Shown here piece after piece: positions 1-64,000 of a stretch of 64,000 nucleotides of DNA. The notes beneath the pieces were generated by a model, which ran no database searches, was not told the origin of the DNA, and saw only the letters and a list, made by a program, of their open reading frames with translations. The stretch is taken from contig NZ_CP090975.1 of NCBI RefSeq assembly GCF_021513215.1, positions 1,233,501 through 1,297,500 on the forward strand, written 5' to 3'. The number at the start of each line of letters is the position of its first letter. Position 1 is the stretch's first letter. The stretch is from Suttonella sp. R2A3. GTDB lineage: Bacteria > Pseudomonadota > Gammaproteobacteria > Cardiobacteriales > Cardiobacteriaceae. The translations under genes and the position numbers were made by a program.

Positions 1-428
1 ATTGTGATTACGACACCGATAACTGGTTTGAGCGCGCTAAAGGGATGGAATTTGAGCCTGAGCGCGGTATCCGCTGCACAATGTGTTTTGACATGCGTTT
101 TGAGCGCACCGCGCTATACGCCCATGAAAACGGCTTCCCGATCATCACCAGCTCGTTAGGGATTTCTCGTTGGAAGAATATGAAACAAATCAATGAGAGC
201 GGTGAGCGCGCAGCCGAGCCGTATCCCGATGTGCAGTACTGGACGTTCAACTGGCGCAAAAAAGGCGGTTCGCAGCGAATGATCGAGATCAGCAAACGTG
301 AGCAGTTTTATATGCAAGAGTATTGCGGTTGCGTGTATTCGCTACGTGACAGCAACGCTCACCGCCTCTCGCAAGGCCGCGATAAAATTAAAATCGGGGT
401 TAAATATTACGGCGAAGAGACCGATTAA
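1..428 (+). CDS. queH: Epoxyqueuosine reductase QueH, C-terminal part (cut by window start)
   Basis: QueH (DUF208 family) is a cytosolic metalloenzyme that reduces epoxyqueuosine to queuosine in the last step of tRNA wobble-base modification; it is unrelated to QueG. The reading frame is open from base 3, so the N-terminus, with the first cysteine pair expected in the family, lies outside the window. Visible family hallmarks are the NWFERAKG stretch, the CTMCFDMR cysteine pair, the [10 protein letters not shown] segment, the WRKKGGS block and the YCGCVYS pair near the C-terminus. The stop codon overlaps the stop of the convergent ubiK gene. Identification is confident from these motifs; only the start is unknown. 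Confidence 0.93.
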
Positions 429-670
429 GACTGCTTCGCCTCAAGTTCATTAATCCGACGTTCGAGCTCAGCAACGCGCGCTTCAGCCTGAGCGAGCAAA
501 CGCTCTTGCTGGGCAAACTCTTCGCGTGGCACTAAATCAAACTGCGCCAATTTTTCGCTAATCGTTTGTCGCACCATCTGCTTGGCTTCATCATTAAGCG
601 GGCGCACTGATTCCGGTAAATGAGCCTCAATTTGACTGGCGATAAACGCAAAAGGATTTTTCTTTAACAT
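425..670 (-). CDS. ubiK: Ubiquinone biosynthesis accessory factor UbiK (YqiC/BMFP family)
   Basis: A small acidic protein of 81 residues, the usual size for UbiK. It starts with an N-terminal amphipathic segment containing [10 protein letters not shown] and ends in a heptad-rich coiled coil (roughly residues 45-80, with [19 protein letters not shown]). In the family it forms trimers and works with UbiJ in the soluble lipid-binding Ubi complex that makes ubiquinone under aerobic conditions. Its stop overlaps that of the convergent queH, and it lies 62 bases downstream of metY on the same strand, so co-transcription is possible. No cofactor-binding motif is expected or seen. Confidence 0.88.
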
Positions 671-732
671 AAAAACTCCATATCGTTAGTTTACGCGCCA
701 GTTTATCAGAAAGGCCGCTCGCTATCTGTGAT

Positions 733-2004
733 TTAAACCTTTGCTAAGGCCTGCTCAATGTCAGCAATAATGTCCTCGACGTCTTCAATCCCGATTGACA
801 GGCGCACCAAACCTTCACTCACACCCGCGCTCGCCAATTCTTCGGCATTGAGCTGGCGGTGGGTCGTGCTTGCTGGATGACACGCCAGAGTTTTGGTATC
901 GCCGATATTAACCAGTCGATAAATCAGCTCGAGCGCATCAATAAAGCGCCCACCAGCCTCAACACCACCTTCTAATTCAAAGCTTAAGATGCTTGAGGCC
1001 TTGCCTCCACAGATTTTATCTGCAGTCGCACGATACGGGCTACCCTCAAGTGTTGCGTAGTGTACTTTGCTGACCTTAGGCTGCTTCACTAACCACTGGG
1101 CAATCTTTTCCGCATTCTCACAGTGGCGATCCATGCGTAGCGCTAAGGTTTCCAAACCTTGCATGATTTGAAACGCGTTAAATGGCGATAGGGCCGAACC
1201 CGTATTGCGCAGTGGCACCACGCGGCAACGCCCGATATACGCCGCCTCTCCTAAAGCTTCGGTATAAACCACCCCATGATAAGACGGATCGGGTTCATTG
1301 AGCATCGGGAAACGCTCGGCGTGTTTTTGCCAAGGGAAGGTGCCTGAATCGACAATCATGCCGCCGATGGTTGTACCATGCCCACCAATATATTTGGTCA
1401 GTGCATGAACGACAATATGCGCGCCATGCTCAAACGGGCGACAGAGATAAGGGGTTGCCACGGTGTTATCAACGATCAGCGGGATACCGTGCGCATTAGC
1501 AATCTCAGCCCAGCGCGCAATATCGACCACATTCCCTGCTGGGTTACCGATCGACTCACAATAAAGCGCTTTGGTCTTATCATCGATTGAGGCTTCAATC
1601 TTATCGTAGTCATCATGGGCAACCATGCGCACTTCAATGCCTTGATTTGGAAAAGAGTGGGCAAAAAGATTGTATGTGCCGCCATAAAGTTGCGCGGTGG
1701 AAATAATATTACTACCCACATTGGCGATGGCTTGAATCGCATAGGTTATCGCGGCCATACCAGAAGCAACAGCCAATCCAGCAATACCACCTTCAAGCGC
1801 AGCAACACGCTCTTCTAACACAGCATTGGTCGGATTCATGATCCGTGTATAGATATTGCCTTGCACCTTAAGATCAAAGAGATCCGCACCGTGTTGCGTA
1901 TCATCAAACGTGTAGGAGGTGGTTTGATAGATTGGCACCGCAGCGGATTTTGTGGTGGGGTCGCCTTGATAACCGGCGTGGATAGCAGTCGTTGCAAATT
2001 TCAT
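733..2004 (-). CDS. metY: O-acetylhomoserine sulfhydrylase (Cys/Met metabolism PLP enzyme)
   Basis: A 423-residue fold-type I PLP enzyme that makes homocysteine from O-acetylhomoserine and sulfide in direct-sulfhydrylation methionine synthesis. The N-terminus has TTAIHAGY and PIYQTTSY; YTRIMNPTN (about residues 52-60) and ASGMAAI are phosphate-binding and active-site blocks; the internal-aldimine lysine is K204 in HALTKYIGGHG. The length of about 420 and the long middle section are typical of MetY rather than the shorter MetB/MetC. A GAGG-type ribosome site precedes the ATG. The upstream region carries a perfect inverted repeat (2071-2090). MetY makes the homocysteine that MetE, at 22.3 kb in this window, can methylate. 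Confidence 0.93.
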   Translation of the reverse strand: MKFATTAIHAGYQGDPTTKSAAVPIYQTTSYTFDDTQHGADLFDLKVQGNIYTRIMNPTNAVLEERVAALEGGIAGLAVASGMAAITYAIQAIANVGSNIISTAQLYGGTYNLFAHSFPNQGIEVRMVAHDDYDKIEASIDDKTKALYCESIGNPAGNVVDIARWAEIANAHGIPLIVDNTVATPYLCRPFEHGAHIVVHALTKYIGGHGTTIGGMIVDSGTFPWQKHAERFPMLNEPDPSYHGVVYTEALGEAAYIGRCRVVPLRNTGSALSPFNAFQIMQGLETLALRMDRHCENAEKIAQWLVKQPKVSKVHYATLEGSPYRATADKICGGKASSILSFELEGGVEAGGRFIDALELIYRLVNIGDTKTLACHPASTTHRQLNAEELASAGVSEGLVRLSIGIEDVEDIIADIEQALAKV

Positions 2005-2070
2005 GGAGAGGCCTCATCGTTGGGTTAAACCTTCAGCATAACCCAAAGATTCATGCACAACAATAACCCT

Positions 2071-2090
2071 TTCGCATGAACTTATGCGAA
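2071..2090. promoter_or_regulatory. Perfect inverted repeat upstream of metY, candidate operator
   Basis: TTCGCAT and ATGCGAA form a perfect 7-bp inverted repeat with a 6-base spacer, 66-86 bases upstream of the metY start. There is no T-run beside it, so it does not look like a terminator for ppk2. The half-site ACTTATGC also occurs upstream of metE. It is not a canonical MetJ or MetR site; the role as an operator is inferred. Confidence 0.4.
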
Positions 2091-2120
2091 ATTATCATGA
2101 ATTAACAAACGCATCGGGGC

Positions 2121-3302
2121 TTAATCTGATTTCTTTTTGCTTTTAACCTTAGGCGCAATATCCACAGCGGCTTTAATTTTACCTTCGCTGATTTCATAGA
2201 GTGCGCCAGCGCGGCCAACCAACAATGGATCAATCGCGCTAATCTGCTCTTCGTCTTTACTGTCATAAGGCAACTTATGCAGCACATAGCGAATCGCATT
2301 TAAGCGCGCACGTTTTTTACAATCGGATTTCACCACAATCCACGGAGATTCCGCAGTATCGGTATGGAAGAACATCGCTTCTTTTGCCTCGGTATAGTCT
2401 TCCCACTTATCTAATGAGGCTTTATCAATCGGGCTGAGTTTCCATTGTTTCAGTGGGTGCTGCTCGCGGGAAGCAAAGCGGCGGCGCTGCTCATCACGGC
2501 TCACTGAAAACCAGAATTTAATCACAAAAATTCCGCTGCGAATGAGGTTACGCTCAAAATCGGGCACTTGGCGCATAAATTCATTGTATTGATCATCGCT
2601 ACAGAACCCCATCACCCGCTCAACGCCGGCGCGGTTATACCAAGAACGGTCAAAAAGCACGATTTCGCCTTTAGTCGGCAAATGCTGAACATAACGCTGA
2701 AAATACCACTGGCCTTGTTCCTGCTCGGTCGGTTTCTCTAGCGCCACAACCCGCGCACCACGAGGATTAAGATGCTCCATCATGCGCTTAATTGTACCGC
2801 CTTTACCAGCCGCATCACGCCCTTCAAAGAGAATCACCACCTTCTGGCCAGTTTCTTTGACCCATTTTTGCAGCTTTAACAGCTCAACCTGTAAATGATA
2901 TTTCTGCTTTTCATAGGTCTTACGACGCATGCGATTTTTATACGGATACACCCCTTCGCGCCAGTTATCGACCAATTCATCATCGGACTTGACGCCGGTT
3001 TGCGCCACATTGGCTAGCGAATGCTTCACAAACAATTTATGCAAAATTTCCAAATCATCCGGTGATGCGCCTTCAAAAATAGCATCTAAATGCCCCACCA
3101 CCTCACTCACTTTTCCCGCTTTCATATCGCGCTCAATAAGTTCACGGAGCGCGACTTCTTTGCGACGAATCGCGCGTTCGGTCTTGCTCTCTGTTTCATG
3201 AGTTTCTACATTAGGATCAGCCGGTTTGTTGATGGCTTCTAATGCATCTTCAGGCATTTTAGCGTTACTTTTGTTTGCCTTGCTATTGGGTGATTTAGCC
3301 AT
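2121..3302 (-). CDS. ppk2: Polyphosphate kinase 2
   Basis: A PPK2-family enzyme that transfers phosphate between polyphosphate and nucleoside diphosphates, thought to use polyphosphate to regenerate GTP or ATP. The P-loop GRDAAGKGG is at residues 161-169, and the Walker B region LFDRSWYNR is near residues 216-224, followed by the lid segment. At 393 residues it is longer than many PPK2 proteins because of a roughly 100-residue N-terminal extension: residues 1-45 are low-complexity and rich in Lys, Asn and Glu, and the rest is helical. It is flanked by its own intergenic regions and appears monocistronic. The start ATG is supported by a weak GGAGG-like site. Substrate preference cannot be read from sequence alone. 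Confidence 0.92.
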   Translation of the reverse strand: MAKSPNSKANKSNAKMPEDALEAINKPADPNVETHETESKTERAIRRKEVALRELIERDMKAGKVSEVVGHLDAIFEGASPDDLEILHKLFVKHSLANVAQTGVKSDDELVDNWREGVYPYKNRMRRKTYEKQKYHLQVELLKLQKWVKETGQKVVILFEGRDAAGKGGTIKRMMEHLNPRGARVVALEKPTEQEQGQWYFQRYVQHLPTKGEIVLFDRSWYNRAGVERVMGFCSDDQYNEFMRQVPDFERNLIRSGIFVIKFWFSVSRDEQRRRFASREQHPLKQWKLSPIDKASLDKWEDYTEAKEAMFFHTDTAESPWIVVKSDCKKRARLNAIRYVLHKLPYDSKDEEQISAIDPLLVGRAGALYEISEGKIKAAVDIAPKVKSKKKSD

Positions 3303-3435
3303 TGCGACCTCCTAATTATGCTAAAAGGATATGATAACATTTTTTAATGTTGTTCGGCGCTAATTTTAGTGCTTGATTAACTTTAAGGAAGGCGCTAAAG
3401 TGTTACTGATTATTCACCTTACATAAGAAGGACTT

Positions 3436-3948
3436 ATGAAACGCTTCCTGCTACTTGTAATCGCGTGCCTCAGTTTGATTGGCACAGCGAGTGCCATGAA
3501 TCTCCCCTCAATCGAGAAACTCGACGACAGCGAACTCTATGTTCCTAGCCGCAAAGCGGTTGAAGCAACCTTAGATAAAATGCAGGTTCGCTATGAAATC
3601 GACGTCGATGGCGATATTGAAATCCCTCTCGAGCTTTCGGATTCAGGCGGTTCTCTGTACGTTATCGCCGAAGAAGTGAACGATGGTATGGTTTGGAATT
3701 TACGCATTTTCGCACAATTTTCCACCAAACCAAGTCGTTATGATGACCTCATTGAATACGCGAACGAATGGAATCGAGATACCAAAACCCCGAAATTATT
3801 TATGCTCGACGAAGAAACGATGGTTGCTGAAGCCAATTATCACGTGCAATTCGGCTACAACCCCGATGAGTTCGAGGAAAACTACTACTATTTCTTGATT
3901 AGCAACCTGGAAGATATTCTCAGCGCAACTTATAACGAGCGCATCTAA
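3436..3948 (+). CDS. Secreted YbjN-domain protein
   Basis: A 170-residue protein with a clear Sec signal peptide (MKRFLLLVIACLSLIGTASA, cleavage after residue 20) followed by an acidic domain of the YbjN / type III secretion chaperone-like fold. Family-like features are the paired tyrosines and the segment around SLYVIAEEVNDGMVWNLRIFAQF, with a helix ending in EWNRDTKTPKLFML. YbjN proteins have been linked to sensory or stress phenotypes but have no settled biochemical function. The gene stands alone, with an AAGGA-type ribosome site and a strong terminator directly after it. Export to the periplasm is inferred from the signal peptide. Confidence 0.75.
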   Translation: MKRFLLLVIACLSLIGTASAMNLPSIEKLDDSELYVPSRKAVEATLDKMQVRYEIDVDGDIEIPLELSDSGGSLYVIAEEVNDGMVWNLRIFAQFSTKPSRYDDLIEYANEWNRDTKTPKLFMLDEETMVAEANYHVQFGYNPDEFEENYYYFLISNLEDILSATYNERI

Positions 3949-3962
3949 GCACTATCTTAATC

Positions 3963-3993
3963 AAAAAAACTCGGCATCACTGCCGAGTTTTTT
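3963..3993. terminator. Bidirectional intrinsic terminator
   Basis: A-run, stem ACTCGGCA / TGCCGAGT with loop TCAC, then a T-run. The A and T tracts on both sides let it serve both the YbjN-type gene (plus strand) and the convergent EF-G-like gene (minus strand). Confidence 0.88.
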
Positions 3994-4000
3994 ATGCGCG

Positions 4001-6062
4001 CTATTCTTCTTCTGGCACCTGTTGATAGGCAGCCATCAAGCTTTGCTGCATAGCATGTGGTACCGCTTCATAATGCGACAAGGCTAAGGTGTAACGGCCT
4101 TGTCCGGCGGTTAGCGCATGAAGACGGGTTTGATAATCGGCCAATTCAGCCATCGGCGCATTCGCGGTAATACTCATCCCGCCGCGACTGTGGCTGTCTG
4201 TGCCGCTGACCATGCCACGTCGGCCGGCGAGATCACCGGTAATATGACCAATCGCCTCTTCCGAGCAACGAATGTTCAGGCGCGCAATCGGCTCTAGAAC
4301 TTGAGGTTCTGCCGCACGAATCGCGCGCTGAAAGGCCTTTTTTACCGGCGCTGACAAACGCGACTTCTTTACTATCAACGCTATGATGTTTGCCGTCATA
4401 AACCGTTACCCGCACATCAACCACCGGATAACCCGCGATCGCGCCTTCAGAAAGCACTTCACGAATGCCTTTCTCTACAGCCGGGATAAATTGCCCCGGG
4501 ATGACGCCGCCTTTGACCGCATCAATAAATTCAAAGCCTTCTCCGCGCGCTAACGGCTCAATACGCAGGTGTACCTCACCAAACTGCCCAGCACCACCGC
4601 TTTGTTTTTTATGACGGTATTGCCCTTCTGCTGCTTGGGTAATCGTTTCGCGGTACTCAATTTGTGGTGGCGCGGTGTCGACTTCAAACTGATGCTGGCT
4701 GCGTAGCCGCTCAAGCAGCGAACGCAGATGTAAATCACCCAAACCATAAAGGACTGTCTCATTGGTGCTGGCAATATGGGTTAAGCGCAAGCAAGGGTCT
4801 TCAGCGACCATTTTATTGAGTACTTCCCACAGCCGCTGTTCATCGCTTTGCTGCTGTGGCGTCAGTGCTAGACCATGCATTGGCATCGGGAAATTCAGCG
4901 GTTTCAGGCGAATATGAACATCTTCCGGGGCGTCGTGTAACACCGCATCAAACGCTAAATCTTCCACCTTAACCAGACTACAAATATCACCTGGAACAGC
5001 GGCTTCTAAGTTGATTTGCTGTTTGCCTTGTTGCACATATAGATGGGCGACTTTAAACGGCTTGCGCGCATCACCAATATAGAGCTGACTGCCCGGGCGA
5101 ATCGTCCCTTGGTGCACCCGAACCGCAGCAATTTTGCCAACATAGGGATCGATGCGGATATTAAACACATGCGCCAGCACATGCGCGGCCGGATCGGGGT
5201 CAGCAAGTAATGGCACAGCGTCCTCTTCCTCACCTTGTAAAAAGGTGGCCGGATTGCTCTCACACGGACTCGGCAACAGTTTATCGATTACCTCAAGCAG
5301 CGCGTCCACCCCCGCGCCTGTTTCAGCCGAAACAAAACACACCGGAATCAAATGGCCTTCTGCTAAAGCTTGCTCAAGCGGTGCGTGCAGTTCAGTGGCT
5401 GGAATATCGCCATCCTCGAGATAGCGCTCTAAAAACGCCTCATCAACATCCACCACTTGTTCTACCAAGGCATTATGTGCGGCGCTAACATCACCAAAAT
5501 CGCTTTGCCCTTTGCGGTTAAAAAAGCAATCCACTACATCACGAGCGCCATCGACCGGTAAATTAACCGGCAAACACTCACGACCAAATACTTCTTGGAT
5601 TTCTGCGAGCAACGCCGGCAGATCCGCCTCATGACTATCCATTTTATTGACAATCACCATGCGATCCATCTGTCGATCAGCGGCATAACGCATCATGCGT
5701 TGCGCCAGTGGATCAACACCAATTGCCGCATTAACCACAATCGCCGCTGTTTCCACCGCTTCAAGAGCCGCCATACTGTGGCCGATAAAATCAAGCATGC
5801 CGGGTGTATCGAGCAAATGCACGCGCGCATCCTGATAATGATAATGCAATAAGGCAGTATGCAAAGAATGTTGCTGAGCGATTTCCTGGGCATCAAAATC
5901 GCTGACCGTTGAACCTCGCGCTACCGAACCCGCGCTGGCAATCGCCCCAGCTTGGGTTAATAAAGCTTCTGCTAAAGTCGTTTTTCCGACACCACTCGCG
6001 CCAACCAAGGCCAAGGTACGGATATTATCGACTGCCATCGCAGCAAGGGAAGCATTTGCCAT
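4001..6062 (-). pseudogene. Elongation factor G-like translational GTPase, frameshifted near the C-terminus
   Basis: This is an EF-G paralogue (FusA2-like, 'elongation factor G-like' group), not the housekeeping fusA. The first frame runs 6062 to about 4340 and holds G1 GASGVGKTTL (residues 21-30), G3 DTPG, G4 NKMD, G5 SAETG, domain II, and domain IV with KKQSGGAGQFGEVHLRIEP. The C-terminal domain continues in another frame down to 4001 (KKAFQRAIRAAEPQVLEPI onward). The slip is at a run of six identical bases at 4338-4343 (A on the coding strand); five would restore the frame. Without repair the protein ends in about 30 unrelated residues and loses its domain V. Sequencing error, phase variation or true decay are all possible. 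Confidence 0.85.
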
Positions 6063-6287
6063 AACGAACTCCTAAGCTTTATCAGGTCTATTGATATCAT
6101 AATTTAACAAAGCTGATAAAGAAAGCGTTATCTAGCATTTTCTGCTGCCGCAGCATCATTCATACTCGGTAGCATAAATAGCCCCGGTTATCTCTTGTTT
6201 TTAAACCAATTATTAGAAGGCGCAAGGAGATGAAAAGGGCGTAAACGCGCGATACGGCATCTAGTCGTCATAGAGCTGCCGCTGGGG

Positions 6288-7532
6288 CTAGCGAGTCACC
6301 CCATCGCTGAGCACAATAAATTTTTGACAGGTAAGCCCTTCAACACCCACCGGCCCGCGCCAATGGATTTTATCGGTGCTGATGCCGATTTCCGCACCTA
6401 ATCCGTATTCGTAGCCGTCTGAAAAACACGTCGGGGTATTGACCATCACCGAAGCGGCATCGACTTCACGCAAAAAGCGCTGCGCGGTATCGAGTTGTTC
6501 GGTGACGATACATTCGGTATGGCGCGATCCGTAGCGTGCAATATGCGCACAAGCTGCCTCATAATCTAGCACTATTTTAATCGCGATGATTGGCGCTAAG
6601 TATTCTGTGCTCCAGTCGTCTTCGTTTGCTGCGTGTGCCTCGTTAATCAACGCCTGGGTTTGCGAGCAGCCACGCATCTCAACGCCTTTTTTGCGATAAA
6701 TCTCAGCAATTTTAGGTAAAAAATCTGCCGCGATATTTTGGTGAACGAGTAACGTTTCTGTCGCCCCACAAATACCGTAGCGATACGTTTTCGCGTTATC
6801 AGCAACCCTGAGTGCTTTTTCAAGATCTGCCGCCACGTCAATATAGGTATGACACAGGCCATCAAGGTGTTTGATCACCGGCATTTTCGCCTGCTCACTA
6901 ACCAGTTGTACCAAGCCTTTACCACCGCGTGGAATGACGACATCAATGTATTGCGCGGCATTGAGCAGCTCGCTGACTAACGCGCGATCGGTATCTGGCA
7001 CTAATTGAATGGCATGCGGTGAAAGTTCAGCCTCGCTTAAGCCTTCTTGAATGGCTGCCATAATCGCTCGGTTGCTATGAATCGCCTCTGAACCACCACG
7101 CAGGATCGCTGCATTGCCTGATTTGAGACACAAGGCCGCTGCATCAGCGGTCACATTCGGCCGCGATTCGTAAATAATTCCAATCACCCCGAGCGGCACG
7201 CGCATCCGTCCAATCTGTAGCCCTTTATCATTTGTGCGCATCCCGCTGATCTCCCCCACCGGATCAGGCAGGCCGGCAATTTGCCGAATGCCGTCGATCA
7301 TTGCATCGATCCGCGCATCAGTCAGCGTTAATCGATCAAGTAAGGCTTCAGATAACCCTTTTTCTTGGCCAGCAGCAACATCTTGTTGATTGGCTGATTG
7401 AATGTTTGCCCGCGCCGAATCTATCGCACCCGCCATCGCTTCTAGCGCTTCGCGTTTACGCGCATTACCAAGGATTGCCAGACTGCGTGCGCTGCGTTGG
7501 GCTTGTTCGCCAAGAGTAGTGATGATGCTCAT
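6288..7532 (-). CDS. proA: Glutamate-5-semialdehyde dehydrogenase (gamma-glutamyl phosphate reductase)
   Basis: ProA reduces gamma-glutamyl phosphate with NADPH in the second step of proline synthesis. The aldehyde-dehydrogenase fold is recognisable throughout: [38 protein letters not shown], and the catalytic cysteine region [13 protein letters not shown], followed by the C-terminal [13 protein letters not shown] block typical of ProA. I chose the ATG at 7532 (414 residues); a GTG three codons earlier is possible, as neither has a clear ribosome site. The gene stands alone, without proB next to it. The roughly 220 bases between it and the EF-G-like gene show no coding or RNA signal that I can recognise. 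Confidence 0.94.
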
Positions 7533-7724
7533 AGAAACCACAATAAAAAGCTCAAACCACCATCATAGCGTAAAGCGTTTTTTTTGAAGATAAAAAACCA
7601 GCATCTTTGATAAATGTGCACTAGTCCATCATAAGTTAATTGATAAACCATAGACAGCTTCTCTAGTCAGCTCATTAGCTAACTGTTTATTACCCAACAC
7701 AGCCTGTTAAGCGCTAAGAATCCG

Positions 7725-7752
7725 TTGACAAAAATAATATTTTATTTATATT
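7725..7752 (+). promoter_or_regulatory. Sigma70-type promoter of the RND exporter operon
   Basis: TTGACA at 7725-7730, a 16-base AT-rich spacer, and TATATT at 7747-7752. The consensus -35 box and suitable spacing lie 30-60 bases before the GTG start of the exporter gene. Confidence 0.6.
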
Positions 7753-7783
7753 AGAAATATATGAATTAATAAAAGATACTGCC

Positions 7784-10345
7784 GTGAAACAATCTCTCAT
7801 CCGCTTTTCAACCAGCCACCCTCGACAGATATTTGCCCTAACCGCCGTGCTGTGTGTGGTTTCTTTATTGCTAATGCTACGCGTCAGTGTTGATACCGAT
7901 CCAGAGAACATGCTGCCACACGACCATCCTGCACGCGTTATCCATGATGAAATCAAACAGCGCTTTAATTTATCCGACATGATTGTGGTCGGCTTGGTGA
8001 ACAATGATCATGCCAACGGGGTTTATAACCCGCAAACCTTACAAAATCTCAAAACATTATCTGATGAGATCGCTACCATTGATGGCGTAGTAGCGGATGA
8101 TTTAATGAGCTTGGCAACAAGCGATAATATCACCCAGACTGATACCAATACGATCTCTTTTCACTGGATGATGAACCCTGCCCCAACCGATCAAGCACAG
8201 GCTGATTTGATTCAAGGTTGGGTTGATCGTCTACCAATGATTCAAAACACGTTGGTTTCCGGCGACCATAAAGTGGCAGGGATTTATATTCCGATCACTG
8301 CCAAAGACCAAAGCTACCAAATTTATCAGCAATTACAGGAGCAGATTGCGCTATTGCCCGATAACGGAGACGATTATTATGTGACGGGTTTGCCGGTTGC
8401 TGAAGATACCTTTGGTGTGGAAATGTTCACCCAAATGGCGATTTCCGCACCTGCTGCCGCAGCATTAATCTTTGCGCTGATGTTGTGGTTTTTCCGTAGC
8501 GCTGTACTGGTTGCTGCACCGATGATCGTCGCTATGGCTACCGTGATCATCACCATGGGATTGATGATTGGCTTAGGCTTTCCTGTGCACATCATGTCAT
8601 CGATGATCCCGATCTTTTTGATGCCGATCGCGGTAGTAGACGCCGTGCATATGCTTTCTGATTTTAGCGATCATTACCGTAGTGGTGTAGATAAAGTAAG
8701 GCTGATTAGCGATGGCGTACGCCGCTTATTCCGCCCGATGCTATTCACCTCTATCACGTCATTGGTCGGCTTTGTTTCGCTCAACACCGCCAATATTCCA
8801 CCAGTACGTGTCTTTGGTAGCTTTGTCGGTATCGGTATTGCGGTCGCCTTTTTATTAACCATCACGTTTATCCCCGCTTATATTGCGAGTCTGTCAGATC
8901 AGCGACTAAACAAAATGGCTGAGCGCGCTCAAAAAAGCGATGAATCAGGCTCGCTACTGGCACATTTTCTGCGCACGCTATCAGCACCTATCATTCGTCA
9001 TAGCCGGTTGATTTTAATCGTTATGGTGGTCTCGTTAGGTATCAGTGCGTGGGGCATCAGCCGCATTGTCATCAACGACAACCCGATCAATTGGTTTGAG
9101 TCGTCGCACCCTATTCGTCAGGCAGACAAAGTGCTTAACGAGCATTTTGCTGGTACTTATGAAGCCTTTTTGAGCTTCAAAGCTAGCGATCAAGATCAGA
9201 ATGCACTTGTCAAAGCCGTAAATATGCCGCTAGCAGCCGTTTCACAGCCAGTACGTGAGCGTTGGCAGGAGTTACTCACAGAGCATACCGACGAAGGTAA
9301 GCTCGATGTTTGCGCGCTCAACAACGCATTAGTTGATGAGGCTTTTATGAGTGAGACAGACCAACAAGCGGACTGGGAGGCTTTGAGTGCAGCCGTGGGA
9401 CAGTACACCGACCAACAAAAAACCTTCCTCCAGCCCAATCAATTGGCGTATTTAGAGCAAGTACAACAGGCGTTGATCGACTCTGGCTATGTAGGCAAAG
9501 CATCTTCGGTCGTTGATTTATTGAAAACAGTCAACCGCGAGCTTATCAGCGGCGAGGAACAAGATTATCGCCTGCCTGAAAGTGCCGCAGCTGGTGCGCA
9601 AGCAGTTCTAACCTTACAAAGTTCGCATAAGCCAAATGATGTGTGGCATATGGTTACACCAGATTATCAATCTGCGGTGATCTGGCTACAGCTCACTTCT
9701 GGTGATAACCAAGATATGAGCAAAGTGATCGATTATATGGATATGTGGTTTGCCGAGCATCCTGTGCCACAAGGTATAGAACGACAATGGAGCGGCCTAA
9801 CCTACATCAATATGGTTTGGCAAGATGCGATGGTAAGCGGGATGTTAAGTAGCTTAGCAGCTTCTTTTGTCATCGTTGCGTTGATGATGATCTTCCTATT
9901 CCGCTCGTTCACCTGGGGGCTGATCGCAATGATACCGCTCACTGTAACCATTACCTTTATCTATGGCTTGATTGGCCTGATCGGTAAAAACTATGACATG
10001 CCTGTAGCTGTGCTATCTGCGCTCACCTTGGGCATGAGTGTCGACTTTGCCATCCATTTTATTGAACGAAGCAAACTGGTCAGCGACCCTAAAAATTGGC
10101 GCCAAGGTCTGCGTGAGGTCTATGAAGAGCCCGGACGAGCGATTAGCCGCAACGCAATTGTTATTGCGCTCGGATTTACCCCACTCTTACTCGCACCATT
10201 GGTCCCTTATCAAACAGTCGGCATCTTTATGGCGTCGATCATGATTATTTCGTGCGTCACTACTTTGGTGGTATTACCCGCGCTGGTCTATCAGTTGCGC
10301 GGCTGGTTATTCAAAAATGAAGGAGAAAGTCATGTTTCAAACTAA
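7784..10345 (+). CDS. RND superfamily (MMPL-type) exporter
   Basis: An 853-residue inner-membrane transporter with the two-repeat RND/MMPL layout: one N-terminal TM helix (about residues 15-35), a large periplasmic domain, a cluster of TM helices around 215-400, another single helix near 410-430, a second periplasmic domain, and a final TM cluster around 690-845. The second cluster contains LTLGMSVDFAIHFIER, whose acidic residue in a TM helix is the usual proton-relay position in this superfamily. The start is GTG with a weak ribosome site. It overlaps the next gene by 14 bases and leads an operon with a LolA-like protein and a beta-barrel protein, so a lipid or hydrophobic cargo moved from the inner towards the outer membrane is likely. 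Cargo cannot be named. Confidence 0.85.
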   Translation: MKQSLIRFSTSHPRQIFALTAVLCVVSLLLMLRVSVDTDPENMLPHDHPARVIHDEIKQRFNLSDMIVVGLVNNDHANGVYNPQTLQNLKTLSDEIATIDGVVADDLMSLATSDNITQTDTNTISFHWMMNPAPTDQAQADLIQGWVDRLPMIQNTLVSGDHKVAGIYIPITAKDQSYQIYQQLQEQIALLPDNGDDYYVTGLPVAEDTFGVEMFTQMAISAPAAAALIFALMLWFFRSAVLVAAPMIVAMATVIITMGLMIGLGFPVHIMSSMIPIFLMPIAVVDAVHMLSDFSDHYRSGVDKVRLISDGVRRLFRPMLFTSITSLVGFVSLNTANIPPVRVFGSFVGIGIAVAFLLTITFIPAYIASLSDQRLNKMAERAQKSDESGSLLAHFLRTLSAPIIRHSRLILIVMVVSLGISAWGISRIVINDNPINWFESSHPIRQADKVLNEHFAGTYEAFLSFKASDQDQNALVKAVNMPLAAVSQPVRERWQELLTEHTDEGKLDVCALNNALVDEAFMSETDQQADWEALSAAVGQYTDQQKTFLQPNQLAYLEQVQQALIDSGYVGKASSVVDLLKTVNRELISGEEQDYRLPESAAAGAQAVLTLQSSHKPNDVWHMVTPDYQSAVIWLQLTSGDNQDMSKVIDYMDMWFAEHPVPQGIERQWSGLTYINMVWQDAMVSGMLSSLAASFVIVALMMIFLFRSFTWGLIAMIPLTVTITFIYGLIGLIGKNYDMPVAVLSALTLGMSVDFAIHFIERSKLVSDPKNWRQGLREVYEEPGRAISRNAIVIALGFTPLLLAPLVPYQTVGIFMASIMIISCVTTLVVLPALVYQLRGWLFKNEGESHVSN

Positions 10346-11117
10346 AAAATTATTGAGCGCTATCGCTCTGTTGGGCCTCAGCGCTTCGCTATGGGCACAA
10401 AGTGCTGATGAGATCATCAAAAAAGCCAACTTAGCTGCGGTTTATCCAGGCGATGATGGCCGTACTGAAGCAAGAATGATGATTGTTGATGGCCAAGGGC
10501 GCAAACAAATGCGCCAGTTTCACATCCTGCGCCGCAATGTCAGCAAAGGGGGCGACCAACAATATCTTGTCGTGTTTAGTCAACCTGCCGATGTCGCAAG
10601 AACCACCTTTCTTGTTAACAAACATCCCGGCCGTGACGACGATCGTTGGTTATATCTGCCGGGGCTGGATTTAGTTAAACGTATTACCGCAGGCGATAAA
10701 CGGACCAGCTTCGTTGGCTCAACCTTCTTCTACGAAGACATCTCAGGTCGTGACACGGCTGCTGACAGCTATAGTATCGAGCAAGATAGTGGCGATAGTT
10801 GGTTGCTCAAAGCCGTTCCTAAAGCAAAAAATGCAGTGGAATTTGCATATTTCACCGTAAAAATTGATAAAAACAACTACTTGCCTGTAGAAGCAACCTA
10901 TTACGATAACAGTGGGGAAGCCTATCGTCGCATTAGTGCGAGCAAAATTGAAACGATTCAAGGCTATCCAACCATCACTCAAATGAAGGCAGAGAATCTG
11001 CGCGATGGTAGCTATACCCTCAACCAAATGCGCGGCATTAAATACGATGTGGGTATCCCAGCAGACATATTTAGTGAGCGTTCATTGCGTATGCCGCCTA
11101 GCGAGTGGTTAAAATGA
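10332..11117 (+). CDS. LolA-like outer-membrane lipoprotein-sorting family protein
   Basis: A 261-residue periplasmic protein with a signal peptide (LLSAIALLGLSASLWA, cleavage near residue 22) and the LolA/LolB-like half-barrel fold: ADEIIKKANLAAVYPGDDGR, the block RWLYLPGLDLVKRI, then SFVGSTFFYEDISGRD. Proteins of this group commonly sit beside RND/MMPL exporters and are thought to accept a lipidic cargo. The ATG at 10332 was chosen because AAGGAGA lies directly before it; an upstream in-frame ATG at 10317 lacks this. It overlaps the exporter gene, and its stop overlaps the next start (ATGA), so translation is probably coupled. Confidence 0.82.
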   Translation: MFQTKKLLSAIALLGLSASLWAQSADEIIKKANLAAVYPGDDGRTEARMMIVDGQGRKQMRQFHILRRNVSKGGDQQYLVVFSQPADVARTTFLVNKHPGRDDDRWLYLPGLDLVKRITAGDKRTSFVGSTFFYEDISGRDTAADSYSIEQDSGDSWLLKAVPKAKNAVEFAYFTVKIDKNNYLPVEATYYDNSGEAYRRISASKIETIQGYPTITQMKAENLRDGSYTLNQMRGIKYDVGIPADIFSERSLRMPPSEWLK

Positions 11118-12421
11118 TCAAACAGTTCACACTTGGTTTATGGGCAGTGCTTGGCACTGCCTCCCTATTGGTCCAAAACGCGGCAGCAGAAGACATTTAT
11201 CTATGGGATGATGATAACGCCGCTGAGCTGGCTGATAGCACTAGCGCATGGCAAACGACAGGTTTTATCGAAGCAGGTATCGGCAGCTTTACCCGAAACA
11301 ATGCGCTCGATAAAACTGCCAGCTTAATGGAGCTGCGTGGGCAATTCGGCGCTAACCGCTACCTCGGCCCACATTTTGTTAACCTCAAAATTGAAGGTCT
11401 CGCTGATGATCTCGACGATGATCAATGGCAGATCAAGGTGCGCGAGCTCTACGCCGATTTGAAGCTTAGTGACAATCTAAATATCCGAGCAGGTCAGCAA
11501 GTATTAACCTGGGGAACCGGCGACTATCTGTTTCTAAACGATTTCTTTGCTAAAGATTGGCAATCGATGCTTTCTGGACGTGAAGATAGTTATCTCAAAG
11601 CCTCACAAGCCGCTATTCGCCTTAATTGGTATACCCCATTAGCCAACGTCAATGCAGTATGGACACCCGTATTTGCTGAAGATGAAATCATTAGCGGTGA
11701 ACGCTTCGTTTACTTCAATCCTATGGCTGGCGGCGTTGTGTCTGAACCACGAATTAACGCGCGTAAACCCGATAAAAAACTCAATAATGGCCAGTTTGCT
11801 CTGCGATTAGCAAAAACCATTGATGGCGTCGAGTACGCACTCTATGGCTATCATGGATTCCATACCCAGCCTCAAGGTTTTGATCCCATCGCTGGGCTCA
11901 ACATCTACCCACGTTTAAACAGTTTTGGTAGCAGTATACGTCGACCGCTATGGGGTGGGATTGCCAATGCTGAGGTGGCCTATTGGAATTATTTGGACGA
12001 ACACGATGGAACCAATCCACTCGTGCCAAATGATCAGTGGAATATGCTTTTAGGCTACGAACGCGAAATAGCCACCAACCTAACCCTTGGTGGTCAATGG
12101 ATGATACAAAAAATGCAAAATTACGATAATACTTATGCGGCAACACCAAACCCAGCGCATTTACCAGATGAGTGGCACCATACACTCACCACGCGCCTAA
12201 CCTGGACAGCCATGCAGCAAAAGCTGAATCTATCATTGTTTGCATTTTATTCGCCTGATAGCGAAGATTTCTACCTCAAGCCAAAAATGAGCTACCGACA
12301 GAACGACCATTGGCAATATGAACTGGGTGCAAACATTTTTGGCGGCAAGCATCAGCATACCCAGTGGGGGCAATTTAAGGATAACAGCAATATTTATGCT
12401 CGCGCGCGCTACAATTTCTGA
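11114..12421 (+). CDS. Outer-membrane beta-barrel protein (DUF1302-like) of the RND operon
   Basis: A 435-residue protein with a signal peptide (cleavage after about residue 25, NAAA-ED) and alternating amphipathic strands, e.g. NLKIEGLADDL, LNIRAGQQVLTWGTGDYLFLNDFF, ending in YARARYNF with the terminal aromatic residue recognised by BamA. The ATG at 11114 overlaps the TGA of the LolA-like gene. With the exporter and LolA-like protein it would complete an inner membrane to periplasm to outer membrane route. The DUF1302-like assignment rests on overall pattern (GQQVL-WG motif) and is less certain than the barrel call. A hairpin without T-run (12450-12470) follows. Confidence 0.75.
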   Translation: MIKQFTLGLWAVLGTASLLVQNAAAEDIYLWDDDNAAELADSTSAWQTTGFIEAGIGSFTRNNALDKTASLMELRGQFGANRYLGPHFVNLKIEGLADDLDDDQWQIKVRELYADLKLSDNLNIRAGQQVLTWGTGDYLFLNDFFAKDWQSMLSGREDSYLKASQAAIRLNWYTPLANVNAVWTPVFAEDEIISGERFVYFNPMAGGVVSEPRINARKPDKKLNNGQFALRLAKTIDGVEYALYGYHGFHTQPQGFDPIAGLNIYPRLNSFGSSIRRPLWGGIANAEVAYWNYLDEHDGTNPLVPNDQWNMLLGYEREIATNLTLGGQWMIQKMQNYDNTYAATPNPAHLPDEWHHTLTTRLTWTAMQQKLNLSLFAFYSPDSEDFYLKPKMSYRQNDHWQYELGANIFGGKHQHTQWGQFKDNSNIYARARYNF

Positions 12422-12449
12422 CCCGCCTCACTGTAACCACCGGAAAATG

Positions 12450-12470
12450 CTGCTAGACATCCTCTAGCAG
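12450..12470. terminator. Hairpin between convergent genes, possible terminator
   Basis: Perfect 8-bp stem CTGCTAGA / TCTAGCAG with 5-base loop between the convergent barrel gene and pyrE. It lacks a clear T-run on either side, so it may act only as an RNA 3'-end stabiliser. Confidence 0.4.
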
Positions 12471-12485
12471 TCTTGGGTGAGTATC

Positions 12486-13151
12486 TTACGCGCTGCCATA
12501 ACGCTGGCGATACGCATCCATCGCAGGCAGGTATTGTTTAAGCGACTCATCCTCACTGATAAAACGCATCAAATCGCTTAACGACAAAACGGCATCGGTA
12601 GGCAATGCGCTATCCTCACCGACCGCTTGTAGCGCTGAACGCGGATCATTGTCACTCAAGCACTCTTGCCGATCGAGCGCCACCAATACCGCGCACGGCC
12701 TGGCCTGATGCTGCGCTAATAAGGCTAATGATTCGCGAATAGCTGTACCTGCAGTGAGCACATCATCCAAAATAAGCACCTGCTTATCTGTCACCGACGC
12801 GCCAACTAACACACCGCCTTCGCCGTGATCTTTCGCTTCTTTGCGGTTAAACGCCCACGGCAAATTGATCCCATGGCTCTGCGCTAAGATCACACTGGTT
12901 GCCGCCACCAAAGGAATCCCTTTGTAGGCCGGCCCGAATAACACCTCAATCGCCATCCCTTGCTCGAGCATAGCCACAATTCTGCTCGCATAAGCGCGCG
13001 CGATCGCCCACAACGCATCACCATCAGCAAACGCACCAGCATTAAAGAAATATGGACTAATGCGTCCTGATTTCAGGTTAAATTCGCCAAACTTCAGCGC
13101 CTGGACGCGGATCGCCGTGTTGATAAAGTCTTTTTGATATACTGCGAGCAT
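12486..13151 (-). CDS. pyrE: Orotate phosphoribosyltransferase
   Basis: PyrE joins orotate to PRPP to make orotidine 5'-phosphate in pyrimidine synthesis. At 221 residues it has the family start (KFGEFNLKSGRISPYFFNAG), the flexible catalytic loop with FNRKEAKDHGEGG and the PRPP-binding signature VLILDDVLTAGTA. Start codon ATG at 13151 lies only 24 bases from the divergent xthA start, so the promoters of the two genes must overlap each other's coding ends or be very short. Confidence 0.95.
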   Translation of the reverse strand: MLAVYQKDFINTAIRVQALKFGEFNLKSGRISPYFFNAGAFADGDALWAIARAYASRIVAMLEQGMAIEVLFGPAYKGIPLVAATSVILAQSHGINLPWAFNRKEAKDHGEGGVLVGASVTDKQVLILDDVLTAGTAIRESLALLAQHQARPCAVLVALDRQECLSDNDPRSALQAVGEDSALPTDAVLSLSDLMRFISEDESLKQYLPAMDAYRQRYGSA

Positions 13152-13175
13152 ATTGTTTTAATCCAGATTGTCGGT

Positions 13176-13949
13176 ATGTTTAAAATCATTTCGTTTAATG
13201 CCAATGGCATTCGCGCTGCTGAGCGCAAAGGCTTTTTTGATTGGTTGGCTGCGCAGGACGCTGATGCGGTGTGCATTCAAGAGACCAAAGCTCAGGAACA
13301 CCAGTTAAGCGCCAACCCAGTTTTCTCCCCGTTGGCGCACAATTATTATCATGACGCGGTCAAAAAAGGCTATAGCGGTACGGCATTGTACCTCAAGCAT
13401 CAGCCCGATGAGGTGATCAAAGGCATCGGTTGGCCAGAAATTGACGAGGAAGGCCGTTATATCGAGGCGCGCTATGGCGATTTAAGCCTGATCTCGCTTT
13501 ATATGCATTCTGGCACCAGTGGTGATCACCGTCAGGTTAAAAAAGAAGCTTTTATGGCCAAATTTTTACCGTATCTACAAGAAAAAGCCGCCAACGGCCA
13601 GCGGGTGATCGTTTGTGGCGATATTAATATCGCCCATACCGAAAAAGATATTAAAAACTGGCGTGGTAATTTAAAAAATTCAGGTTTTTTGCCGCATGAA
13701 CGCGAATGGCTAAGCGAATTATTCAGCAGCGGCTACACGGATGCTTTTCGTCTAATCAACCAAGAAGATCACCAATACACCTGGTGGTCACAACGCGGTC
13801 AAGCACGCGCGAATAACGTGGGTTGGCGGATTGATTACCACATCGTCAGTGACAACCTCATACCAATGGTCAAAAATGCCGCCATTTACACCGATGAGCA
13901 GCTTTCAGATCATGCACCGCTCATCCTTACTTATGATGACTTGCTCTAA
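13176..13949 (+). CDS. xthA: Exodeoxyribonuclease III family AP endonuclease
   Basis: A 257-residue Mg-dependent endonuclease/exonuclease/phosphatase-fold enzyme for base-excision repair of abasic sites. Catalytic blocks in order: SFNANGIRAA at the N-terminus, CIQETKAQ (Mg-binding Glu), the GDINIAHTEKDI block (catalytic Asp and Asn) and SDHAPL at the C-terminus (catalytic Asp-His pair). The start at 13176 matches the family N-terminus MFKIISFNANG; the frame extends 14 codons upstream into the pyrE start region without homology. The next gene, dsbB, begins 8 bases after its stop on the same strand. Confidence 0.92.
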   Translation: MFKIISFNANGIRAAERKGFFDWLAAQDADAVCIQETKAQEHQLSANPVFSPLAHNYYHDAVKKGYSGTALYLKHQPDEVIKGIGWPEIDEEGRYIEARYGDLSLISLYMHSGTSGDHRQVKKEAFMAKFLPYLQEKAANGQRVIVCGDINIAHTEKDIKNWRGNLKNSGFLPHEREWLSELFSSGYTDAFRLINQEDHQYTWWSQRGQARANNVGWRIDYHIVSDNLIPMVKNAAIYTDEQLSDHAPLILTYDDLL

Positions 13950-13957
13950 GGATCCTC

Positions 13958-14449
13958 ATGCACGATAAAACGAAACGACTGACGCTTTTAGCCGCCGCAG
14001 TGATTTGCTGGCTAATGATTGCTTTTGCCTACTTTTATTTGGAAAAAACACTCTACCTCAACCCATGCCCACTGTGCATGATGCAACGTTTGGCGTTTGC
14101 TGTGGTCGGGTTGATGTTTTTCTTACACGCTCTGTGGTGGCCAAAAAGTGGCGCACAACTGGTGGTGATGAAAACGCTCAAATACTTAAGTATTTTCTTT
14201 GGCATTGGACTCGCCGCGCGCCATATTCAAATCCAAAACCTGCCAGCTGGGCAAACCCCTGCTTGCGGACTCGATTTTTACGGGGTCATCGAACAAAACG
14301 GCTTTTTAAGCGGCCTATGGCAATCGATGCAAGGTACCGGCGATTGCGCGACCCGCGATCTGTTTATGGGCCTTACCATCCCAACCTGGTCGATTGCGCT
14401 ATTTTTCGTCTTACTCGTTGTCGCTATTTTTACCGACCCCAAGCGCTAA
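13958..14449 (+). CDS. dsbB: Disulfide bond formation protein DsbB
   Basis: An inner-membrane quinone reductase that reoxidises DsbA. The 163 residues show four TM helices; the first periplasmic loop holds CPLC (C37, C40) after the first helix, and the second loop holds C103 and C130 (PACGLD and TGDC), the full set of four redox cysteines. A GGATCC-containing leader gives a short AGGA ribosome site. Its partner DsbA is encoded about 3.6 kb away at 18.1 kb. It converges on dcd with an 11-base gap. Confidence 0.93.
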   Translation: MHDKTKRLTLLAAAVICWLMIAFAYFYLEKTLYLNPCPLCMMQRLAFAVVGLMFFLHALWWPKSGAQLVVMKTLKYLSIFFGIGLAARHIQIQNLPAGQTPACGLDFYGVIEQNGFLSGLWQSMQGTGDCATRDLFMGLTIPTWSIALFFVLLVVAIFTDPKR

Positions 14450-14460
14450 GGTACAACTGC

Positions 14461-15030
14461 TTAGGTGCGCGGTAGGGTAACGCCGCGCTGTCCTTGATAT
14501 TTACCGCCACGGTCTTTATACGACGTCTCACACGCTTCATCAGATTGCAAAAAGAGCATCTGCGCCACCCCTTCGTTAGCGTAAATTTTCGCCGGCAAGG
14601 TGGTGGTGTTAGAAAACTCGAGCGTCACATGCCCTTCCCATTCCGGCTCAAGTGGTGTGACGTTAACGATAATCCCACAGCGCGCATAGGTCGATTTACC
14701 CAAGCAAATGGTGAGCACATCACGCGGAATACGAAAATATTCGACAGTCCGGGCAAGCGCAAACGAGTTTGGCGGGATAATGCACACATCGCTCTCAATA
14801 TCGACAAAACCATTGGGGTCGAATGATTTTGGATCAACGATCGCCGAATTGATGTTGGTGAATACTTTAAATTCTGGCGCACAGCGCACGTCATAGCCAT
14901 AGCTTGACGTACCATAAGAAACAATACGTTCATCACGCTCATTACGACTAATCAGTTGCTCAGAAAACGGCTCAATCATGCCGTGTTCTTGCGCCATACG
15001 GCGAATCCAGCGGTCGTTCTTAATACTCAT
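14461..15030 (-). CDS. dcd: dCTP deaminase
   Basis: Dcd deaminates dCTP to dUTP, feeding dTMP synthesis. The 189-residue form with N-terminus [18 protein letters not shown] belongs to the short Dcd type; motifs are [12 protein letters not shown], the [10 protein letters not shown] strand, [10 protein letters not shown] and the catalytic Glu region in [13 protein letters not shown]. The start at 15030 follows TTGGAG at ideal spacing; an upstream in-frame ATG four codons earlier is less likely. It is the last gene of the run hemB-aroE-mrp-dcd, 22 bases after mrp. Confidence 0.93.
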
Positions 15031-15052
15031 GCTGCGCTCCAAGAATAAAGGC

Positions 15053-16111
15053 TCACGATTCTACAACAATTTTTGGGAAAGCTTGGGTGAAATTTTTACG
15101 TTTGGTGGATAATTCCGCGGTTAATTTTGCGGCAATGCGTTGATAGATGCCCGCAAGTTCGCCCTCAGGTTCGCCGCTAACAATCGGTGTACCATCATCG
15201 CTGTGCGCGCGAATTTCGCTGTGTAGCGGGATTTGTCCAAGCAGACTGATCTCATATTGCTTGGCCAACGCTCGGCCGCCACCCTCACCAAAAATCGCAT
15301 CTTCATGGCCACATTGTGGACAGCAGTAATAGCTCATGTTTTCTACCAGCCCGAGCGTCGGAATAGAGACTTTATCAAACATCGCTTTACCTTTTTTCGC
15401 ATCAAGCAGCGCGATATCTTGTGGTGTGGTGATCAATACCGCGCCGCTGACCGGAATCTGTTGCGATAATGTGAGCTGGGTATCGCCGGTGCCTGGTGGC
15501 AAATCGATAATCAGATAGTCTAAATCTTTCCAACGCGTTTCCTGCAGTAGTTGGATTAAGGTCCGCGTGACCATCGGCCCGCGCCAAATCATCGCGGTAT
15601 CTTCTTCGATCAAATCACCAATCGACATCGTTTGCAGACCATGGCGTAGCACCGGCTCCATACTTTTACCATCAGAGGAATGCGGCTTTTCCGCACCACC
15701 AAGCAACATCGCCTGGCTGGGTCCGTAAATATCGGCGTCAAGTATGCCTACTTCAGCGCCTTGTTGCTGTAAAGCGACCGCCAGATTGACCGTTAGCGTC
15801 GATTTACCGACCCCACCTTTACCTGAGGCTACGGCGATGATGTTTTTTACCCCACGTAGCGGTTTCAGCCCACCTTGCACTTCATGTGAGCTGATGCTCG
15901 CGGTAATCTCGACTGCGTTTAGGCTCACACCATGCTCATCCGCCAAACTATTTAGCGCTTGCTGATAGCGCGCCACTTCAAGGGCACACGGAAAAAGCGT
16001 ATTAAGCGCTAAAACACCATCATTCAGCGCGACGGCGCCTTTATGGGCAAACGGATGGCAATCAAGAACCGGGTCATGATAGGCGCTGACCGCCTGAATA
16101 AATGCGTCCAT
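15053..16111 (-). CDS. apbC: Iron-sulfur cluster carrier ATPase Mrp/ApbC
   Basis: A 352-residue P-loop ATPase that carries Fe-S clusters to apoproteins. Domains: an N-terminal MIP18/DUF59-like remnant (residues 1-75), the deviant Walker [10 protein letters not shown] at 97-105, Walker [13 protein letters not shown], and a C-terminal CCPQC cluster-binding cysteine motif. Three bases separate its start from the aroE stop. The position behind hemB fits a general heme/Fe-S housekeeping operon, but that link is inference. Confidence 0.92.
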
Positions 16112-16114
16112 AAA

Positions 16115-17955
<1,841 letters not shown>

Positions 17956-18005
17956 TCATATCAACTTTTCTTAGGCCCAAAATAGAAGGTTAACAGATGG
18001 CAAGC

Positions 18006-18034
18006 GCTTAATCGGGGGGGGTTGCCTTTATAAT
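18006..18034 (+). promoter_or_regulatory. dsbA promoter with a G8 tract in the spacer
   Basis: A consensus -10 TATAAT at 18029-18034 lies 30 bases before dsbA. The -35 region at about 18006-18012 is poor (GCTTAA). The spacer contains eight consecutive G at 18014-18021. A good ribosome site (AGGAGAA) follows at 18054-18060. A homopolymer in a promoter spacer is a known arrangement for slippage-driven expression switching in other bacteria; that is inference here. Confidence 0.5.
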
Positions 18035-18064
18035 CCACCGACAACAGATCTTTAGGAGAAGAGT

Positions 18065-18850
18065 ATGAAAAAAGTATGGTTTAGTAGTCTGGCACTAATT
18101 TTTGCCGCTTTATCGATCACAGCGCAAGCGCAGATGAAATATATCGCAGGCAATGATTATGAAACGCTGCCTGCGGTTATTGACGACGCGCAATCGCCAA
18201 AAGTGATTGAGTTTTTTTGGTACGGCTGTGGCCACTGTAATAGTGTCTACCCCGTCGTGGAACAATGGCTTGGGCCCCAGGAATCGGACGATCAACCGGT
18301 TGAATCCACGTCAGAAACACAAAGCAACCGCTGGGCAATCAATAGTCGATTATTCCCCTCCCTAAAAATGTTAGGTACGGCCATAGACAAAAGGCTCGAA
18401 ACCCAAAAACTTCAGACCCAGAAACTTGAAACGCAGAAAACTGAGAATCAGAAATCTGACGACATAGCGTTTGAATTTGTCCCGGCGATGCCAAGCAGCC
18501 GTTGGGCAACTGGTGGCCAATTGTTCTACACCGCAAAAGCATTAGGCATGAATATTAATGCCGAAACTTTTGCGCAGGTGCATAATAAAAACAACCCGGG
18601 CATTATTTTTGACGAAGGCAAAGCGAAGGCGTTTTTGGTTAGCCAAGGCGCTGATAAAGAAGCCGTTAACAAGGCCTGGGATTCGTTTGGCGTCAAACAA
18701 GATATGGAACGCGCCATCCGTTTATTCAATGATTCAGGCTTGAGCGGCGTCCCAGCGTTTATCGTTAACGGGCAATACGATGTTCGTTACACTGGTGATG
18801 ATGCACGGTTTTTTGATATTCTGGACTATGTCGCCAACCTCAAAGAATAG
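18065..18850 (+). CDS. dsbA: Thiol:disulfide interchange protein DsbA with an in-frame insertion
   Basis: A periplasmic oxidase with a signal peptide (cleaved after about residue 22, AQA), the thioredoxin active site CGHC (C55-C58) and the cis-Pro loop in GVPAFIVNG. At 261 residues it is clearly longer than usual DsbA (about 190-210 mature). The excess is a stretch of roughly 64 residues (about 70-133) between the helix after CGHC (VVEQWLG) and the strand FEFVPAMP. That stretch is hydrophilic and ends in four 5-residue repeats (ETQKL, QTQKL, ETQKT, ENQKS). The frame stays open, so the protein may be functional with a flexible loop. It is encoded 3.6 kb from dsbB, and amgK starts 3 bases after its stop. 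Confidence 0.9.
   Translation: MKKVWFSSLALIFAALSITAQAQMKYIAGNDYETLPAVIDDAQSPKVIEFFWYGCGHCNSVYPVVEQWLGPQESDDQPVESTSETQSNRWAINSRLFPSLKMLGTAIDKRLETQKLQTQKLETQKTENQKSDDIAFEFVPAMPSSRWATGGQLFYTAKALGMNINAETFAQVHNKNNPGIIFDEGKAKAFLVSQGADKEAVNKAWDSFGVKQDMERAIRLFNDSGLSGVPAFIVNGQYDVRYTGDDARFFDILDYVANLKE
18398..18457 (+). repeat. Four imperfect 15-bp tandem repeats inside dsbA
   Basis: Four consecutive 15-base units (GAAACCCAAAAACTT, CAGACCCAGAAACTT, GAAACGCAGAAAACT, GAGAATCAGAAATCT) encode ETQKL-type pentapeptides. The unit length is a multiple of three, so copy-number changes keep the frame. Confidence 0.8.
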
Positions 18851-18853
18851 TTC

Positions 18854-19879
18854 ATGAGCCAACCTTTTGTATCAGACGGGCGAGCACAAAGCATCGCCCG
18901 TTTTTTTTATCACTACACCAATCAACCCGCAAAAACCATGACGCCACTTGCCGGCGATGCCAGCACACGGCGTTATTGGCGCGTTCATGACCAAGATATC
19001 AGCTATATTGTGATGGACGATCAAGCACACCCTGAAACCGCGCAACGCTTCGCCCAACTCGCCAGCGATTTTGCCGAACGTGGCGCGCCAGTGCCCAAGG
19101 TCTACGCACAAGACAGTGCACAGGGTTTGTTGCTATTAGAAGATTTTGGCGATGATTGGATTGCCCACGCGCTTAATAGCGAACCAGAAAACACCATGCC
19201 ACGCCTGCTGGCGCTGCTGCATGACTGGCAAAGCCAACAACAAGATCTATGCCCGCAACTACCCGCGTATAACGAGGCCTTGCTCGTTAAAGAATTAACC
19301 CTGTTTGATACCTGGTTTGTACCATTTATATTCGACACGCCACTAGATGCTGCGCAACACAAACAACTTAGCGAAGAATACCAGGCGCTTGCACAAGCGA
19401 TTGCGCGCCACGATAGCGTGTGTGTGCATCGCGACTTTCACTGCCGCAACATCATGAACCGCGGTGATAACCAGCTTGGCCTGTTAGACTTTCAAGATGC
19501 GGTCACCGGTAGCGTGTGTTACGACCTTATTTCACTGACCCGCGATTGCTATATTCGCTACCCACAGGCCGACGTTCAGGCTTGGGAAAGCGCGTTTCGC
19601 ACTCACGCACCAACCACGATGGATGAAGAAGCGTGGCGCATGGCCTGCGAACAAACCGCGCTGCAGCGGCATGTGAAAGTATTAGGTATTTTTGTTCGCT
19701 TGGCGGTACGCGATGGTAAACAAGGCTATCTTAAAGATCTTGAACGCGTGCTGGATTATGCCTGCGCTGAAGTGGCGTTTTTTCAAGCAGATCACCCTGT
19801 GCTCGCTTCACTCCTCAACGAAGCGCAACAGCGTTTACCTGAGCGGTTACGCGTTGCTGAGGACGCGGCTGCCTCATGA
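18854..19879 (+). CDS. amgK: N-acetylmuramate/N-acetylglucosamine kinase AmgK (aminoglycoside phosphotransferase fold)
   Basis: AmgK phosphorylates the anomeric carbon of MurNAc (and GlcNAc) in the recycling route that bypasses de novo UDP-MurNAc synthesis. The 341-residue protein has the kinase-like fold: N-lobe with PLAGDASTRRYWRV, hinge LLLEDFGDDWI, catalytic loop HRDFHCRNIM and the metal-binding LLDFQDAVTG (DFG equivalent). The identity as AmgK rather than another phosphotransferase comes from the following murU gene, 28 bases downstream. The gene starts 3 bases after dsbA. Confidence 0.88.
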   Translation: MSQPFVSDGRAQSIARFFYHYTNQPAKTMTPLAGDASTRRYWRVHDQDISYIVMDDQAHPETAQRFAQLASDFAERGAPVPKVYAQDSAQGLLLLEDFGDDWIAHALNSEPENTMPRLLALLHDWQSQQQDLCPQLPAYNEALLVKELTLFDTWFVPFIFDTPLDAAQHKQLSEEYQALAQAIARHDSVCVHRDFHCRNIMNRGDNQLGLLDFQDAVTGSVCYDLISLTRDCYIRYPQADVQAWESAFRTHAPTTMDEEAWRMACEQTALQRHVKVLGIFVRLAVRDGKQGYLKDLERVLDYACAEVAFFQADHPVLASLLNEAQQRLPERLRVAEDAAAS

Positions 19880-19907
19880 ACAAACGAAACATATTCAAGG
19901 ATTTTGC

Positions 19908-20564
19908 ATGAAAGTAATGATTCTTGCGGCCGGTCGCGGCAAACGCATGCAGGCGCTCACCGATGATCAGCCAAAACCACTACTGCGCGTTGGCCAATAT
20001 AGCCTGATTGAATGGCAAATCCAGCGTTTAGCACAATATGGTTTTAGCGATTTAGTGATCAACCTCGGCTATCATGGTGAACAAATTCGCACCACTTTAG
20101 GTGATGGACGCGACCATGGCGTGCGCATTGCTTATTCGCGCGAGCCCGAAGAAGGCTTAGAAACCGCCGGTGGCATCATTCAAGCGCTGCCATTATTAGG
20201 CAATGATACGTTTTTATGCGTCAACGCTGATGTGTGGTGCGATGTGGATTACCGCACTTTTGCCCACAACGACACCACCAGCGACGCGCACCTCTTATTA
20301 GTCGATAACCCGGTGTGGAAAGCACGCGGCGATTTCGGCTTATCCGGTGGACGAGTGATCGCCGGAGAAACGCTCACCTACGCCGGCATTGCCCGCTTTA
20401 ATCCGCGTTTTTTTGCCGGAAGCGCTCCCGGTTTTCGCCCCTTAGCACCGCTGTTACACCAAGCAGTCGCTCAAGGAGCGGTCAGCGGCGAACACCATAT
20501 TGGCGATTGGCAGGATGTTGGCACCCCCGAACGCCTCGCCACCTTACAAAGCGCTTACCACTGA
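19908..20564 (+). CDS. murU: N-acetylmuramate alpha-1-phosphate uridylyltransferase MurU
   Basis: MurU makes UDP-MurNAc from MurNAc-1-phosphate supplied by AmgK. The 218-residue nucleotidyltransferase has the N-terminal signature LAAGRGKRM with QPKPLL, the mid-protein catalytic CVNADVWCDVD and GDWQDVGTPERL at the C-terminus. The start at 19908 was chosen because it begins at the conserved KVMILAAG; the frame extends upstream into amgK without homology. Together the two genes imply peptidoglycan recycling of the Pseudomonas type, which can confer intrinsic fosfomycin tolerance in that genus. Confidence 0.9.
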   Translation: MKVMILAAGRGKRMQALTDDQPKPLLRVGQYSLIEWQIQRLAQYGFSDLVINLGYHGEQIRTTLGDGRDHGVRIAYSREPEEGLETAGGIIQALPLLGNDTFLCVNADVWCDVDYRTFAHNDTTSDAHLLLVDNPVWKARGDFGLSGGRVIAGETLTYAGIARFNPRFFAGSAPGFRPLAPLLHQAVAQGAVSGEHHIGDWQDVGTPERLATLQSAYH

Positions 20565-20572
20565 GCTGTTAA

Positions 20573-20603
20573 AACGTGGGAGAAATAACATTTCGCCCAC
20601 GTT
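20573..20603. terminator. Hairpin terminator between murU and the SLC13 gene
   Basis: Stem AACGTGGG / CCCACGTT extended by GAAAT / ATTTC with a 3-base loop. The minus strand continues into TTTT, so it best serves the SLC13 gene, and may also end the murU transcript. Confidence 0.7.
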
Positions 20604-20612
20604 ACACACGCC

Positions 20613-22036
20613 TTAGTGAATGAAGAAATAGGCAAAAAGTGCTACCAAAGCGACACTGGCAATATTGAGTACCACACCGCCACGAATCATATCGCGCTGG
20701 CGAATTTCACCCGTACCAAAGACAATCGCGTTTGGCGGGGTAGCGACCGGTAGCATAAAGGCACATGATGCCCCAATACCAATCACCAACACCAACGTTT
20801 CCTGTGGCATCCCCAACTCAACACCGATAGTGGCAAAAACCGGAACCAGCAACGCAGCAGACGCGGTGTTACTGGTGAATTCGGTAAGGAAGATAATGAA
20901 CGCGGCGATGATTAAGATAATCAATAATGGATGCATGTTGCCAAAGGTTTGCGCGATTTGTTGACCCAAAACCAGTGACGCCCCGGAGTCGCGCAAAATA
21001 ACGCTCAACGTAATTCCGCCACCAAACAGCAATAACACGCCCCAATCGGTATTATTGACCACGTCCTTCCAGCTTGCCAACCCCAAAGTAACCACTGCGA
21101 CAATCGCAGCAATAGCCACAAAAGTATCCGGACTACTGATGCCGAGTTTTTTCAATTGGGCACCGAGAATCCACAGAGTGGCGGTGGTAATGAACACAAT
21201 CAGGGTTATGATGCGCGGCCTGGTCCACGGCAAACGCTCATCGTTAGCCAGATTGACACGTTGGTTCAGATTAGGACGAAACACCAGCATCAATACCACG
21301 AACATCAGCGGCAGCATTGCCAACATAATCGGTATTCCATAGGGCATCCAATCAACAAAATGCATGTTTAACGCCTTGGCAGCAATCGCATTTGGCGGTG
21401 AACCAACCAGCGTACCAATCCCACCGATGCTCGCCGAATAGGCAATCGCCAGAAGCATGAACACCCGCGTATGGTGGTCATTACGGTCAATGTTCGACAA
21501 CAAACCCAGCGCCAATGGCAAAATCATCGCGGCAGTAGCAGTGTTCGAAATCCACATGGAAAGAAATGCCGTAACAAGACATAAGGCAATGGTTGCATAG
21601 AGTAAGTGTGAGCCACTTAATTGAATGATGCGGCGGGCAATTTTGTAATCAATACGCTGTACTTGCAGCGCCGTTGCTAAAGCAAATCCACCAAAAAAAG
21701 GAAAATAATCGGGTTGGAAAAATTATTGAGCGTTTGCGCCATAGAGAACGTGGGCATATTTTCCGGCCCCGTACCAGGAAGAAATAGCGCCACACCCAAC
21801 AGCGGCACCATCAACGCGGTTAAACTAATATGTACTGCCTCGGTAAACCACAAAATTGCCACAAACAGCAATAACGCCAAACCACGATTGGCCGCTTCGT
21901 CATAAGGCAGTAACCAGTACAACACAAAAGACAAAACTGCGGCAATCGCTATCGTCAGCAAACCGTTGCGAATACCACGAGGAACAACACCTTCAGCATC
22001 AGTGGTCATGCCAATATTTTGTGGGGATGCTGCCAT
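20613..22036 (-). pseudogene. SLC13/DASS family sodium:anion symporter, frameshifted
   Basis: A divalent-anion:Na+ symporter (dicarboxylate or sulfate type), about 475 residues if repaired. The N-terminal part starts at ATG 22036 after AAGGAG and runs to FSNPIIFLF; the rest continues in another frame with GGFALATALQ, the SNTATAAMILPLALGLL signature (an SNT motif), and the C-terminal SNTASAALLVPVF repeat signature. The slip lies in a run of seven identical bases (plus strand A at 21693-21699, T on the coding strand); eight would restore the frame. If the slip is real, the protein stops after about 120 residues. Substrate cannot be read. Confidence 0.85.
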
Positions 22037-22227
22037 CCGCGGACTCCTTTTTTGGTGTAAAACGAGCCATGATACGAAGAAAAAGCACAGAAAAGAATAG
22101 TCAGCCGTAAAATTAACAAAAACCGTGCTTATCTTGCTCATATTAGCGTGACAGAAAAACAAGATCGTCTATCAATTTATCGTCTGGCAGACATATACCG
22201 CACCCAAATCATGACAATTAATCATAT

Positions 22228-22275
22228 ACTTATGCAAAACAATCACTGCCATTCATAAATAGATCACTCTATAGT
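22228..22275 (+). promoter_or_regulatory. metE promoter region
   Basis: A -10-like TATAGT at 22270-22275 with only a weak -35 (TGCCAT at 22247-22252). Upstream, ACTTATGC at 22228-22235 repeats the half-site found in the inverted repeat before metY. No SAM riboswitch or MetJ box is recognisable. Confidence 0.35.
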
Positions 22276-22306
22276 ACTCCTACGCCCATTTACTTAGGAG
22301 CATCTC

Positions 22307-24595
22307 ATGACGATTACCATCCACAATCTTGGCTATCCACGCATTGGCGCAAAGCGCGAACTTAAATTCGCTCAAGAAGCTTATTGGCGCGGCGAAAGCA
22401 GCGAACAAAGCTTACAAGAAACCGCCAAACGCTTACGCAGCATCCACTGGCAAGATCAAAAAGTGCTTGATTTTGTTCCAGTCGGTGATTTTTCGCTCTA
22501 TGATCAAGTGCTGGATATGAGCGTAACTTTGGGCAATTTGCCAAGCCGCGTCACCGAGTTACCGGGCAGCGAATTAGATGCTTTTTTCCGTACTGCTCGC
22601 GGACGCAGCCCAGCTGATCAGAGCGCTGGTGGCGTCGCTGCTGGGGAAATGACCAAATGGTTTAACAGCAATTACCACTACATTGTGCCGGAGTTTAGTG
22701 CCGAGACCACCTTCACCTTGAACGCAGAGCGTCTGCTCGAGCAACTCGCTGAAGCACAAGCGCTTGGTGTTAACGCCAAGCCGGTGATTATTGGCCCGGT
22801 GAGCTACCTATGGCTGGGTAAAGAAAAGGACGGCAGCAATAAACTCGATTTATTGGAACAGTTGTTGCCGGTTTATGACGACCTGCTCAATCAGCTCGCT
22901 GACGCGGGCGCGCAGTGGGTGCAGATTGATGAGCCGTGCTTGGTCACCACACTCGATGCCGATTTCCGACACGCGTTTGATATCGCCTACCACCAACTCC
23001 ACCGCAGCAAACCCAAGCTCTTGCTCGCCAGCTATTTCAGCGATCTGGGCGCGAATTTGGATATCCTGCGTGAACTGCCCGTTGACGGGTTTCACCTGGA
23101 CCTCGTGCACGCAGAACACGAGGTGTTTCGTTTGATCGATTGGTGCGATACGAAAGTGTTGTCGCTGGGGGTGATTGACGGACGCAATATCTGGAAAACC
23201 GATCTGAATGCCACCTTGGACAAACTCGAACCGATTGCTGATCGCCTAGGTGATCGCCTATGGTTAGCGCCATCAAGCTCATTACTGCATGTGCCAGTTG
23301 ATCTAAGCCAAGAAGACACGCTCGATACGGAAATCAAAAGCTGGTTGGCCTTTGCCAAGCAGAAACTCAGCGAACTGCATGTGCTGAAAGTCGCGCTGGA
23401 AGAAGGCCGTGAAGCCGTGCGTGATGAGCTTGATGCTAACACTGCTGCGCTGGCAAGCCGACGCGCCTCAACGCGTGTTCATAATAGCGCCGTAGCGCAA
23501 CGCTGTGCGGCGGTGAATGCCGATATGGGCACACGCAAACTGCCTTATGCCGAACGCGCCCCATTACAACACGCACACCTGCGGCTGCCGCTACTGCCGA
23601 CCACCACCATCGGCTCATTCCCGCAAACCGCAGAAATCCGTAAATACCGCAGCGATTACCGCGCCGGACGGATCAGCGAAGCAGAATACATCGCCGCAAT
23701 GCATGCTGATATCGATCAATGTGTCGCCATTCAGGAAGAACTCGGTTTGGATGTTTTAGTCCATGGTGAGGCGGAGCGTAACGACATGGTCGAATATTTT
23801 GGCGAGCAGCTTGATGGCTATGTCTTCACCCGTTTTGCCTGGGTACAATCGTATGGTTCACGCTGCGTCAAACCACCGATTATCTACGGCGATGTATCGC
23901 GGCCAAAAGCGATGACCGTTCCATGGAGTGCTTACGCACAAGCGCAAACCAAACACCATATGAAAGCGATGCTCACCGGCCCGGTCACGATTCTCAACTG
24001 GTCGTTTGTGCGCGATGATCAGCCGCGCGCCGACACCTGTCGACAAATCGCCCTCGCGATTCGTGATGAAGTGCTCGATTTAGAAGCCGCCGGGCTAAAT
24101 GTAATCCAAATCGATGAACCGGCGTTACGTGAAGGCCTGCCGCTCAAACGTGAACATTGGCAGCCTTATCTCGACTGGGCAGTTGAAGCATTCCGCTTAA
24201 GCGCGAATGGCGTGCGTAACGAAACGCAAATCCACACCCATATGTGTTACAGCGAATTCAACGACATTATCGCTGCGATCACCGAGATGGACGCAGATGT
24301 AATCACCATCGAAACTTCGCGTTCGGATATGGAATTACTCGAGGTATTTGAGAACTTCCATTATCCAAACGAAATCGGCCCCGGGGTTTATGACATCCAC
24401 TCACCCAATGTGCCGACTGTCGATTCTATGGTTGCGCTGATTAATAAAGCGGCGGAAAAAATCCCGGTTGAGCGCCTATGGGTCAACCCGGATTGTGGGC
24501 TAAAAACCCGCGCCTGGCCTGAAACCAAAGCCGCTTTAGAGCATATGGTCAGCGCAGCGCATCAGCTTCGGAAAAAACACCGCGCTGCCGCCTAA
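22307..24595 (+). CDS. metE: Cobalamin-independent methionine synthase
   Basis: MetE transfers the methyl group of 5-methyltetrahydropteroyl-triglutamate to homocysteine. The 762-residue protein has the usual two-barrel layout: N-terminal half from [15 protein letters not shown]-terminal half from [12 protein letters not shown], with the Zn ligands in HTHMCYSEF (His, Cys), VHGEAERND (Glu) and the last Cys at about residue 730 in NPDCGLKTR. The ribosome site TAGGAGC sits 7 bases before the ATG. It completes the pathway begun by MetY in this window. Transcribed divergently from the SLC13 gene. Confidence 0.96.
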
Positions 24596-24610
24596 TCTTA
24601 ACCTCACCGA

Positions 24611-24669
24611 TTACGCCACGAACAAGATGCTTTGTTTGTGGCGTAATCTATTGGCAAACTTGCCTTTTT
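24611..24669 (+). terminator. Two hairpins downstream of metE
   Basis: A long hairpin with stem TTACGCCAC / GTGGCGTAA (24611-24646) lacks a T-run. It is followed by a small stem GGCA / TGCC with TTTTT at 24653-24669, the more likely Rho-independent stop. The second overlaps the -35 of the rpsO promoter. Confidence 0.55.
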
Positions 24670-24688
24670 AGAGAAATCAGCGTACAAT
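24660..24688 (+). promoter_or_regulatory. rpsO promoter
   Basis: TTGCCT at 24660-24665, 17-base spacer, TACAAT at 24683-24688. The roughly 55-base leader before rpsO has GGAG 7 bases from the ATG and an AGCC/GGCT pairing that might take part in S15 autoregulation, as known for this gene in enteric bacteria. Confidence 0.55.
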
Positions 24689-24749
24689 TCGCGCCTTTCG
24701 CCACAGCCTAACGCCATCGGCTTGCGTAAACTATTTTGGAGAACAACAC

Positions 24750-25016
24750 ATGTTAACCCTTGAACAAAAACAAGAAATTGTTAAGAAATACCAGCGCGCC
24801 GAAGGCGATACTGGTTCACCAGAAGTACAAATCGCGCTATTGACTGCGCGCATTACTGACCTGCAAAACCATTTTGCAAGCAATAAAAAAGACTTTCACT
24901 CACGTCGCGGCCTGCTGAAAATGGTTAGCAGCCGTCGTAACCTTCTCGACTACCTCAAGCGCACCAATTTTGACGGCTACCGTCAATTGATCGCTGATTT
25001 AGGTCTGCGTCGCTAA
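24750..25016 (+). CDS. rpsO: 30S ribosomal protein S15
   Basis: S15 binds 16S rRNA early in small-subunit assembly. It is 88 residues, the normal length, with the family core [17 protein letters not shown], the [23 protein letters not shown]-binding block and the C-terminal [10 protein letters not shown]. It is followed 21 bases later by pnp, the classic rpsO-pnp order. Confidence 0.98.
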
Positions 25017-25037
25017 TATTAGAATTAAGGATATCGC

Positions 25038-27122
25038 GTGAAACATTCAATCTCTTTCGCTTACGGACAACACAACGTCACGCTTGAAACCGGCGAAATC
25101 GCCCGTCAAGCTGATGGCGCTGTGTTGGTAAATATGGATGACACAGTCGTTTTAGTAACTGCTGTGGCAAAACGAGACGTCGCGGAAGGACAAGACTTTT
25201 TCCCGCTAACCGTTGATTATCAAGAAAAAACCTACGCAGCGGGCAAAATCCCTGGTGGGTTTTTCAAGCGTGAAGGTCGTCCTAGTGAGGCTGAAACCCT
25301 TACCTCGCGGTTAATCGACCGTCCTATTCGCCCATTATTCCCTGAAGGATTCTTCAACGAAATTCAGATTATTGCGACCGTCATGTCGTATAACCCTGAA
25401 GTCAGCGCTGATATCCCGGCGTTAATTGGTGCATCGGCTGCGTTAAAACTCGCTGGCGTACCATTTAGCGGCCCGATTGGTGCAGCGCGCGTTGGCTATA
25501 AAGCGGGTGAGTACTTGCTCAACCCGTCTGATAGCGCTCTTAAAGCATCTGATTTGGATTTAGTGGTTGCTGGGACTGAATCAGCGGTATTGATGGTTGA
25601 ATCGCAAGCCGATCAACTCTCAGAAGAAGTTATGCTTGGCGCTGTGATGTATGGTCATGAGCAAATGCAAGCTGTGATTAACGCGATTAACGAATTAGCC
25701 GATAAAGCAGCGAAACCTGCTTGGGATTGGCAAGCGCCAGCCCGCGATAGCGCGCTCGATGAGAAAATTAAAGACGCTTATGGCAAGCGCTTGGTTGAAG
25801 CATATCAGATCCCTGATAAGCAAGTTCGCCAGGCAACCATCGCCGGTATTCACAGCGATGCGGTCGAAGCGCTCGCTAGCGATGAAGACGGTGGCTGGAA
25901 CGCCAAACAAGTTGGCAACTATGTGCATGACTTGGAATACCGCACTGTGCGTGATCGTGTGCTCGCTAAAGAGCCACGCATTGATGGCCGCGACACCTTA
26001 ACCGTTCGCCCGATCACTGTACGCACCGGTATTCTGCCACGCGTACATGGTTCTGCATTATTCACCCGTGGTGAAACACAAGCGATCGTTGCAGCAACGT
26101 TAGGCACAGGCCGCGATGCGCAATTGCTCGACACTTTGGGTGGCGAAGTCAAAGATCCGTTCATGCTTCACTACAATTTCCCACCGTATTCTGTCGGTGA
26201 GACCGGTCGTGTTGGTTCGCCAAAACGCCGCGAAATTGGTCACGGTCGCTTGGCGCGTCGTGGTATTGAAGCCGTGTTACCCGACGAAGCGGATTTCCCC
26301 TATGTGATGCGTGTGGTTTCTGAAATCACCGAATCTAATGGCTCTAGCTCAATGGCCTCTGTGTGCGGCACAAGCTTGGCGTTAATGGACGCTGGCGTGC
26401 CAACCAAGGCGCCTGTAGCGGGTATTGCGATGGGTCTGGTTAAAGAAGGCGAGCGCTTTACTGTCTTAACCGACATCCTGGGCGACGAAGATCACCTTGG
26501 CGACATGGACTTCAAAGTAGCCGGTTCAGCTAATGGCATTACTGCGCTGCAAATGGACATCAAGATCAACGGGATCACCCGCGAGATCATGAACCAAGCG
26601 CTAGAGCAAGCCAAAGAAGGCCGTCTGCATATCTTAGGAATCATGAACGAAGCGATTGATCACCATCGTGATGAGGTTTCTGAATACGCACCGCGCTTTA
26701 GCACCATGCGTATCGACACCGACAAAATCAAAGATGTGATTGGTAAAGGTGGGGCAACGATTCGTTCGATCACCGAAGAAACCGGCGCTACAATCGAAAT
26801 CGAAGACGATGGCACCATCAAGATTGCCGCTGTCGATAAAACTGCTGCTGATGAAGCACGTCGTATCATTGAAGAAATCACCGCTGAGCCAGAAATTGGT
26901 CGTATTTACGACGGTAAAGTGGTTAAAATCACTGACTTTGGTGCATTTGTTGCGTTCCTGCCAGGCAAAGAAGGCTTGGTACACGTGTCTCAAATCGCTG
27001 ATTACCGCGTTGAAAACGTGCGTGACGAGCTTAGCGAAGGTCAGGAAGTTAAGGTTAAATTGATTGAAGTTGATCGCCAAGGTCGCGTTCGCTTATCGAT
27101 CAAAGAAGCCAAACAAGACTAA
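25038..27122 (+). CDS. pnp: Polyribonucleotide nucleotidyltransferase (PNPase)
   Basis: A phosphorolytic 3'-5' exoribonuclease of the degradosome. The 694 residues show the usual order: first RNase PH domain (1-about 210), helical linker, second RNase PH domain (about 310-540) with the catalytic [19 protein letters not shown] region, KH domain (about 555-610, [11 protein letters not shown]) and S1 domain (about 620-690, [18 protein letters not shown]). The start is GTG after AAGGA. Its last codons (GCCAAACAA) are the point reused in the tandem duplication downstream. A terminator follows at 27149-27175. Confidence 0.97.
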
Positions 27123-27148
27123 GACAACCATTAACGCTAATAGCAACC

Positions 27149-27175
27149 AAACAGGCGCATCTCAGCGCCTGTTTG
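27149..27175 (+). terminator. pnp terminator
   Basis: Stem AACAGGCGC / GCGCCTGTT with a 6-base loop and a short, weak T stretch (TTTG). A decayed version of the same hairpin is present in the second copy near 29588-29610. Confidence 0.7.
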
Positions 27176-27239
27176 TCACGTTAGCATCATCTTTATGATG
27201 AAACACAGGGTGGCGCGTCTGCACCACCCTTCTTAAACC

Positions 27240-27330
27240 GGAGAGATGGCAGAGTGGTCGAATGCGCACGCCTGGAAAGTGTGTATACGTTAATAGCGTA
27301 TCGGGGGTTCGAATCCCCCTCTCTCCGCCA
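27240..27330 (+). tRNA. tRNA-Ser (GGA)
   Basis: 91 nt, with a 7-bp acceptor (GGAGAGA / TCTCTCC), encoded CCA end, anticodon loop CTGGAAA giving GGA (reads UCC and UCU), long class II variable arm, and a T-arm GGGGG-TTCGAAT-CCCCC without mismatch. It lies about 120 bases after pnp. Confidence 0.96.
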
Positions 27331-27664
27331 CTTTTCACTTTCGCTCGAAATGGCTGAATGTGAAATACTACCAAGCGATACGTAATACTATTTTTGCGTC
27401 ACTTTTGCTGTCGGGTAGTTGTGACTTACACACTATGTAAAAGTTACTTGGGTTCGCTAACATTGATGAAGTAGGAAAACTCACTACCATTTATGAGCAA
27501 ATACTGGTTGAGCTACTTTCTTAATCTTTATTGTTATAGTCCAAATTTTTAGCCTCTTGTTCAGCTTTATGCCGCATGAATCATAAGGATTAAGCCCGCA
27601 TTTGAGGCTAGTTTAGAGCACAGCGAAAAACCAGTCCGATAACACATGCGCTTGTTAACGCTTT
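27331..27664. other. Non-coding stretch at the start of the accessory patch
   Basis: AT-rich sequence with no convincing gene. Around 27440-27525 a 28-codon open stretch on the plus strand (containing GFANIDEVGKL) ends in a stop and could be a gene remnant, but I do not recognise it. No integrase or inverted terminal repeat is visible. Confidence 0.4.
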
Positions 27665-28177
27665 TTACTTTAAGCCTGCCAAATACATCAACTCTTGTAC
27701 TACAACCCTAATTTCAGCATTTATTTTGTCGATATCATTTCTGACAGCGTTAAATCTCCTACTATGAGCGGATTTATCACCGATATCTTTGAGTTTTGGC
27801 AGAGCTTGTCGTGCATTTCTGCTTAGATTCCATATTTTCTCGTCGAGAGTTTTAGAAATTAAATCTGAGAGATAGAAAAAATCACCCATAGAGTTTTTAA
27901 TATTTTGAGCAATGTTATTATTCTCAAATGACTCAATGATCAATGTTTCAATAAGCCGCCTAATCATTACCGCACAAGCGTCATACCATCCATTTATATA
28001 AGTGCCATTTATCTGATGGGTTATACGCTCTAGATATCCTCGAGTTCCTCTTATGAGCTCGAAAGGGATGATGGGCTGCCCAATAGCTTCTAAACCTCCT
28101 TCAGGGGGTAGTAATGTATCTTCACAGTCTTTTTCAATGGCTGAAACTAACCCCTTGATGTCATTTGAAGAAAACAT
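27665..28177 (-). CDS. HEPN/DUF4145-like accessory protein
   Basis: A 170-residue, mostly helical cytosolic protein. The blocks NGWYDACAVMIRRLIETL (about residues 61-78) and IGDKSAHSRRFNAVRNDIDKI (about 131-151) resemble the DUF4145/HEPN type of helical bundle, where an Arg-rich helix is followed by a late R/K-x-x-x-H-like segment; here DKSAHSR. I do not assign an activity. It begins 4 bases after the stop of the DUF5343 gene, so the two form a unit and probably act together. Codon use and base composition are more AT-rich than in the flanking core genes, which suggests transfer. There is no membrane segment or signal peptide. Confidence 0.7.
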   Translation of the reverse strand: MFSSNDIKGLVSAIEKDCEDTLLPPEGGLEAIGQPIIPFELIRGTRGYLERITHQINGTYINGWYDACAVMIRRLIETLIIESFENNNIAQNIKNSMGDFFYLSDLISKTLDEKIWNLSRNARQALPKLKDIGDKSAHSRRFNAVRNDIDKINAEIRVVVQELMYLAGLK

Positions 28178-28181
28178 AAGC

Positions 28182-28904
28182 TTATTTATTAAAATCCTTT
28201 AAGTGCTTCGCCATACTTTCAAATATTTTGTCTATCTGTTCTGCTGAAGACTCTGGTGATATATGCAACTGTATGTTTATATGTAGCTCAGGAGCATTAT
28301 TTAAAACTGTTTGAACGGGCTGTGCTGCATGTGCTGGAATAGGTGTAACAGGGGTTTGAATACTAGGATCACTCTCAGAAACCTCAGCCTCTAGCTTTTT
28401 AACAGTTTTTACTTCCTTTTGCTTTGGCTTAACAGATGCTTTTTTTATGGTTTTCTTTTTTCCCGTTGCCTCTTCTGCTTCTGAAGGATCAGCTTTTAGC
28501 AATAAAATATAGAAACGCGCATACATTTTCGCAGCAGGCTCACCACACCTAGCATGGCTCATAAACCAATTTGTTAGCTGTTGTAGATCGGTATCGGGTG
28601 AATGAAATATATCTTTAATTTCCTGAGGATAATAATCCTCAATTAGATTCTCACATACCGCTTTATATTTTTGGTCATCTCTCCAGTCATATGCTCTATC
28701 CGTGGGCTTACCATCGCCATCAATTATCCCGATTTTTTTAAACGGGCCAATCAAGTTCGACTTTGCTGACGCTTCACTCATTGAAAGCGTTGATACCAAA
28801 TAGGTAGGAGTGACTATGGCTGGTACTTTCTGTTTGAAAAGATCTCTAAGCTTCCACCAGCTGGCAGCAGCTATTTTTGGAAAAGATGCATTCCCATTTG
28901 CCAT
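28182..28904 (-). CDS. DUF5343-domain protein, first gene of the accessory pair
   Basis: A 240-residue protein. Residues 1-135 resemble DUF5343, a winged-helix-like domain (ASWWKLRDLFKQ, then a MSEASAKSNLIGPFKKIGIID segment and the motif WRDD). Residues 140-195 are a Lys/Glu/Pro-rich linker (KKKTIKKASVKPKQKE). The C-terminal 35 residues form a small conserved-looking tail (LHINIQLHISPESSAEQIDKIFESM). A strong ribosome site GAGGAG lies 7-8 bases before the ATG. The possible DNA-binding fold suggests regulation or recognition, but function is unknown. AT-rich compared with flanking genes. Confidence 0.72.
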   Translation of the reverse strand: MANGNASFPKIAAASWWKLRDLFKQKVPAIVTPTYLVSTLSMSEASAKSNLIGPFKKIGIIDGDGKPTDRAYDWRDDQKYKAVCENLIEDYYPQEIKDIFHSPDTDLQQLTNWFMSHARCGEPAAKMYARFYILLLKADPSEAEEATGKKKTIKKASVKPKQKEVKTVKKLEAEVSESDPSIQTPVTPIPAHAAQPVQTVLNNAPELHINIQLHISPESSAEQIDKIFESMAKHLKDFNK

Positions 28905-29164
28905 ATTACATTTCTCCTCAATATCACTAATTTCTAAAATCTATAACGGCTAACAATTTAATATATATAAACCGAAGTTACCTTATATCACAACATGAAT
29001 ACCAATAGCATATAAAAATCAACCTTCTAACAAACCATTCTTTGAACGCAAGTCTAAAAGGTATTAAAGAAAACGTGACTAATAACTCTTACATACCCCT
29101 AAAGTAACACAACTCAATTGTAGAATTTCTTCTAAATTACCTATAAGAAGTTTTGAAATGGCCA
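28905..29164. other. AT-rich intergenic region upstream of the DUF5343 gene
   Basis: It should carry the promoter of the DUF5343 pair on the minus strand, but no -35/-10 pair stands out. No gene is visible. Confidence 0.4.
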
Positions 29165-29334
29165 AATGAATAACTGAGACAAAAATATTGTTGATTAAAA
29201 AGAAGTAGAAGTAGCACCTGCTAAAGAGCTATGCCGCAAGTATGGTATTGCTAGTTACTTATATCGAAGATGCAGACTCGGCCTTTACGCCTGTCATAAA
29301 CATAAAAACAACCTTTTACTATAAAAAAATGAAC
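29165..29334 (+). pseudogene. Remnant of an IS3-family transposase OrfA
   Basis: Two frames together read like the N-terminal helix-turn-helix of IS3-type OrfA: ITETKILLIKK, then after a frame slip KEVEVAPAKELCRKYGIA (consensus in the family resembles KELCRKYGIS). The remainder is scrambled and stops after about 40 codons. No OrfB is present. A perfect 13-bp hairpin at 29331-29364 may be part of the element's end. A degraded fragment, not mobile. Confidence 0.55.
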
Positions 29335-29364
29335 CCCATAAGTTTTGTCTGACTTATGGGGTTC
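29322..29364 (-). terminator. Perfect 13-bp hairpin with T-run on the minus strand
   Basis: GAACCCCATAAGT and ACTTATGGGGTTC pair perfectly with an 8-base loop; on the minus strand the hairpin is followed by ATTTTTTT. It lies downstream of the clpB 3' remnant and would stop leftward transcription. It could also derive from an IS3-element terminal repeat. Confidence 0.7.
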
Positions 29365-29404
29365 GATTCGCCTCAAAGTGTTTACTTTCTACTAATCAAA
29401 GCGG

Positions 29405-29551
29405 TTAGTTGGTAGACATGAAGCCTTGATCAGCGCTGTAGTCGATATGGATCTCACTGCCTGGAGCAGGCTTGCCAGCGAGGATATCCTGCGCCAATGG
29501 GTTTTCCAAATACTGTTGGGTAGCACGCTTGAGCGGTCTTGCGCCAAATAA
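29405..29551 (-). pseudogene. clpB 3'-end remnant (48 codons)
   Basis: It encodes the last 48 residues of ClpB (LFGARPLKR... to ...STN plus stop) with only five substitutions relative to the intact gene at 30.7-33.3 kb (e.g. I to T, F to P). There is no start or upstream part. Its 5' edge (GCCAAATAA on the plus strand, 29543-29551) fuses directly into a copy of the pnp stop region. Confidence 0.92.
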
Positions 29552-29562
29552 GACTAATTTTT

Positions 29563-29767
29563 AACCATTAACGCTAACAGCAACCAGACAGGCACGCATA
29601 AGCGCCTGTTTGTCACGTTAGTATCATCTTTATGATAAAACACAGGGTGGCGCATTTGCACCACCCTTCTTAAACCGGAGAGATGGCAGAGTGGTTGAAT
29701 GCGCACGCCTGGAAAGTGTGTATACGTTAATAGCGTATCGAGGATTCGAATCCCTCTCTCTCCGACA
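29563..29767 (+). repeat. Direct repeat copy B: pnp trailer plus tRNA-Ser-like
   Basis: Second copy of 27126-27330. It directly follows the clpB 3' remnant via a pnp-like GACTAA (29552-29557). This order (clpB end, then pnp end) is what a head-to-tail duplication junction would give. Confidence 0.92.
29677..29767 (+). tRNA. Second tRNA-Ser (GGA)-like gene, probably decayed
   Basis: 91 nt, identical to the first tRNA in acceptor stem, anticodon (GGA) and variable arm. However, the T-arm has GAGGA/CCCTC with an A-C mismatch at the loop-closing pair (normally G53-C61), and the 3' end reads GACA instead of GCCA. It may be a pseudo-tRNA; it would need post-transcriptional CCA addition to work. 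Confidence 0.75.
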
Positions 29768-29791
29768 CTTTTGGTCTTATTTCTTACTCTT

Positions 29792-30484
29792 TTAGTCGTG
29801 TTTTAACTGTGGATTAATAGCTGCCGATACAATTCCATCAATATGTTCATGAAGATCGCTACTAATTTCATGCCACATTGGATCAAGAATAAAATCAATC
29901 CCTGCTCTGCGTGCCATTTTAGCAGCTGGAACAAAATCACTGTCTCCGGCAATAAGTACTATCTGATCAATATGACCTTCATATGCTAATGATGAAATAT
30001 CTAGACCAAGCCTCATATCAACACCTTTTTGTGTCATTTTGTATTTGATGTCTCGGGCTTCTAATTGTTCAATAGTCATTTTTTTAGATAGTAGTTTCTT
30101 TAATTGTTTCTCGCCTAATTGCCATTCTCCATAGGATGCAATCTTTCCTAACCTCAAAGCTAGTTTTCTTTTCTTTTTGAGTTCAATATGTAATTGTGAA
30201 CGGAATACAGCTGTTTTAGATATTTTTAAATCAATCTGTTCGCCCGTTAAAGGATGACATATTTTTTTAGTCTCAGGAGGGCAGTCATAAAAGAATATCC
30301 TGTAAAGTTCTCTTTTATGGAATCCATTATTTCTGGCTAATTGATTTAGTTTCTCTACATCTTTAAGTGCATGATGATATATATTTTTCGCCACTTGTTG
30401 TGGAGTATGTTCAATCCAACCTTTATTGAGTTTTTGGTACCTTTTTAGGAAAAAACCACCATCTATCAATACCGCAGTTTTCAT
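29792..30484 (-). CDS. NYN-domain (PIN-like, LabA/DUF88) ribonuclease candidate
   Basis: A 230-residue protein with the NYN fold: acidic strand 1 VLIDGGFFLKR (residues 5-15), VDMRLGLDISSLA (about 154-166) and VLIAGDSDFVPAAKMARRAGI (about 175-195), supplying the conserved aspartates of PIN-like metal-dependent nucleases. The middle (about 60-150) is a basic insertion rich in Lys. The gene is directly preceded by a terminator (T8 at 30496-30503), a structured RNA and a strong promoter, so readthrough would be needed for expression from that promoter. The ribosome site is weak. AT-rich relative to neighbours. RNase activity is inferred from the family. Confidence 0.8.
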   Translation of the reverse strand: MKTAVLIDGGFFLKRYQKLNKGWIEHTPQQVAKNIYHHALKDVEKLNQLARNNGFHKRELYRIFFYDCPPETKKICHPLTGEQIDLKISKTAVFRSQLHIELKKKRKLALRLGKIASYGEWQLGEKQLKKLLSKKMTIEQLEARDIKYKMTQKGVDMRLGLDISSLAYEGHIDQIVLIAGDSDFVPAAKMARRAGIDFILDPMWHEISSDLHEHIDGIVSAAINPQLKHD

Positions 30485-30495
30485 ACACTTTATCC

Positions 30496-30561
30496 AAAAA
30501 AAAGCCCCAAGTTTCGGTTACATCTTGATTTGCGATGCACTTACTCCAGAGGGGCGGATTC
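30496..30561 (-). ncRNA. Candidate structured RNA with terminator directly upstream of the NYN gene
   Basis: From a predicted start near 30561 to a T8 run at 30496-30503, about 66 nt. The outer stem pairs GCCCC (30551-30555) with GGGGC (30504-30508), followed immediately by eight T. Inside, GCATC pairs with GATGT (GCAAATCAA loop), and GG with CC can extend it. It ends 12 bases before the NYN start codon. No small ORF is obvious. This may be a cis-regulatory leader, an sRNA, or an antitoxin-like RNA. Confidence 0.6.
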
Positions 30562-30567
30562 GCAGTT

Positions 30568-30596
30568 ATTATAGTCAACTTATAGTGATATAGCAA
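30568..30596 (-). promoter_or_regulatory. Sigma70 promoter of the small RNA/NYN unit
   Basis: On the minus strand TTGCTA (30591-30596), an exact 17-base spacer, and consensus TATAAT (30568-30573). This is one of the best promoters in the window. Confidence 0.7.
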
Positions 30597-30692
30597 GCTT
30601 ATTCTCACCCACAAAAAATAGATGATTCAAGCGTTGTTATTTTTATCTTTTGATACCATTTAATACATTGCTTAATAAAATAGTTAATCTCT

Positions 30693-30717
30693 AAAAAACG
30701 CCCCTTGCGGGGCGTTT
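30693..30717 (-). terminator. clpB terminator
   Basis: On the minus strand, stem CGCCCC / GGGGCG with a 4-base loop followed by TTTTTT, 22 bases after the clpB stop. Confidence 0.9.
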
Positions 30718-30738
30718 GTTTTGTGCTGATAAACGCGG

Positions 30739-33312
30739 TTAGTTAGTAAATGTGAAGCCTTGATCGGCGTTGTAGTCGATATGGATCTCGCTTCCTGGGG
30801 CAAACTTGCCAGCGAGGATATCCTGCGCCAATGGGTTTTCCAAATATTGCTGGATAGCGCGCTTGAGCGGTCGTGCGCCAAACAATGGGTCATACCCCAC
30901 TTCCACCAATTCATCGAGCGCGTTATCGCTGATCTTGAGCTGTAATTCGCGCTCTTGTAAGCGGCGCTCAAGGTGTGCCAACTGGATGCGCGCAATATCA
31001 GCCATATGTTCTTTACCCAATCCGTGGAAGACCACCGCTTCATCAATACGGTTAATGAATTCCGGACGGAAATGACTGCCAACCACTTCCATCACCGCGT
31101 CCTTCATTTCCTCATACGATTTCTCACTCATCGCCTGAATCAGATCACTACCAAGATTCGAAGTCATGATGATTACGGTATTGCGGAAATCCACCGTGCG
31201 CCCTTGTCCGTCGGTCAAGCGGCCATCATCGAGCACCTGCAAGAGAATGTTAAACACATCACCATGCGCTTTTTCCACCTCATCAAAAAGGATCACTGAA
31301 TACGGCTTACGGCGCACCGCTTCGGTGAGATACCCACCTTGGTCATACCCCACATAGCCCGGAGGCGCACCAATCAAACGTGCGACGCTGTGTTTTTCCA
31401 TAAATTCGCTCATATCCACACGAATCATCGCTTCGTCGCTATCAAAGAGGAACTGCGCCAAGGTGCGTGCCAATTCGGTTTTACCGACGCCAGTTGGACC
31501 TAAAAACAGGAACGAGCCAATCGGACGGTTCGGGTCGGACAAACCCGCGCGGCTACGGCGAATCGCGTTCGATACCGCCTCAACAGCGGCCTGCTGACCG
31601 ATCACACGCTGATTGAGTACGCTTTCTAGCTGCAGCAGTTTTTCGCGTTCGCTTTCCATCATTTTACTCACTGGAATGCCCGTCCAGCGCGAAACGATGT
31701 AGGCGATTTCCTCATCGGTTACTTCACTGCGCACCAATTGGTTCTCTGGAACGTCTTCAGCGCTTTCTGCTTCTGCGCGCCGTTTTTCTAACGCGGGCAG
31801 CTCGCCGTATTGGATTTCGCTCATTCGCGCAAAATCGCCTTGTCGCTTCGCAGCTTCCAATTCTGTGCGCAGCTTATCGATTTCCTCGGTAATGCTCGCG
31901 CCGTCTTGAATATTGGCCTTCTCAGCCTGCCAGATTTCTTCCAAATCCGCGTATTCTTTTTCCAGTTCGGCGATATCGTCTTCAATATCCGCCAAACGTT
32001 TTTTCGACGCATCATCAGATTCTTTCTCGAGCGCCAAACGCTCCATTTTCAACTGGATCAAACGGCGATCGATGCGGTCCATGCTCTCCGGCTTAGAATC
32101 AAGCTCCATACGGATTTGCGCCGCCGCCTCATCGATCAAATCAATCGCTTTATCCGGCAATTTACGGTCGCTGATATAGCGATGCGATAACACCGCTGCC
32201 GCCACCAACGCCGGGTCGGTAATCTTAATCCCGTGGTGGACTTCGTAACGCTCCTGCAAACCACGCAAGATCGCAATCGTATCTTCCACGCTCGGCTCAT
32301 CAATGATCACTTTCTGGAAACGACGCTCCAATGCCGCATCTTTTTCCATATGCTGACGGTATTCATCAAGCGTCGTCGCGCCGATACAATGCAATTCACC
32401 GCGCGCTAACGCAGGCTTGAGCATATTGCCGGCATCCATCGACCCTTCGGTTTTACCCGCACCAACCATCATATGAATCTCATCAATGAACAGAATGATC
32501 TGCCCATCGGATTTTTCAATATCGGTCAATACCGCTTTTAAGCGCTCTTCGAACTCACCACGGTATTTGGTGCCTGCGAGTAATGCAGCGAGGTCTAATG
32601 ACAACAGACGTTTGCCTTTCAAGCTTTCGGGCACTTCTCCATTAACAATGCGCTGTGCGAGCCCTTCAACAATCGCGGTTTTACCCACGCCAGGCTCACC
32701 AATTAACACTGGGTTATTCTTGCTGCGACGCTGCAAAATCTGCATCGCACGACGAATTTCCTCGTCACGACCGATCACTGGGTCGATTTTGCCGTCTTCA
32801 GCGCGCTGAGTAACATCGAGGGTATATTTTTTCAGTGCTTCGCGTTTATCTTCAGCATTTTCATCGGTGACTGGTTCACCACCGCGCAATTCATTAATCA
32901 CCTCAGTGAGCTTGGCTTTTTGTGCGCCACTGTCTTTTAAAACGGTCGCTAGCGGCCCTTTGGCCTCAAGCATGGCGAGCAAGAACAATTCTGATGAAAT
33001 GTAACTGTCGCCGTTTTGCTGCGCTGCTTTATCGCATAAGTTCAATAAACGAATCGTTTCTGGCGACGCATTGACCTGTCCAGTAGGGTTGCCCACAGTC
33101 GGCAAATCAGCAATCAACGCATCAAGTTTTTGTCGCAAGGTCGCGATGTCTACCCCTGCTTGACGCAAGATAGAAACGCTCGCGCCACCTTGTTGATTAA
33201 GCAGCGCATGCAGGATATGCGCAGGCTCGATTTGATTATGATCTTTGCCGACTGCTAAAGACTGCGCAGCGGCAATCGCTTCTTGAAAGCGTGCGGTCAT
33301 TTTTTGTTGCAT
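30739..33312 (-). CDS. clpB: ATP-dependent disaggregase ClpB
   Basis: ClpB, with DnaK, dissolves protein aggregates after heat shock. The 857 residues are full length: N-domain (1-about 145), AAA1 with Walker [10 protein letters not shown] (near 205), the coiled-coil middle domain (about 400-525), AAA2 with [12 protein letters not shown] (near 600) and the D2 C-terminal part. The start ATG at 33312 is preceded by GAGGATC. A sigma32-like promoter lies 37-64 bases upstream. The last 48 codons are duplicated as a remnant at 29405-29551. Confidence 0.97.
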
Positions 33313-33348
33313 AAAAGATCCTCAAATAATTAAAAATACTTATTTAAT

Positions 33349-33376
33349 AAATGTGGTCAATCAAAAAATATGCAAG
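33349..33376 (-). promoter_or_regulatory. Sigma32 (heat-shock)-like promoter of clpB
   Basis: On the minus strand CTTGCA (33371-33376), a 14-base spacer and CCACATTT (33349-33356), close to the heat-shock consensus CTTGAA and CCCCATNT. The position, 37 bases before the clpB start, fits. Confidence 0.6.
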
Positions 33377-33432
33377 GTGGTAAAGGTTATTTTTTGGTCA
33401 TATTTTGCATAATATCGCGCCATATCAGCCAG

Positions 33433-33801
33433 TTAATTGCTGGTGTTTCCTTTCAGCTGTTTTTCGATATAGGCCTGTAACGCCACCGCATTATTATGTT
33501 TGCTATCTTTTGCTGCAAACAACAGACTGATGGTTTTATGATCAGTGTAAGACAGCAATTCATCAACCACTTCTTGGTTGCCATCTAATTCTGTGAAATA
33601 GCGCTTTTTGAATTCGAGCCACTTTTCCTCTTCGTGATCGAACCATTTGCGCAGTTCATCAGAAGGCGCAATTGATTTTAGCCATACATCGACCTGTGCA
33701 TCTTCTTTTGAACGCCCTCTCGGCCAAAGCCGGTCAACAAGGATTCTAAAACCATCTTTTTCATCGGCCTCTTCATAAACGCGTTTGGTTTGAATTGCCA
33801 T
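33433..33801 (-). CDS. DUF488 family protein (YeaO-like)
   Basis: A 122-residue cytosolic protein with the YeaO-type DUF488 hallmarks: KRVYE near the start, DGFRILVDRLWPRGRSK (residues 16-32), the mid block LRKWFDHEEEKWLEFKKRY and a C-terminal TISLLFAAKDSKHNNA. The function of the family is unknown. It stands alone upstream of clpB on the same strand, after a gap of about 120 bases that carries the clpB promoter. Confidence 0.85.
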   Translation of the reverse strand: MAIQTKRVYEEADEKDGFRILVDRLWPRGRSKEDAQVDVWLKSIAPSDELRKWFDHEEEKWLEFKKRYFTELDGNQEVVDELLSYTDHKTISLLFAAKDSKHNNAVALQAYIEKQLKGNTSN

Positions 33802-33850
33802 AAAGCACCTCCATCACTTCAATCATTCAATACCATCATACAAGGCTTAG

Positions 33851-33873
33851 CAGCGAGTGATTAGAACTCGCTG
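33851..33873. other. Perfect 8-bp hairpin in an intergenic region
   Basis: CAGCGAGT and ACTCGCTG pair around a 7-base loop, between the divergent DUF488 and 34.0 kb genes. There is no T-run. It may be an operator or leader structure. The rest of 33802-34018 shows nothing else recognisable. Confidence 0.35.
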
Positions 33874-34018
33874 GTTGTAAGGTAGCTCCTATTTATAGGG
33901 ATTTAGATACCCATTGTAATGGTTCTTCTTGAAACCATCATAAACCGTATTTAATATATTAAAATGCGTTATCTTATTGTTGTCTTTATTGTTTCGCCCT
34001 ACTCACTAGGAGAAGAAT

Positions 34019-34378
34019 ATGTCTCAAGATGAAGCGGACACGCCAAACTTAGCGGAGGATTTTCTACAACTCTCTGAGCAACATCTTCTCGCTCAACTAG
34101 CTCAAAAAAAGGTTAGTACTTTCGGCTTAATGGGGTTGCCGATTGCTTTTGGCTCGCGAGCATTACTTGCTACAGGTGTTCCAATTATTACCGCCGCTAT
34201 TATCACCATCATTGCACTGATTATTTGGTTGATTCCATTCGTTAAATATTTCCGCGAATATCTAAAACTACGCAGACCCATTGAGGCACGCTTAAAAGAG
34301 ATTGCTGCTGAAAATAACGTTACCTTTCGCGAGGCTCGTCGCGAGTTTGAACGGTTTATGAAGTTTGTTCAGGGCTAA
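34019..34378 (+). CDS. Small membrane protein of unknown function
   Basis: A 119-residue protein: acidic cytosolic N-terminus (about 1-35), then two hydrophobic stretches (about 40-58 and 62-82, TGVPIITAAIITIIALIIWLI), then a basic, amphipathic C-terminal helix (RRPIEARLKEIAAENN...FREARREFERF). A good AGGAGAA ribosome site precedes the ATG. I do not recognise the family. It is followed by a hairpin (34403-34445), so it is likely monocistronic. Confidence 0.7.
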   Translation: MSQDEADTPNLAEDFLQLSEQHLLAQLAQKKVSTFGLMGLPIAFGSRALLATGVPIITAAIITIIALIIWLIPFVKYFREYLKLRRPIEARLKEIAAENNVTFREARREFERFMKFVQG

Positions 34379-34402
34379 GGTGAGCGACCCGCTATCCCAA
34401 CA

Positions 34403-34445
34403 AAAAATGTATGGTATCAACTGCCGGTAAAAGGCGTACATTTTT
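34403..34445 (+). terminator. Terminator after the small membrane protein
   Basis: AAAAATGTA and TACATTTTT pair as a 9-bp stem around a 25-base loop that contains a smaller GCC/GGC pairing. The T-run is part of the stem, as in bidirectional terminators. Confidence 0.5.
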
Positions 34446-34614
34446 AGGGTAAAAAAACGATTAAGCCTTGCAATGGCAGCCTCATTCGGTAAAAATAAAA
34501 GCTGATTTTCGCCTTTGCGCGACCTTCTCTACTGTTCATCACCTCATCCTGATATTAATACGCTGGGGCGATTGTGCGGCCTGTTCAGCGATAACCATCA
34601 TAAGGAGTAAAACT

Positions 34615-35985
34615 ATGAGCGAATTCGAGTCTCCACGCCACGAGGAAGAACAAGAAACGCTATCTCCTTTAGCACAAGTTCGCGAAGCGCTTAGCGAAGA
34701 TAATTTGCAGGAAGTGGAACTGGTCGTCAATGAGATGGCGCCGGCTGAAATCGCGCGTATCCTCGAATCCTTGCCACCAAACGAACGTGAACAGGTTTGG
34801 GAAGTGGTCGATGAAGACTATAACGGCGATGTGCTTGCGCATTTAGGCGAAAGCGCACTTGAAGACATCGTTGAGGATATGTCGCCAGAAGAATTGCGAC
34901 ACACCGTCGAGTTAATGGATGACGACGATTTGGTCGACTTCCTGCAGGATATCCCCGAAGATACCGCACTGCAATTATTGAGCTCATTCGACGTTGCTCA
35001 ACGAGAACGCTTGGCCGAGATGCTCGAATACGACGATGAGAGCGCCGGTGGGATGATGAACACCGATGCGATCAGCGTACGCTCTGATGTGCAGGTCGAA
35101 ACGGTCATCCGCTATCTGCGACGCATGGACGATTTACCCGATATTACCAGCAAAATATTCGTGGTCGATCGCGATGGCCATCTCGAAGGTGAGCTGATTC
35201 TCACCCGCCTGCTTACTGCAAACAGCGATGCCTTAGTTGCTGAAGTGATGGACAGCGAATTTATCGCTTTTAATGTGAATGACACCGCATTCGTGGTCGC
35301 GCAGCAATTTCGCGAACACGACTTGATATCTGCCCCGGTACTAAACGATCATCAGCAGCTCGTCGGGCGAATAACCGTTGATGATGTGGTCGATTTTATT
35401 CAAGAAGAATCCGAACGTGCGTTGATGAATACCGCCGGTTTGGATGAAGACGTTGATACATTTGCCCCGATTCGCAAAGCCACGATCAGCCGCGGCATCT
35501 GGCTAGGAATTAACTTACTTACCGCCTTGCTCGCCGCATCGGTGATCAACGCGTTCGGCGATACGATTGAAAAAGCGGTCGCTTTAGCAGCACTAAGCCC
35601 GGTGGTGGCGAGTATGGGCGGAATTGCCGGCTCACAATCGCTCACCATCATCATCCGCGGGATTGCCCTTGGCCAGATTGAAGGCTCTAACGCCTGGTCA
35701 CTATTATGGCGTGAGGTGTTTATCGGGGTGATCAATGGTTTAGTGTGGGGGGTGATCACTGCGAGTATCGCCTTGATTTGGTTCGATCAAGTCAACCTTG
35801 CTGCGATTGTTGTGTGCGCCATTTTTATCAACTTGCTATGTGCGGCAATTTCTGGTGTCGGTATTCCTTTATTATTGAAAAGATTGAAGATTGATCCAGC
35901 CTTGGCCGGCTCGGTGATCTTAACCACGGTCACTGATGTGATTGGTTTTCTGGTCTTGCTTGGTCTGGCCACTTTGTGGATATAA
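34615..35985 (+). CDS. mgtE: Magnesium transporter MgtE
   Basis: A homodimeric, Mg-gated channel. From the start at 34615 (TAAGGAG before ATG) it has 456 residues: acidic N-domain with superhelical repeats (about 25-140, many Asp/Glu for Mg sensing), two CBS domains (about 145-270), a plug helix, and five TM helices (about 290-456) with the pore motif PVVASMGGIAGSQ. An in-frame upstream extension to 34468 has no homology. No Mg-sensing M-box riboswitch is recognisable in the 230-base leader. Confidence 0.93.
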   Translation: MSEFESPRHEEEQETLSPLAQVREALSEDNLQEVELVVNEMAPAEIARILESLPPNEREQVWEVVDEDYNGDVLAHLGESALEDIVEDMSPEELRHTVELMDDDDLVDFLQDIPEDTALQLLSSFDVAQRERLAEMLEYDDESAGGMMNTDAISVRSDVQVETVIRYLRRMDDLPDITSKIFVVDRDGHLEGELILTRLLTANSDALVAEVMDSEFIAFNVNDTAFVVAQQFREHDLISAPVLNDHQQLVGRITVDDVVDFIQEESERALMNTAGLDEDVDTFAPIRKATISRGIWLGINLLTALLAASVINAFGDTIEKAVALAALSPVVASMGGIAGSQSLTIIIRGIALGQIEGSNAWSLLWREVFIGVINGLVWGVITASIALIWFDQVNLAAIVVCAIFINLLCAAISGVGIPLLLKRLKIDPALAGSVILTTVTDVIGFLVLLGLATLWI

Positions 35986-36010
35986 AGAAAAAACGCTTTT
36001 TATCGTGTTT

Positions 36011-36046
36011 TTGCTTGACGCGCTCAAGCAAGATCATTACTATACT
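36011..36046 (+). promoter_or_regulatory. Inverted repeat and tRNA cluster promoter region
   Basis: Perfect 8-bp inverted repeat TTGCTTGA / TCAAGCAA (36011-36031), which may end the mgtE transcript. TTGACG within it and TATACT at 36041-36046 form a poor -35/-10 pair with 20-base spacing. A GC-rich discriminator follows, as usual for stable RNA promoters. Confidence 0.45.
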
Positions 36047-36061
36047 CGCCTCTCAACATGT

Positions 36062-36138
<77 letters not shown>

Positions 36139-36157
36139 TTTTTTCGCTTTATCCTAC

Positions 36158-36234
36158 GTGCCCGTAGCTCAACTGGATAGAGCAACGGCCTTCTAAGCCG
36201 TAGGTTACAGGTTCGAGTCCTGTCGGGCGCGCCA
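36158..36234 (+). tRNA. tRNA-Arg (TCT)
   Basis: 77 nt, with acceptor GTGCCCG / CGGGCGC (one G-T wobble), anticodon loop CTTCTAA (TCT, for rare AGA/AGG codons), TTCGAGT T-loop and encoded CCA. Confidence 0.96.
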
Positions 36235-36252
36235 ACGGCGGCCAAATTCAAT

Positions 36253-36330
36253 GGTGGGTGTAGCTCAGATGGTTAGAGCGCTGGATTGTGATTCCGGAGG
36301 TCGTGGGTTCGAATCCCATCATCCACCCCA
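36253..36330 (+). tRNA. tRNA-His (GTG)
   Basis: 78 nt including the extra 5' G(-1) that pairs with C73. Anticodon loop TTGTGAT (GTG), TTCGAAT T-loop, encoded CCA. Last of the cluster. Confidence 0.96.
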
Positions 36331-36443
36331 CTTCATGTTATTCCCTTTTTGATCCCCGTGATGATCGCTCGATTACCGAGTAGTCAGTGTGTGTTTCGTG
36401 CTATTCTGATATCTTTACAGCGTCAACCTAGCTGGAGCAGCGT

Positions 36444-37271
36444 ATGGCTTTTTCTCTTTCGTTTGTTTTGTTCACCTTGATGGGCATATTTATTGCCCCC
36501 CCGGTATTCGCGCATCACGACACCCCGGAGCCTTCGCCACCGGCGAATATGGTGGTTGAACGCACGCTCAATAAACAATATTGTGCCTCAGCTCGTTCAC
36601 AAGCAGAACAAGACTGCAGCGCGGTTACCCTGGAATACCCGGAAGGTCTCGATGCGTGGCTCAACACATGGTTGGTTGATAGCTTGCGCGCACAACTCAC
36701 TGGCATCGATAACCAATCGGGTTCTTTAGAAGATGCCATGGATGCGTATGTACGTGAACAAACCGCTTTAGGTGTGGCACAAAACGGCATCGGTGAGCTC
36801 AATATTCGCTGGCAACGCATCGGCCGTCAAGGTGGATTGCAAGTTTTGGTCGAGCAAGGCTATAAAATAGCAATCAAAGCCGCTAATGGCGAAAATTGGC
36901 GCGAGCTTGCTGTGTTTGATCACGCCACGCAAACGCGTTTGATGCTTGAAGATGTGTTGGTCAGCGGCCAAGGTGAGCAACTTTATCAGCTACAAGCTGA
37001 TGCGCTTAGCGCGTGGCTACAAAAACACGATTACAACGCGAACCAAGCTGCTGAAATGATCGCTGCGATGGAAGTAAAAGGCACAGACAATTGGGCGCCA
37101 TCACAAGATGGGTTGGTTTTCTCCTACCCACAATACGCGGTTGGCCCACGCACACTCGGTATGCCGGTGATTTTTATTGCTGCGGACAAACTCGAAGGAG
37201 TCATTCGCCCAGATGTATTGACTGCTGCGCGTAGTTGGCCGGTTGATGTACAAAAGCAGCTGATGCGCTAA
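36444..37271 (+). CDS. Secreted DUF3298-domain protein
   Basis: A 275-residue protein with a signal peptide (cleavage after PVFA, about residue 23). The C-terminal part (about 190-270) resembles DUF3298, the RsiV-like extracytoplasmic domain, with LVFSYPQYAVGP. The N-terminal region (about 35-110) looks like the companion PdaC/DUF4163-like half (TLEYPEGLDAWLNTWL). Two cysteines (about residues 47 and 57) may form a disulfide. RsiV relatives bind lysozyme, but no anti-sigma segment is present here, so function is open. DUF2062 gene follows 16 bases later. Confidence 0.7.
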   Translation: MAFSLSFVLFTLMGIFIAPPVFAHHDTPEPSPPANMVVERTLNKQYCASARSQAEQDCSAVTLEYPEGLDAWLNTWLVDSLRAQLTGIDNQSGSLEDAMDAYVREQTALGVAQNGIGELNIRWQRIGRQGGLQVLVEQGYKIAIKAANGENWRELAVFDHATQTRLMLEDVLVSGQGEQLYQLQADALSAWLQKHDYNANQAAEMIAAMEVKGTDNWAPSQDGLVFSYPQYAVGPRTLGMPVIFIAADKLEGVIRPDVLTAARSWPVDVQKQLMR

Positions 37272-37287
37272 CGCTTTTACGTTTAGG

Positions 37288-37833
37288 ATGGCAAAATTTT
37301 TCTTCAAGCGGATTTTACCCAGCCATAATTTTATTATGCGCCAACGGATATTGCGTCCATTGGCGCGTTATTTCAAACACGCCGCGATTTGGCAGGTCAA
37401 TCGACAAAATATTGCGCGCGGTTTAGCGATTGGCGTGTTCTGTGGCGCGCTACCCTTACCAATCCAGAATTTGCTCGCCGCGATTATTGCCATCTTTTCG
37501 CGGGTTAATTTGCCAGCAGCACTGCTCGCCACCTTTTGGTCGAATCCAATCACCATGGCACCTGCTTTTTATGCCCAGTATCGTCTCGGTTGCTGGATTC
37601 TCGATGTGACGCCACTGTCACTCCATGATGATATGTTCAATATGGGGGCGTTAAGCCGCTTAGGTGGCCATATTCTGCTGCCTTTATTTTCCGGTTCTTT
37701 AATCGTTGGTGTGGTCTTTGCAGCGATTACCTATGGTGTGGTAATCGGTTGGTGGCGCTGGCATTTATTAACCCACCAACGCAGTCGTCGCAAACGTGGA
37801 CAAACCACCATCACGATCAAAAAAGACGACTGA
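37288..37833 (+). CDS. DUF2062 inner-membrane protein
   Basis: A 181-residue protein with the DUF2062 signature: an Arg-rich start, then NIARGLAIGVFCGALPLPIQNLLAA (about residues 46-70), WSNPITMAP (about 89-97), and two to three TM helices; the last is near residues 134-155, followed by a basic tail. The function of the family is unknown. It begins 16 bases after the DUF3298 gene, with AGGA next to the start codon, so the two are probably co-transcribed. Confidence 0.83.
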   Translation: MAKFFFKRILPSHNFIMRQRILRPLARYFKHAAIWQVNRQNIARGLAIGVFCGALPLPIQNLLAAIIAIFSRVNLPAALLATFWSNPITMAPAFYAQYRLGCWILDVTPLSLHDDMFNMGALSRLGGHILLPLFSGSLIVGVVFAAITYGVVIGWWRWHLLTHQRSRRKRGQTTITIKKDD

Positions 37834-37921
37834 TAGAGGACGTCACACCAAGCTATTTCCGATTTGCTTCTCATTACTAATAAATTAGCATAGAATAGTT
37901 TTTTACTTTAACGAGGACGCT

Positions 37922-39349
37922 ATGAAAAAAGCTCTGTTAGCCGTTGCCGTGCTCTATGCAGCGGGTGCATTAGTCGCACCATATTTTGTCTCAAAAGCAA
38001 CCGAAGAACAAGTGCGCAAAAATTTTGATGAAATGCCTACGGGGTTGCTAGCAGCACAAGGTATCGAAATTTCGTTAACCGATTACCAACGGGGTTATTT
38101 CAGCTCCGATGCCAAAGTTCATTTTAAATGGGCCGATACATATCTTGATGAGGTTTATTATGAAAGTGATCTTGATGTTCATATCAGCCACGCGCCATTA
38201 AGCTTATCCGGATTGAATACGCATATTGCAACAACTACCCAGGCTGCGCAGCCAACCGGCGTTGTTGGTGAGCATTTACCTAAAGACTGGCTGATGACAC
38301 AAACCAAAAATACGTTTTTTGGTAACATTAAATCCCACACTGAGCTAAAAGAAGTTACCGCTAAAGACGATAGCAGCACCACTATCTTCTTTAAAGGTGC
38401 GGAAATTGATTATCAAGCTCCGAGAAAAAATCCCGAAAAAGCCGATATTAAAATCGCTTTTTCTGGGGCAGATATAAAAGCTGAGGATGGTTTTGCCACG
38501 CTCTCAGACTTTAACCTTCACGCCTATAATCTTGATGATAGAACAGCCACTGTTGATATTGACACGCTTAATTTTGTCTTTAATGATGAAAAAACTGGAT
38601 CAAAGGCCAATATCGACATTAAAGATTTCAACGAAAAAGTTAGCGTCACCTCAGAAGGTCTTCCCTCCGCGCTTGGTTTATCAGCAGATCAGTTAACCTA
38701 TAATATCGCCCCAGAAGGCAAGGATAGGGTTAGTGGAGAGTTTAAAGATTTTGAATTGCTCTATGGCTTTTTACCGGAAGACGAAGATTATCGTTTACAA
38801 ATCACGGCTAAAGGTAAATTTAAAGTTAATGACCTACCTGCAGAGAGCGAGCGTTTAATCCCAGATCAAATGGATGTAGACATCTCGGTTGCACCGTTTA
38901 CCGCCGACAGCGTGAATGCCTTTTCTGAGGGCTTAATGACGAACGCTATTATCGGCACCTTAGATCAATATACGCTGCAAATGCTTAGCAAAGACTTATT
39001 TGATAGCAACTTATTCGCACAAGATCTACACGCAAACATCAACATCGATCTAGATAAGAAAGATGAGAATATGCTCAATATCGCGGGCGAATTTGTCGAG
39101 AATATCCGCAGTGAAGAAGATCAATGGGCGATGGAGGAAGATCCACAGGCGATCCGTCGTTTATTAGCAGGTACACACCTTAAAGCACAGGCGAGCAAAG
39201 CATTCGTTGGCAACTCTGGTTTATCGTTTGCGTTGCTGATGAGTGGCGTGCCGCAAGATAAACTCTATGACGACGATGGTAATCTTGATGCTGAGCTAAA
39301 TATCACCCCAGACGCCGCAACACTTAATGGTGAACCACTGCCGTTCTAA
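37922..39349 (+). CDS. YdgA family (DUF945) protein
   Basis: A 475-residue protein of the YdgA/DUF945 family, anchored by an N-terminal signal segment (KKALLAVAVLYAAGALVAPYFVS, about 2-24). The rest is periplasmic, with long runs of alternating beta strands like ADIKIAFSGADIKAEDG, a pattern typical of beta-rich AsmA-like envelope proteins. The family function is unknown. A good GAGGA ribosome site precedes the ATG and a strong terminator follows. Confidence 0.82.
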   Translation: MKKALLAVAVLYAAGALVAPYFVSKATEEQVRKNFDEMPTGLLAAQGIEISLTDYQRGYFSSDAKVHFKWADTYLDEVYYESDLDVHISHAPLSLSGLNTHIATTTQAAQPTGVVGEHLPKDWLMTQTKNTFFGNIKSHTELKEVTAKDDSSTTIFFKGAEIDYQAPRKNPEKADIKIAFSGADIKAEDGFATLSDFNLHAYNLDDRTATVDIDTLNFVFNDEKTGSKANIDIKDFNEKVSVTSEGLPSALGLSADQLTYNIAPEGKDRVSGEFKDFELLYGFLPEDEDYRLQITAKGKFKVNDLPAESERLIPDQMDVDISVAPFTADSVNAFSEGLMTNAIIGTLDQYTLQMLSKDLFDSNLFAQDLHANINIDLDKKDENMLNIAGEFVENIRSEEDQWAMEEDPQAIRRLLAGTHLKAQASKAFVGNSGLSFALLMSGVPQDKLYDDDGNLDAELNITPDAATLNGEPLPF

Positions 39350-39375
39350 CAAGCAGGAATCCGCCAATCTAGCAA

Positions 39376-39404
39376 TAAAAAAGGGCGCTACTGCGCCCTT
39401 TTTG
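39376..39404. terminator. Bidirectional terminator
   Basis: AAAAAGGGCGC and GCGCCCTTTTT form a stem with a TACT loop between the convergent YdgA-type and MscS genes. Confidence 0.92.
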
Positions 39405-39406
39405 CG

Positions 39407-40585
39407 TTATTCACCTTTATCTTTCTTTGCTGCAAAAAATGGCTCTAACGCTTTAGCGCCATCGATATGCAACTGCAGGTGCGGGAATGGAATTTCTATC
39501 TCATGGGCGTCTAGCGCTTTTTTTGCCGCTTCCAGAATGGTCATGCGAATCGTCGGATAGCGACCAAGATCTTCATCGCTTAACCAGATACGCATCAGGA
39601 CATTAACCGAACTATCGCCCAATTCCTTGACCATCACAACCGGTGCCGGACGTGTGAGCACCACCTCAAAAGATTCAATCACCTCTAGTAGCACTTCACG
39701 TACTTGATCAATATCGCTTTTATACGCGACGCCAAGCGGTATATCGACACGCAGCGGCCCACCATGAGAAAGATTGGTAACCACCGAGCCGGCCAAATCT
39801 TTATTGGGAATCGATACATATTCGTTATTGCGCGTACGAATACGCGTGGTGCGCAAGGTAAGCCCTTTAACCCGTCCTTCATGGTCGTTGGTGCGAATCC
39901 AATCGCCAATACGAAACGGACGGTCAATCAGCAAGGTAATACCACTGATAAAGTTAGCGAGGATGTCTTGTGCAGCAAAACCGACCGCCAAACCAACCAC
40001 ACCCAAACCACCAAGAATCGGCAGTAAATTAACCCCGAACTGACGAAAGATTAAATAAATCCCGAGCAACACGAGCAAAATCCGCACGATATTTTTCAAC
40101 AGCAAGGTCAGGCTTTCGTCAAAATCATGGCGCCTTGATTGCAGGCGAATAAAATAATGTAGCCCTGACCACCCCAGCAGTAAAAACAACAGCAGCGCAT
40201 AAGCGCGCGCAATCGACGCGGTATAGTTTTCAGTAAACGGCATCAGCGCAAAGACCGTCACTGCACAAATCATTAGCCAGGTGAGGCGGATAACCGTTTG
40301 GCTCAGCTGCCTGGCGGCTTTATATTTATCGTCATCTTTAATCATCCGTCGCAGCAAGGTCGAACTTGCCAGACGCAATCCCCAGAAAATCAGGGTATAA
40401 AGGACCACCAAAATAACTGCAGCAAGGATAAACGGCAGATAATCCCAAGCTTGCGCCAACATCGGCACCCCTTGTTCCTGCCATAAATCACTTAAGGTAT
40501 TGATACCAAGGACTTCATCAACATCGGTAAAATCAATATCACCAGGGACGGTATCCGTATTTTGTGTGCTGCCGGATTCTGCCAT
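39407..40585 (-). CDS. MscS family mechanosensitive ion channel
   Basis: A 392-residue small-conductance mechanosensitive channel. An extended acidic N-terminus (about 1-45) precedes the TM helices (about 48-72, 95-116, 127-144 and 168-190). The pore-lining helix contains LGGLGVVGLAVGFAAQD (about 195-211) with the Gly/Ala packing pattern of MscS TM3. A beta domain (RPFRIGDWI onward) and the C-terminal alpha-beta domain (to about 385) complete it. It protects cells from hypo-osmotic shock. The precise subtype (MscS versus YbdG/MscM) is not clear; four or more helices suggest the larger type. Confidence 0.87.
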   Translation of the reverse strand: MAESGSTQNTDTVPGDIDFTDVDEVLGINTLSDLWQEQGVPMLAQAWDYLPFILAAVILVVLYTLIFWGLRLASSTLLRRMIKDDDKYKAARQLSQTVIRLTWLMICAVTVFALMPFTENYTASIARAYALLLFLLLGWSGLHYFIRLQSRRHDFDESLTLLLKNIVRILLVLLGIYLIFRQFGVNLLPILGGLGVVGLAVGFAAQDILANFISGITLLIDRPFRIGDWIRTNDHEGRVKGLTLRTTRIRTRNNEYVSIPNKDLAGSVVTNLSHGGPLRVDIPLGVAYKSDIDQVREVLLEVIESFEVVLTRPAPVVMVKELGDSSVNVLMRIWLSDEDLGRYPTIRMTILEAAKKALDAHEIEIPFPHLQLHIDGAKALEPFFAAKKDKGE

Positions 40586-40612
40586 AAGAACCTCTTTATC
40601 ATGGTGATTTTT

Positions 40613-41497
40613 TTATGATAGCGCTTTTTCCCGTCCAAGATGCGATAAAATCAACACCAACACGCCACCAACACACAGGCACAACAACACGACGATAATC
40701 GATGCATCTCCAGCATATGCCCATGGTGCAAGGTTATCGCCAGCCGCGTCTTTCCAAGGCCAAAGCAAAAACAGCGACCCGGCGACAAAGCCGGTTAACA
40801 GCGCAATCATCGGTTGATAAAAGTGCGCAAACAGCCATTTCAGCACGTGGGTAAAACTCAGCAACCCACAAATCGCACCCGCACCTACCACAGCGATAAG
40901 CAAAAGATTACGTTCATGCACCGCAGTAAGAATAGGCTCGTAAGCACCGAGTATGAGCAAAATAAATGCGCCAGAAATACCGGGCAAAATCATCGCACAA
41001 ATCGCCAAAGCACCAGCAAAAAAGAGAAACCATAGGCTTGGCGTTCCTTGCATTTTTGGCAAAAGCGCAATACTCACCGCCAGCGCTGCACCAATCGCGG
41101 CAATGGTGAGTAATTTGGGCGTCCAACGTGACACATCTTGACGCAGCACCCACACACTCGCCGCCACCAAACCAAAGAAAAATGCCATAATCAGCACCGG
41201 TTGATGGGTAAGCAAGTATTTAATAATCCCAGCCAGACTCACCACACTGGTTGCTATACCGGCAAATAATGTGAGCAGAAATCCGCCATCAACATAGCGC
41301 CACAGCGCCGCAAATCCTTGAGTTCGCCAAACAGCCCAGGCATGAAGTCCAATACGTCCTAGGGCATTGATCAAGCGTTGGTAAATCCCGCTGATAAAAG
41401 CAATCGTCCCGCCAGAGACCCCGGGGACAACGTCTGCCGCACCCATCGCCATTCCTCTGAGAAACGTTGCGCTGAGCTCGCGCCAATGTCTGAGCAT
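40613..41497 (-). CDS. DUF368 polytopic membrane protein
   Basis: A 294-residue protein of about eight to nine TM helices with the DUF368 signature repeated in two halves: GAADVVPGVSGGTIAFISG (about 18-36) and MILPGISGAFILLILGAY (about 166-183). Members have recently been linked to undecaprenyl phosphate recycling (PopT type); that role is likely here but inferred from the family. It sits 27 bases upstream of the mscS gene on the same strand, so both may be in one transcript. Confidence 0.87.
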   Translation of the reverse strand: MLRHWRELSATFLRGMAMGAADVVPGVSGGTIAFISGIYQRLINALGRIGLHAWAVWRTQGFAALWRYVDGGFLLTLFAGIATSVVSLAGIIKYLLTHQPVLIMAFFFGLVAASVWVLRQDVSRWTPKLLTIAAIGAALAVSIALLPKMQGTPSLWFLFFAGALAICAMILPGISGAFILLILGAYEPILTAVHERNLLLIAVVGAGAICGLLSFTHVLKWLFAHFYQPMIALLTGFVAGSLFLLWPWKDAAGDNLAPWAYAGDASIIVVLLCLCVGGVLVLILSHLGREKALS

Positions 41498-41567
41498 AAA
41501 ATTTCCTGTGGTTAGTGTGTTATGCTGCGCATTTTAGCGTGTTATCACAACCTATAGACAGCAAATC

Positions 41568-41867
41568 ATGAGCGATTTTAACAATATTGAAACCGTCGCG
41601 GGCGCGAAAATCCTCGACGAACACACTTTTCCACTCTTCGGCCTCACCGGGTTATTTCAGCGGCTATATGTGGCGGGAAAAGGCATCACCGTCGATTGTG
41701 TGATTGTGTCCCTTGCTGAAGCAGCAGATAAAAGCGACGAAGAATTGCTCAATCTCGTAGTCGCCTCAGGCTATGTACATGAAGATTCGGATGTTACCTT
41801 TCGTCACAACGAATCTTCAGGCTACTTTTATACCTACTTTAATTTCAGCGAAGACAGCGCAGAATAA
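41568..41867 (+). CDS. Small hypothetical protein
   Basis: 99 residues, acidic and soluble, no signal or TM segment. It has hydrophobic strands (LFGLTGLFQRLYVAG, VDCVIVSLAEAAD) and an aromatic-rich end (SSGYFYTYFNFSEDSAE). I do not recognise the family. It is transcribed divergently from the DUF368 gene (70 bases between starts) and converges on hemN. Confidence 0.6.
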   Translation: MSDFNNIETVAGAKILDEHTFPLFGLTGLFQRLYVAGKGITVDCVIVSLAEAADKSDEELLNLVVASGYVHEDSDVTFRHNESSGYFYTYFNFSEDSAE

Positions 41868-41905
41868 ACGGGTGGGTTAGCGCACTAACCCATCCTCAAT
41901 ATAGA

Positions 41906-43282
41906 TTAAATGACTTTAGAAAAGCGTTTTTGCGGTAGCTCACGCAAATAAGCATCAAAAATCATCGCAATATTACGGATTAACAGGCGACCAATCGGCT
42001 CAACCGTGAGTCCCACTTCATCTAAACGAATCAAACCGTCTTTAGCAAATGGCTCAAGACGCTGCCATTCTTCAGCAAAGTACGCTTGTGCATCGATATT
42101 AAAACGTTCAGAAACCGCTTCGAGCGAAAGTTTTAGGTTGCACATGATTTCGGTAATCGCATAACCACGAATATGATCATCTTCGCTTAACGGTACCCCG
42201 CGCTCCACCGGCAAGCCACCAGCATCAAGCTCAGCGTAATATTTGCTGCGCGCTTTTTGATGTTGGTTGTAGCTGTTTTTGAGCATCGAAATGGCGCTCA
42301 CGCCAAAGCCAAGCAAATCACATTCAGAAAACGTCGAATAGCCTTGGAAATTACGGTATAGCGTGCCATTTTTTTGGTGGTGTACCAAAGAATCATCAGG
42401 TTTGGCAAAGTGATCCAGGCCAATAAATTCATAGCCCGCCTCTGTGAGCATCTCAATCGTCGAACGTAAAATCCCCAGCTTGGTATCGCTGTCAGGTAAA
42501 TCACCGTCGTTGATTTGTTTTTGCGCGCCAAAAAGGTGCGGCATATGCGCATAATTAAACACCGCAATCCGATCGGGCGATAAGCGAATCACCTCGCGTA
42601 AGGTCTGACGGAATTTATCAACCGTTTGCAGCGGCAGGCCATAAATAAGATCCACCGAAATCGAATGATAGCCTAACTCTCGGCTTGAGCGCATCACCGC
42701 CTCAACATCTTCTAGCGGCTGCACACGATTAACTGCTTCCTGGACTGCCGGATCAAAATCCTGCACGCCAAAGCTGACGCGGTTAAAGCCGAGCGAGCGC
42801 AAATGGGCGAGATAATCATGATCCACCGTGCGCGGGTCAATCTCGATGCTGAACTCGCCCTCTTCGTCGCCGACGAAGTTAAACTGTTCATGGAGCATAC
42901 CGAGCAGCTCGGTTTGTTCTTCTTTACTGATAAAGGTTGGTGTGCCGCCGCCAAAATGCAGCTGTACAACTTTGCGGTCACGATCAATATGCTCGGCTTG
43001 ACGCTTGATATCCATGCGCAAATAGCGTAGATATTCTTCGGCCTGTGCGGTATTACGGGTGATGATTTTATTACACGCACAGAAATAGCAAACATGGCGA
43101 CAAAACGGAATATGCACATACAACGACAAATCACGCCCTTCTTCATTGCTCGCCTGCAAAGCCGCGATATACTCGTCGTTACCAAAAGCATCGGTAAACT
43201 GCACAGCAGTGGGGTAAGAAGTGTAGCGTGGACCACTCATTGCGTATTTATCAATGAGTGCTGCGTCAAAATATGCCGTCAT
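41906..43282 (-). CDS. hemN: Oxygen-independent coproporphyrinogen III oxidase
   Basis: A radical SAM enzyme that decarboxylates coproporphyrinogen III in oxygen-poor conditions. From the ATG at 43282 (458 residues) the cluster motif CRHVCYFCAC (C61, C65, C68, C70) is in place, with GGGTPTF after it; the N-terminal YAMSGPRYTSYPTA and the long C-terminal HemN domain (after about 370) separate it from HemW. An in-frame ATG 21 codons upstream is unlikely because it adds an unrelated stretch. No clear FNR box was found in the promoter. With hemB, a second heme gene in the window. Confidence 0.94.
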   Translation of the reverse strand: MTAYFDAALIDKYAMSGPRYTSYPTAVQFTDAFGNDEYIAALQASNEEGRDLSLYVHIPFCRHVCYFCACNKIITRNTAQAEEYLRYLRMDIKRQAEHIDRDRKVVQLHFGGGTPTFISKEEQTELLGMLHEQFNFVGDEEGEFSIEIDPRTVDHDYLAHLRSLGFNRVSFGVQDFDPAVQEAVNRVQPLEDVEAVMRSSRELGYHSISVDLIYGLPLQTVDKFRQTLREVIRLSPDRIAVFNYAHMPHLFGAQKQINDGDLPDSDTKLGILRSTIEMLTEAGYEFIGLDHFAKPDDSLVHHQKNGTLYRNFQGYSTFSECDLLGFGVSAISMLKNSYNQHQKARSKYYAELDAGGLPVERGVPLSEDDHIRGYAITEIMCNLKLSLEAVSERFNIDAQAYFAEEWQRLEPFAKDGLIRLDEVGLTVEPIGRLLIRNIAMIFDAYLRELPQKRFSKVI

Positions 43283-43372
43283 GTCGTTCTCTTTATTGAA
43301 GTTGTCGGCGTATTTTAACAAAACAAACCACAGATAACATGACACAGCGCAATAGTTACTAGGTTGTATAGC

Positions 43373-44203
43373 CTAGCGATACGCTTCAACCCAATACTTA
43401 TCCGCCAGCTTTTCCTGATAGCGCGCTAAAGTCACATCAAGCCGCTCTTTAACCACCAACATTTGTTGACCGCTGGCATGAATCACATGCTCACGATCAA
43501 TAGCGATCATCACATGCCCTGGAAGAAAAATCAGATCATTGGCTTGCACGGCATCGAGCGCAATCCGTCGAGCTTGTTCACGCAAAAACAGTAGCTGTAA
43601 ATCAGAATCACGCGGAATCAGCTGCCCGGCACGGCGATAACACAGCTGTGACAGCGCCGAACAATCAAGGCCGGCGACGCTTCGCCCACCCCAAATATAG
43701 GTTTTCCCCAAACATTCATGCGCCGTAATATGCGGCGCAATCATTTGCTCTGCACTCAACACATGGACGTCCTGCACCCAGCCTAGATCAGCAATATGCA
43801 AGTATCCATCACAAGCCTCATCGGGGGTGAACACACTATCAGGTGGAAGCACCGTGATCGGCGTGCTTTTAAAGTGTGGCTCAGCGGTTATTGGCGCTGC
43901 ATAACGCGTACTGTGGGTCGCTTGTGACATCATACAAGAATGCTGGCGAAATGCTGTTTTGCCTAACCAACCACTATAGCCATCACGCAGACTTTGCGCT
44001 AACCACCAATCATGGTTCTGTGCCAATAAACGTAGCGGTTCACCATAGGTAAATTGCGTTAGCCGCGCGCTGTGTTCATCAGGTTGCGCGAATACCCACG
44101 CCTCAGCCACACAAACGCTGGCATAACCTTGTGTTTCACCCTGCGGATATAAGCGCGTGTCTTGCTTACTCGCCTCAGCGAGGTCAAAAAAATCGTGGTT
44201 CAT
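43373..44203 (-). CDS. SH3 and NlpC/P60 domain cell-wall peptidase
   Basis: A 276-residue peptidase with an SH3b-like N-terminal region (about 25-150) and a C-terminal NlpC/P60 domain. The catalytic Cys is in YIWGGRSVAGLDCSALSQ (about residues 174-191) and the catalytic His in GHVMIAIDREHVIH. It resembles YkfC-type gamma-D-glutamyl-diaminopimelate endopeptidases used in muropeptide recycling. No clear signal peptide is present, so it may act in the cytosol, consistent with recycling by AmgK/MurU in the same genome. Its start overlaps the xseA stop as ATGA. Confidence 0.82.
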   Translation of the reverse strand: MNHDFFDLAEASKQDTRLYPQGETQGYASVCVAEAWVFAQPDEHSARLTQFTYGEPLRLLAQNHDWWLAQSLRDGYSGWLGKTAFRQHSCMMSQATHSTRYAAPITAEPHFKSTPITVLPPDSVFTPDEACDGYLHIADLGWVQDVHVLSAEQMIAPHITAHECLGKTYIWGGRSVAGLDCSALSQLCYRRAGQLIPRDSDLQLLFLREQARRIALDAVQANDLIFLPGHVMIAIDREHVIHASGQQMLVVKERLDVTLARYQEKLADKYWVEAYR

Positions 44204-45543
44204 GGTTTTTTACTCCGTCGCACCACATCACAATGCAGTATCCCTTGATTAAGGCGAACATGAATCCGCGCCCCGGCGCCCACATCATCACTGTGACGAA
44301 TCATTTGCCGCTGCTCATCAAAGGCCATCGCATACCCTCTTGCCAACACGTTCAGCGGGCTTAATGCATTAAGGTTACCGGCCAAGCGTTCAAGGCGCGA
44401 CATATGGCGTTGTTGCTCGCGAACGACCCCTTGCTGCAAACGCTGCTGAAGCTCGCTAATATGTTGGGTTTCGCGCTGGTGGCGTCTGTGTAAAGGCACT
44501 AGCGACAACCGCGATTGAATCTGTGCCACACGCTGTCGCTGTTGAGTTAAGCGCGTGGTCATATTACGCTGCAGGCGTGCGCTCAACTCATCACAACGCT
44601 GGCTGTGCTGCTGCACACGTCGCGTCGGATTTTGTTGGCTAAGGCGATGACCTAAATGCAGCACCTGTTGCTGGTATTGACTGATGATCCGTTGCACGCG
44701 CTGATTAACGTGGCTCAAGCGCTGTTGTTGACGCGCTAAAGTTTCAGCCAGTGCGGGAATGGCTTGTTCGGCAGCAGCGGTTGGCGTTGGCGCACGCAAA
44801 TCAGCGGCAAAATCGCTGAGCGTCACATCGATCTCATGCCCCACACCGCTGATAATCGGCAGTTTGCTCGCCACAATCGCGCGCACCAAATCCGGATCAT
44901 TAAACGCCCATAAATCTTCTAGGCTGCCGCCACCACGAATGAGCAATAACGTATCGCATTCTTGACGACGGTTTGCGGTCTCAATTTGTGTCATCAGTTG
45001 CGGTGCGGCGCGTTCACCTTGCACCAGGCTGGGATAAATAATCACCGGTATAAACGGATGGCGGCGCTTAAGCGTAGTCAGCGCATCGTGCAGTGCCGCG
45101 CCACTGGCTGAGGTAATAATCCCAATCGCGCGTGGGTGGGTGGGGATCGCTTGTTTTAATTCAGCCGCAAACAGTCCTTCAGCGGCAAGCTGCGCCTGTC
45201 GCGCTTTAAAGGCTTGCTCCAGTGCACCCACGCCCGCAGGCTCCAGCTGATCGATAATCAGCTGATAATTCCCACGCGGTTCGTAAAGACTAACCCGCCC
45301 ATGCGCGCGCACCGCAATACCGTTGTCTATCTCGGCAAGAGGGATTTTTAAGCCAAAGCGGCTGCCTTTAAACAGTGCGCAGCTAATTTGTGCGCTACTG
45401 TCTTTGAGACTGAAATATAAATGCCCTGAGGCTGGGCGTGCGAGATTCGACAGCTCACCTTCCACCCACACATCGCCAAAGCTCAGCTCTAACTCACTGC
45501 GCACCTGGCGATTCAGTTCGCTGACGCTAAAAGTCGTGCTCAT
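44200..45543 (-). CDS. xseA: Exodeoxyribonuclease VII large subunit
   Basis: XseA degrades single-stranded DNA with XseB. The 447 residues include an N-terminal OB fold (about 1-100), the catalytic region with GIITSASGAALHDAL and RGGGSLEDLW (about 187-196), and a long coiled-coil (about 255-400) rich in Gln/Arg that binds XseB. The start ATG directly adjoins the sdhE stop, with no spacing. xseB is not adjacent. Confidence 0.95.
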   Translation of the reverse strand: MSTTFSVSELNRQVRSELELSFGDVWVEGELSNLARPASGHLYFSLKDSSAQISCALFKGSRFGLKIPLAEIDNGIAVRAHGRVSLYEPRGNYQLIIDQLEPAGVGALEQAFKARQAQLAAEGLFAAELKQAIPTHPRAIGIITSASGAALHDALTTLKRRHPFIPVIIYPSLVQGERAAPQLMTQIETANRRQECDTLLLIRGGGSLEDLWAFNDPDLVRAIVASKLPIISGVGHEIDVTLSDFAADLRAPTPTAAAEQAIPALAETLARQQQRLSHVNQRVQRIISQYQQQVLHLGHRLSQQNPTRRVQQHSQRCDELSARLQRNMTTRLTQQRQRVAQIQSRLSLVPLHRRHQRETQHISELQQRLQQGVVREQQRHMSRLERLAGNLNALSPLNVLARGYAMAFDEQRQMIRHSDDVGAGARIHVRLNQGILHCDVVRRSKKP

Positions 45544-45786
45544 TTATAAGCCATTACTGTTTTTAACCTTCAGCACATCAATCAACGCCTGAATCTCAGG
45601 ATCATCGTCCTGGCAACGGTCAAAGAGTAAATCAACAATCAGCGGGTCTTGATATTCGAGCAAACGCTCAAATGCCGCTTGCTCGGAAGCAGTGGCCTGT
45701 GGGTAATCATGCTGATAATAATCATCGACCAACAAATCGAGTTCTTTCATGCCACGACGGCACAGCCATTTAATTTTAGCGCTCAT
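45544..45786 (-). CDS. sdhE: FAD assembly factor SdhE
   Basis: 80 residues, the standard length of SdhE (YgfY). It helps attach FAD covalently to SdhA (and FrdA). The RGxxE motif is present as CRRGMKELD (about residues 9-17). It is the first gene of the run sdhE-xseA-NlpC. A weak ribosome site precedes the start. Confidence 0.92.
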   Translation of the reverse strand: MSAKIKWLCRRGMKELDLLVDDYYQHDYPQATASEQAAFERLLEYQDPLIVDLLFDRCQDDDPEIQALIDVLKVKNSNGL

Positions 45787-45923
45787 GATCGGTCCTCATC
45801 TGGTTTGTGTCTATGATATAGCAGATAACGCGTTCATCCCAGACTAACCTTGATTCTAAGGGGCAGAAACGCTTCCATTGTCACAAGTTTTTGGTCTATG
45901 ATGCTTATCTTTTGGACAAATGT

Positions 45924-47093
45924 ATGCCGCAGTGGATTAAAGATACGCGTGTCTCAGCAATCGTTGCTGGTTGGATCGTCGTTTTAGTGGGCTTTACCAG
46001 CTCAGTGGCATTAATCTTTCAAGCGGCGATCACCGCTGGCGCTGATCAGACACAAGTCGCGAGTTGGATTAGTGCGTTATCCTTTGCCACTGGCCTGAGT
46101 ACCTTAGCTTTATCGTGGTGGTATAAGATGCCGATTATCACCGCATGGTCTACGCCTGGCGCTGCCCTACTCATCACCGCACTCGCGCCTTTTACCCTCG
46201 CTGAAGCCACCGGCGCGTTTATTTTCAGCGCAATATTGATTTTATTGAGCGGCCTCACAGGGATCTTCGCACGCTTTATGGATCTCATTCCACAATCGAT
46301 CAGCGCTGCAATGCTCGGTGGCATTTTGCTGACCTTTGGTTTGGATGTCTTTCGCATGCCGCTCGAGCTTGGTGGTCTGCCGCTGGTGTTATTCGCCGTG
46401 TGGCTGATCGCGCGACGCATCATCCCTAAATACACGATCTTACTGGTGATGATCGTTGGGCTGGTGTGGGTTTGGTGGCAGCAAGGCTTACCACTTGAGG
46501 AAGTTAACATGCAGATCAGCGCGCCTGTATGGGTCATGCCAAGCTTTAGCCTGCAAGCGATGATCAGCGTGGCCCTGCCACTGTTTATTGTCACCATGAC
46601 CTCTCAAAACCTACCCGGGGTGACGGTAATGCGCGCGGCTGGCTATCCACCACCAACCTCTGCAGCGATGAGCGTCACTGGCGGCTTGAACCTACTGTTT
46701 GCGCCATTTGGCGCATTTGCAGTCAATTTAGCAGCGATTACCGCCGCGCTGGCGATGAGCGACGACGCTCATCCGGATAAGCACAAACGCTATACCGCCG
46801 GGATGTGGTCAGGGATTTTTTATCTACTGGTGGCGCTATTTGGCGCAACCGTTACCGCGCTTTTTAGCGCATTTCCGCAAGTGTTTATCGCCGTCCTTGC
46901 CGGGTTAGCGCTCGTGCCTACGATTGCCGCGAGCTTTTGGAGCGCAAGCAAAGATGGTGAATACCGTGAAGCAGCGGTTGTGACGTTTCTCGTCACCGCA
47001 TCAGGCATGAGTCTATGGGGTATTGGTTCGGCTTTTTGGGGGATTGTTTTTGGTCTGCTCGTGATGCTGATTACCAAGAAAAGCGCGCACTAA
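45924..47093 (+). CDS. BenE family transporter
   Basis: A 12-TM transporter of the benzoate/H+ symporter (BenE) family, 389 residues. Family signatures are SVALIFQAA near the start, STPGAALLI (about 74-82), MLGGILLTFGLDVF (about 131-144), and SQNLPGVTVMRAAGYPPP (about 225-242). I chose the ATG at 45924 over one 33 bases upstream because GGA precedes it and the upstream stretch looks non-coding. BenE members outside benzoate clusters may carry other substrates, and no benzoate-degradation genes are near. Confidence 0.85.
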   Translation: MPQWIKDTRVSAIVAGWIVVLVGFTSSVALIFQAAITAGADQTQVASWISALSFATGLSTLALSWWYKMPIITAWSTPGAALLITALAPFTLAEATGAFIFSAILILLSGLTGIFARFMDLIPQSISAAMLGGILLTFGLDVFRMPLELGGLPLVLFAVWLIARRIIPKYTILLVMIVGLVWVWWQQGLPLEEVNMQISAPVWVMPSFSLQAMISVALPLFIVTMTSQNLPGVTVMRAAGYPPPTSAAMSVTGGLNLLFAPFGAFAVNLAAITAALAMSDDAHPDKHKRYTAGMWSGIFYLLVALFGATVTALFSAFPQVFIAVLAGLALVPTIAASFWSASKDGEYREAAVVTFLVTASGMSLWGIGSAFWGIVFGLLVMLITKKSAH

Positions 47094-47932
47094 GACGCGT
47101 CTTGGCGAACATTCAGGCTGATAATGCGTCGCTGATTGGCTTTACTGACGGTAATAATCAGTCCTTGGGCGTGAATACTTTCGCCGATATGCGGCATGCG
47201 ACCTAAGGCCAGCAACACATAGCCACCGATGGTATCAGCGTCTTCGTCGCTTAAGGTGGTATGAAACGCGTCGTTAAACTCATCGATTTCGGTTAACGCT
47301 TGTACTTGGTATGTACCGTCATTAAGCGCAATAATCGGGGCGTCTTCGATCTCATCGTGTTCATCGTCGATTTCGCCAACGATTTCTTCAATCACGTCTT
47401 CAATCGTGACCAGCCCAGATAAATTGCCATACTCATCAATCACCAGCGCCATATGGTTACGGTTGCTGCGAAATTCGCTCAGCATCGCATCAAGCGGCTT
47501 ACTTTCCGGCACAATCGTTGCCGGGCGCAATAGATGCATAAACCCGGATTCGTTATCTAACTCGGTCAGCTGGGGTAATAAGTCTTTACTCAACAGAATA
47601 CCGAGTAATTTCTCATGCTCTTCATCGACCACTGGATGGCGCGAATGCCCTGATTCCAAGATCACCGATAACACTTTCTCCATCGACCAATCTTCTTGCA
47701 GCAGCGTCATCTGCCCGCGCGGCACCATAATATCGCGCACCTGTGTTTCGTGGATATCGAGCAAAGACTCCATCATGCTCACGTTATACGCGCTTAAAGA
47801 GTTGGCTTCTAACGCGTCACGCAGCGCATGACGGATCGCAGCGTGCGGATCTTCATCGTCGCTGGAATCGCCCCAAAGCCCAGTCAGGCGATCCAGCCAG
47901 CCCGTTTTCGGTTCCGAAGAGTCGTCGTTCAT
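47090..47932 (-). CDS. corC: CorC/HlyC-type CBS-domain protein
   Basis: A 280-residue cytosolic protein of the CorC type (without DUF21 membrane domain): acidic N-terminus, two CBS domains (about 65-190; RDIMVPRGQM starts the first), and the CorC/HlyC transporter-associated domain (about 205-280). CorC works with the CorA/Mg efflux system in enteric bacteria. Its stop overlaps the stop of the convergent benE-family gene. No lnt or ybeY neighbour is seen. Confidence 0.87.
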   Translation of the reverse strand: MNDDSSEPKTGWLDRLTGLWGDSSDDEDPHAAIRHALRDALEANSLSAYNVSMMESLLDIHETQVRDIMVPRGQMTLLQEDWSMEKVLSVILESGHSRHPVVDEEHEKLLGILLSKDLLPQLTELDNESGFMHLLRPATIVPESKPLDAMLSEFRSNRNHMALVIDEYGNLSGLVTIEDVIEEIVGEIDDEHDEIEDAPIIALNDGTYQVQALTEIDEFNDAFHTTLSDEDADTIGGYVLLALGRMPHIGESIHAQGLIITVSKANQRRIISLNVRQDAS

Positions 47933-47992
47933 CTTGCTATCAGCTTGTTGAGATAGTTTTATTCTATGCGTTTTTTACGCCGCCACCAAATT

Positions 47993-49171
47993 TTAGCGAT
48001 GAATTGCTGCCGCCAGGGTTTCACTGGCTTCAATGCTACGTAACCCAGCGAGGTTAATTCGTCCAGCGCCAACCATATAGATGCCATGTTGCTCACGTAA
48101 TTCAACCACGCGCTTCTCACCTAATGGCAGCAGGGAAAACATCCCTTGCTGACGCTCAATAAACGACCAATCGCGTGAACCATAAGCATTTAACGCAGCG
48201 CTCAACTCCTGACGACGACGTTGGATATTCCGATTCATTTCATCAAGCTCATCGCGCCACTGTTGGGAAAGTTCTGGGTTATCAAGAATCGTGGCAACCA
48301 CTGCTGCGCCATGATCAGCCGGCATCGAAATCATCGCCCGGCTAAGCGCGCTGATATGGCTTTGCAGGGCGTCAGCGGTTTGCGCATTCGCGCCCACGCT
48401 TAACGCCACCCCGGCTCGATCACGATACAAACCAAAGTTTTTCGAACAAGAAACGCCGATAAACACGCTTTCTAAGCGCTCAGCAAGCAGGCGCAGGCCA
48501 TAGGCATCGGCGTCAAGCCCTTTTCCAAAGCCTAAATACGCCACATCGATCACCGGCAAAAAGCCACGTTCGGCGGCGATATCGGCAAGCGTTTGCCAAT
48601 CTTGTTCGCTTAAATCTTCACCACTCGGGTTATGGCAGCAGCCATGCAAGATCACCACATCGTTCTCACCCAGCTCACGCATTGCGGCAAAAAAACCGTC
48701 ACGATCGAGCGCGCAACGCTCAGTGTCATAATAAGGATAAGGCTTAACCGGCAATCCAGCTGCACGGAAAATCGGGATATGATTGCCCCAAGTCGGTACA
48801 GGTGCCCAAACGGTGGCATCGGGTTTGAGTGAGGCGAGCAATTCAGCAATCAACCGCAACGCGCCCGTGCCAGCAATGCTCTGATTAGCACGCACGCGGC
48901 TGGGATCAAAATCGTTACCGAGCACTAAACGCGTCATCGCCTGATTAAACGCCTCATTACCAGTCAGCCCTAAATACTTTTTCGACGACTGCTGCTGATA
49001 AAGGCGTTCTTCAGCTGCTTTCACCGCACGCATCACTGGCGTCTCACCCGAGGTATTTTGATACACCCCAACCCCAACATCGATTTTATTTTCCCGTGGA
49101 TCTTCGCGGAATTGGCGTGACAAATTTAGTATTGGATCATCAGGTAAAGCTTCAATGGCGTTAAAATGCAT
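47993..49171 (-). CDS. Aromatic amino acid/aspartate aminotransferase
   Basis: A 392-residue fold-type I PLP aminotransferase of the AspC/TyrB subgroup. Markers: VGVGVYQNTSGETPVMRAV at the N-terminus, the cofactor pocket NPSGEDL (residues 181-187), the internal aldimine lysine K244 in SCSKNFGLYRDRAG, and the C-terminal arginine loop in GRINLAGL. TyrB-like enzymes transaminate phenylalanine, tyrosine and aspartate; AspC versus TyrB cannot be decided here. Confidence 0.9.
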   Translation of the reverse strand: MHFNAIEALPDDPILNLSRQFREDPRENKIDVGVGVYQNTSGETPVMRAVKAAEERLYQQQSSKKYLGLTGNEAFNQAMTRLVLGNDFDPSRVRANQSIAGTGALRLIAELLASLKPDATVWAPVPTWGNHIPIFRAAGLPVKPYPYYDTERCALDRDGFFAAMRELGENDVVILHGCCHNPSGEDLSEQDWQTLADIAAERGFLPVIDVAYLGFGKGLDADAYGLRLLAERLESVFIGVSCSKNFGLYRDRAGVALSVGANAQTADALQSHISALSRAMISMPADHGAAVVATILDNPELSQQWRDELDEMNRNIQRRRQELSAALNAYGSRDWSFIERQQGMFSLLPLGEKRVVELREQHGIYMVGAGRINLAGLRSIEASETLAAAIHR

Positions 49172-49201
49172 CGGTTACTCCGTGTGAATTATTCGTGTAC
49201 A

Positions 49202-49684
49202 TTACTGGGTTTTAGGATAGGGGTTGCGGTTTAGGCGGTAGAGCCGGGTGCGCGAGAGTCGATCGTATAAACTGCGCCGATCAGTATCAAACCAGCGCCA
49301 CCACAGCCCTAAACCAGCCGGTAGTAAAGTGATCAGTGCATAAATCCAGCGCATAAAAGCTTGAGTGAGCGTTGGCGATTGTCCTTGTTCATTGACCACG
49401 ATTAATCGCCAAGCGCGCATGCCGAGCGTTTGACTTTGCCGTGACCAAAAATAGGTGAAAAATAATGCGCTGATGACGAGCATGCCAAAAGATAACAGGT
49501 AGCCCATCAACGACTGGGGTTCAATTTCGTGCAATTCACCGACCATCACGCTATTGATCGCCACCATCGCAAAACCGAACACCATAATGCACGCCAGTAC
49601 CAAAAATCCATCGTAAAACATCGCCGCTAAAATACGCAGGACAGACGGTGGCTTAGCCGATACCTCAATAGGCTTCGCTGACAT
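49202..49684 (-). CDS. RDD family membrane protein
   Basis: A 160-residue protein of the RDD family with three TM helices (about 24-45, 65-84, 107-128) and the hallmark R/D motifs near the C-terminus (DRRSLYDRLSRTRLY). Some RDD proteins are Na/Li antiporters, but function here is unknown. It may be co-transcribed with the aminotransferase gene 30 bases downstream. A weak ribosome site precedes the start. Confidence 0.85.
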   Translation of the reverse strand: MSAKPIEVSAKPPSVLRILAAMFYDGFLVLACIMVFGFAMVAINSVMVGELHEIEPQSLMGYLLSFGMLVISALFFTYFWSRQSQTLGMRAWRLIVVNEQGQSPTLTQAFMRWIYALITLLPAGLGLWWRWFDTDRRSLYDRLSRTRLYRLNRNPYPKTQ

Positions 49685-49879
49685 CCTTACCTCTCATGCC
49701 AAATAAAGAAAAGATTGTAAACGTTATCAGGCGCCCAGGCTAGTCAGCGCGCCGTAAATAACCACTCTATTTATGCTGTTCTCAGATTCTTTTTGTGAGG
49801 GTTATTCGCCCTAACGCACTTGATTTTCAGTCATTAAAGCGCATACTATGGGCGCACAAGTATCCGGAGAAGAACAATT

Positions 49880-50770
49880 ATGTTTCAAGGCTCGATGGTG
49901 GCTTTGGTCACACCGATGCATGAAGATGGCGCTGTTGATTGGCCGCGCCTCGAACAGCTCATTGAATGGCATATTGCCGAAGGCACTGATGGGATTGTCT
50001 CAGTAGGCACCACTGGCGAATCTGCTACCTTAAGTCACGACGAGCATAAGGCCGTCACACGTTTTACGGTTGAGATGGTCAAAAAGCGTATTCCTGTGAT
50101 TGCTGGCGCTGGTGCTAATGCGACTAAAGAAGCGTTAGAACTATCCATTTCAGCGTATCAAAGCGGCGTTGATGGTATGCTGCAAGTCGCGCCATATTAT
50201 AATAAACCGCCACAAAAAGGCTTATACGAGCATTTTAGAACGATTACCGAAGCGGTACCGCTGCCGATGATGCTTTATAATGTTCCTGGGCGCACTTCGA
50301 GCGACATTCTTCCGGATACGGTTGCCGCTCTGAGCAAATTTGATAAAATTATCGGCATTAAAGAAGCCAGTACGTATGAGCGTTTACTCGCGCTAAACGC
50401 CCTCTTTGCGCAAAACGGAAAACGCGATTTTCTGATTTTTTCTGGTGAAGACGGTTTAGCCGCGCAAGCGCTTTGTGAAGGGCTTATTGATGGGGTGGTC
50501 TCTGTGACCGCAAACGTCGCCCCACGTTTGATGCATGAAATGAACGCAGCAGGGTTGCGTGGTGATCGTGAAGGCTGCACGCAAATTAACGAACAGCTAG
50601 CGCCATTACACCGTGCGCTGTTTTGCCAGTCTAACCCGATTCCGTGTAAATGGGCGCTCACGCGTATGGGTAAAATCAACAATGGCATCCGCCTGCCGCT
50701 GGTAGCGCTGGATGAATCCTATCACGCCAAGCTGGAAGAGACCTTACAGCAGCTCGGCTTTATTGACTAA
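49880..50770 (+). CDS. dapA: 4-hydroxy-tetrahydrodipicolinate synthase
   Basis: DapA condenses pyruvate with aspartate semialdehyde in lysine and diaminopimelate synthesis. The 296-residue TIM barrel has the GTTGES phosphate/substrate loop (residues 43-48), Tyr in MLYNVPGRT (about 131-139), and the Schiff-base K161 in IIGIKEAS. A GGAGAAG ribosome site precedes the ATG. The lipoprotein gene bamC follows 14 bases later, the common dapA-bamC order in Gammaproteobacteria. Confidence 0.96.
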   Translation: MFQGSMVALVTPMHEDGAVDWPRLEQLIEWHIAEGTDGIVSVGTTGESATLSHDEHKAVTRFTVEMVKKRIPVIAGAGANATKEALELSISAYQSGVDGMLQVAPYYNKPPQKGLYEHFRTITEAVPLPMMLYNVPGRTSSDILPDTVAALSKFDKIIGIKEASTYERLLALNALFAQNGKRDFLIFSGEDGLAAQALCEGLIDGVVSVTANVAPRLMHEMNAAGLRGDREGCTQINEQLAPLHRALFCQSNPIPCKWALTRMGKINNGIRLPLVALDESYHAKLEETLQQLGFID

Positions 50771-50784
50771 AAGAGGTATTTATC

Positions 50785-51945
50785 GTGCAACCGCGTATTT
50801 ATTCAGGTTTGGCCGTCACCTTCGCTTTGCTGCTAAGCGCCTGTAGCTCAGGCAACCTTAACGAATTGATCCCTGACCGTCGCCCCGACTACCGTAGTTC
50901 ATCGATGGTCAACGCGCTGGAAGTTCCCCCGGATTTGACCGGTGCGACGATTGACAACACACTCGCCATTCCAGACCTCAATCCTTCAGCGATCGCCTCT
51001 TACAACGCTTATGCGGCCGAAAATGTGACCCGCGATCAACGCGGTTATATTGCGGTATTACCGCAGCTTGAAGGGGTGGATGTTGTTGAGACCCCAGGGC
51101 AATTGCCTTATATCGTGGTTAATGCGCCACCAGAAAAAGTCTGGCAAGCGGTACGTCGCTACTGGAGCAGCAACGGCATTCGCTTAACGGTTAACGAACC
51201 AGCGATTGGCCTGATGGAAACCGATTGGTTAGTTGACGAAACCGAGCTGCCACAAACCGGCATCAGCGGCATCCTCAATAGCTTATTGAGCTTTGTTTCT
51301 GATAGCGGCACGCGAGATCGCTACCGCATTCGCTTTGGCCGCGAGGCTGGTGAGCAAACTTCTGTCACTTTGCTCTACCAACAATCGGTGGAAAAAGCGG
51401 ATTACGATCTGCAATCGGGTAAAGAACCTGCGGGCTTTAAGTGGACGCTCAGCGATAACGATAATCCAGAATTGCAGCTAGAGATGACACGCCGTATCGC
51501 GTTGTTTATCGCTAACGAACTCAAGCGTTCTCAGCCTGAGCAGGCGCAAGATGCAGGTAATGCTGTACCCGCGGTGAACGTGCAATTAGGCCAACTTCAA
51601 GACGGCACTAACGCGCTAGTGTTTAATAGCCCTTACCAACAAGCTTGGCGCGTACTGGGCATTGCCTTGGATAAAGCAAGCTTTGCTATTGAAAAAGCAG
51701 ACTATACGAGCGGCAGCTATTTAGTGCAGTATCAACCGCAGTCAGAGGTGCAACAAGATCCGGGATTTTGGTCTCGCCTGTGGGGTAGTGAGCCCAGCGA
51801 ACAAGCCCCTGCCAACCCTTATTTCTTAGTACGCCTTGCTGATCAAGGCAAACAAAGCGTTGCAGTGGTGCAAACCGAAAATGGCGCCCCTGCACCAACG
51901 CCCGCTGCACAGAACGTCTTAGAATCACTTTACGCGGTGCTATAA
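50785..51945 (+). CDS. bamC: Outer membrane protein assembly factor BamC
   Basis: A lipoprotein subunit of the BAM complex (NlpB). The start is GTG after GAGG; the lipobox LLLSAC gives acylated C20. An unstructured segment (about 21-75) is followed by two helix-grip domains (about 110-250 and 265-385), with FEIRF-like strands such as RYRIRFG. The family is poorly conserved, but the position behind dapA, length (386) and lipobox support the call. An 8-bp hairpin (51983-52010) follows. Confidence 0.9.
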   Translation: MQPRIYSGLAVTFALLLSACSSGNLNELIPDRRPDYRSSSMVNALEVPPDLTGATIDNTLAIPDLNPSAIASYNAYAAENVTRDQRGYIAVLPQLEGVDVVETPGQLPYIVVNAPPEKVWQAVRRYWSSNGIRLTVNEPAIGLMETDWLVDETELPQTGISGILNSLLSFVSDSGTRDRYRIRFGREAGEQTSVTLLYQQSVEKADYDLQSGKEPAGFKWTLSDNDNPELQLEMTRRIALFIANELKRSQPEQAQDAGNAVPAVNVQLGQLQDGTNALVFNSPYQQAWRVLGIALDKASFAIEKADYTSGSYLVQYQPQSEVQQDPGFWSRLWGSEPSEQAPANPYFLVRLADQGKQSVAVVQTENGAPAPTPAAQNVLESLYAVL

Positions 51946-51982
51946 GCACGTTTAGCACTGCGCTAAAGCTAAACCTAACCGT

Positions 51983-52010
51983 GCTTTAGGGCATCAAACT
52001 GTCCTAAAGC
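51983..52010 (+). terminator. Hairpin between bamC and mutL
   Basis: GCTTTAGG and CCTAAAGC form a perfect 8-bp stem with a 12-base loop. There is no T-run; it could be a weak terminator or processing site. Confidence 0.45.
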
Positions 52011-52043
52011 CATTCTTGTAGACTTTTTTGCTCGCCAACCACT

Positions 52044-53849
52044 ATGACCGAACGCCAGCGCATCCAACAACTACCAAACGAACTGATCAACCAAATTGCT
52101 GCCGGCGAAGTCATTGAGCGTCCGGCATCTGTGGTTAAAGAAATTGTTGAGAACGCGCTTGATGCAGGCGCAACCCGTATTGAAATTGATATCGAAGACG
52201 GCGGCAGTAAGCTCATCCGTGTGCGCGATAATGGTTGCGGGATTTATCAAGACGACCTGCCGCTCGCTTTTGCCACCCACGCAACGAGTAAAATCAGCAA
52301 CTTTGACGACCTTGAGCATGTGCGCACCCTAGGCTTTCGTGGTGAGGCGCTACCAAGCATTGGTTCAGTAGCCAAAACCACCTTGACCAGCCGCAGCAAA
52401 GACAGCGAACATGCCTGGCAGATCAGCCCGCACCTAAGCTTAGAAACCACTCCAGCCGCCCATCCACCAGGGACGACGATTGAGATCCGCGACCTGTTTT
52501 ATAACACCCCGGCGCGTAAAAAATTCTTGAAAAGCGAGCGCACCGAGCGTTTTCATATTGAACAACTCATTCAACGACTAGCACTGGGCAGTCCACAGGC
52601 GACATTTATTTTACGCCAGCACGGTAAAACGATTGGTGAGTACGGCGGCGATACGCCAGAAGCACGCGTGGCAAGCGTCATGGGCGACGAACTGCTCGAG
52701 CAAGCGGTACCGATTGATGCCAGTAGCCAAGAGATGCGTCTATGGGGCTGGGTTGGGCTGCCAACGTATAACCACAGCCAAACCGACAAGCAGCATTTTT
52801 TCATCAACGGACGGATGATTCGCGATAAAGTCATCGTGCATGCGATTCGTCAGGCCTATCAAGACGTACTGTATAACCGTCGTCATCCGATTTTTGTCTT
52901 GCATCTCGATTTAGATCCGGCTTTGGTTGATGTCAACGCGCATCCTGCCAAGCATGAAGTGCGGTTTCGCGAGGCGCGTCTGACGCACGATTTTATTTTC
53001 TCCACCCTCAACCACGCCCTGCGCGCGCACCGACCTAAGCAGATGCAAGCAGTCGCACCACCCCCAAGTATGCAGCCAACTGCCGCGCCATCGAGTGCGC
53101 AGCGTGCGCAAACGCCGCTGCGTTTTCAAACCTCTATGGCTGGCGGACAACACCGACCCAGTCCATCACGCAGCAATGCCCGCGAAACTGAACGCTATTA
53201 TCAGTGGACTCATGCCCCTGAAACGCCATCACAGCCAATAACAGCGCCTAATGAACCACAGCCCACGGAACATCCTCTGGGCTATGCTTTAGCTCAAGTA
53301 CATGGCTTATTTATCTTGGCGCAAAACGCGCAAGGCTTGGTGCTGGTTGATATGCACGCAGCCCACGAACGCATTCTTTATGAGCGTTTTAAAGCACAAT
53401 TAAGCAGCGAACAATCCAGCTCACAGCGCTTACTGATGCCGCAGCGCTTTAACCTCAATGGTGCTGATCACGATATTTTGCTCGCCCATCAAGATTGGCT
53501 GAAGCGGTTGGGTTTTTATTTCACCCTCGAAGCCAACCATATCAATATCAATGCGCTGCCAGCAATCCTCAAACACGTCGCTGCTGCTGACCTGTTAGCG
53601 CTGATTCTTGAAGAGCTGCGTGAATACCCATCGACCACCGCACTCAAGCGCATGGAAGACGAAATCCTCTCATCAATGGCGTGTCACCGGGCGATTCGTG
53701 CCAACCACAGCTTGAGCATCAACGAAATGAACCAGCTGCTGCGCGATATTGAGCAAACCCCGTCGTCCGGGCAGTGCAACCACGGCCGACCGACCTGGAC
53801 ACAGCTTTCCATCGATGAACTCGATAAGCTGTTCATGCGCGGACAATGA
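52044..53849 (+). CDS. mutL: DNA mismatch repair protein MutL with endonuclease motif
   Basis: MutL links MutS recognition to strand removal. The N-terminal GHKL ATPase is complete: NALDAG (residues 37-42), RDNGCGI (61-67), GFRGEAL (98-103) and the DVNAHPAKHEVRF block. After a Pro/Gln-rich linker (about 330-410), the C-terminal domain carries DMHAAHERILYE (436-447), fitting the metal-binding D-x-H-A-(x)2-E-(x)4-E motif of nicking MutL proteins, plus MACHRAIRANH and CNHGRP near the C-terminus. So this organism probably uses MutH-independent repair. It overlaps miaA by the ATGA. Confidence 0.95.
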   Translation: MTERQRIQQLPNELINQIAAGEVIERPASVVKEIVENALDAGATRIEIDIEDGGSKLIRVRDNGCGIYQDDLPLAFATHATSKISNFDDLEHVRTLGFRGEALPSIGSVAKTTLTSRSKDSEHAWQISPHLSLETTPAAHPPGTTIEIRDLFYNTPARKKFLKSERTERFHIEQLIQRLALGSPQATFILRQHGKTIGEYGGDTPEARVASVMGDELLEQAVPIDASSQEMRLWGWVGLPTYNHSQTDKQHFFINGRMIRDKVIVHAIRQAYQDVLYNRRHPIFVLHLDLDPALVDVNAHPAKHEVRFREARLTHDFIFSTLNHALRAHRPKQMQAVAPPPSMQPTAAPSSAQRAQTPLRFQTSMAGGQHRPSPSRSNARETERYYQWTHAPETPSQPITAPNEPQPTEHPLGYALAQVHGLFILAQNAQGLVLVDMHAAHERILYERFKAQLSSEQSSSQRLLMPQRFNLNGADHDILLAHQDWLKRLGFYFTLEANHININALPAILKHVAAADLLALILEELREYPSTTALKRMEDEILSSMACHRAIRANHSLSINEMNQLLRDIEQTPSSGQCNHGRPTWTQLSIDELDKLFMRGQ

Positions 53850-54796
53850 ACGCCGCATCACAACCGGTTATTTGCTTATTAGGGCCAACGGCCAGCGGCA
53901 AAACCGCCGCAGCGTTTCATCTTGCTGACCAACTGCCGTGTCGTTTAATCAGCGTGGATGCGACACAAATTTATCGTGGTCTGGATATTGGCAGCGCCAA
54001 GCCTGATCAAGAAACGCTCACGCGCTACCCACACGCGTTGATTGACATCATCAACCCCGAAGAAACCTATAGTGCAGCGCAGTTTTGCCAAGACGCCACC
54101 ACTCTAATCGAGCAAGCCCATAGCGAAAGCTGTATTCCGGTTTTGGTTGGCGGCACCATGCTCTACTACCACGCTTTATTTGGTGGACTTGCTGACCTGC
54201 CAGCTTCAGACCCAGCAATCCGCGCACAGATTGAGGACGAGATCAGCGAGCAAGGCTTGCAGCCTTTTTATGAATACCTTATCGCCAACGACCCTTACGC
54301 TGCGGAAAAGCTCAAAGCCGGCGATCGTCAGCGCATCATCCGCTTTACCGAACTCACTCGCCTCACTGGCAAGCTGCCTCATGAATTATTTGCTGAACAG
54401 GCCGCACAACGTCCTAGCTGGCGTGTGCTCGCCCACGGACTACTGCCCGAACGTGGCTTGTTGCATCAGCGCATTGCTGAACGTTTTCAGCAGATGATCG
54501 AACAAGGATTTATCGAAGAAGTTGCCGAGTTACGCTCGCGCGCCACATTAAGCGCTGAGCACCCGTCGATGCGCTCGGTCGGTTATCGGCAAATTTGGGC
54601 GTATTTAGAGGGCAATAGCAGCCGTGAGCAAGCGATCGAACAAGGCATTATCGCCACCCGCCAGCTCGCTAAACGTCAGATCACCTGGATGCGCAATCGT
54701 CTGCGTGAGCACTTAGACCTCACCCTGCACGACCCGATGCAGACCAATTATTTAGCCCAGCTAAATACGCAAACCCAACAGTTTTTGGCGCGTTAA
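53846..54796 (+). CDS. miaA: tRNA dimethylallyltransferase
   Basis: MiaA adds a dimethylallyl group to A37 of tRNAs reading UNN codons. The 316-residue protein has the P-loop GPTASGKTAA (13-22), SVDATQIYRGLDIGSAKP, the substrate-binding region DIINPEETYSAAQF and the GTMLYYHALFGG catalytic block. Its ATG overlaps the mutL stop. Note SVDATQIYRG where the family usually reads SADSRQVYRG. Confidence 0.96.
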   Translation: MNAASQPVICLLGPTASGKTAAAFHLADQLPCRLISVDATQIYRGLDIGSAKPDQETLTRYPHALIDIINPEETYSAAQFCQDATTLIEQAHSESCIPVLVGGTMLYYHALFGGLADLPASDPAIRAQIEDEISEQGLQPFYEYLIANDPYAAEKLKAGDRQRIIRFTELTRLTGKLPHELFAEQAAQRPSWRVLAHGLLPERGLLHQRIAERFQQMIEQGFIEEVAELRSRATLSAEHPSMRSVGYRQIWAYLEGNSSREQAIEQGIIATRQLAKRQITWMRNRLREHLDLTLHDPMQTNYLAQLNTQTQQFLAR

Positions 54797-54797
54797 T

Positions 54798-55565
54798 ATG
54801 CGCCATCTTGCCATCATTGGCTGCGGTTGGTTGGGGCGCCATTTGATCTGCGCCATGCCAGAACCATGGTCAATCAGCGCCACAACCGGTCATCAAAGCA
54901 GCGCTGATGCGCTCCCTGTAGCCAGCTTTGTCTATGATTGGACAAAAGATAATTTGCCCGCACCATTGCTCGATGCCAGCCATTTTGTGATTGCGATTCC
55001 ACCGACCGCTGGTGGCTACGCACACTACGGCGCGCATCTTGCACGTCTTGCCAAGCAACTGCCCAACGATAACCCGATCATCTTGATCAGCAGCTCAAGC
55101 GTCTATCCGAGCAAAGCCGGTGTATATGACGAAGACAGCGCAGCCGATCCCAATAGTGCGGTTTATCAAGGCGAACAAGCGCTGCGCAAAGCCTGTCCTC
55201 AGGCGATGATCTTGCGTTGTAGCGGCTTAATCGGTACAGACCGATTGCTTGGCGTGCGATTTTTTGGTGCTGTCTGTGATAAAGCCAATGGACGACTGAA
55301 CCTCGCCCACCATTGTGATGTCACGGCAGCGATTATAGGCTTATTAACCCGTCCTCAAGCAGGCGCAACGTATAATATCGCCCACCCTGATCACATCCTG
55401 CGTCACGACTTTTATCGCTTGATGGCGCAGGTCTCCGGTCAAGCTGAGCCACAGTTTAGTAATCATACCTGCGATGCTGACCGCATCATCAGCGGTCAGC
55501 GCATCACCGAACAGACGGACTTTAACTACGCACAGGCCTCGCTTGGCGCGTACTTTAGCGCTTAA
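54798..55565 (+). CDS. NAD(P)-binding SDR-like protein (YeeZ type)
   Basis: A 255-residue protein with a Rossmann fold: IIGCGWLGRHL (residues 5-15) for dinucleotide binding, the FVIAIPPT strand (about 62-69), then LISSSSVYPSKAG (about 95-107) and RCSGLIG. It resembles YeeZ-type atypical short-chain dehydrogenases without a clear YxxxK catalytic pair (Y131QGEQ follows), so the substrate is unknown. It starts 1 base after the miaA stop and converges on grxB with a 4-base overlap of the two 3' ends. Confidence 0.78.
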   Translation: MRHLAIIGCGWLGRHLICAMPEPWSISATTGHQSSADALPVASFVYDWTKDNLPAPLLDASHFVIAIPPTAGGYAHYGAHLARLAKQLPNDNPIILISSSSVYPSKAGVYDEDSAADPNSAVYQGEQALRKACPQAMILRCSGLIGTDRLLGVRFFGAVCDKANGRLNLAHHCDVTAAIIGLLTRPQAGATYNIAHPDHILRHDFYRLMAQVSGQAEPQFSNHTCDADRIISGQRITEQTDFNYAQASLGAYFSA

Positions 55566-56209
55566 ATAGCGTTAGCGAATAATGGGGTGATATCTGTCGC
55601 ACGCCCCATCTGCACCACGTAATCGTGCACCTTCTCCGCCCAATCAATGCCTTTAACGATACTAAGATTGCGCAGAATCGGAAAGAGGAGAATATCTTCC
55701 AGACTCGACGCCTGTCCATTGACTGCTTCAGCACAACCTATGAGTGGCGCTAAGGTTTCAAGATCTGCATTAATCCGACCCAGCCATTCATCGCTACGCG
55801 CGATATTATCGGCAAAATCACCCACCATTTGGCTTTTCTTCACGCTGTAATAATCGATCGCACTTTGGGTGGCGAATTCTTCAAAGCCAACTTCCACCAC
55901 GCGCGGCATCACTAAGTGCGCAGCATAATCACCGACTTTTTCCAGCCAAGCCTTAATTTCTGGACGCACTGTTTTATCCAGTGTGTGTCCAGCGACTTGA
56001 TAGAAATAATCGACAATATCAAGACTTTCACCTATTGCTTCACCATCCTCTTTGACCAAGATCGGCAACATTTTTTTACCGATTAGCGCGTTCGGCGTTT
56101 CTTCATCGTCGTTATCAAGAATAATGCCCTCAACGTTTAGGTTGAGCAGGCCAGCCGCCATGCGCGCACGCGTGCAAAACGGACAATGATCATAATAATA
56201 AAGCTTCAT
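55562..56209 (-). CDS. grxB: Glutaredoxin 2 (GST-like)
   Basis: A 215-residue glutaredoxin of the Grx2 class: N-terminal thioredoxin fold with CPFC (C9-C12), cis-Pro region MLPILV, ESLDIVDYF GSH-binding segment, and a helical GST-like C-terminal domain (about 85-215). It catalyses GSH-dependent disulfide reduction. Part of the run oxyR-cysZ-grxB; its start overlaps the cysZ stop. Confidence 0.93.
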   Translation of the reverse strand: MKLYYYDHCPFCTRARMAAGLLNLNVEGIILDNDDEETPNALIGKKMLPILVKEDGEAIGESLDIVDYFYQVAGHTLDKTVRPEIKAWLEKVGDYAAHLVMPRVVEVGFEEFATQSAIDYYSVKKSQMVGDFADNIARSDEWLGRINADLETLAPLIGCAEAVNGQASSLEDILLFPILRNLSIVKGIDWAEKVHDYVVQMGRATDITPLFANAI

Positions 56210-56916
56210 TTTTCCTCCTTAATATGCCGACACCAATGCAGCGTTGCACCAATCACACTCACCGGCATGGCAAATAAATTCAAAATAGGCACCATCATCA
56301 TCACCGTCGCCAACCCGCCGAAACCAAAGGTATCGAGCGGACGACCACGCAGCCGACGGCGTTGTTCAGCAAAACGAATACCGTGGTTGGCCATCGGGTA
56401 ATCCATGTATTGCAAATACGCCACCCACGCTGAGAAAGCAAACCAAAGAAATGGCGCAATCAAATTGAGCACAGGGATCAAGCTAAGAATCAGCAACACA
56501 ACCGCGCGGCTTAGGAAAAAGAACGTTTTCCGCACTTCCTGGCTAATACTTGCTCGTGCTTCCTGGGCTAAGGTTAATCCTGAATCAGGCGTTACCCCAG
56601 TCTCTAAGCGCTCAACCGCCGCGGCTAAAAAACCATTAAAAGGAGCAGCAATCAAGTTTGCTAACAAACTAAACGTGTAAAAGACAATCAAACCAAACAA
56701 GACCGCTAACAACGGCCACAACACCCAGCGCAAATAACTCAGCCATGAATCGGCTGGCAAAAAATGCTCCATCACCACATTCAGATAATGAACAAAGCCC
56801 CAGGTCGCTAAAGCAAAAACCACGATGTTAATCGACAGTGGCACCCAGACATAGCGGCGCAAGCCGGGTCTTGAAAGCCACCTGAAGCCTTCGAGTAAGG
56901 TGTTGATGGCACGCAT
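56206..56916 (-). CDS. cysZ: CysZ/EI24-type membrane protein
   Basis: A 236-residue membrane protein of the CysZ/EI24 family. About four to six hydrophobic helices, including VPLSINIVVFALATWGFV (about 25-42), LLAVLFGLIVFYTFSLLANLIAAPFNGFLA (about 70-100) and the AVVLLILSLIPVLNLIAPFLWF helix. The RGRPLDTFGFGG loop near residue 190 is typical. In enteric bacteria CysZ supports sulfate uptake for cysteine synthesis; that role is likely here from the family only. It overlaps oxyR (stop TAA / start ATG share A) and grxB. Confidence 0.85.
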   Translation of the reverse strand: MRAINTLLEGFRWLSRPGLRRYVWVPLSINIVVFALATWGFVHYLNVVMEHFLPADSWLSYLRWVLWPLLAVLFGLIVFYTFSLLANLIAAPFNGFLAAAVERLETGVTPDSGLTLAQEARASISQEVRKTFFFLSRAVVLLILSLIPVLNLIAPFLWFAFSAWVAYLQYMDYPMANHGIRFAEQRRRLRGRPLDTFGFGGLATVMMMVPILNLFAMPVSVIGATLHWCRHIKEEK

Positions 56917-57821
56917 TAAGCTTTAAGGTTCTCAGCAATCACTTGGGTAAAGAGCTCAGAAAGCGTTTGTAACTCATTAATGCGTGGATAGTTTGGTCGC
57001 GTCGCTAAAGCAAATCGGCGGTGTGGCCCTTTTGCCGCTAACGGCACAAAGCTTACTTTATCTTGTAAGTAAGTTAAATACGGCAGCGCCATTTCTGGGA
57101 CAAAAGTGAGCCCCATATTATTCACCGACATTTGAATTAAGGTGTTCAGGCTTGCTTCGCGGCTAAAATCATGGCCATGTTTGGTATTAAACTGGCATAA
57201 CTCGACAATCTGATCCTTCAAGCAATGACCTTCGCCGAGTAACAGCATTTTAGCGTTTTGCAGCTGTTTGTTGGTCAATTGTTTCTTATCGGCAAGCTCA
57301 TGGCCTTTAGGCACCATCGCATAAAAAGACTCTTCAGAGAAGGTGAGAACATCCAAACCTTCTGTGTCATAAGGTAGCGCGATTAACGCCGCATCGAGCG
57401 TGCCATTGCGCACTTTATCAAGTAAGCGCTCACTGGTGTCTTCATGAATATTGATCGCAAAATCCGGATGTTGTTCACGCAATGCTGGCAAAGCTGCTGG
57501 CAATAAATACGGTGCGATGGTCGGAATAAAGCCAATCGACATCGCAAAGCTCAAATCGCCGGTACCCGCCTTAGCGCGTTCTTCTAATTGCTGGGCATCA
57601 AGATAAATCCGTTGCGCGCGTTCGAGCAATTCCACCCCAATCGGGGTCACCACAACCTGCTTGTTGTTGCGCTCAAACAAAGCTACGCCAAGATTTTTTT
57701 CCATTTCAGCAATCCCAAGGCTCAGCGCCGACTGCGACACCTTGCACTCATCAGCCGCACGCTTAAAATGGTGGTGGCGTGATACGGCTAAGGCAAACTG
57801 AATCTGGCGTAAGGTAATCAT
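56916..57821 (-). CDS. oxyR: Hydrogen peroxide sensor OxyR (LysR family)
   Basis: A LysR-type regulator of 301 residues with N-terminal HTH (about 1-60, HHHFKRAADECKVSQSALSLGIAEME) and a substrate-binding-like domain. The redox cysteines C200 and C209 (GEGHCLKDQIVELC) align with C199 and C208 of E. coli OxyR. It is divergent from ahpC across 147 bases, the classic arrangement of regulator and target, and is followed by cysZ and grxB, the latter an expected OxyR-related redox gene. Confidence 0.94.
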   Translation of the reverse strand: MITLRQIQFALAVSRHHHFKRAADECKVSQSALSLGIAEMEKNLGVALFERNNKQVVVTPIGVELLERAQRIYLDAQQLEERAKAGTGDLSFAMSIGFIPTIAPYLLPAALPALREQHPDFAINIHEDTSERLLDKVRNGTLDAALIALPYDTEGLDVLTFSEESFYAMVPKGHELADKKQLTNKQLQNAKMLLLGEGHCLKDQIVELCQFNTKHGHDFSREASLNTLIQMSVNNMGLTFVPEMALPYLTYLQDKVSFVPLAAKGPHRRFALATRPNYPRINELQTLSELFTQVIAENLKA

Positions 57822-57840
57822 ACTTTTTCCTTTTTTAATG

Positions 57841-57926
57841 ATAGAAGTGATTATTTTATATTAAGCAAAATAAAATTCAAACCTAAATACTTTGAAATTT
57901 TGCTAATGATTGAAGCTGTGTATAAT
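57841..57926 (+). promoter_or_regulatory. ahpC promoter and candidate OxyR region
   Basis: A consensus -10 TATAAT at 57921-57926 lies 43 bases before the ahpC start; the -35 (TTTGCT near 57899-57904) is poor, as expected for an activator-dependent promoter. An ATAG at 57841-57844 followed by AT-rich spacing is compatible with, but does not prove, an OxyR site. Confidence 0.5.
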
Positions 57927-57968
57927 GCGCAGCTAATCCATTAACTTTTAATCAACTGGAGTATCATA

Positions 57969-58532
57969 ATGTCTATTATTAACAAACATATCCCTGAGTT
58001 TAGCGTCCAAGCTTTCCACAATGGCGAGTTCAAAGCCGTCACCAGCGATGATGTTAAAGGTAACTGGGCGATCTTTATTTTCTACCCAGCAGATTTCACT
58101 TTTGTTTGCCCAACCGAACTGGAAGATATGGCAAAACAATACGATGCGCTTAAAGAGCTGGGCGTTGAAGTGTATTCCGTTTCTTGTGATACGCATTTCG
58201 TACACAAAGCCTGGCACGACACTTCTGATGCGATTGGCAAAATCCAATACCCAATGCTTGCTGACCCAACTGGCGTGTTAGCACGTGGTTTTGATGTAAT
58301 GATCGAGGCAGACGGCGTTGCAGAACGTGGCACCTTCCTGGTTGACCCAGATGGTTTGGTTAAAGTTGCCGAATTGCACGATGGCGGTATTGGCCGTAGC
58401 GCGAAAGACATGGTGCGCAAAGTTAAAGCCGCACAGTATGTTCGCAACAATGATGGTGAAGTGTGTCCTGCGGCTTGGGAAGAAGGCCAGCAAACACTCA
58501 AGCCAAGCTTAGATTTAGTCGGCAAAATCTAA
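57969..58532 (+). CDS. ahpC: Alkyl hydroperoxide reductase peroxidase subunit AhpC
   Basis: A typical two-Cys peroxiredoxin of 187 residues: peroxidatic C47 in FVCPTE and resolving C166 in EVCPAAW. It reduces H2O2, organic peroxides and peroxynitrite with electrons from AhpF. A GGAG ribosome site precedes the ATG. The adjacent oxyR suggests direct control. A terminator at 58612-58635 separates it from ahpF. Confidence 0.97.
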
Positions 58533-58611
58533 GGATTGCCTAGATAGCGTGGGTAAGACGGATTAAACGCCCTCCGCCCACGCCTATCATCTTGCTGATG
58601 TGCAACCATCG

Positions 58612-58635
58612 AAAGCCGGTCAACGACCGGTTTTT
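58612..58635 (+). terminator. Terminator between ahpC and ahpF
   Basis: CCGGTC / GACCGG stem with a 3-base loop, then TTTTT. A larger hairpin GCGTGGG / CCCACGC lies upstream at about 58548-58583. It should make ahpC the more abundant transcript, with part reading through into ahpF. Confidence 0.85.
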
Positions 58636-58661
58636 AAAACCCAGTATAATAGGAAAAATCA

Positions 58662-60224
58662 ATGCTTGATCAATCTACATTAGACGCAGTAAAACAATAT
58701 ACGGCCAATCTCGAACAACAAGTTACTTTAGTACTTGGCGCAGGCGAGCACGAGAAGCGCGGCGAGCTGCACGATTTTCTTAGTGCTATTGTTGGTGTAT
58801 CAGATAAGCTCACGCTCAATGCTGAAGGTGATAGCAGCCTGCCGAGTCCGATCAGCTTTCGCCTGGACAATCAACACGGCGATACCGGGATTGTGTTCAG
58901 CGGGATTCCTGGCGGGCACGAATTCAGCTCACTGATTTTGGCGATTCTGCAGGCTGGTGGTAGCGCGCTGAAACTTGACGCATCGATCCAATCGCTGATT
59001 GCCGGTATTGATCACGAGCTGAAGTTCCAAACCTATGTCTCGCTTTCGTGCCATAACTGCCCGGATGTGGTGCAGGCGCTCAACCAGTTTGCCCTGTTAA
59101 ATGAGCATATCCAAAGTGAGATGATTGATGGCGCATTATTCCAAGAGCAGGTTGATGCGAACAATATCCAAGGCGTTCCAGCCGTCTTTTTAAATGGCGA
59201 ACCATTTGCCAACGGCAAAATCGACACCGCCAAACTGTTAGACAAACTGCTGTCGCTGTACCCGGAAATTAAAGATTACGGCCATCAAGATAACGCCTTA
59301 CCACTACAGGATGTCACAGTGATCGGCGGCGGCCCGGCTGGGGTCGCAGCAGCAATTTATGCCGCGCGTAAAGGCCTAGCCGTGACATTAGTGGCTGATC
59401 GTATCGGTGGCCAGGTTAAAGACACCATGGACATTGAAAACCTCATTTCGGTGCCTAAAACTACTGGTCCAGAGCTTGCAGGCAAATTGCATACTCACTT
59501 ACAGGAATATCCAGTCACTATTCGTGAGAATTTAAGCGTGGCCAAACTGATCCGTGGTGATAAGCAACATCAGATTGCGCTCAGTACGGGTGAGACGATC
59601 GACAGCAAAACGGTAATTATCGCCAGTGGCGCAAAATGGCGCGAGCTGGGTGTGCCGGGTGAAAAAGAAAACCTCGGTAACGGTGTGGCCTACTGTCCGC
59701 ACTGCGACGGGCCGTTTTTTAAAGGCAAGCATGTGGCGGTTATCGGTGGTGGGAACTCCGGCGTTGAAGCCGCATTAGACCTGGCCGGCATTGTGCGTCA
59801 TGTGAGCGTATTCGAGTTTATGCCACAGCTCAAAGCCGACCAGGTACTGGTTGATGCGATGGGCAAACGCGACAATATCGACGTTTACACCAATATGGCG
59901 ACCAAAGCGATTCATGCCGAAAACGGCAAAGTCACCGAGCTCGCCTATCAAGACCGCGACAGCGGTGAAGATAAAACCCTAGCACTCGATGGGGTATTCG
60001 TGCAGATCGGCTTGGTGCCGAATAGCGAATTCGTCGGTGAAGAAAGCGGGGTAGAGAAAACCCGTTTTGGTGAAATCAGCATCAACGCTAAAGGCGAAAC
60101 CAACGTCCCGGGGATATTCGCCTGCGGCGATGTCACCACCGTCCCGTATAAGCAAATCGTGGTGGCGATGGGTGAAGGTGCGAAAGCCGCCTTATCGGCA
60201 TTTGATTATTTAATCCGTTTATAA
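58662..60224 (+). CDS. ahpF: Alkyl hydroperoxide reductase flavoprotein AhpF
   Basis: The 520-residue NADH-dependent reductase for AhpC. The N-terminal domain of two thioredoxin folds (about 1-195) carries CHNC (C130-C133). FAD binding starts at [11 protein letters not shown] (221-231), the second dinucleotide fold is [11 protein letters not shown], and the catalytic pair is CPHC (C345-C348) in the thioredoxin-reductase-like part. All elements of AhpF are intact. Confidence 0.97.
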
Positions 60225-60276
60225 GCGAGCTGTGTCGGCTTGTGTCATCTAGGAGGGATGACACAAGCTGGCATAT

Positions 60277-61112
60277 TTAAGAGCCAAGCAAGGACGCACA
60301 GCGCGGGTGAATAGGAATCAGTGGCTTGGGTTTAGAAGGTCGCGGGGGCTTAGGATGCAAAATCGCATCACTTTGATCAGCGATCCAATTATCTAAATCT
60401 GCATTACAGCCATCACCGGATGGAATCGGTGCCTGTGCTTGGCAATCAGGATTGCCTGGTGGACAATGCATGCGCACATGGAAGTGCGCATCGTGTCCCC
60501 ACCATGGACGGATTTTCCGTAATTGCTCGGCAGGATCTGTCGCGTAGCTTTGTTCGCACAAAGCTTTTTTAATCACTGGATTAACAAAAATTCTCGCGGT
60601 ATCAGGGTGTGCGGCAGCGGTCATGATCGCTGTCGTGTATGCGTCCTGCCAGCGCCCAGCGATTAACCGACCGGCTGCTTTATCAACCAGTGAAGGGGGC
60701 TCAATATCATTGGGTGGTACCCCCCCTCAGCCACCGTATAAAACCAGATATCGATATCTAAGCCATTTTGGTGTGAACTGTGGCCGTAAGGCATTTTTCC
60801 GCCAATCGGTTGGCTGAGATCGCCGATCAAAATGCGCTGCCCGTAGGTATCGACTAAGGTATTCGCAACCTGATCAATCATACCAAGGGTAATCGGTTGG
60901 GTATAAAACCGGTTACGAAAACGACGAATACTTACATATCCGCGACCTTCTTCAGGGAGCACCTGCGCGCCTTGTTGGCAGCCATTTGCGTAACTGCCAA
61001 TCGCTTGTGGCGCTTGCAGGGTCGGGTGGGTCACTCGGCTCCAGGGGTTTTCCTCAGCAGCGAACACCGCTTGACAAGCGATCAAAGCGAGTAACAAAAA
61101 CCCACGACCCAT
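60277..61112 (-). pseudogene. mepA: Penicillin-insensitive murein endopeptidase MepA, frameshifted
   Basis: A LAS-type metallopeptidase that cleaves D-Ala-mDAP cross-links in the periplasm. The signal peptide (LLLALIACQAVFA) and Zn ligands in GHSSHQNGLDIDIWF are in the first frame (61112 to about 60720), and HVRMHCPPGNPDC lies in the second, down to 60277. The slip is in a run of seven C on the plus strand (60720-60726, G on the coding strand); eight would restore the reading frame. If real, the protein would lose the C-terminal Zn ligand His. The start lies one base from the dppC-type stop. Confidence 0.87.
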
Positions 61113-61113
61113 A

Positions 61114-62058
61114 TCAGCCCTTATACAGCTTAGGATTAAACACGTCGCGTAACCAATCGCCGAGCAAGTTAACCACCAAGGTGAGGATCACGAGCACCAA
61201 GCCTGGGAATAGGGTAATCCACCAAGAACCGGAGCTTAAATATTCAAAGCCGTTGGAAATCAGCGAGCCGAGTGACGGCTTATCTGGCGGCATGCCAAGA
61301 CCTAAAAATGATAGCGCCGCTTCGCTCATAATCGCGTTCGCAATTTGTACGGTAGAGATAACCAAAATCGGCGACAGGCAGTTCGGTAAAATATGACGAA
61401 ACATAATGCGGATGGGCTTAAAACCCATCACACGCGCAGCTTCAACGTATTCTTTCGATTTTTCCGAAAGCGCTGTTGCGCGGATCGTGCGTGCGTATTG
61501 TGGCCATTCTGCCACCCCAATAATCACCACCAGAATCAATACTGCATTAGCGGCAAAAAATTCTGCGCCAAAAGCGGTTTTAAACAGCGCTGAAATAATG
61601 ATCGCGACCATCAGGGTCGAGAATGACAGTTGAACATCGGTGATACGCATCAGCAGGTTATCTAACCAACCACCATAAAAAGCAGCGACCAGACCAACCA
61701 CCACACCAATCATCATCTGCAAAGAAACGGCAAAAATACCGATCGCGAGTGAGGTACGCAAACCGTATAAGATGGTGGAGTAAATCCCCCGGCCTTGTTC
61801 GTCGCTGCCTAACCAAAAGCGTGGATCGCCATAATCCATCCACACCGGCGGTAGTTCGCTATCCATGATATCAATCGAGGCGAGATCATAAGGATCATTT
61901 GGCGCTAACCACGGCGCGAATAACGCTGCGAGCACAAACACGCAAAAAATGAGGAACGAAACGATCACCACTTTATCGCGCTTGAAGTAGTACCAAAAAT
62001 CAGACTGACGGAAGCGCTGAAATCGTGAGGGATTACCCATTTCTACCGGTACACTCAT
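61114..62058 (-). CDS. Peptide/oligopeptide ABC transporter permease (DppC/OppC type)
   Basis: A 314-residue permease of the Dpp/Opp class with an N-terminal OppC_N segment (about 18-60, VVIVSFLIFCVFVLAALFAPWLAP) and five further TM helices. The EAA loop that contacts the ATPase is EAARVMGFKPIRIMFRHILPN (about 205-225). It overlaps dppB by 4 bases. The ATPase genes are probably beyond, or absent, since mepA follows. Confidence 0.92.
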   Translation of the reverse strand: MSVPVEMGNPSRFQRFRQSDFWYYFKRDKVVIVSFLIFCVFVLAALFAPWLAPNDPYDLASIDIMDSELPPVWMDYGDPRFWLGSDEQGRGIYSTILYGLRTSLAIGIFAVSLQMMIGVVVGLVAAFYGGWLDNLLMRITDVQLSFSTLMVAIIISALFKTAFGAEFFAANAVLILVVIIGVAEWPQYARTIRATALSEKSKEYVEAARVMGFKPIRIMFRHILPNCLSPILVISTVQIANAIMSEAALSFLGLGMPPDKPSLGSLISNGFEYLSSGSWWITLFPGLVLVILTLVVNLLGDWLRDVFNPKLYKG

Positions 62059-63035
62059 GACTTTTTCCCTCCAGAGAGATTGACGCGTGGGTCAATCAAC
62101 CCATAAACCAGATCAACAATCGTGTTGGTTACCACAAAGATCAAACCAACAAAAATAATATAGGTGGTGAGCAGCGGAATATCGGCACGGTTCACCGCCT
62201 CTAAAAACATAAAGCCCATACCCGGCCACTGAAATACCGTTTCGGTGAGGATAGTGTAGGCGAGCATGATGCCGATTTGCACGCCACCAACAGTAATCAC
62301 TGGCAGCATCGTATTACGCAATGCGTGCTTATAGCGAATCTCACGCTTCGACAGGCCTTTAGCGCGGGCAAAACGGATATATTCCTGTCCTAATGATTCC
62401 ATCATTTCCGCACGCACTAAACGAATAAAGAGCGGCAACATAATCGATGATAAGGCAACCGCTGGTAACACGAGATGCTTCAATCCACTGATGGTGAATA
62501 AGCCGGTTGACCAGTATGTAAATTTAATAACCTCACCACGCCCATAAGACGGTAGCCAGCCTAACCACTGCGAAAACACATACAACAATAAAATCGCGGT
62601 TAAAAAAACCGGGATCGAAATACCGACAATACTCACGCCCATGATGATTTTCGTGAGCCAACTGCGCGGGTGAATCGCGGTATAGACACCAAGCGGAATC
62701 GACAAACCAATCACGATTAACGCTGAGGCAAAAACCAGCTCTGCGGTGGCCGGTAGTTTTTCAAGAATCACCTCGATGGTCGGGCGTTTGAAGAAATAGC
62801 TGGTGCCAAAATCCCCTTGTACGGCGTTATACAAATAGCGTCCGTATTGCACAAAAAACGGGTCATTCAGACCAAGCGATTCACGCAATGCCGCTTTTTC
62901 TTCAGCAGAGGCGCTCATCGCGGTCATTTGCGCCACCGGATCACCGAGTTTGCTTTGTACCGCAAAAGCAATTAAAGAAATAACCAGCATAACCAGAATC
63001 AGCTGAAAAAAATGTTTGATAAAAAAAGTAAGCAT
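62055..63035 (-). CDS. Peptide/oligopeptide ABC transporter permease (DppB/OppB type)
   Basis: A 326-residue six-TM permease with the OppB N-terminal helix (about 8-28), the GDPVAQMTAMSAS loop, and the EAA-loop region YIRFARAKGLSKREIRYKHALRN (about 217-239). It is followed by the DppC-type permease with overlapping ATGA. The gap before it (to the SBP gene) carries a strong hairpin, so permeases are likely expressed less than the binding protein. Confidence 0.92.
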   Translation of the reverse strand: MLTFFIKHFFQLILVMLVISLIAFAVQSKLGDPVAQMTAMSASAEEKAALRESLGLNDPFFVQYGRYLYNAVQGDFGTSYFFKRPTIEVILEKLPATAELVFASALIVIGLSIPLGVYTAIHPRSWLTKIIMGVSIVGISIPVFLTAILLLYVFSQWLGWLPSYGRGEVIKFTYWSTGLFTISGLKHLVLPAVALSSIMLPLFIRLVRAEMMESLGQEYIRFARAKGLSKREIRYKHALRNTMLPVITVGGVQIGIMLAYTILTETVFQWPGMGFMFLEAVNRADIPLLTTYIIFVGLIFVVTNTIVDLVYGLIDPRVNLSGGKKS

Positions 63036-63052
63036 AAATCTTTAATATTAAA

Positions 63053-63087
63053 CAAAAAGCACCCGGTGCCGCAGCAGCACCGGGTGG
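63053..63087 (-). terminator. Hairpin terminator or attenuator after the binding-protein gene
   Basis: CACCCGGTGC / GCACCGGGTG stem on the minus strand, followed by TTTTTG, between the substrate-binding protein and the permeases. Such partial terminators commonly raise binding-protein over permease level. Confidence 0.85.
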
Positions 63088-63096
63088 GTTAATGGT

Positions 63097-64000
63097 TTAT
63101 TCTTCCACGACTAGTTTGCTGAAAATTGGGAAGTTTTTCAGGTTAACCGTTTCTGGGAAGTTGGTAATCCGCTTGGTATAGCCCCAGTTGTAGTTCTGCC
63201 AATGTAGTGGCACAAAGATCGCCTCATCGTATTCGATCTTACTCGCCTCACGAAGCAGCGCATTGCGCTCTTCACCATCAACCATGGTGTTCGCTTTATT
63301 GACCAGCTCATCAAGCTCAGGCGCGCTATTGCCGTTACAGTTGTACTGCCCCACACCACTGTCCGCGTCACGGGTCATGGTCAAGTATTCGCTGTAGTTA
63401 GCGCTATCGCCCGTATCAGAAGACCAGCCAATCATCGGCATGCCGGCCTCACATTTATCGAACTCATCCCAATATTGTGCTTTCGGCATGGTGGTCAAAT
63501 CCACTTTGATGTTGATTTTTGCCAACATCGCAGCTACTGCTTGGGCGATTTTTTCATCATTCACATAACGGTTATTCGGCGCAATCATCGTCACGCTAAA
63601 GCCATCTTCATAGCCAGCCTCTTTCATCAGCTCTTTAGCTTTTTCAAGATCATAGCGAGGGGTTAAATCAGGGTTATAACCACTGTAGCCTTCTGGTGAG
63701 TTTTGTCCAGCCGCAGTCGCAAAACCACGCATGATCTTCTCAACGATCCCTGGATTATTTACCGCATAAATCACCGCTTGGCGCACACGCGCATCTTTAA
63801 ACGGTTCGGCCACATTTTGGTTCATTTGGAAGGTGATGATGCGATCACTTGGGATACTGTAGAGCTCAAAAGCTTCATTTGATTCAACGCGGTCCAAGTC
63901 GGTTGGTGGCACAGGGTAAATCCAATCAACCCCACCAGAGAGCAGCGCCGACACACGGGTGGCATTTTCTTTGATTGGTACTAAGGTGAATTTATCCACA
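63097..64000 (-). CDS. Peptide ABC transporter substrate-binding protein, C-terminal part (cut by window end)
   Basis: The C-terminal roughly 300 residues of an SBP_bac_5 family periplasmic binding protein (DppA/OppA type). The frame remains open at the window edge, so the signal peptide and the first third are outside; the GTG at 63999 is an internal Val codon. Features: FKDARVRQAVIYAVN (the conserved family signature), GYSGYNPD, and a paired Cys (FDKCEAG with YNCNGN, likely a disulfide). It should bind peptides and deliver them to the two permeases downstream. Confidence 0.9.
   Translation of the reverse strand, partial: VDKFTLVPIKENATRVSALLSGGVDWIYPVPPTDLDRVESNEAFELYSIPSDRIITFQMNQNVAEPFKDARVRQAVIYAVNNPGIVEKIMRGFATAAGQNSPEGYSGYNPDLTPRYDLEKAKELMKEAGYEDGFSVTMIAPNNRYVNDEKIAQAVAAMLAKINIKVDLTTMPKAQYWDEFDKCEAGMPMIGWSSDTGDSANYSEYLTMTRDADSGVGQYNCNGNSAPELDELVNKANTMVDGEERNALLREASKIEYDEAIFVPLHWQNYNWGYTKRITNFPETVNLKNFPIFSKLVVEE

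Follow-up and report, generated by a model that had tools for sequence, protein, structure and literature searches.

Results

Arrangement of the Locus

The window analyzed was a 64,000-nt stretch of the Suttonella sp. R2A3 genome (contig NZ_CP090975.1). On its minus strand, a promoter was followed by a compact RNA, a terminator and a nuclease gene (Table 1), an order which had been described in the original prediction and which both the sequence and the family models supported. The RNA was about 59 nt long, with the inner stem GCATC/GATGT, was present as a single copy in the genome, and was separated by 11 nt, counted from its T8 run, from the start codon of the NYN gene (ATG at 30484). Its P1 stem comprised 5 bp and one internal mismatch, and the internal loop opened with GAGUAAG, not CAGUAAG. 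Folded alone, the window RNA was unexceptional (z = -0.34 with 74 nt; z = -1.83 with 60 nt); this fold alone would not convince, and it was homology and comparison that decided the case for the RNA. As predicted, the window RNA was a single unit without tandem repeats, and the same held for almost all relatives.

Table 1. Features of the RNA-NYN locus, in window coordinates.
Feature	Position	Strand	Details and basis
-35 element TTGCTA	30591..30596	-	Sequence and promoter scan
-10 element TATAAT	30568..30573	-	17-nt spacer; ends 12 nt 5' of the RNA; sequence and promoter scan
Structured RNA of the NYN-associated family	30497..30555	-	R2 30.3 bits, R3 39.8 bits; window in neither model
P1 5' arm GCCCC	30551..30555	-	Folding, R3
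P1 3' arm GGGGC	30504..30508	-	Folding, R3
Internal-loop motif GAGUAAG, conserved	30540..30546	-	Family consensus CAGUAAG; alignments A1/A2/A7
P2 hairpin GUGCAUC...GAUGU(A)AC, apical AAUCAA	30517..30540	-	Family apical loop AUCC / AUAAGG; folding, R3
3' internal-loop motif CCGAAAC, conserved	30511..30517	-	Family CCGANCC; alignments, R3
T8 run, intrinsic terminator tail	30496..30503	-	Sequence
NYN (PIN-like) nuclease gene, 230 aa, phrog_5783	29792..30484	-	PF01936, AF2, MARF1 NYN match

The NYN-RNA cassette had 34% GC vs. 50% in the flanking clpB and pnp. No clean empty site next to clpB was found in relatives, as gene order beside clpB was not conserved among them.

A tandem duplication was observed between pnp and clpB (window positions 27126-27335, 29563-29772, 29380-29551 and 30714-30885), its parts being a copy of a tRNA with its flank (92% identical) and a copy of the clpB 3' end (86%). 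It framed two different AT-rich cassettes, the NYN-RNA cassette and a DUF5343 gene pair (28182-28904 and 27665-28177, minus strand), and its arrangement suggests a recombination hot spot. The DUF5343 protein matched the PADLOC candidate PDC-M34A (E = 4.8e-14) and its neighbor encoded a DUF4145-like protein; the pair is a possible second defense cassette at the same spot.

Nuclease

The open reading frame of the nuclease matched PF01936 (E = 7.5e-12; 46.4 bits against a cut-off of 24.2 bits) and no other Pfam family, and was assigned to phrog_5783 in PHROGs, a family with no function assigned. A search of PDB sequences with the protein gave no match. The AlphaFold2 model (pLDDT 92.7) was closest, among solved structures compared with VIA-align, to the NYN domain of MARF1 (Z 15.6, rmsd 2.9, 144 residues aligned), followed by VPA0982 (Z 14.7, rmsd 3.5, 151 aligned), with T5 exonuclease well below both (Z 9.8). 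Unrelated Rossmann folds in the plain Foldseek ranking were set aside, the NYN fold being resolved by VIA-align. The acidic residues D8, D162, D181 and D183 were invariant. Both the sole Pfam match and the fold thus agreed with the prediction of an NYN enzyme, not a ToxN.

RNA Family and Covariation

Upstream regions were compared for 80 homologues of the NYN protein in GTDB genomes (44-57% identity). Most carried the consensus [GCCCUUGG]-CAGUA(A/C)-[GC + variable stem]-AUCC loop-[stem]-CCGANC-[CCAAGGGC]-U-run. Two models were built with the window left out, R2 from 30 relatives (alignment A2) and R3 from 67 relatives (alignment A7; additions mostly prophage). Both matched the window RNA (R2, 30.3 bits, E = 1.6e-6; R3, 39.8 bits, E = 3.4e-10), and R3 had no other match in the window.

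The structure examined was the nested P1/P2. In A2, which was not aligned to the R2 structure, 12 of the 15 pairs were changed on both sides, and the covariation score was 0.475 vs. 0.199 with shuffled and at most 0.239 with slid partners. In A7 all 15 pairs were changed on both sides (191 vs. 52 cells; score 0.535 vs. 0.214 shuffled), counts that are biased towards the R2 structure because A7 was aligned to it.

The window RNA belongs to a wide, covarying family of RNAs linked with the NYN nucleases of mobile elements. Members were located directly 5' of NYN genes in Acidobacteriota, Pseudomonadota, Planctomycetota, Lentisphaerota, Bacteroidota and Bacillota, on plasmids and in many prophages. 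The original prediction had named covarying stems at a conserved position upstream of NYN homologues as the check to be made; this check came out strongly positive and, with a family spanning several phyla, the observation was if anything understated. A scan at Rfam gathering scores left the RNA unmatched in the window and in 12 loci, mostly of proteobacterial, acidobacterial and planctomycete-group origin. Weak R2 matches in gammaproteobacterial loci were rejected as chance where they lay inside coding sequence (L099, L101) and were probably chance also in L097, L098 and L100.

Coupling of the RNA to NYN Genes

Of the 80 genome loci, 48 had a match to R3 (E ≤ 0.01) directly 5' of the NYN gene, as did 60 of the 80 IMG/VR viral loci. 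A strict, model-free layout (outer stem ≥ 7 bp, five T in eight positions, at most 90 nt from the start codon) was present before 88 of 109 NYN genes (81%) vs. 47 of the 852 remaining genes of these loci (5.5%). When viral sequences were scanned without conditioning on NYN, 6 of 11 informative RNAs preceded an NYN gene and 5 did not.

Of the R3-negative loci, 27 from genomes made up one RNA-less group from Rhodanobacteraceae and kin, in which the strict layout occurred in 2 of 27; representatives formed one clade in a quick tree (100% support) and retained the invariant acidic residues. The RNA-less proteins of Rhodanobacteraceae (L037, L042, L060 and kin) had 220 aa, fell in one clade, and are possibly domesticated. 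Another 14, all viral, had lambdoid or similar NYNs, preceded by an RNA which differed in sequence and kept the layout. Over six lambdoid-type sequences pairing was 100% and both partners varied in five of the pairs, the RNA diverging along with the NYN subclade.

Promoter-like sites upstream of the RNAs had a mean score of 8.1 vs. 4.4 for shuffled sequence. The commonest distance between the end of the -10 element and P1 was 10-14 nt (41 of 107 loci; 12 nt in the window), and another group of loci had 25-40 nt. Short palindromes such as GTACAAC-N-GTTGTAC were noticed by eye in the gap between promoter and RNA of five prophages (L129, L130, L158, L180 and L191); they are perhaps repressor operators.

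RNA Without an Intact NYN Gene

An intact RNA accompanied a broken NYN gene in five loci (L025, L048, G021, G015 and L093, the last by deletion), some of which may be assembly or sequencing errors, and prophage genes decay anyway. RNA-only copies occurred in genomes without any NYN and in phages. A Campylobacter plasmid kept the core motif (R3 16.6 bits) and had, by eye, a separate terminator-like hairpin between the RNA and NYN.

Several copies had other neighbors. In L198, a genome without NYN, the RNA (1501-1557, minus strand; 60.8 bits) lay between an HTH phage-repressor-like open reading frame and a Schlafen AlbA_2 (SLFN_AlbA_2) gene. On the viral contig L240 (9219-9277, plus strand; 69 bits) it lay 3' of an HTH repressor and about 250 nt before an open reading frame with a RelA_SpoT domain. 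L134 had two copies on the plus strand, one before NYN (2933-2989) and a stronger one between NYN and an integrase gene (3945-4001), and in L250 the RNA also preceded an integrase. Two viral copies had no NYN nearby (L254, 1921-1976; L264, 7785-7841; both minus strand), that of L264 being upstream of terminase- and portal-like genes; both are possible decoys.

Mobile Setting

In prophages the module was located beside the lysogeny genes. All 10 prophage downstream neighbors tested were integrases (tyrosine or serine). In lambdoid phages and in a P22-like Proteus phage the NYN gene followed a CI-type repressor, a slot which in lambda is occupied by rexAB. The module was also carried by conjugative plasmids of Campylobacter and Xanthomonas, and 274 of 5,426 E. 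coli genomes had an NYN match, 73 of them covering most of the query. Three NYN-RNA loci (L033, L044 and L066) were near a C4 antisense RNA, L033 with isrK as well, pointing to P1/P4-like prophages or satellites.

Relation to TEG147

The Rfam family TEG147 (RF03535) matched two relatives above its gathering score (L166, 58.3 bits; L222, 80.9 bits), and on the prophage contig L222 the gene right after the match was an NYN (13115-13786). TEG147 is one branch of the NYN-associated RNA family that was already in Rfam. It shares with the window RNA family the P1-internal loop-P2 architecture plus U-run; the Rfam model itself fails to reach the window RNA, on which RF03535 gave no match. The link emerged only with prophage relatives.

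Teg147, an RNA known from transcriptomics, has been tabulated, without Northern validation in that table, as a 60-nt bona fide sRNA of S. aureus (386294-386353; PMC5826253) and lies on a genomic island (PMC3053349); the Rfam family originated in a course (PMC7779021). Neither Rfam nor the Teg147 papers found made a link to NYN or to other phyla, TEG147 DNA was absent from the phage and plasmid records searched, and a literature search which reached few subscription papers or preprints yielded nothing published on an antitoxin RNA linked to NYN.

Discussion

A Proposed RNA-Neutralized Nuclease

The analysis established the RNA family, its structure, its coupling to NYN genes, its prophage and plasmid setting and the NYN fold. 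With moderate confidence, the locus is read as a mobile module of an RNA antitoxin and an NYN ribonuclease, similar to type III toxin-antitoxin systems, for which we infer binding, toxicity, neutralization and a trigger. The promoter would fire just 5' of the RNA, whose own terminator would stop most transcripts and yield an RNA of about 60 nt, infrequent read-through giving small amounts of NYN mRNA. The conserved internal loop (CAGUAA / CCGANCC) would bind the NYN protein and keep it inactive. If transcription halted, as upon phage takeover, or if the element were lost, the short RNA would decay and the freed nuclease would cut RNA, resulting in abortive infection, superinfection exclusion or retention of the element. 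That the RNA acts beyond its own mRNA is suggested by intact RNAs beside broken NYN genes, by copies in NYN-less genomes and on viral contigs, and by the separate hairpin of the Campylobacter plasmid. Against the antitoxin reading, the RNA-less clade with its acidic residues kept indicates that some NYNs can do without the RNA.

The main rival, unlikely and yet deserving weight, is that the RNA is a cis-acting leader, a terminator plus translation block which NYN would bind, and perhaps cut, to set its own level, NYN being a regulatory or defense RNase harmless to the host. Such cis-control suits an RNA which is almost always immediately 5' of NYN and is itself the terminator, and whose 3' arm abuts the NYN start codon in some loci (L002, L013, L014, L016 and L028), close enough to block ribosomes; Rfam lists TEG147 under the type Cis-reg, and the RNA-less NYN clade is viable. 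However, the promoter commonly lies close to P1, and the 10-14 nt of the largest group would leave little leader space for an alternative antiterminator, although another group has 25-40 nt; a TEG147-type RNA has been detected as a discrete sRNA, and RNA-only copies in genomes without NYN and the separate Campylobacter hairpin also speak against a leader. ToxIN and AbiF/RCd22 reportedly exert both kinds of control (PMC12373285), so the antitoxin and cis readings are not exclusive.

An RNA that serves as cofactor or sensor, so that NYN would be active or targeted only when RNA-bound (guide-like or allosteric) in a defense ribonucleoprotein, is improbable. The near-invariant unpaired loop nucleotides in so small an RNA, paired with a nuclease across several phyla, would suit it, and an origin of RNA-guided Cas13 from AbiF has been discussed; but the RNA has no variable segment resembling a guide, even its short apical loop is conserved (AUCC/AUAAGG), and the RNA kept beside broken NYN genes is better explained by neutralization.

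To a similarly low degree, the RNA might be a portable control element of lysogeny regions, regulating any accessory gene between repressor and integrase, of which NYN would be merely the commonest; the strong RNAs before SLFN_AlbA_2, integrases and, at a distance, the RelA_SpoT open reading frame speak for this. NYN is nevertheless the usual neighbor even in the scan not conditioned on it, copies on plasmids and chromosomes that lie away from lysogeny modules pair with NYN too, and the divergence of the RNA follows the NYN subclade. An ordinary intrinsic terminator or insulator 5' of a horizontally acquired gene, as the GC-rich stem, the T-run and the unremarkable fold energy in the window would allow, is very improbable against the conserved internal-loop sequence, a P2 covarying across phyla and a layout so much rarer before other genes.

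A wider and more tentative form of the RNA-neutralized nuclease reading is that of a hitherto unrecognized RNA-NYN family of toxin-antitoxin or abortive-infection systems, pan-bacterial in range and disseminated by temperate phages and plasmids, in which TEG147 would be a branch and against which phages with the RNA only would carry it as a decoy. If the reading is true, RNA-neutralized nucleases would extend beyond ToxN-like and HEPN enzymes to a very widespread NYN-domain example, and both phrog_5783 and TEG147, so far an orphan family of S. aureus sRNAs, would acquire a testable function. The system is simple, one 60-nt RNA and one 230-aa enzyme, and its occurrence in E. coli lambdoid prophages makes defense and counter-defense testable.

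Comparison With Known Systems

With type III systems (ToxIN, CptIN and TenpIN) the module shares promoter, RNA, terminator and ribonuclease gene as well as the mobile setting; it differs from them in lacking tandem repeats and a demonstrated pseudoknot, and in an NYN fold rather than one of the ToxN/AbiQ family. With neither repeats nor a ToxN, it is not classed as a member of ToxIN. The RNA-only phage copies recall the pseudo-ToxI of phage PhiTE (PMC3475682).

In AbiF/RCd22, a prophage-borne RNase-type toxin is neutralized in cis and in trans by a compact upstream ncRNA (PMC12373285), and the window module is similar in its compact ncRNA preceding an RNase-type gene and in being prophage-borne among relatives. 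AbiF is, however, a HEPN/Abi_2 protein and RCd22 consists of two abiF motifs, whereas here the enzyme is an NYN and the RNA a single unit of another fold; cmscan with RF03085 (abiF motif) gave no match in the window and the relatives scanned, and Pfam gave NYN only, with no Abi_2 (HEPN) domain, for the window nuclease. LabA-like/NYN RNases, such as the MARF1 NYN and VPA0982, have the same fold as the window NYN, which is distinguished from them as a bacterial phrog_5783 protein coupled to an RNA.
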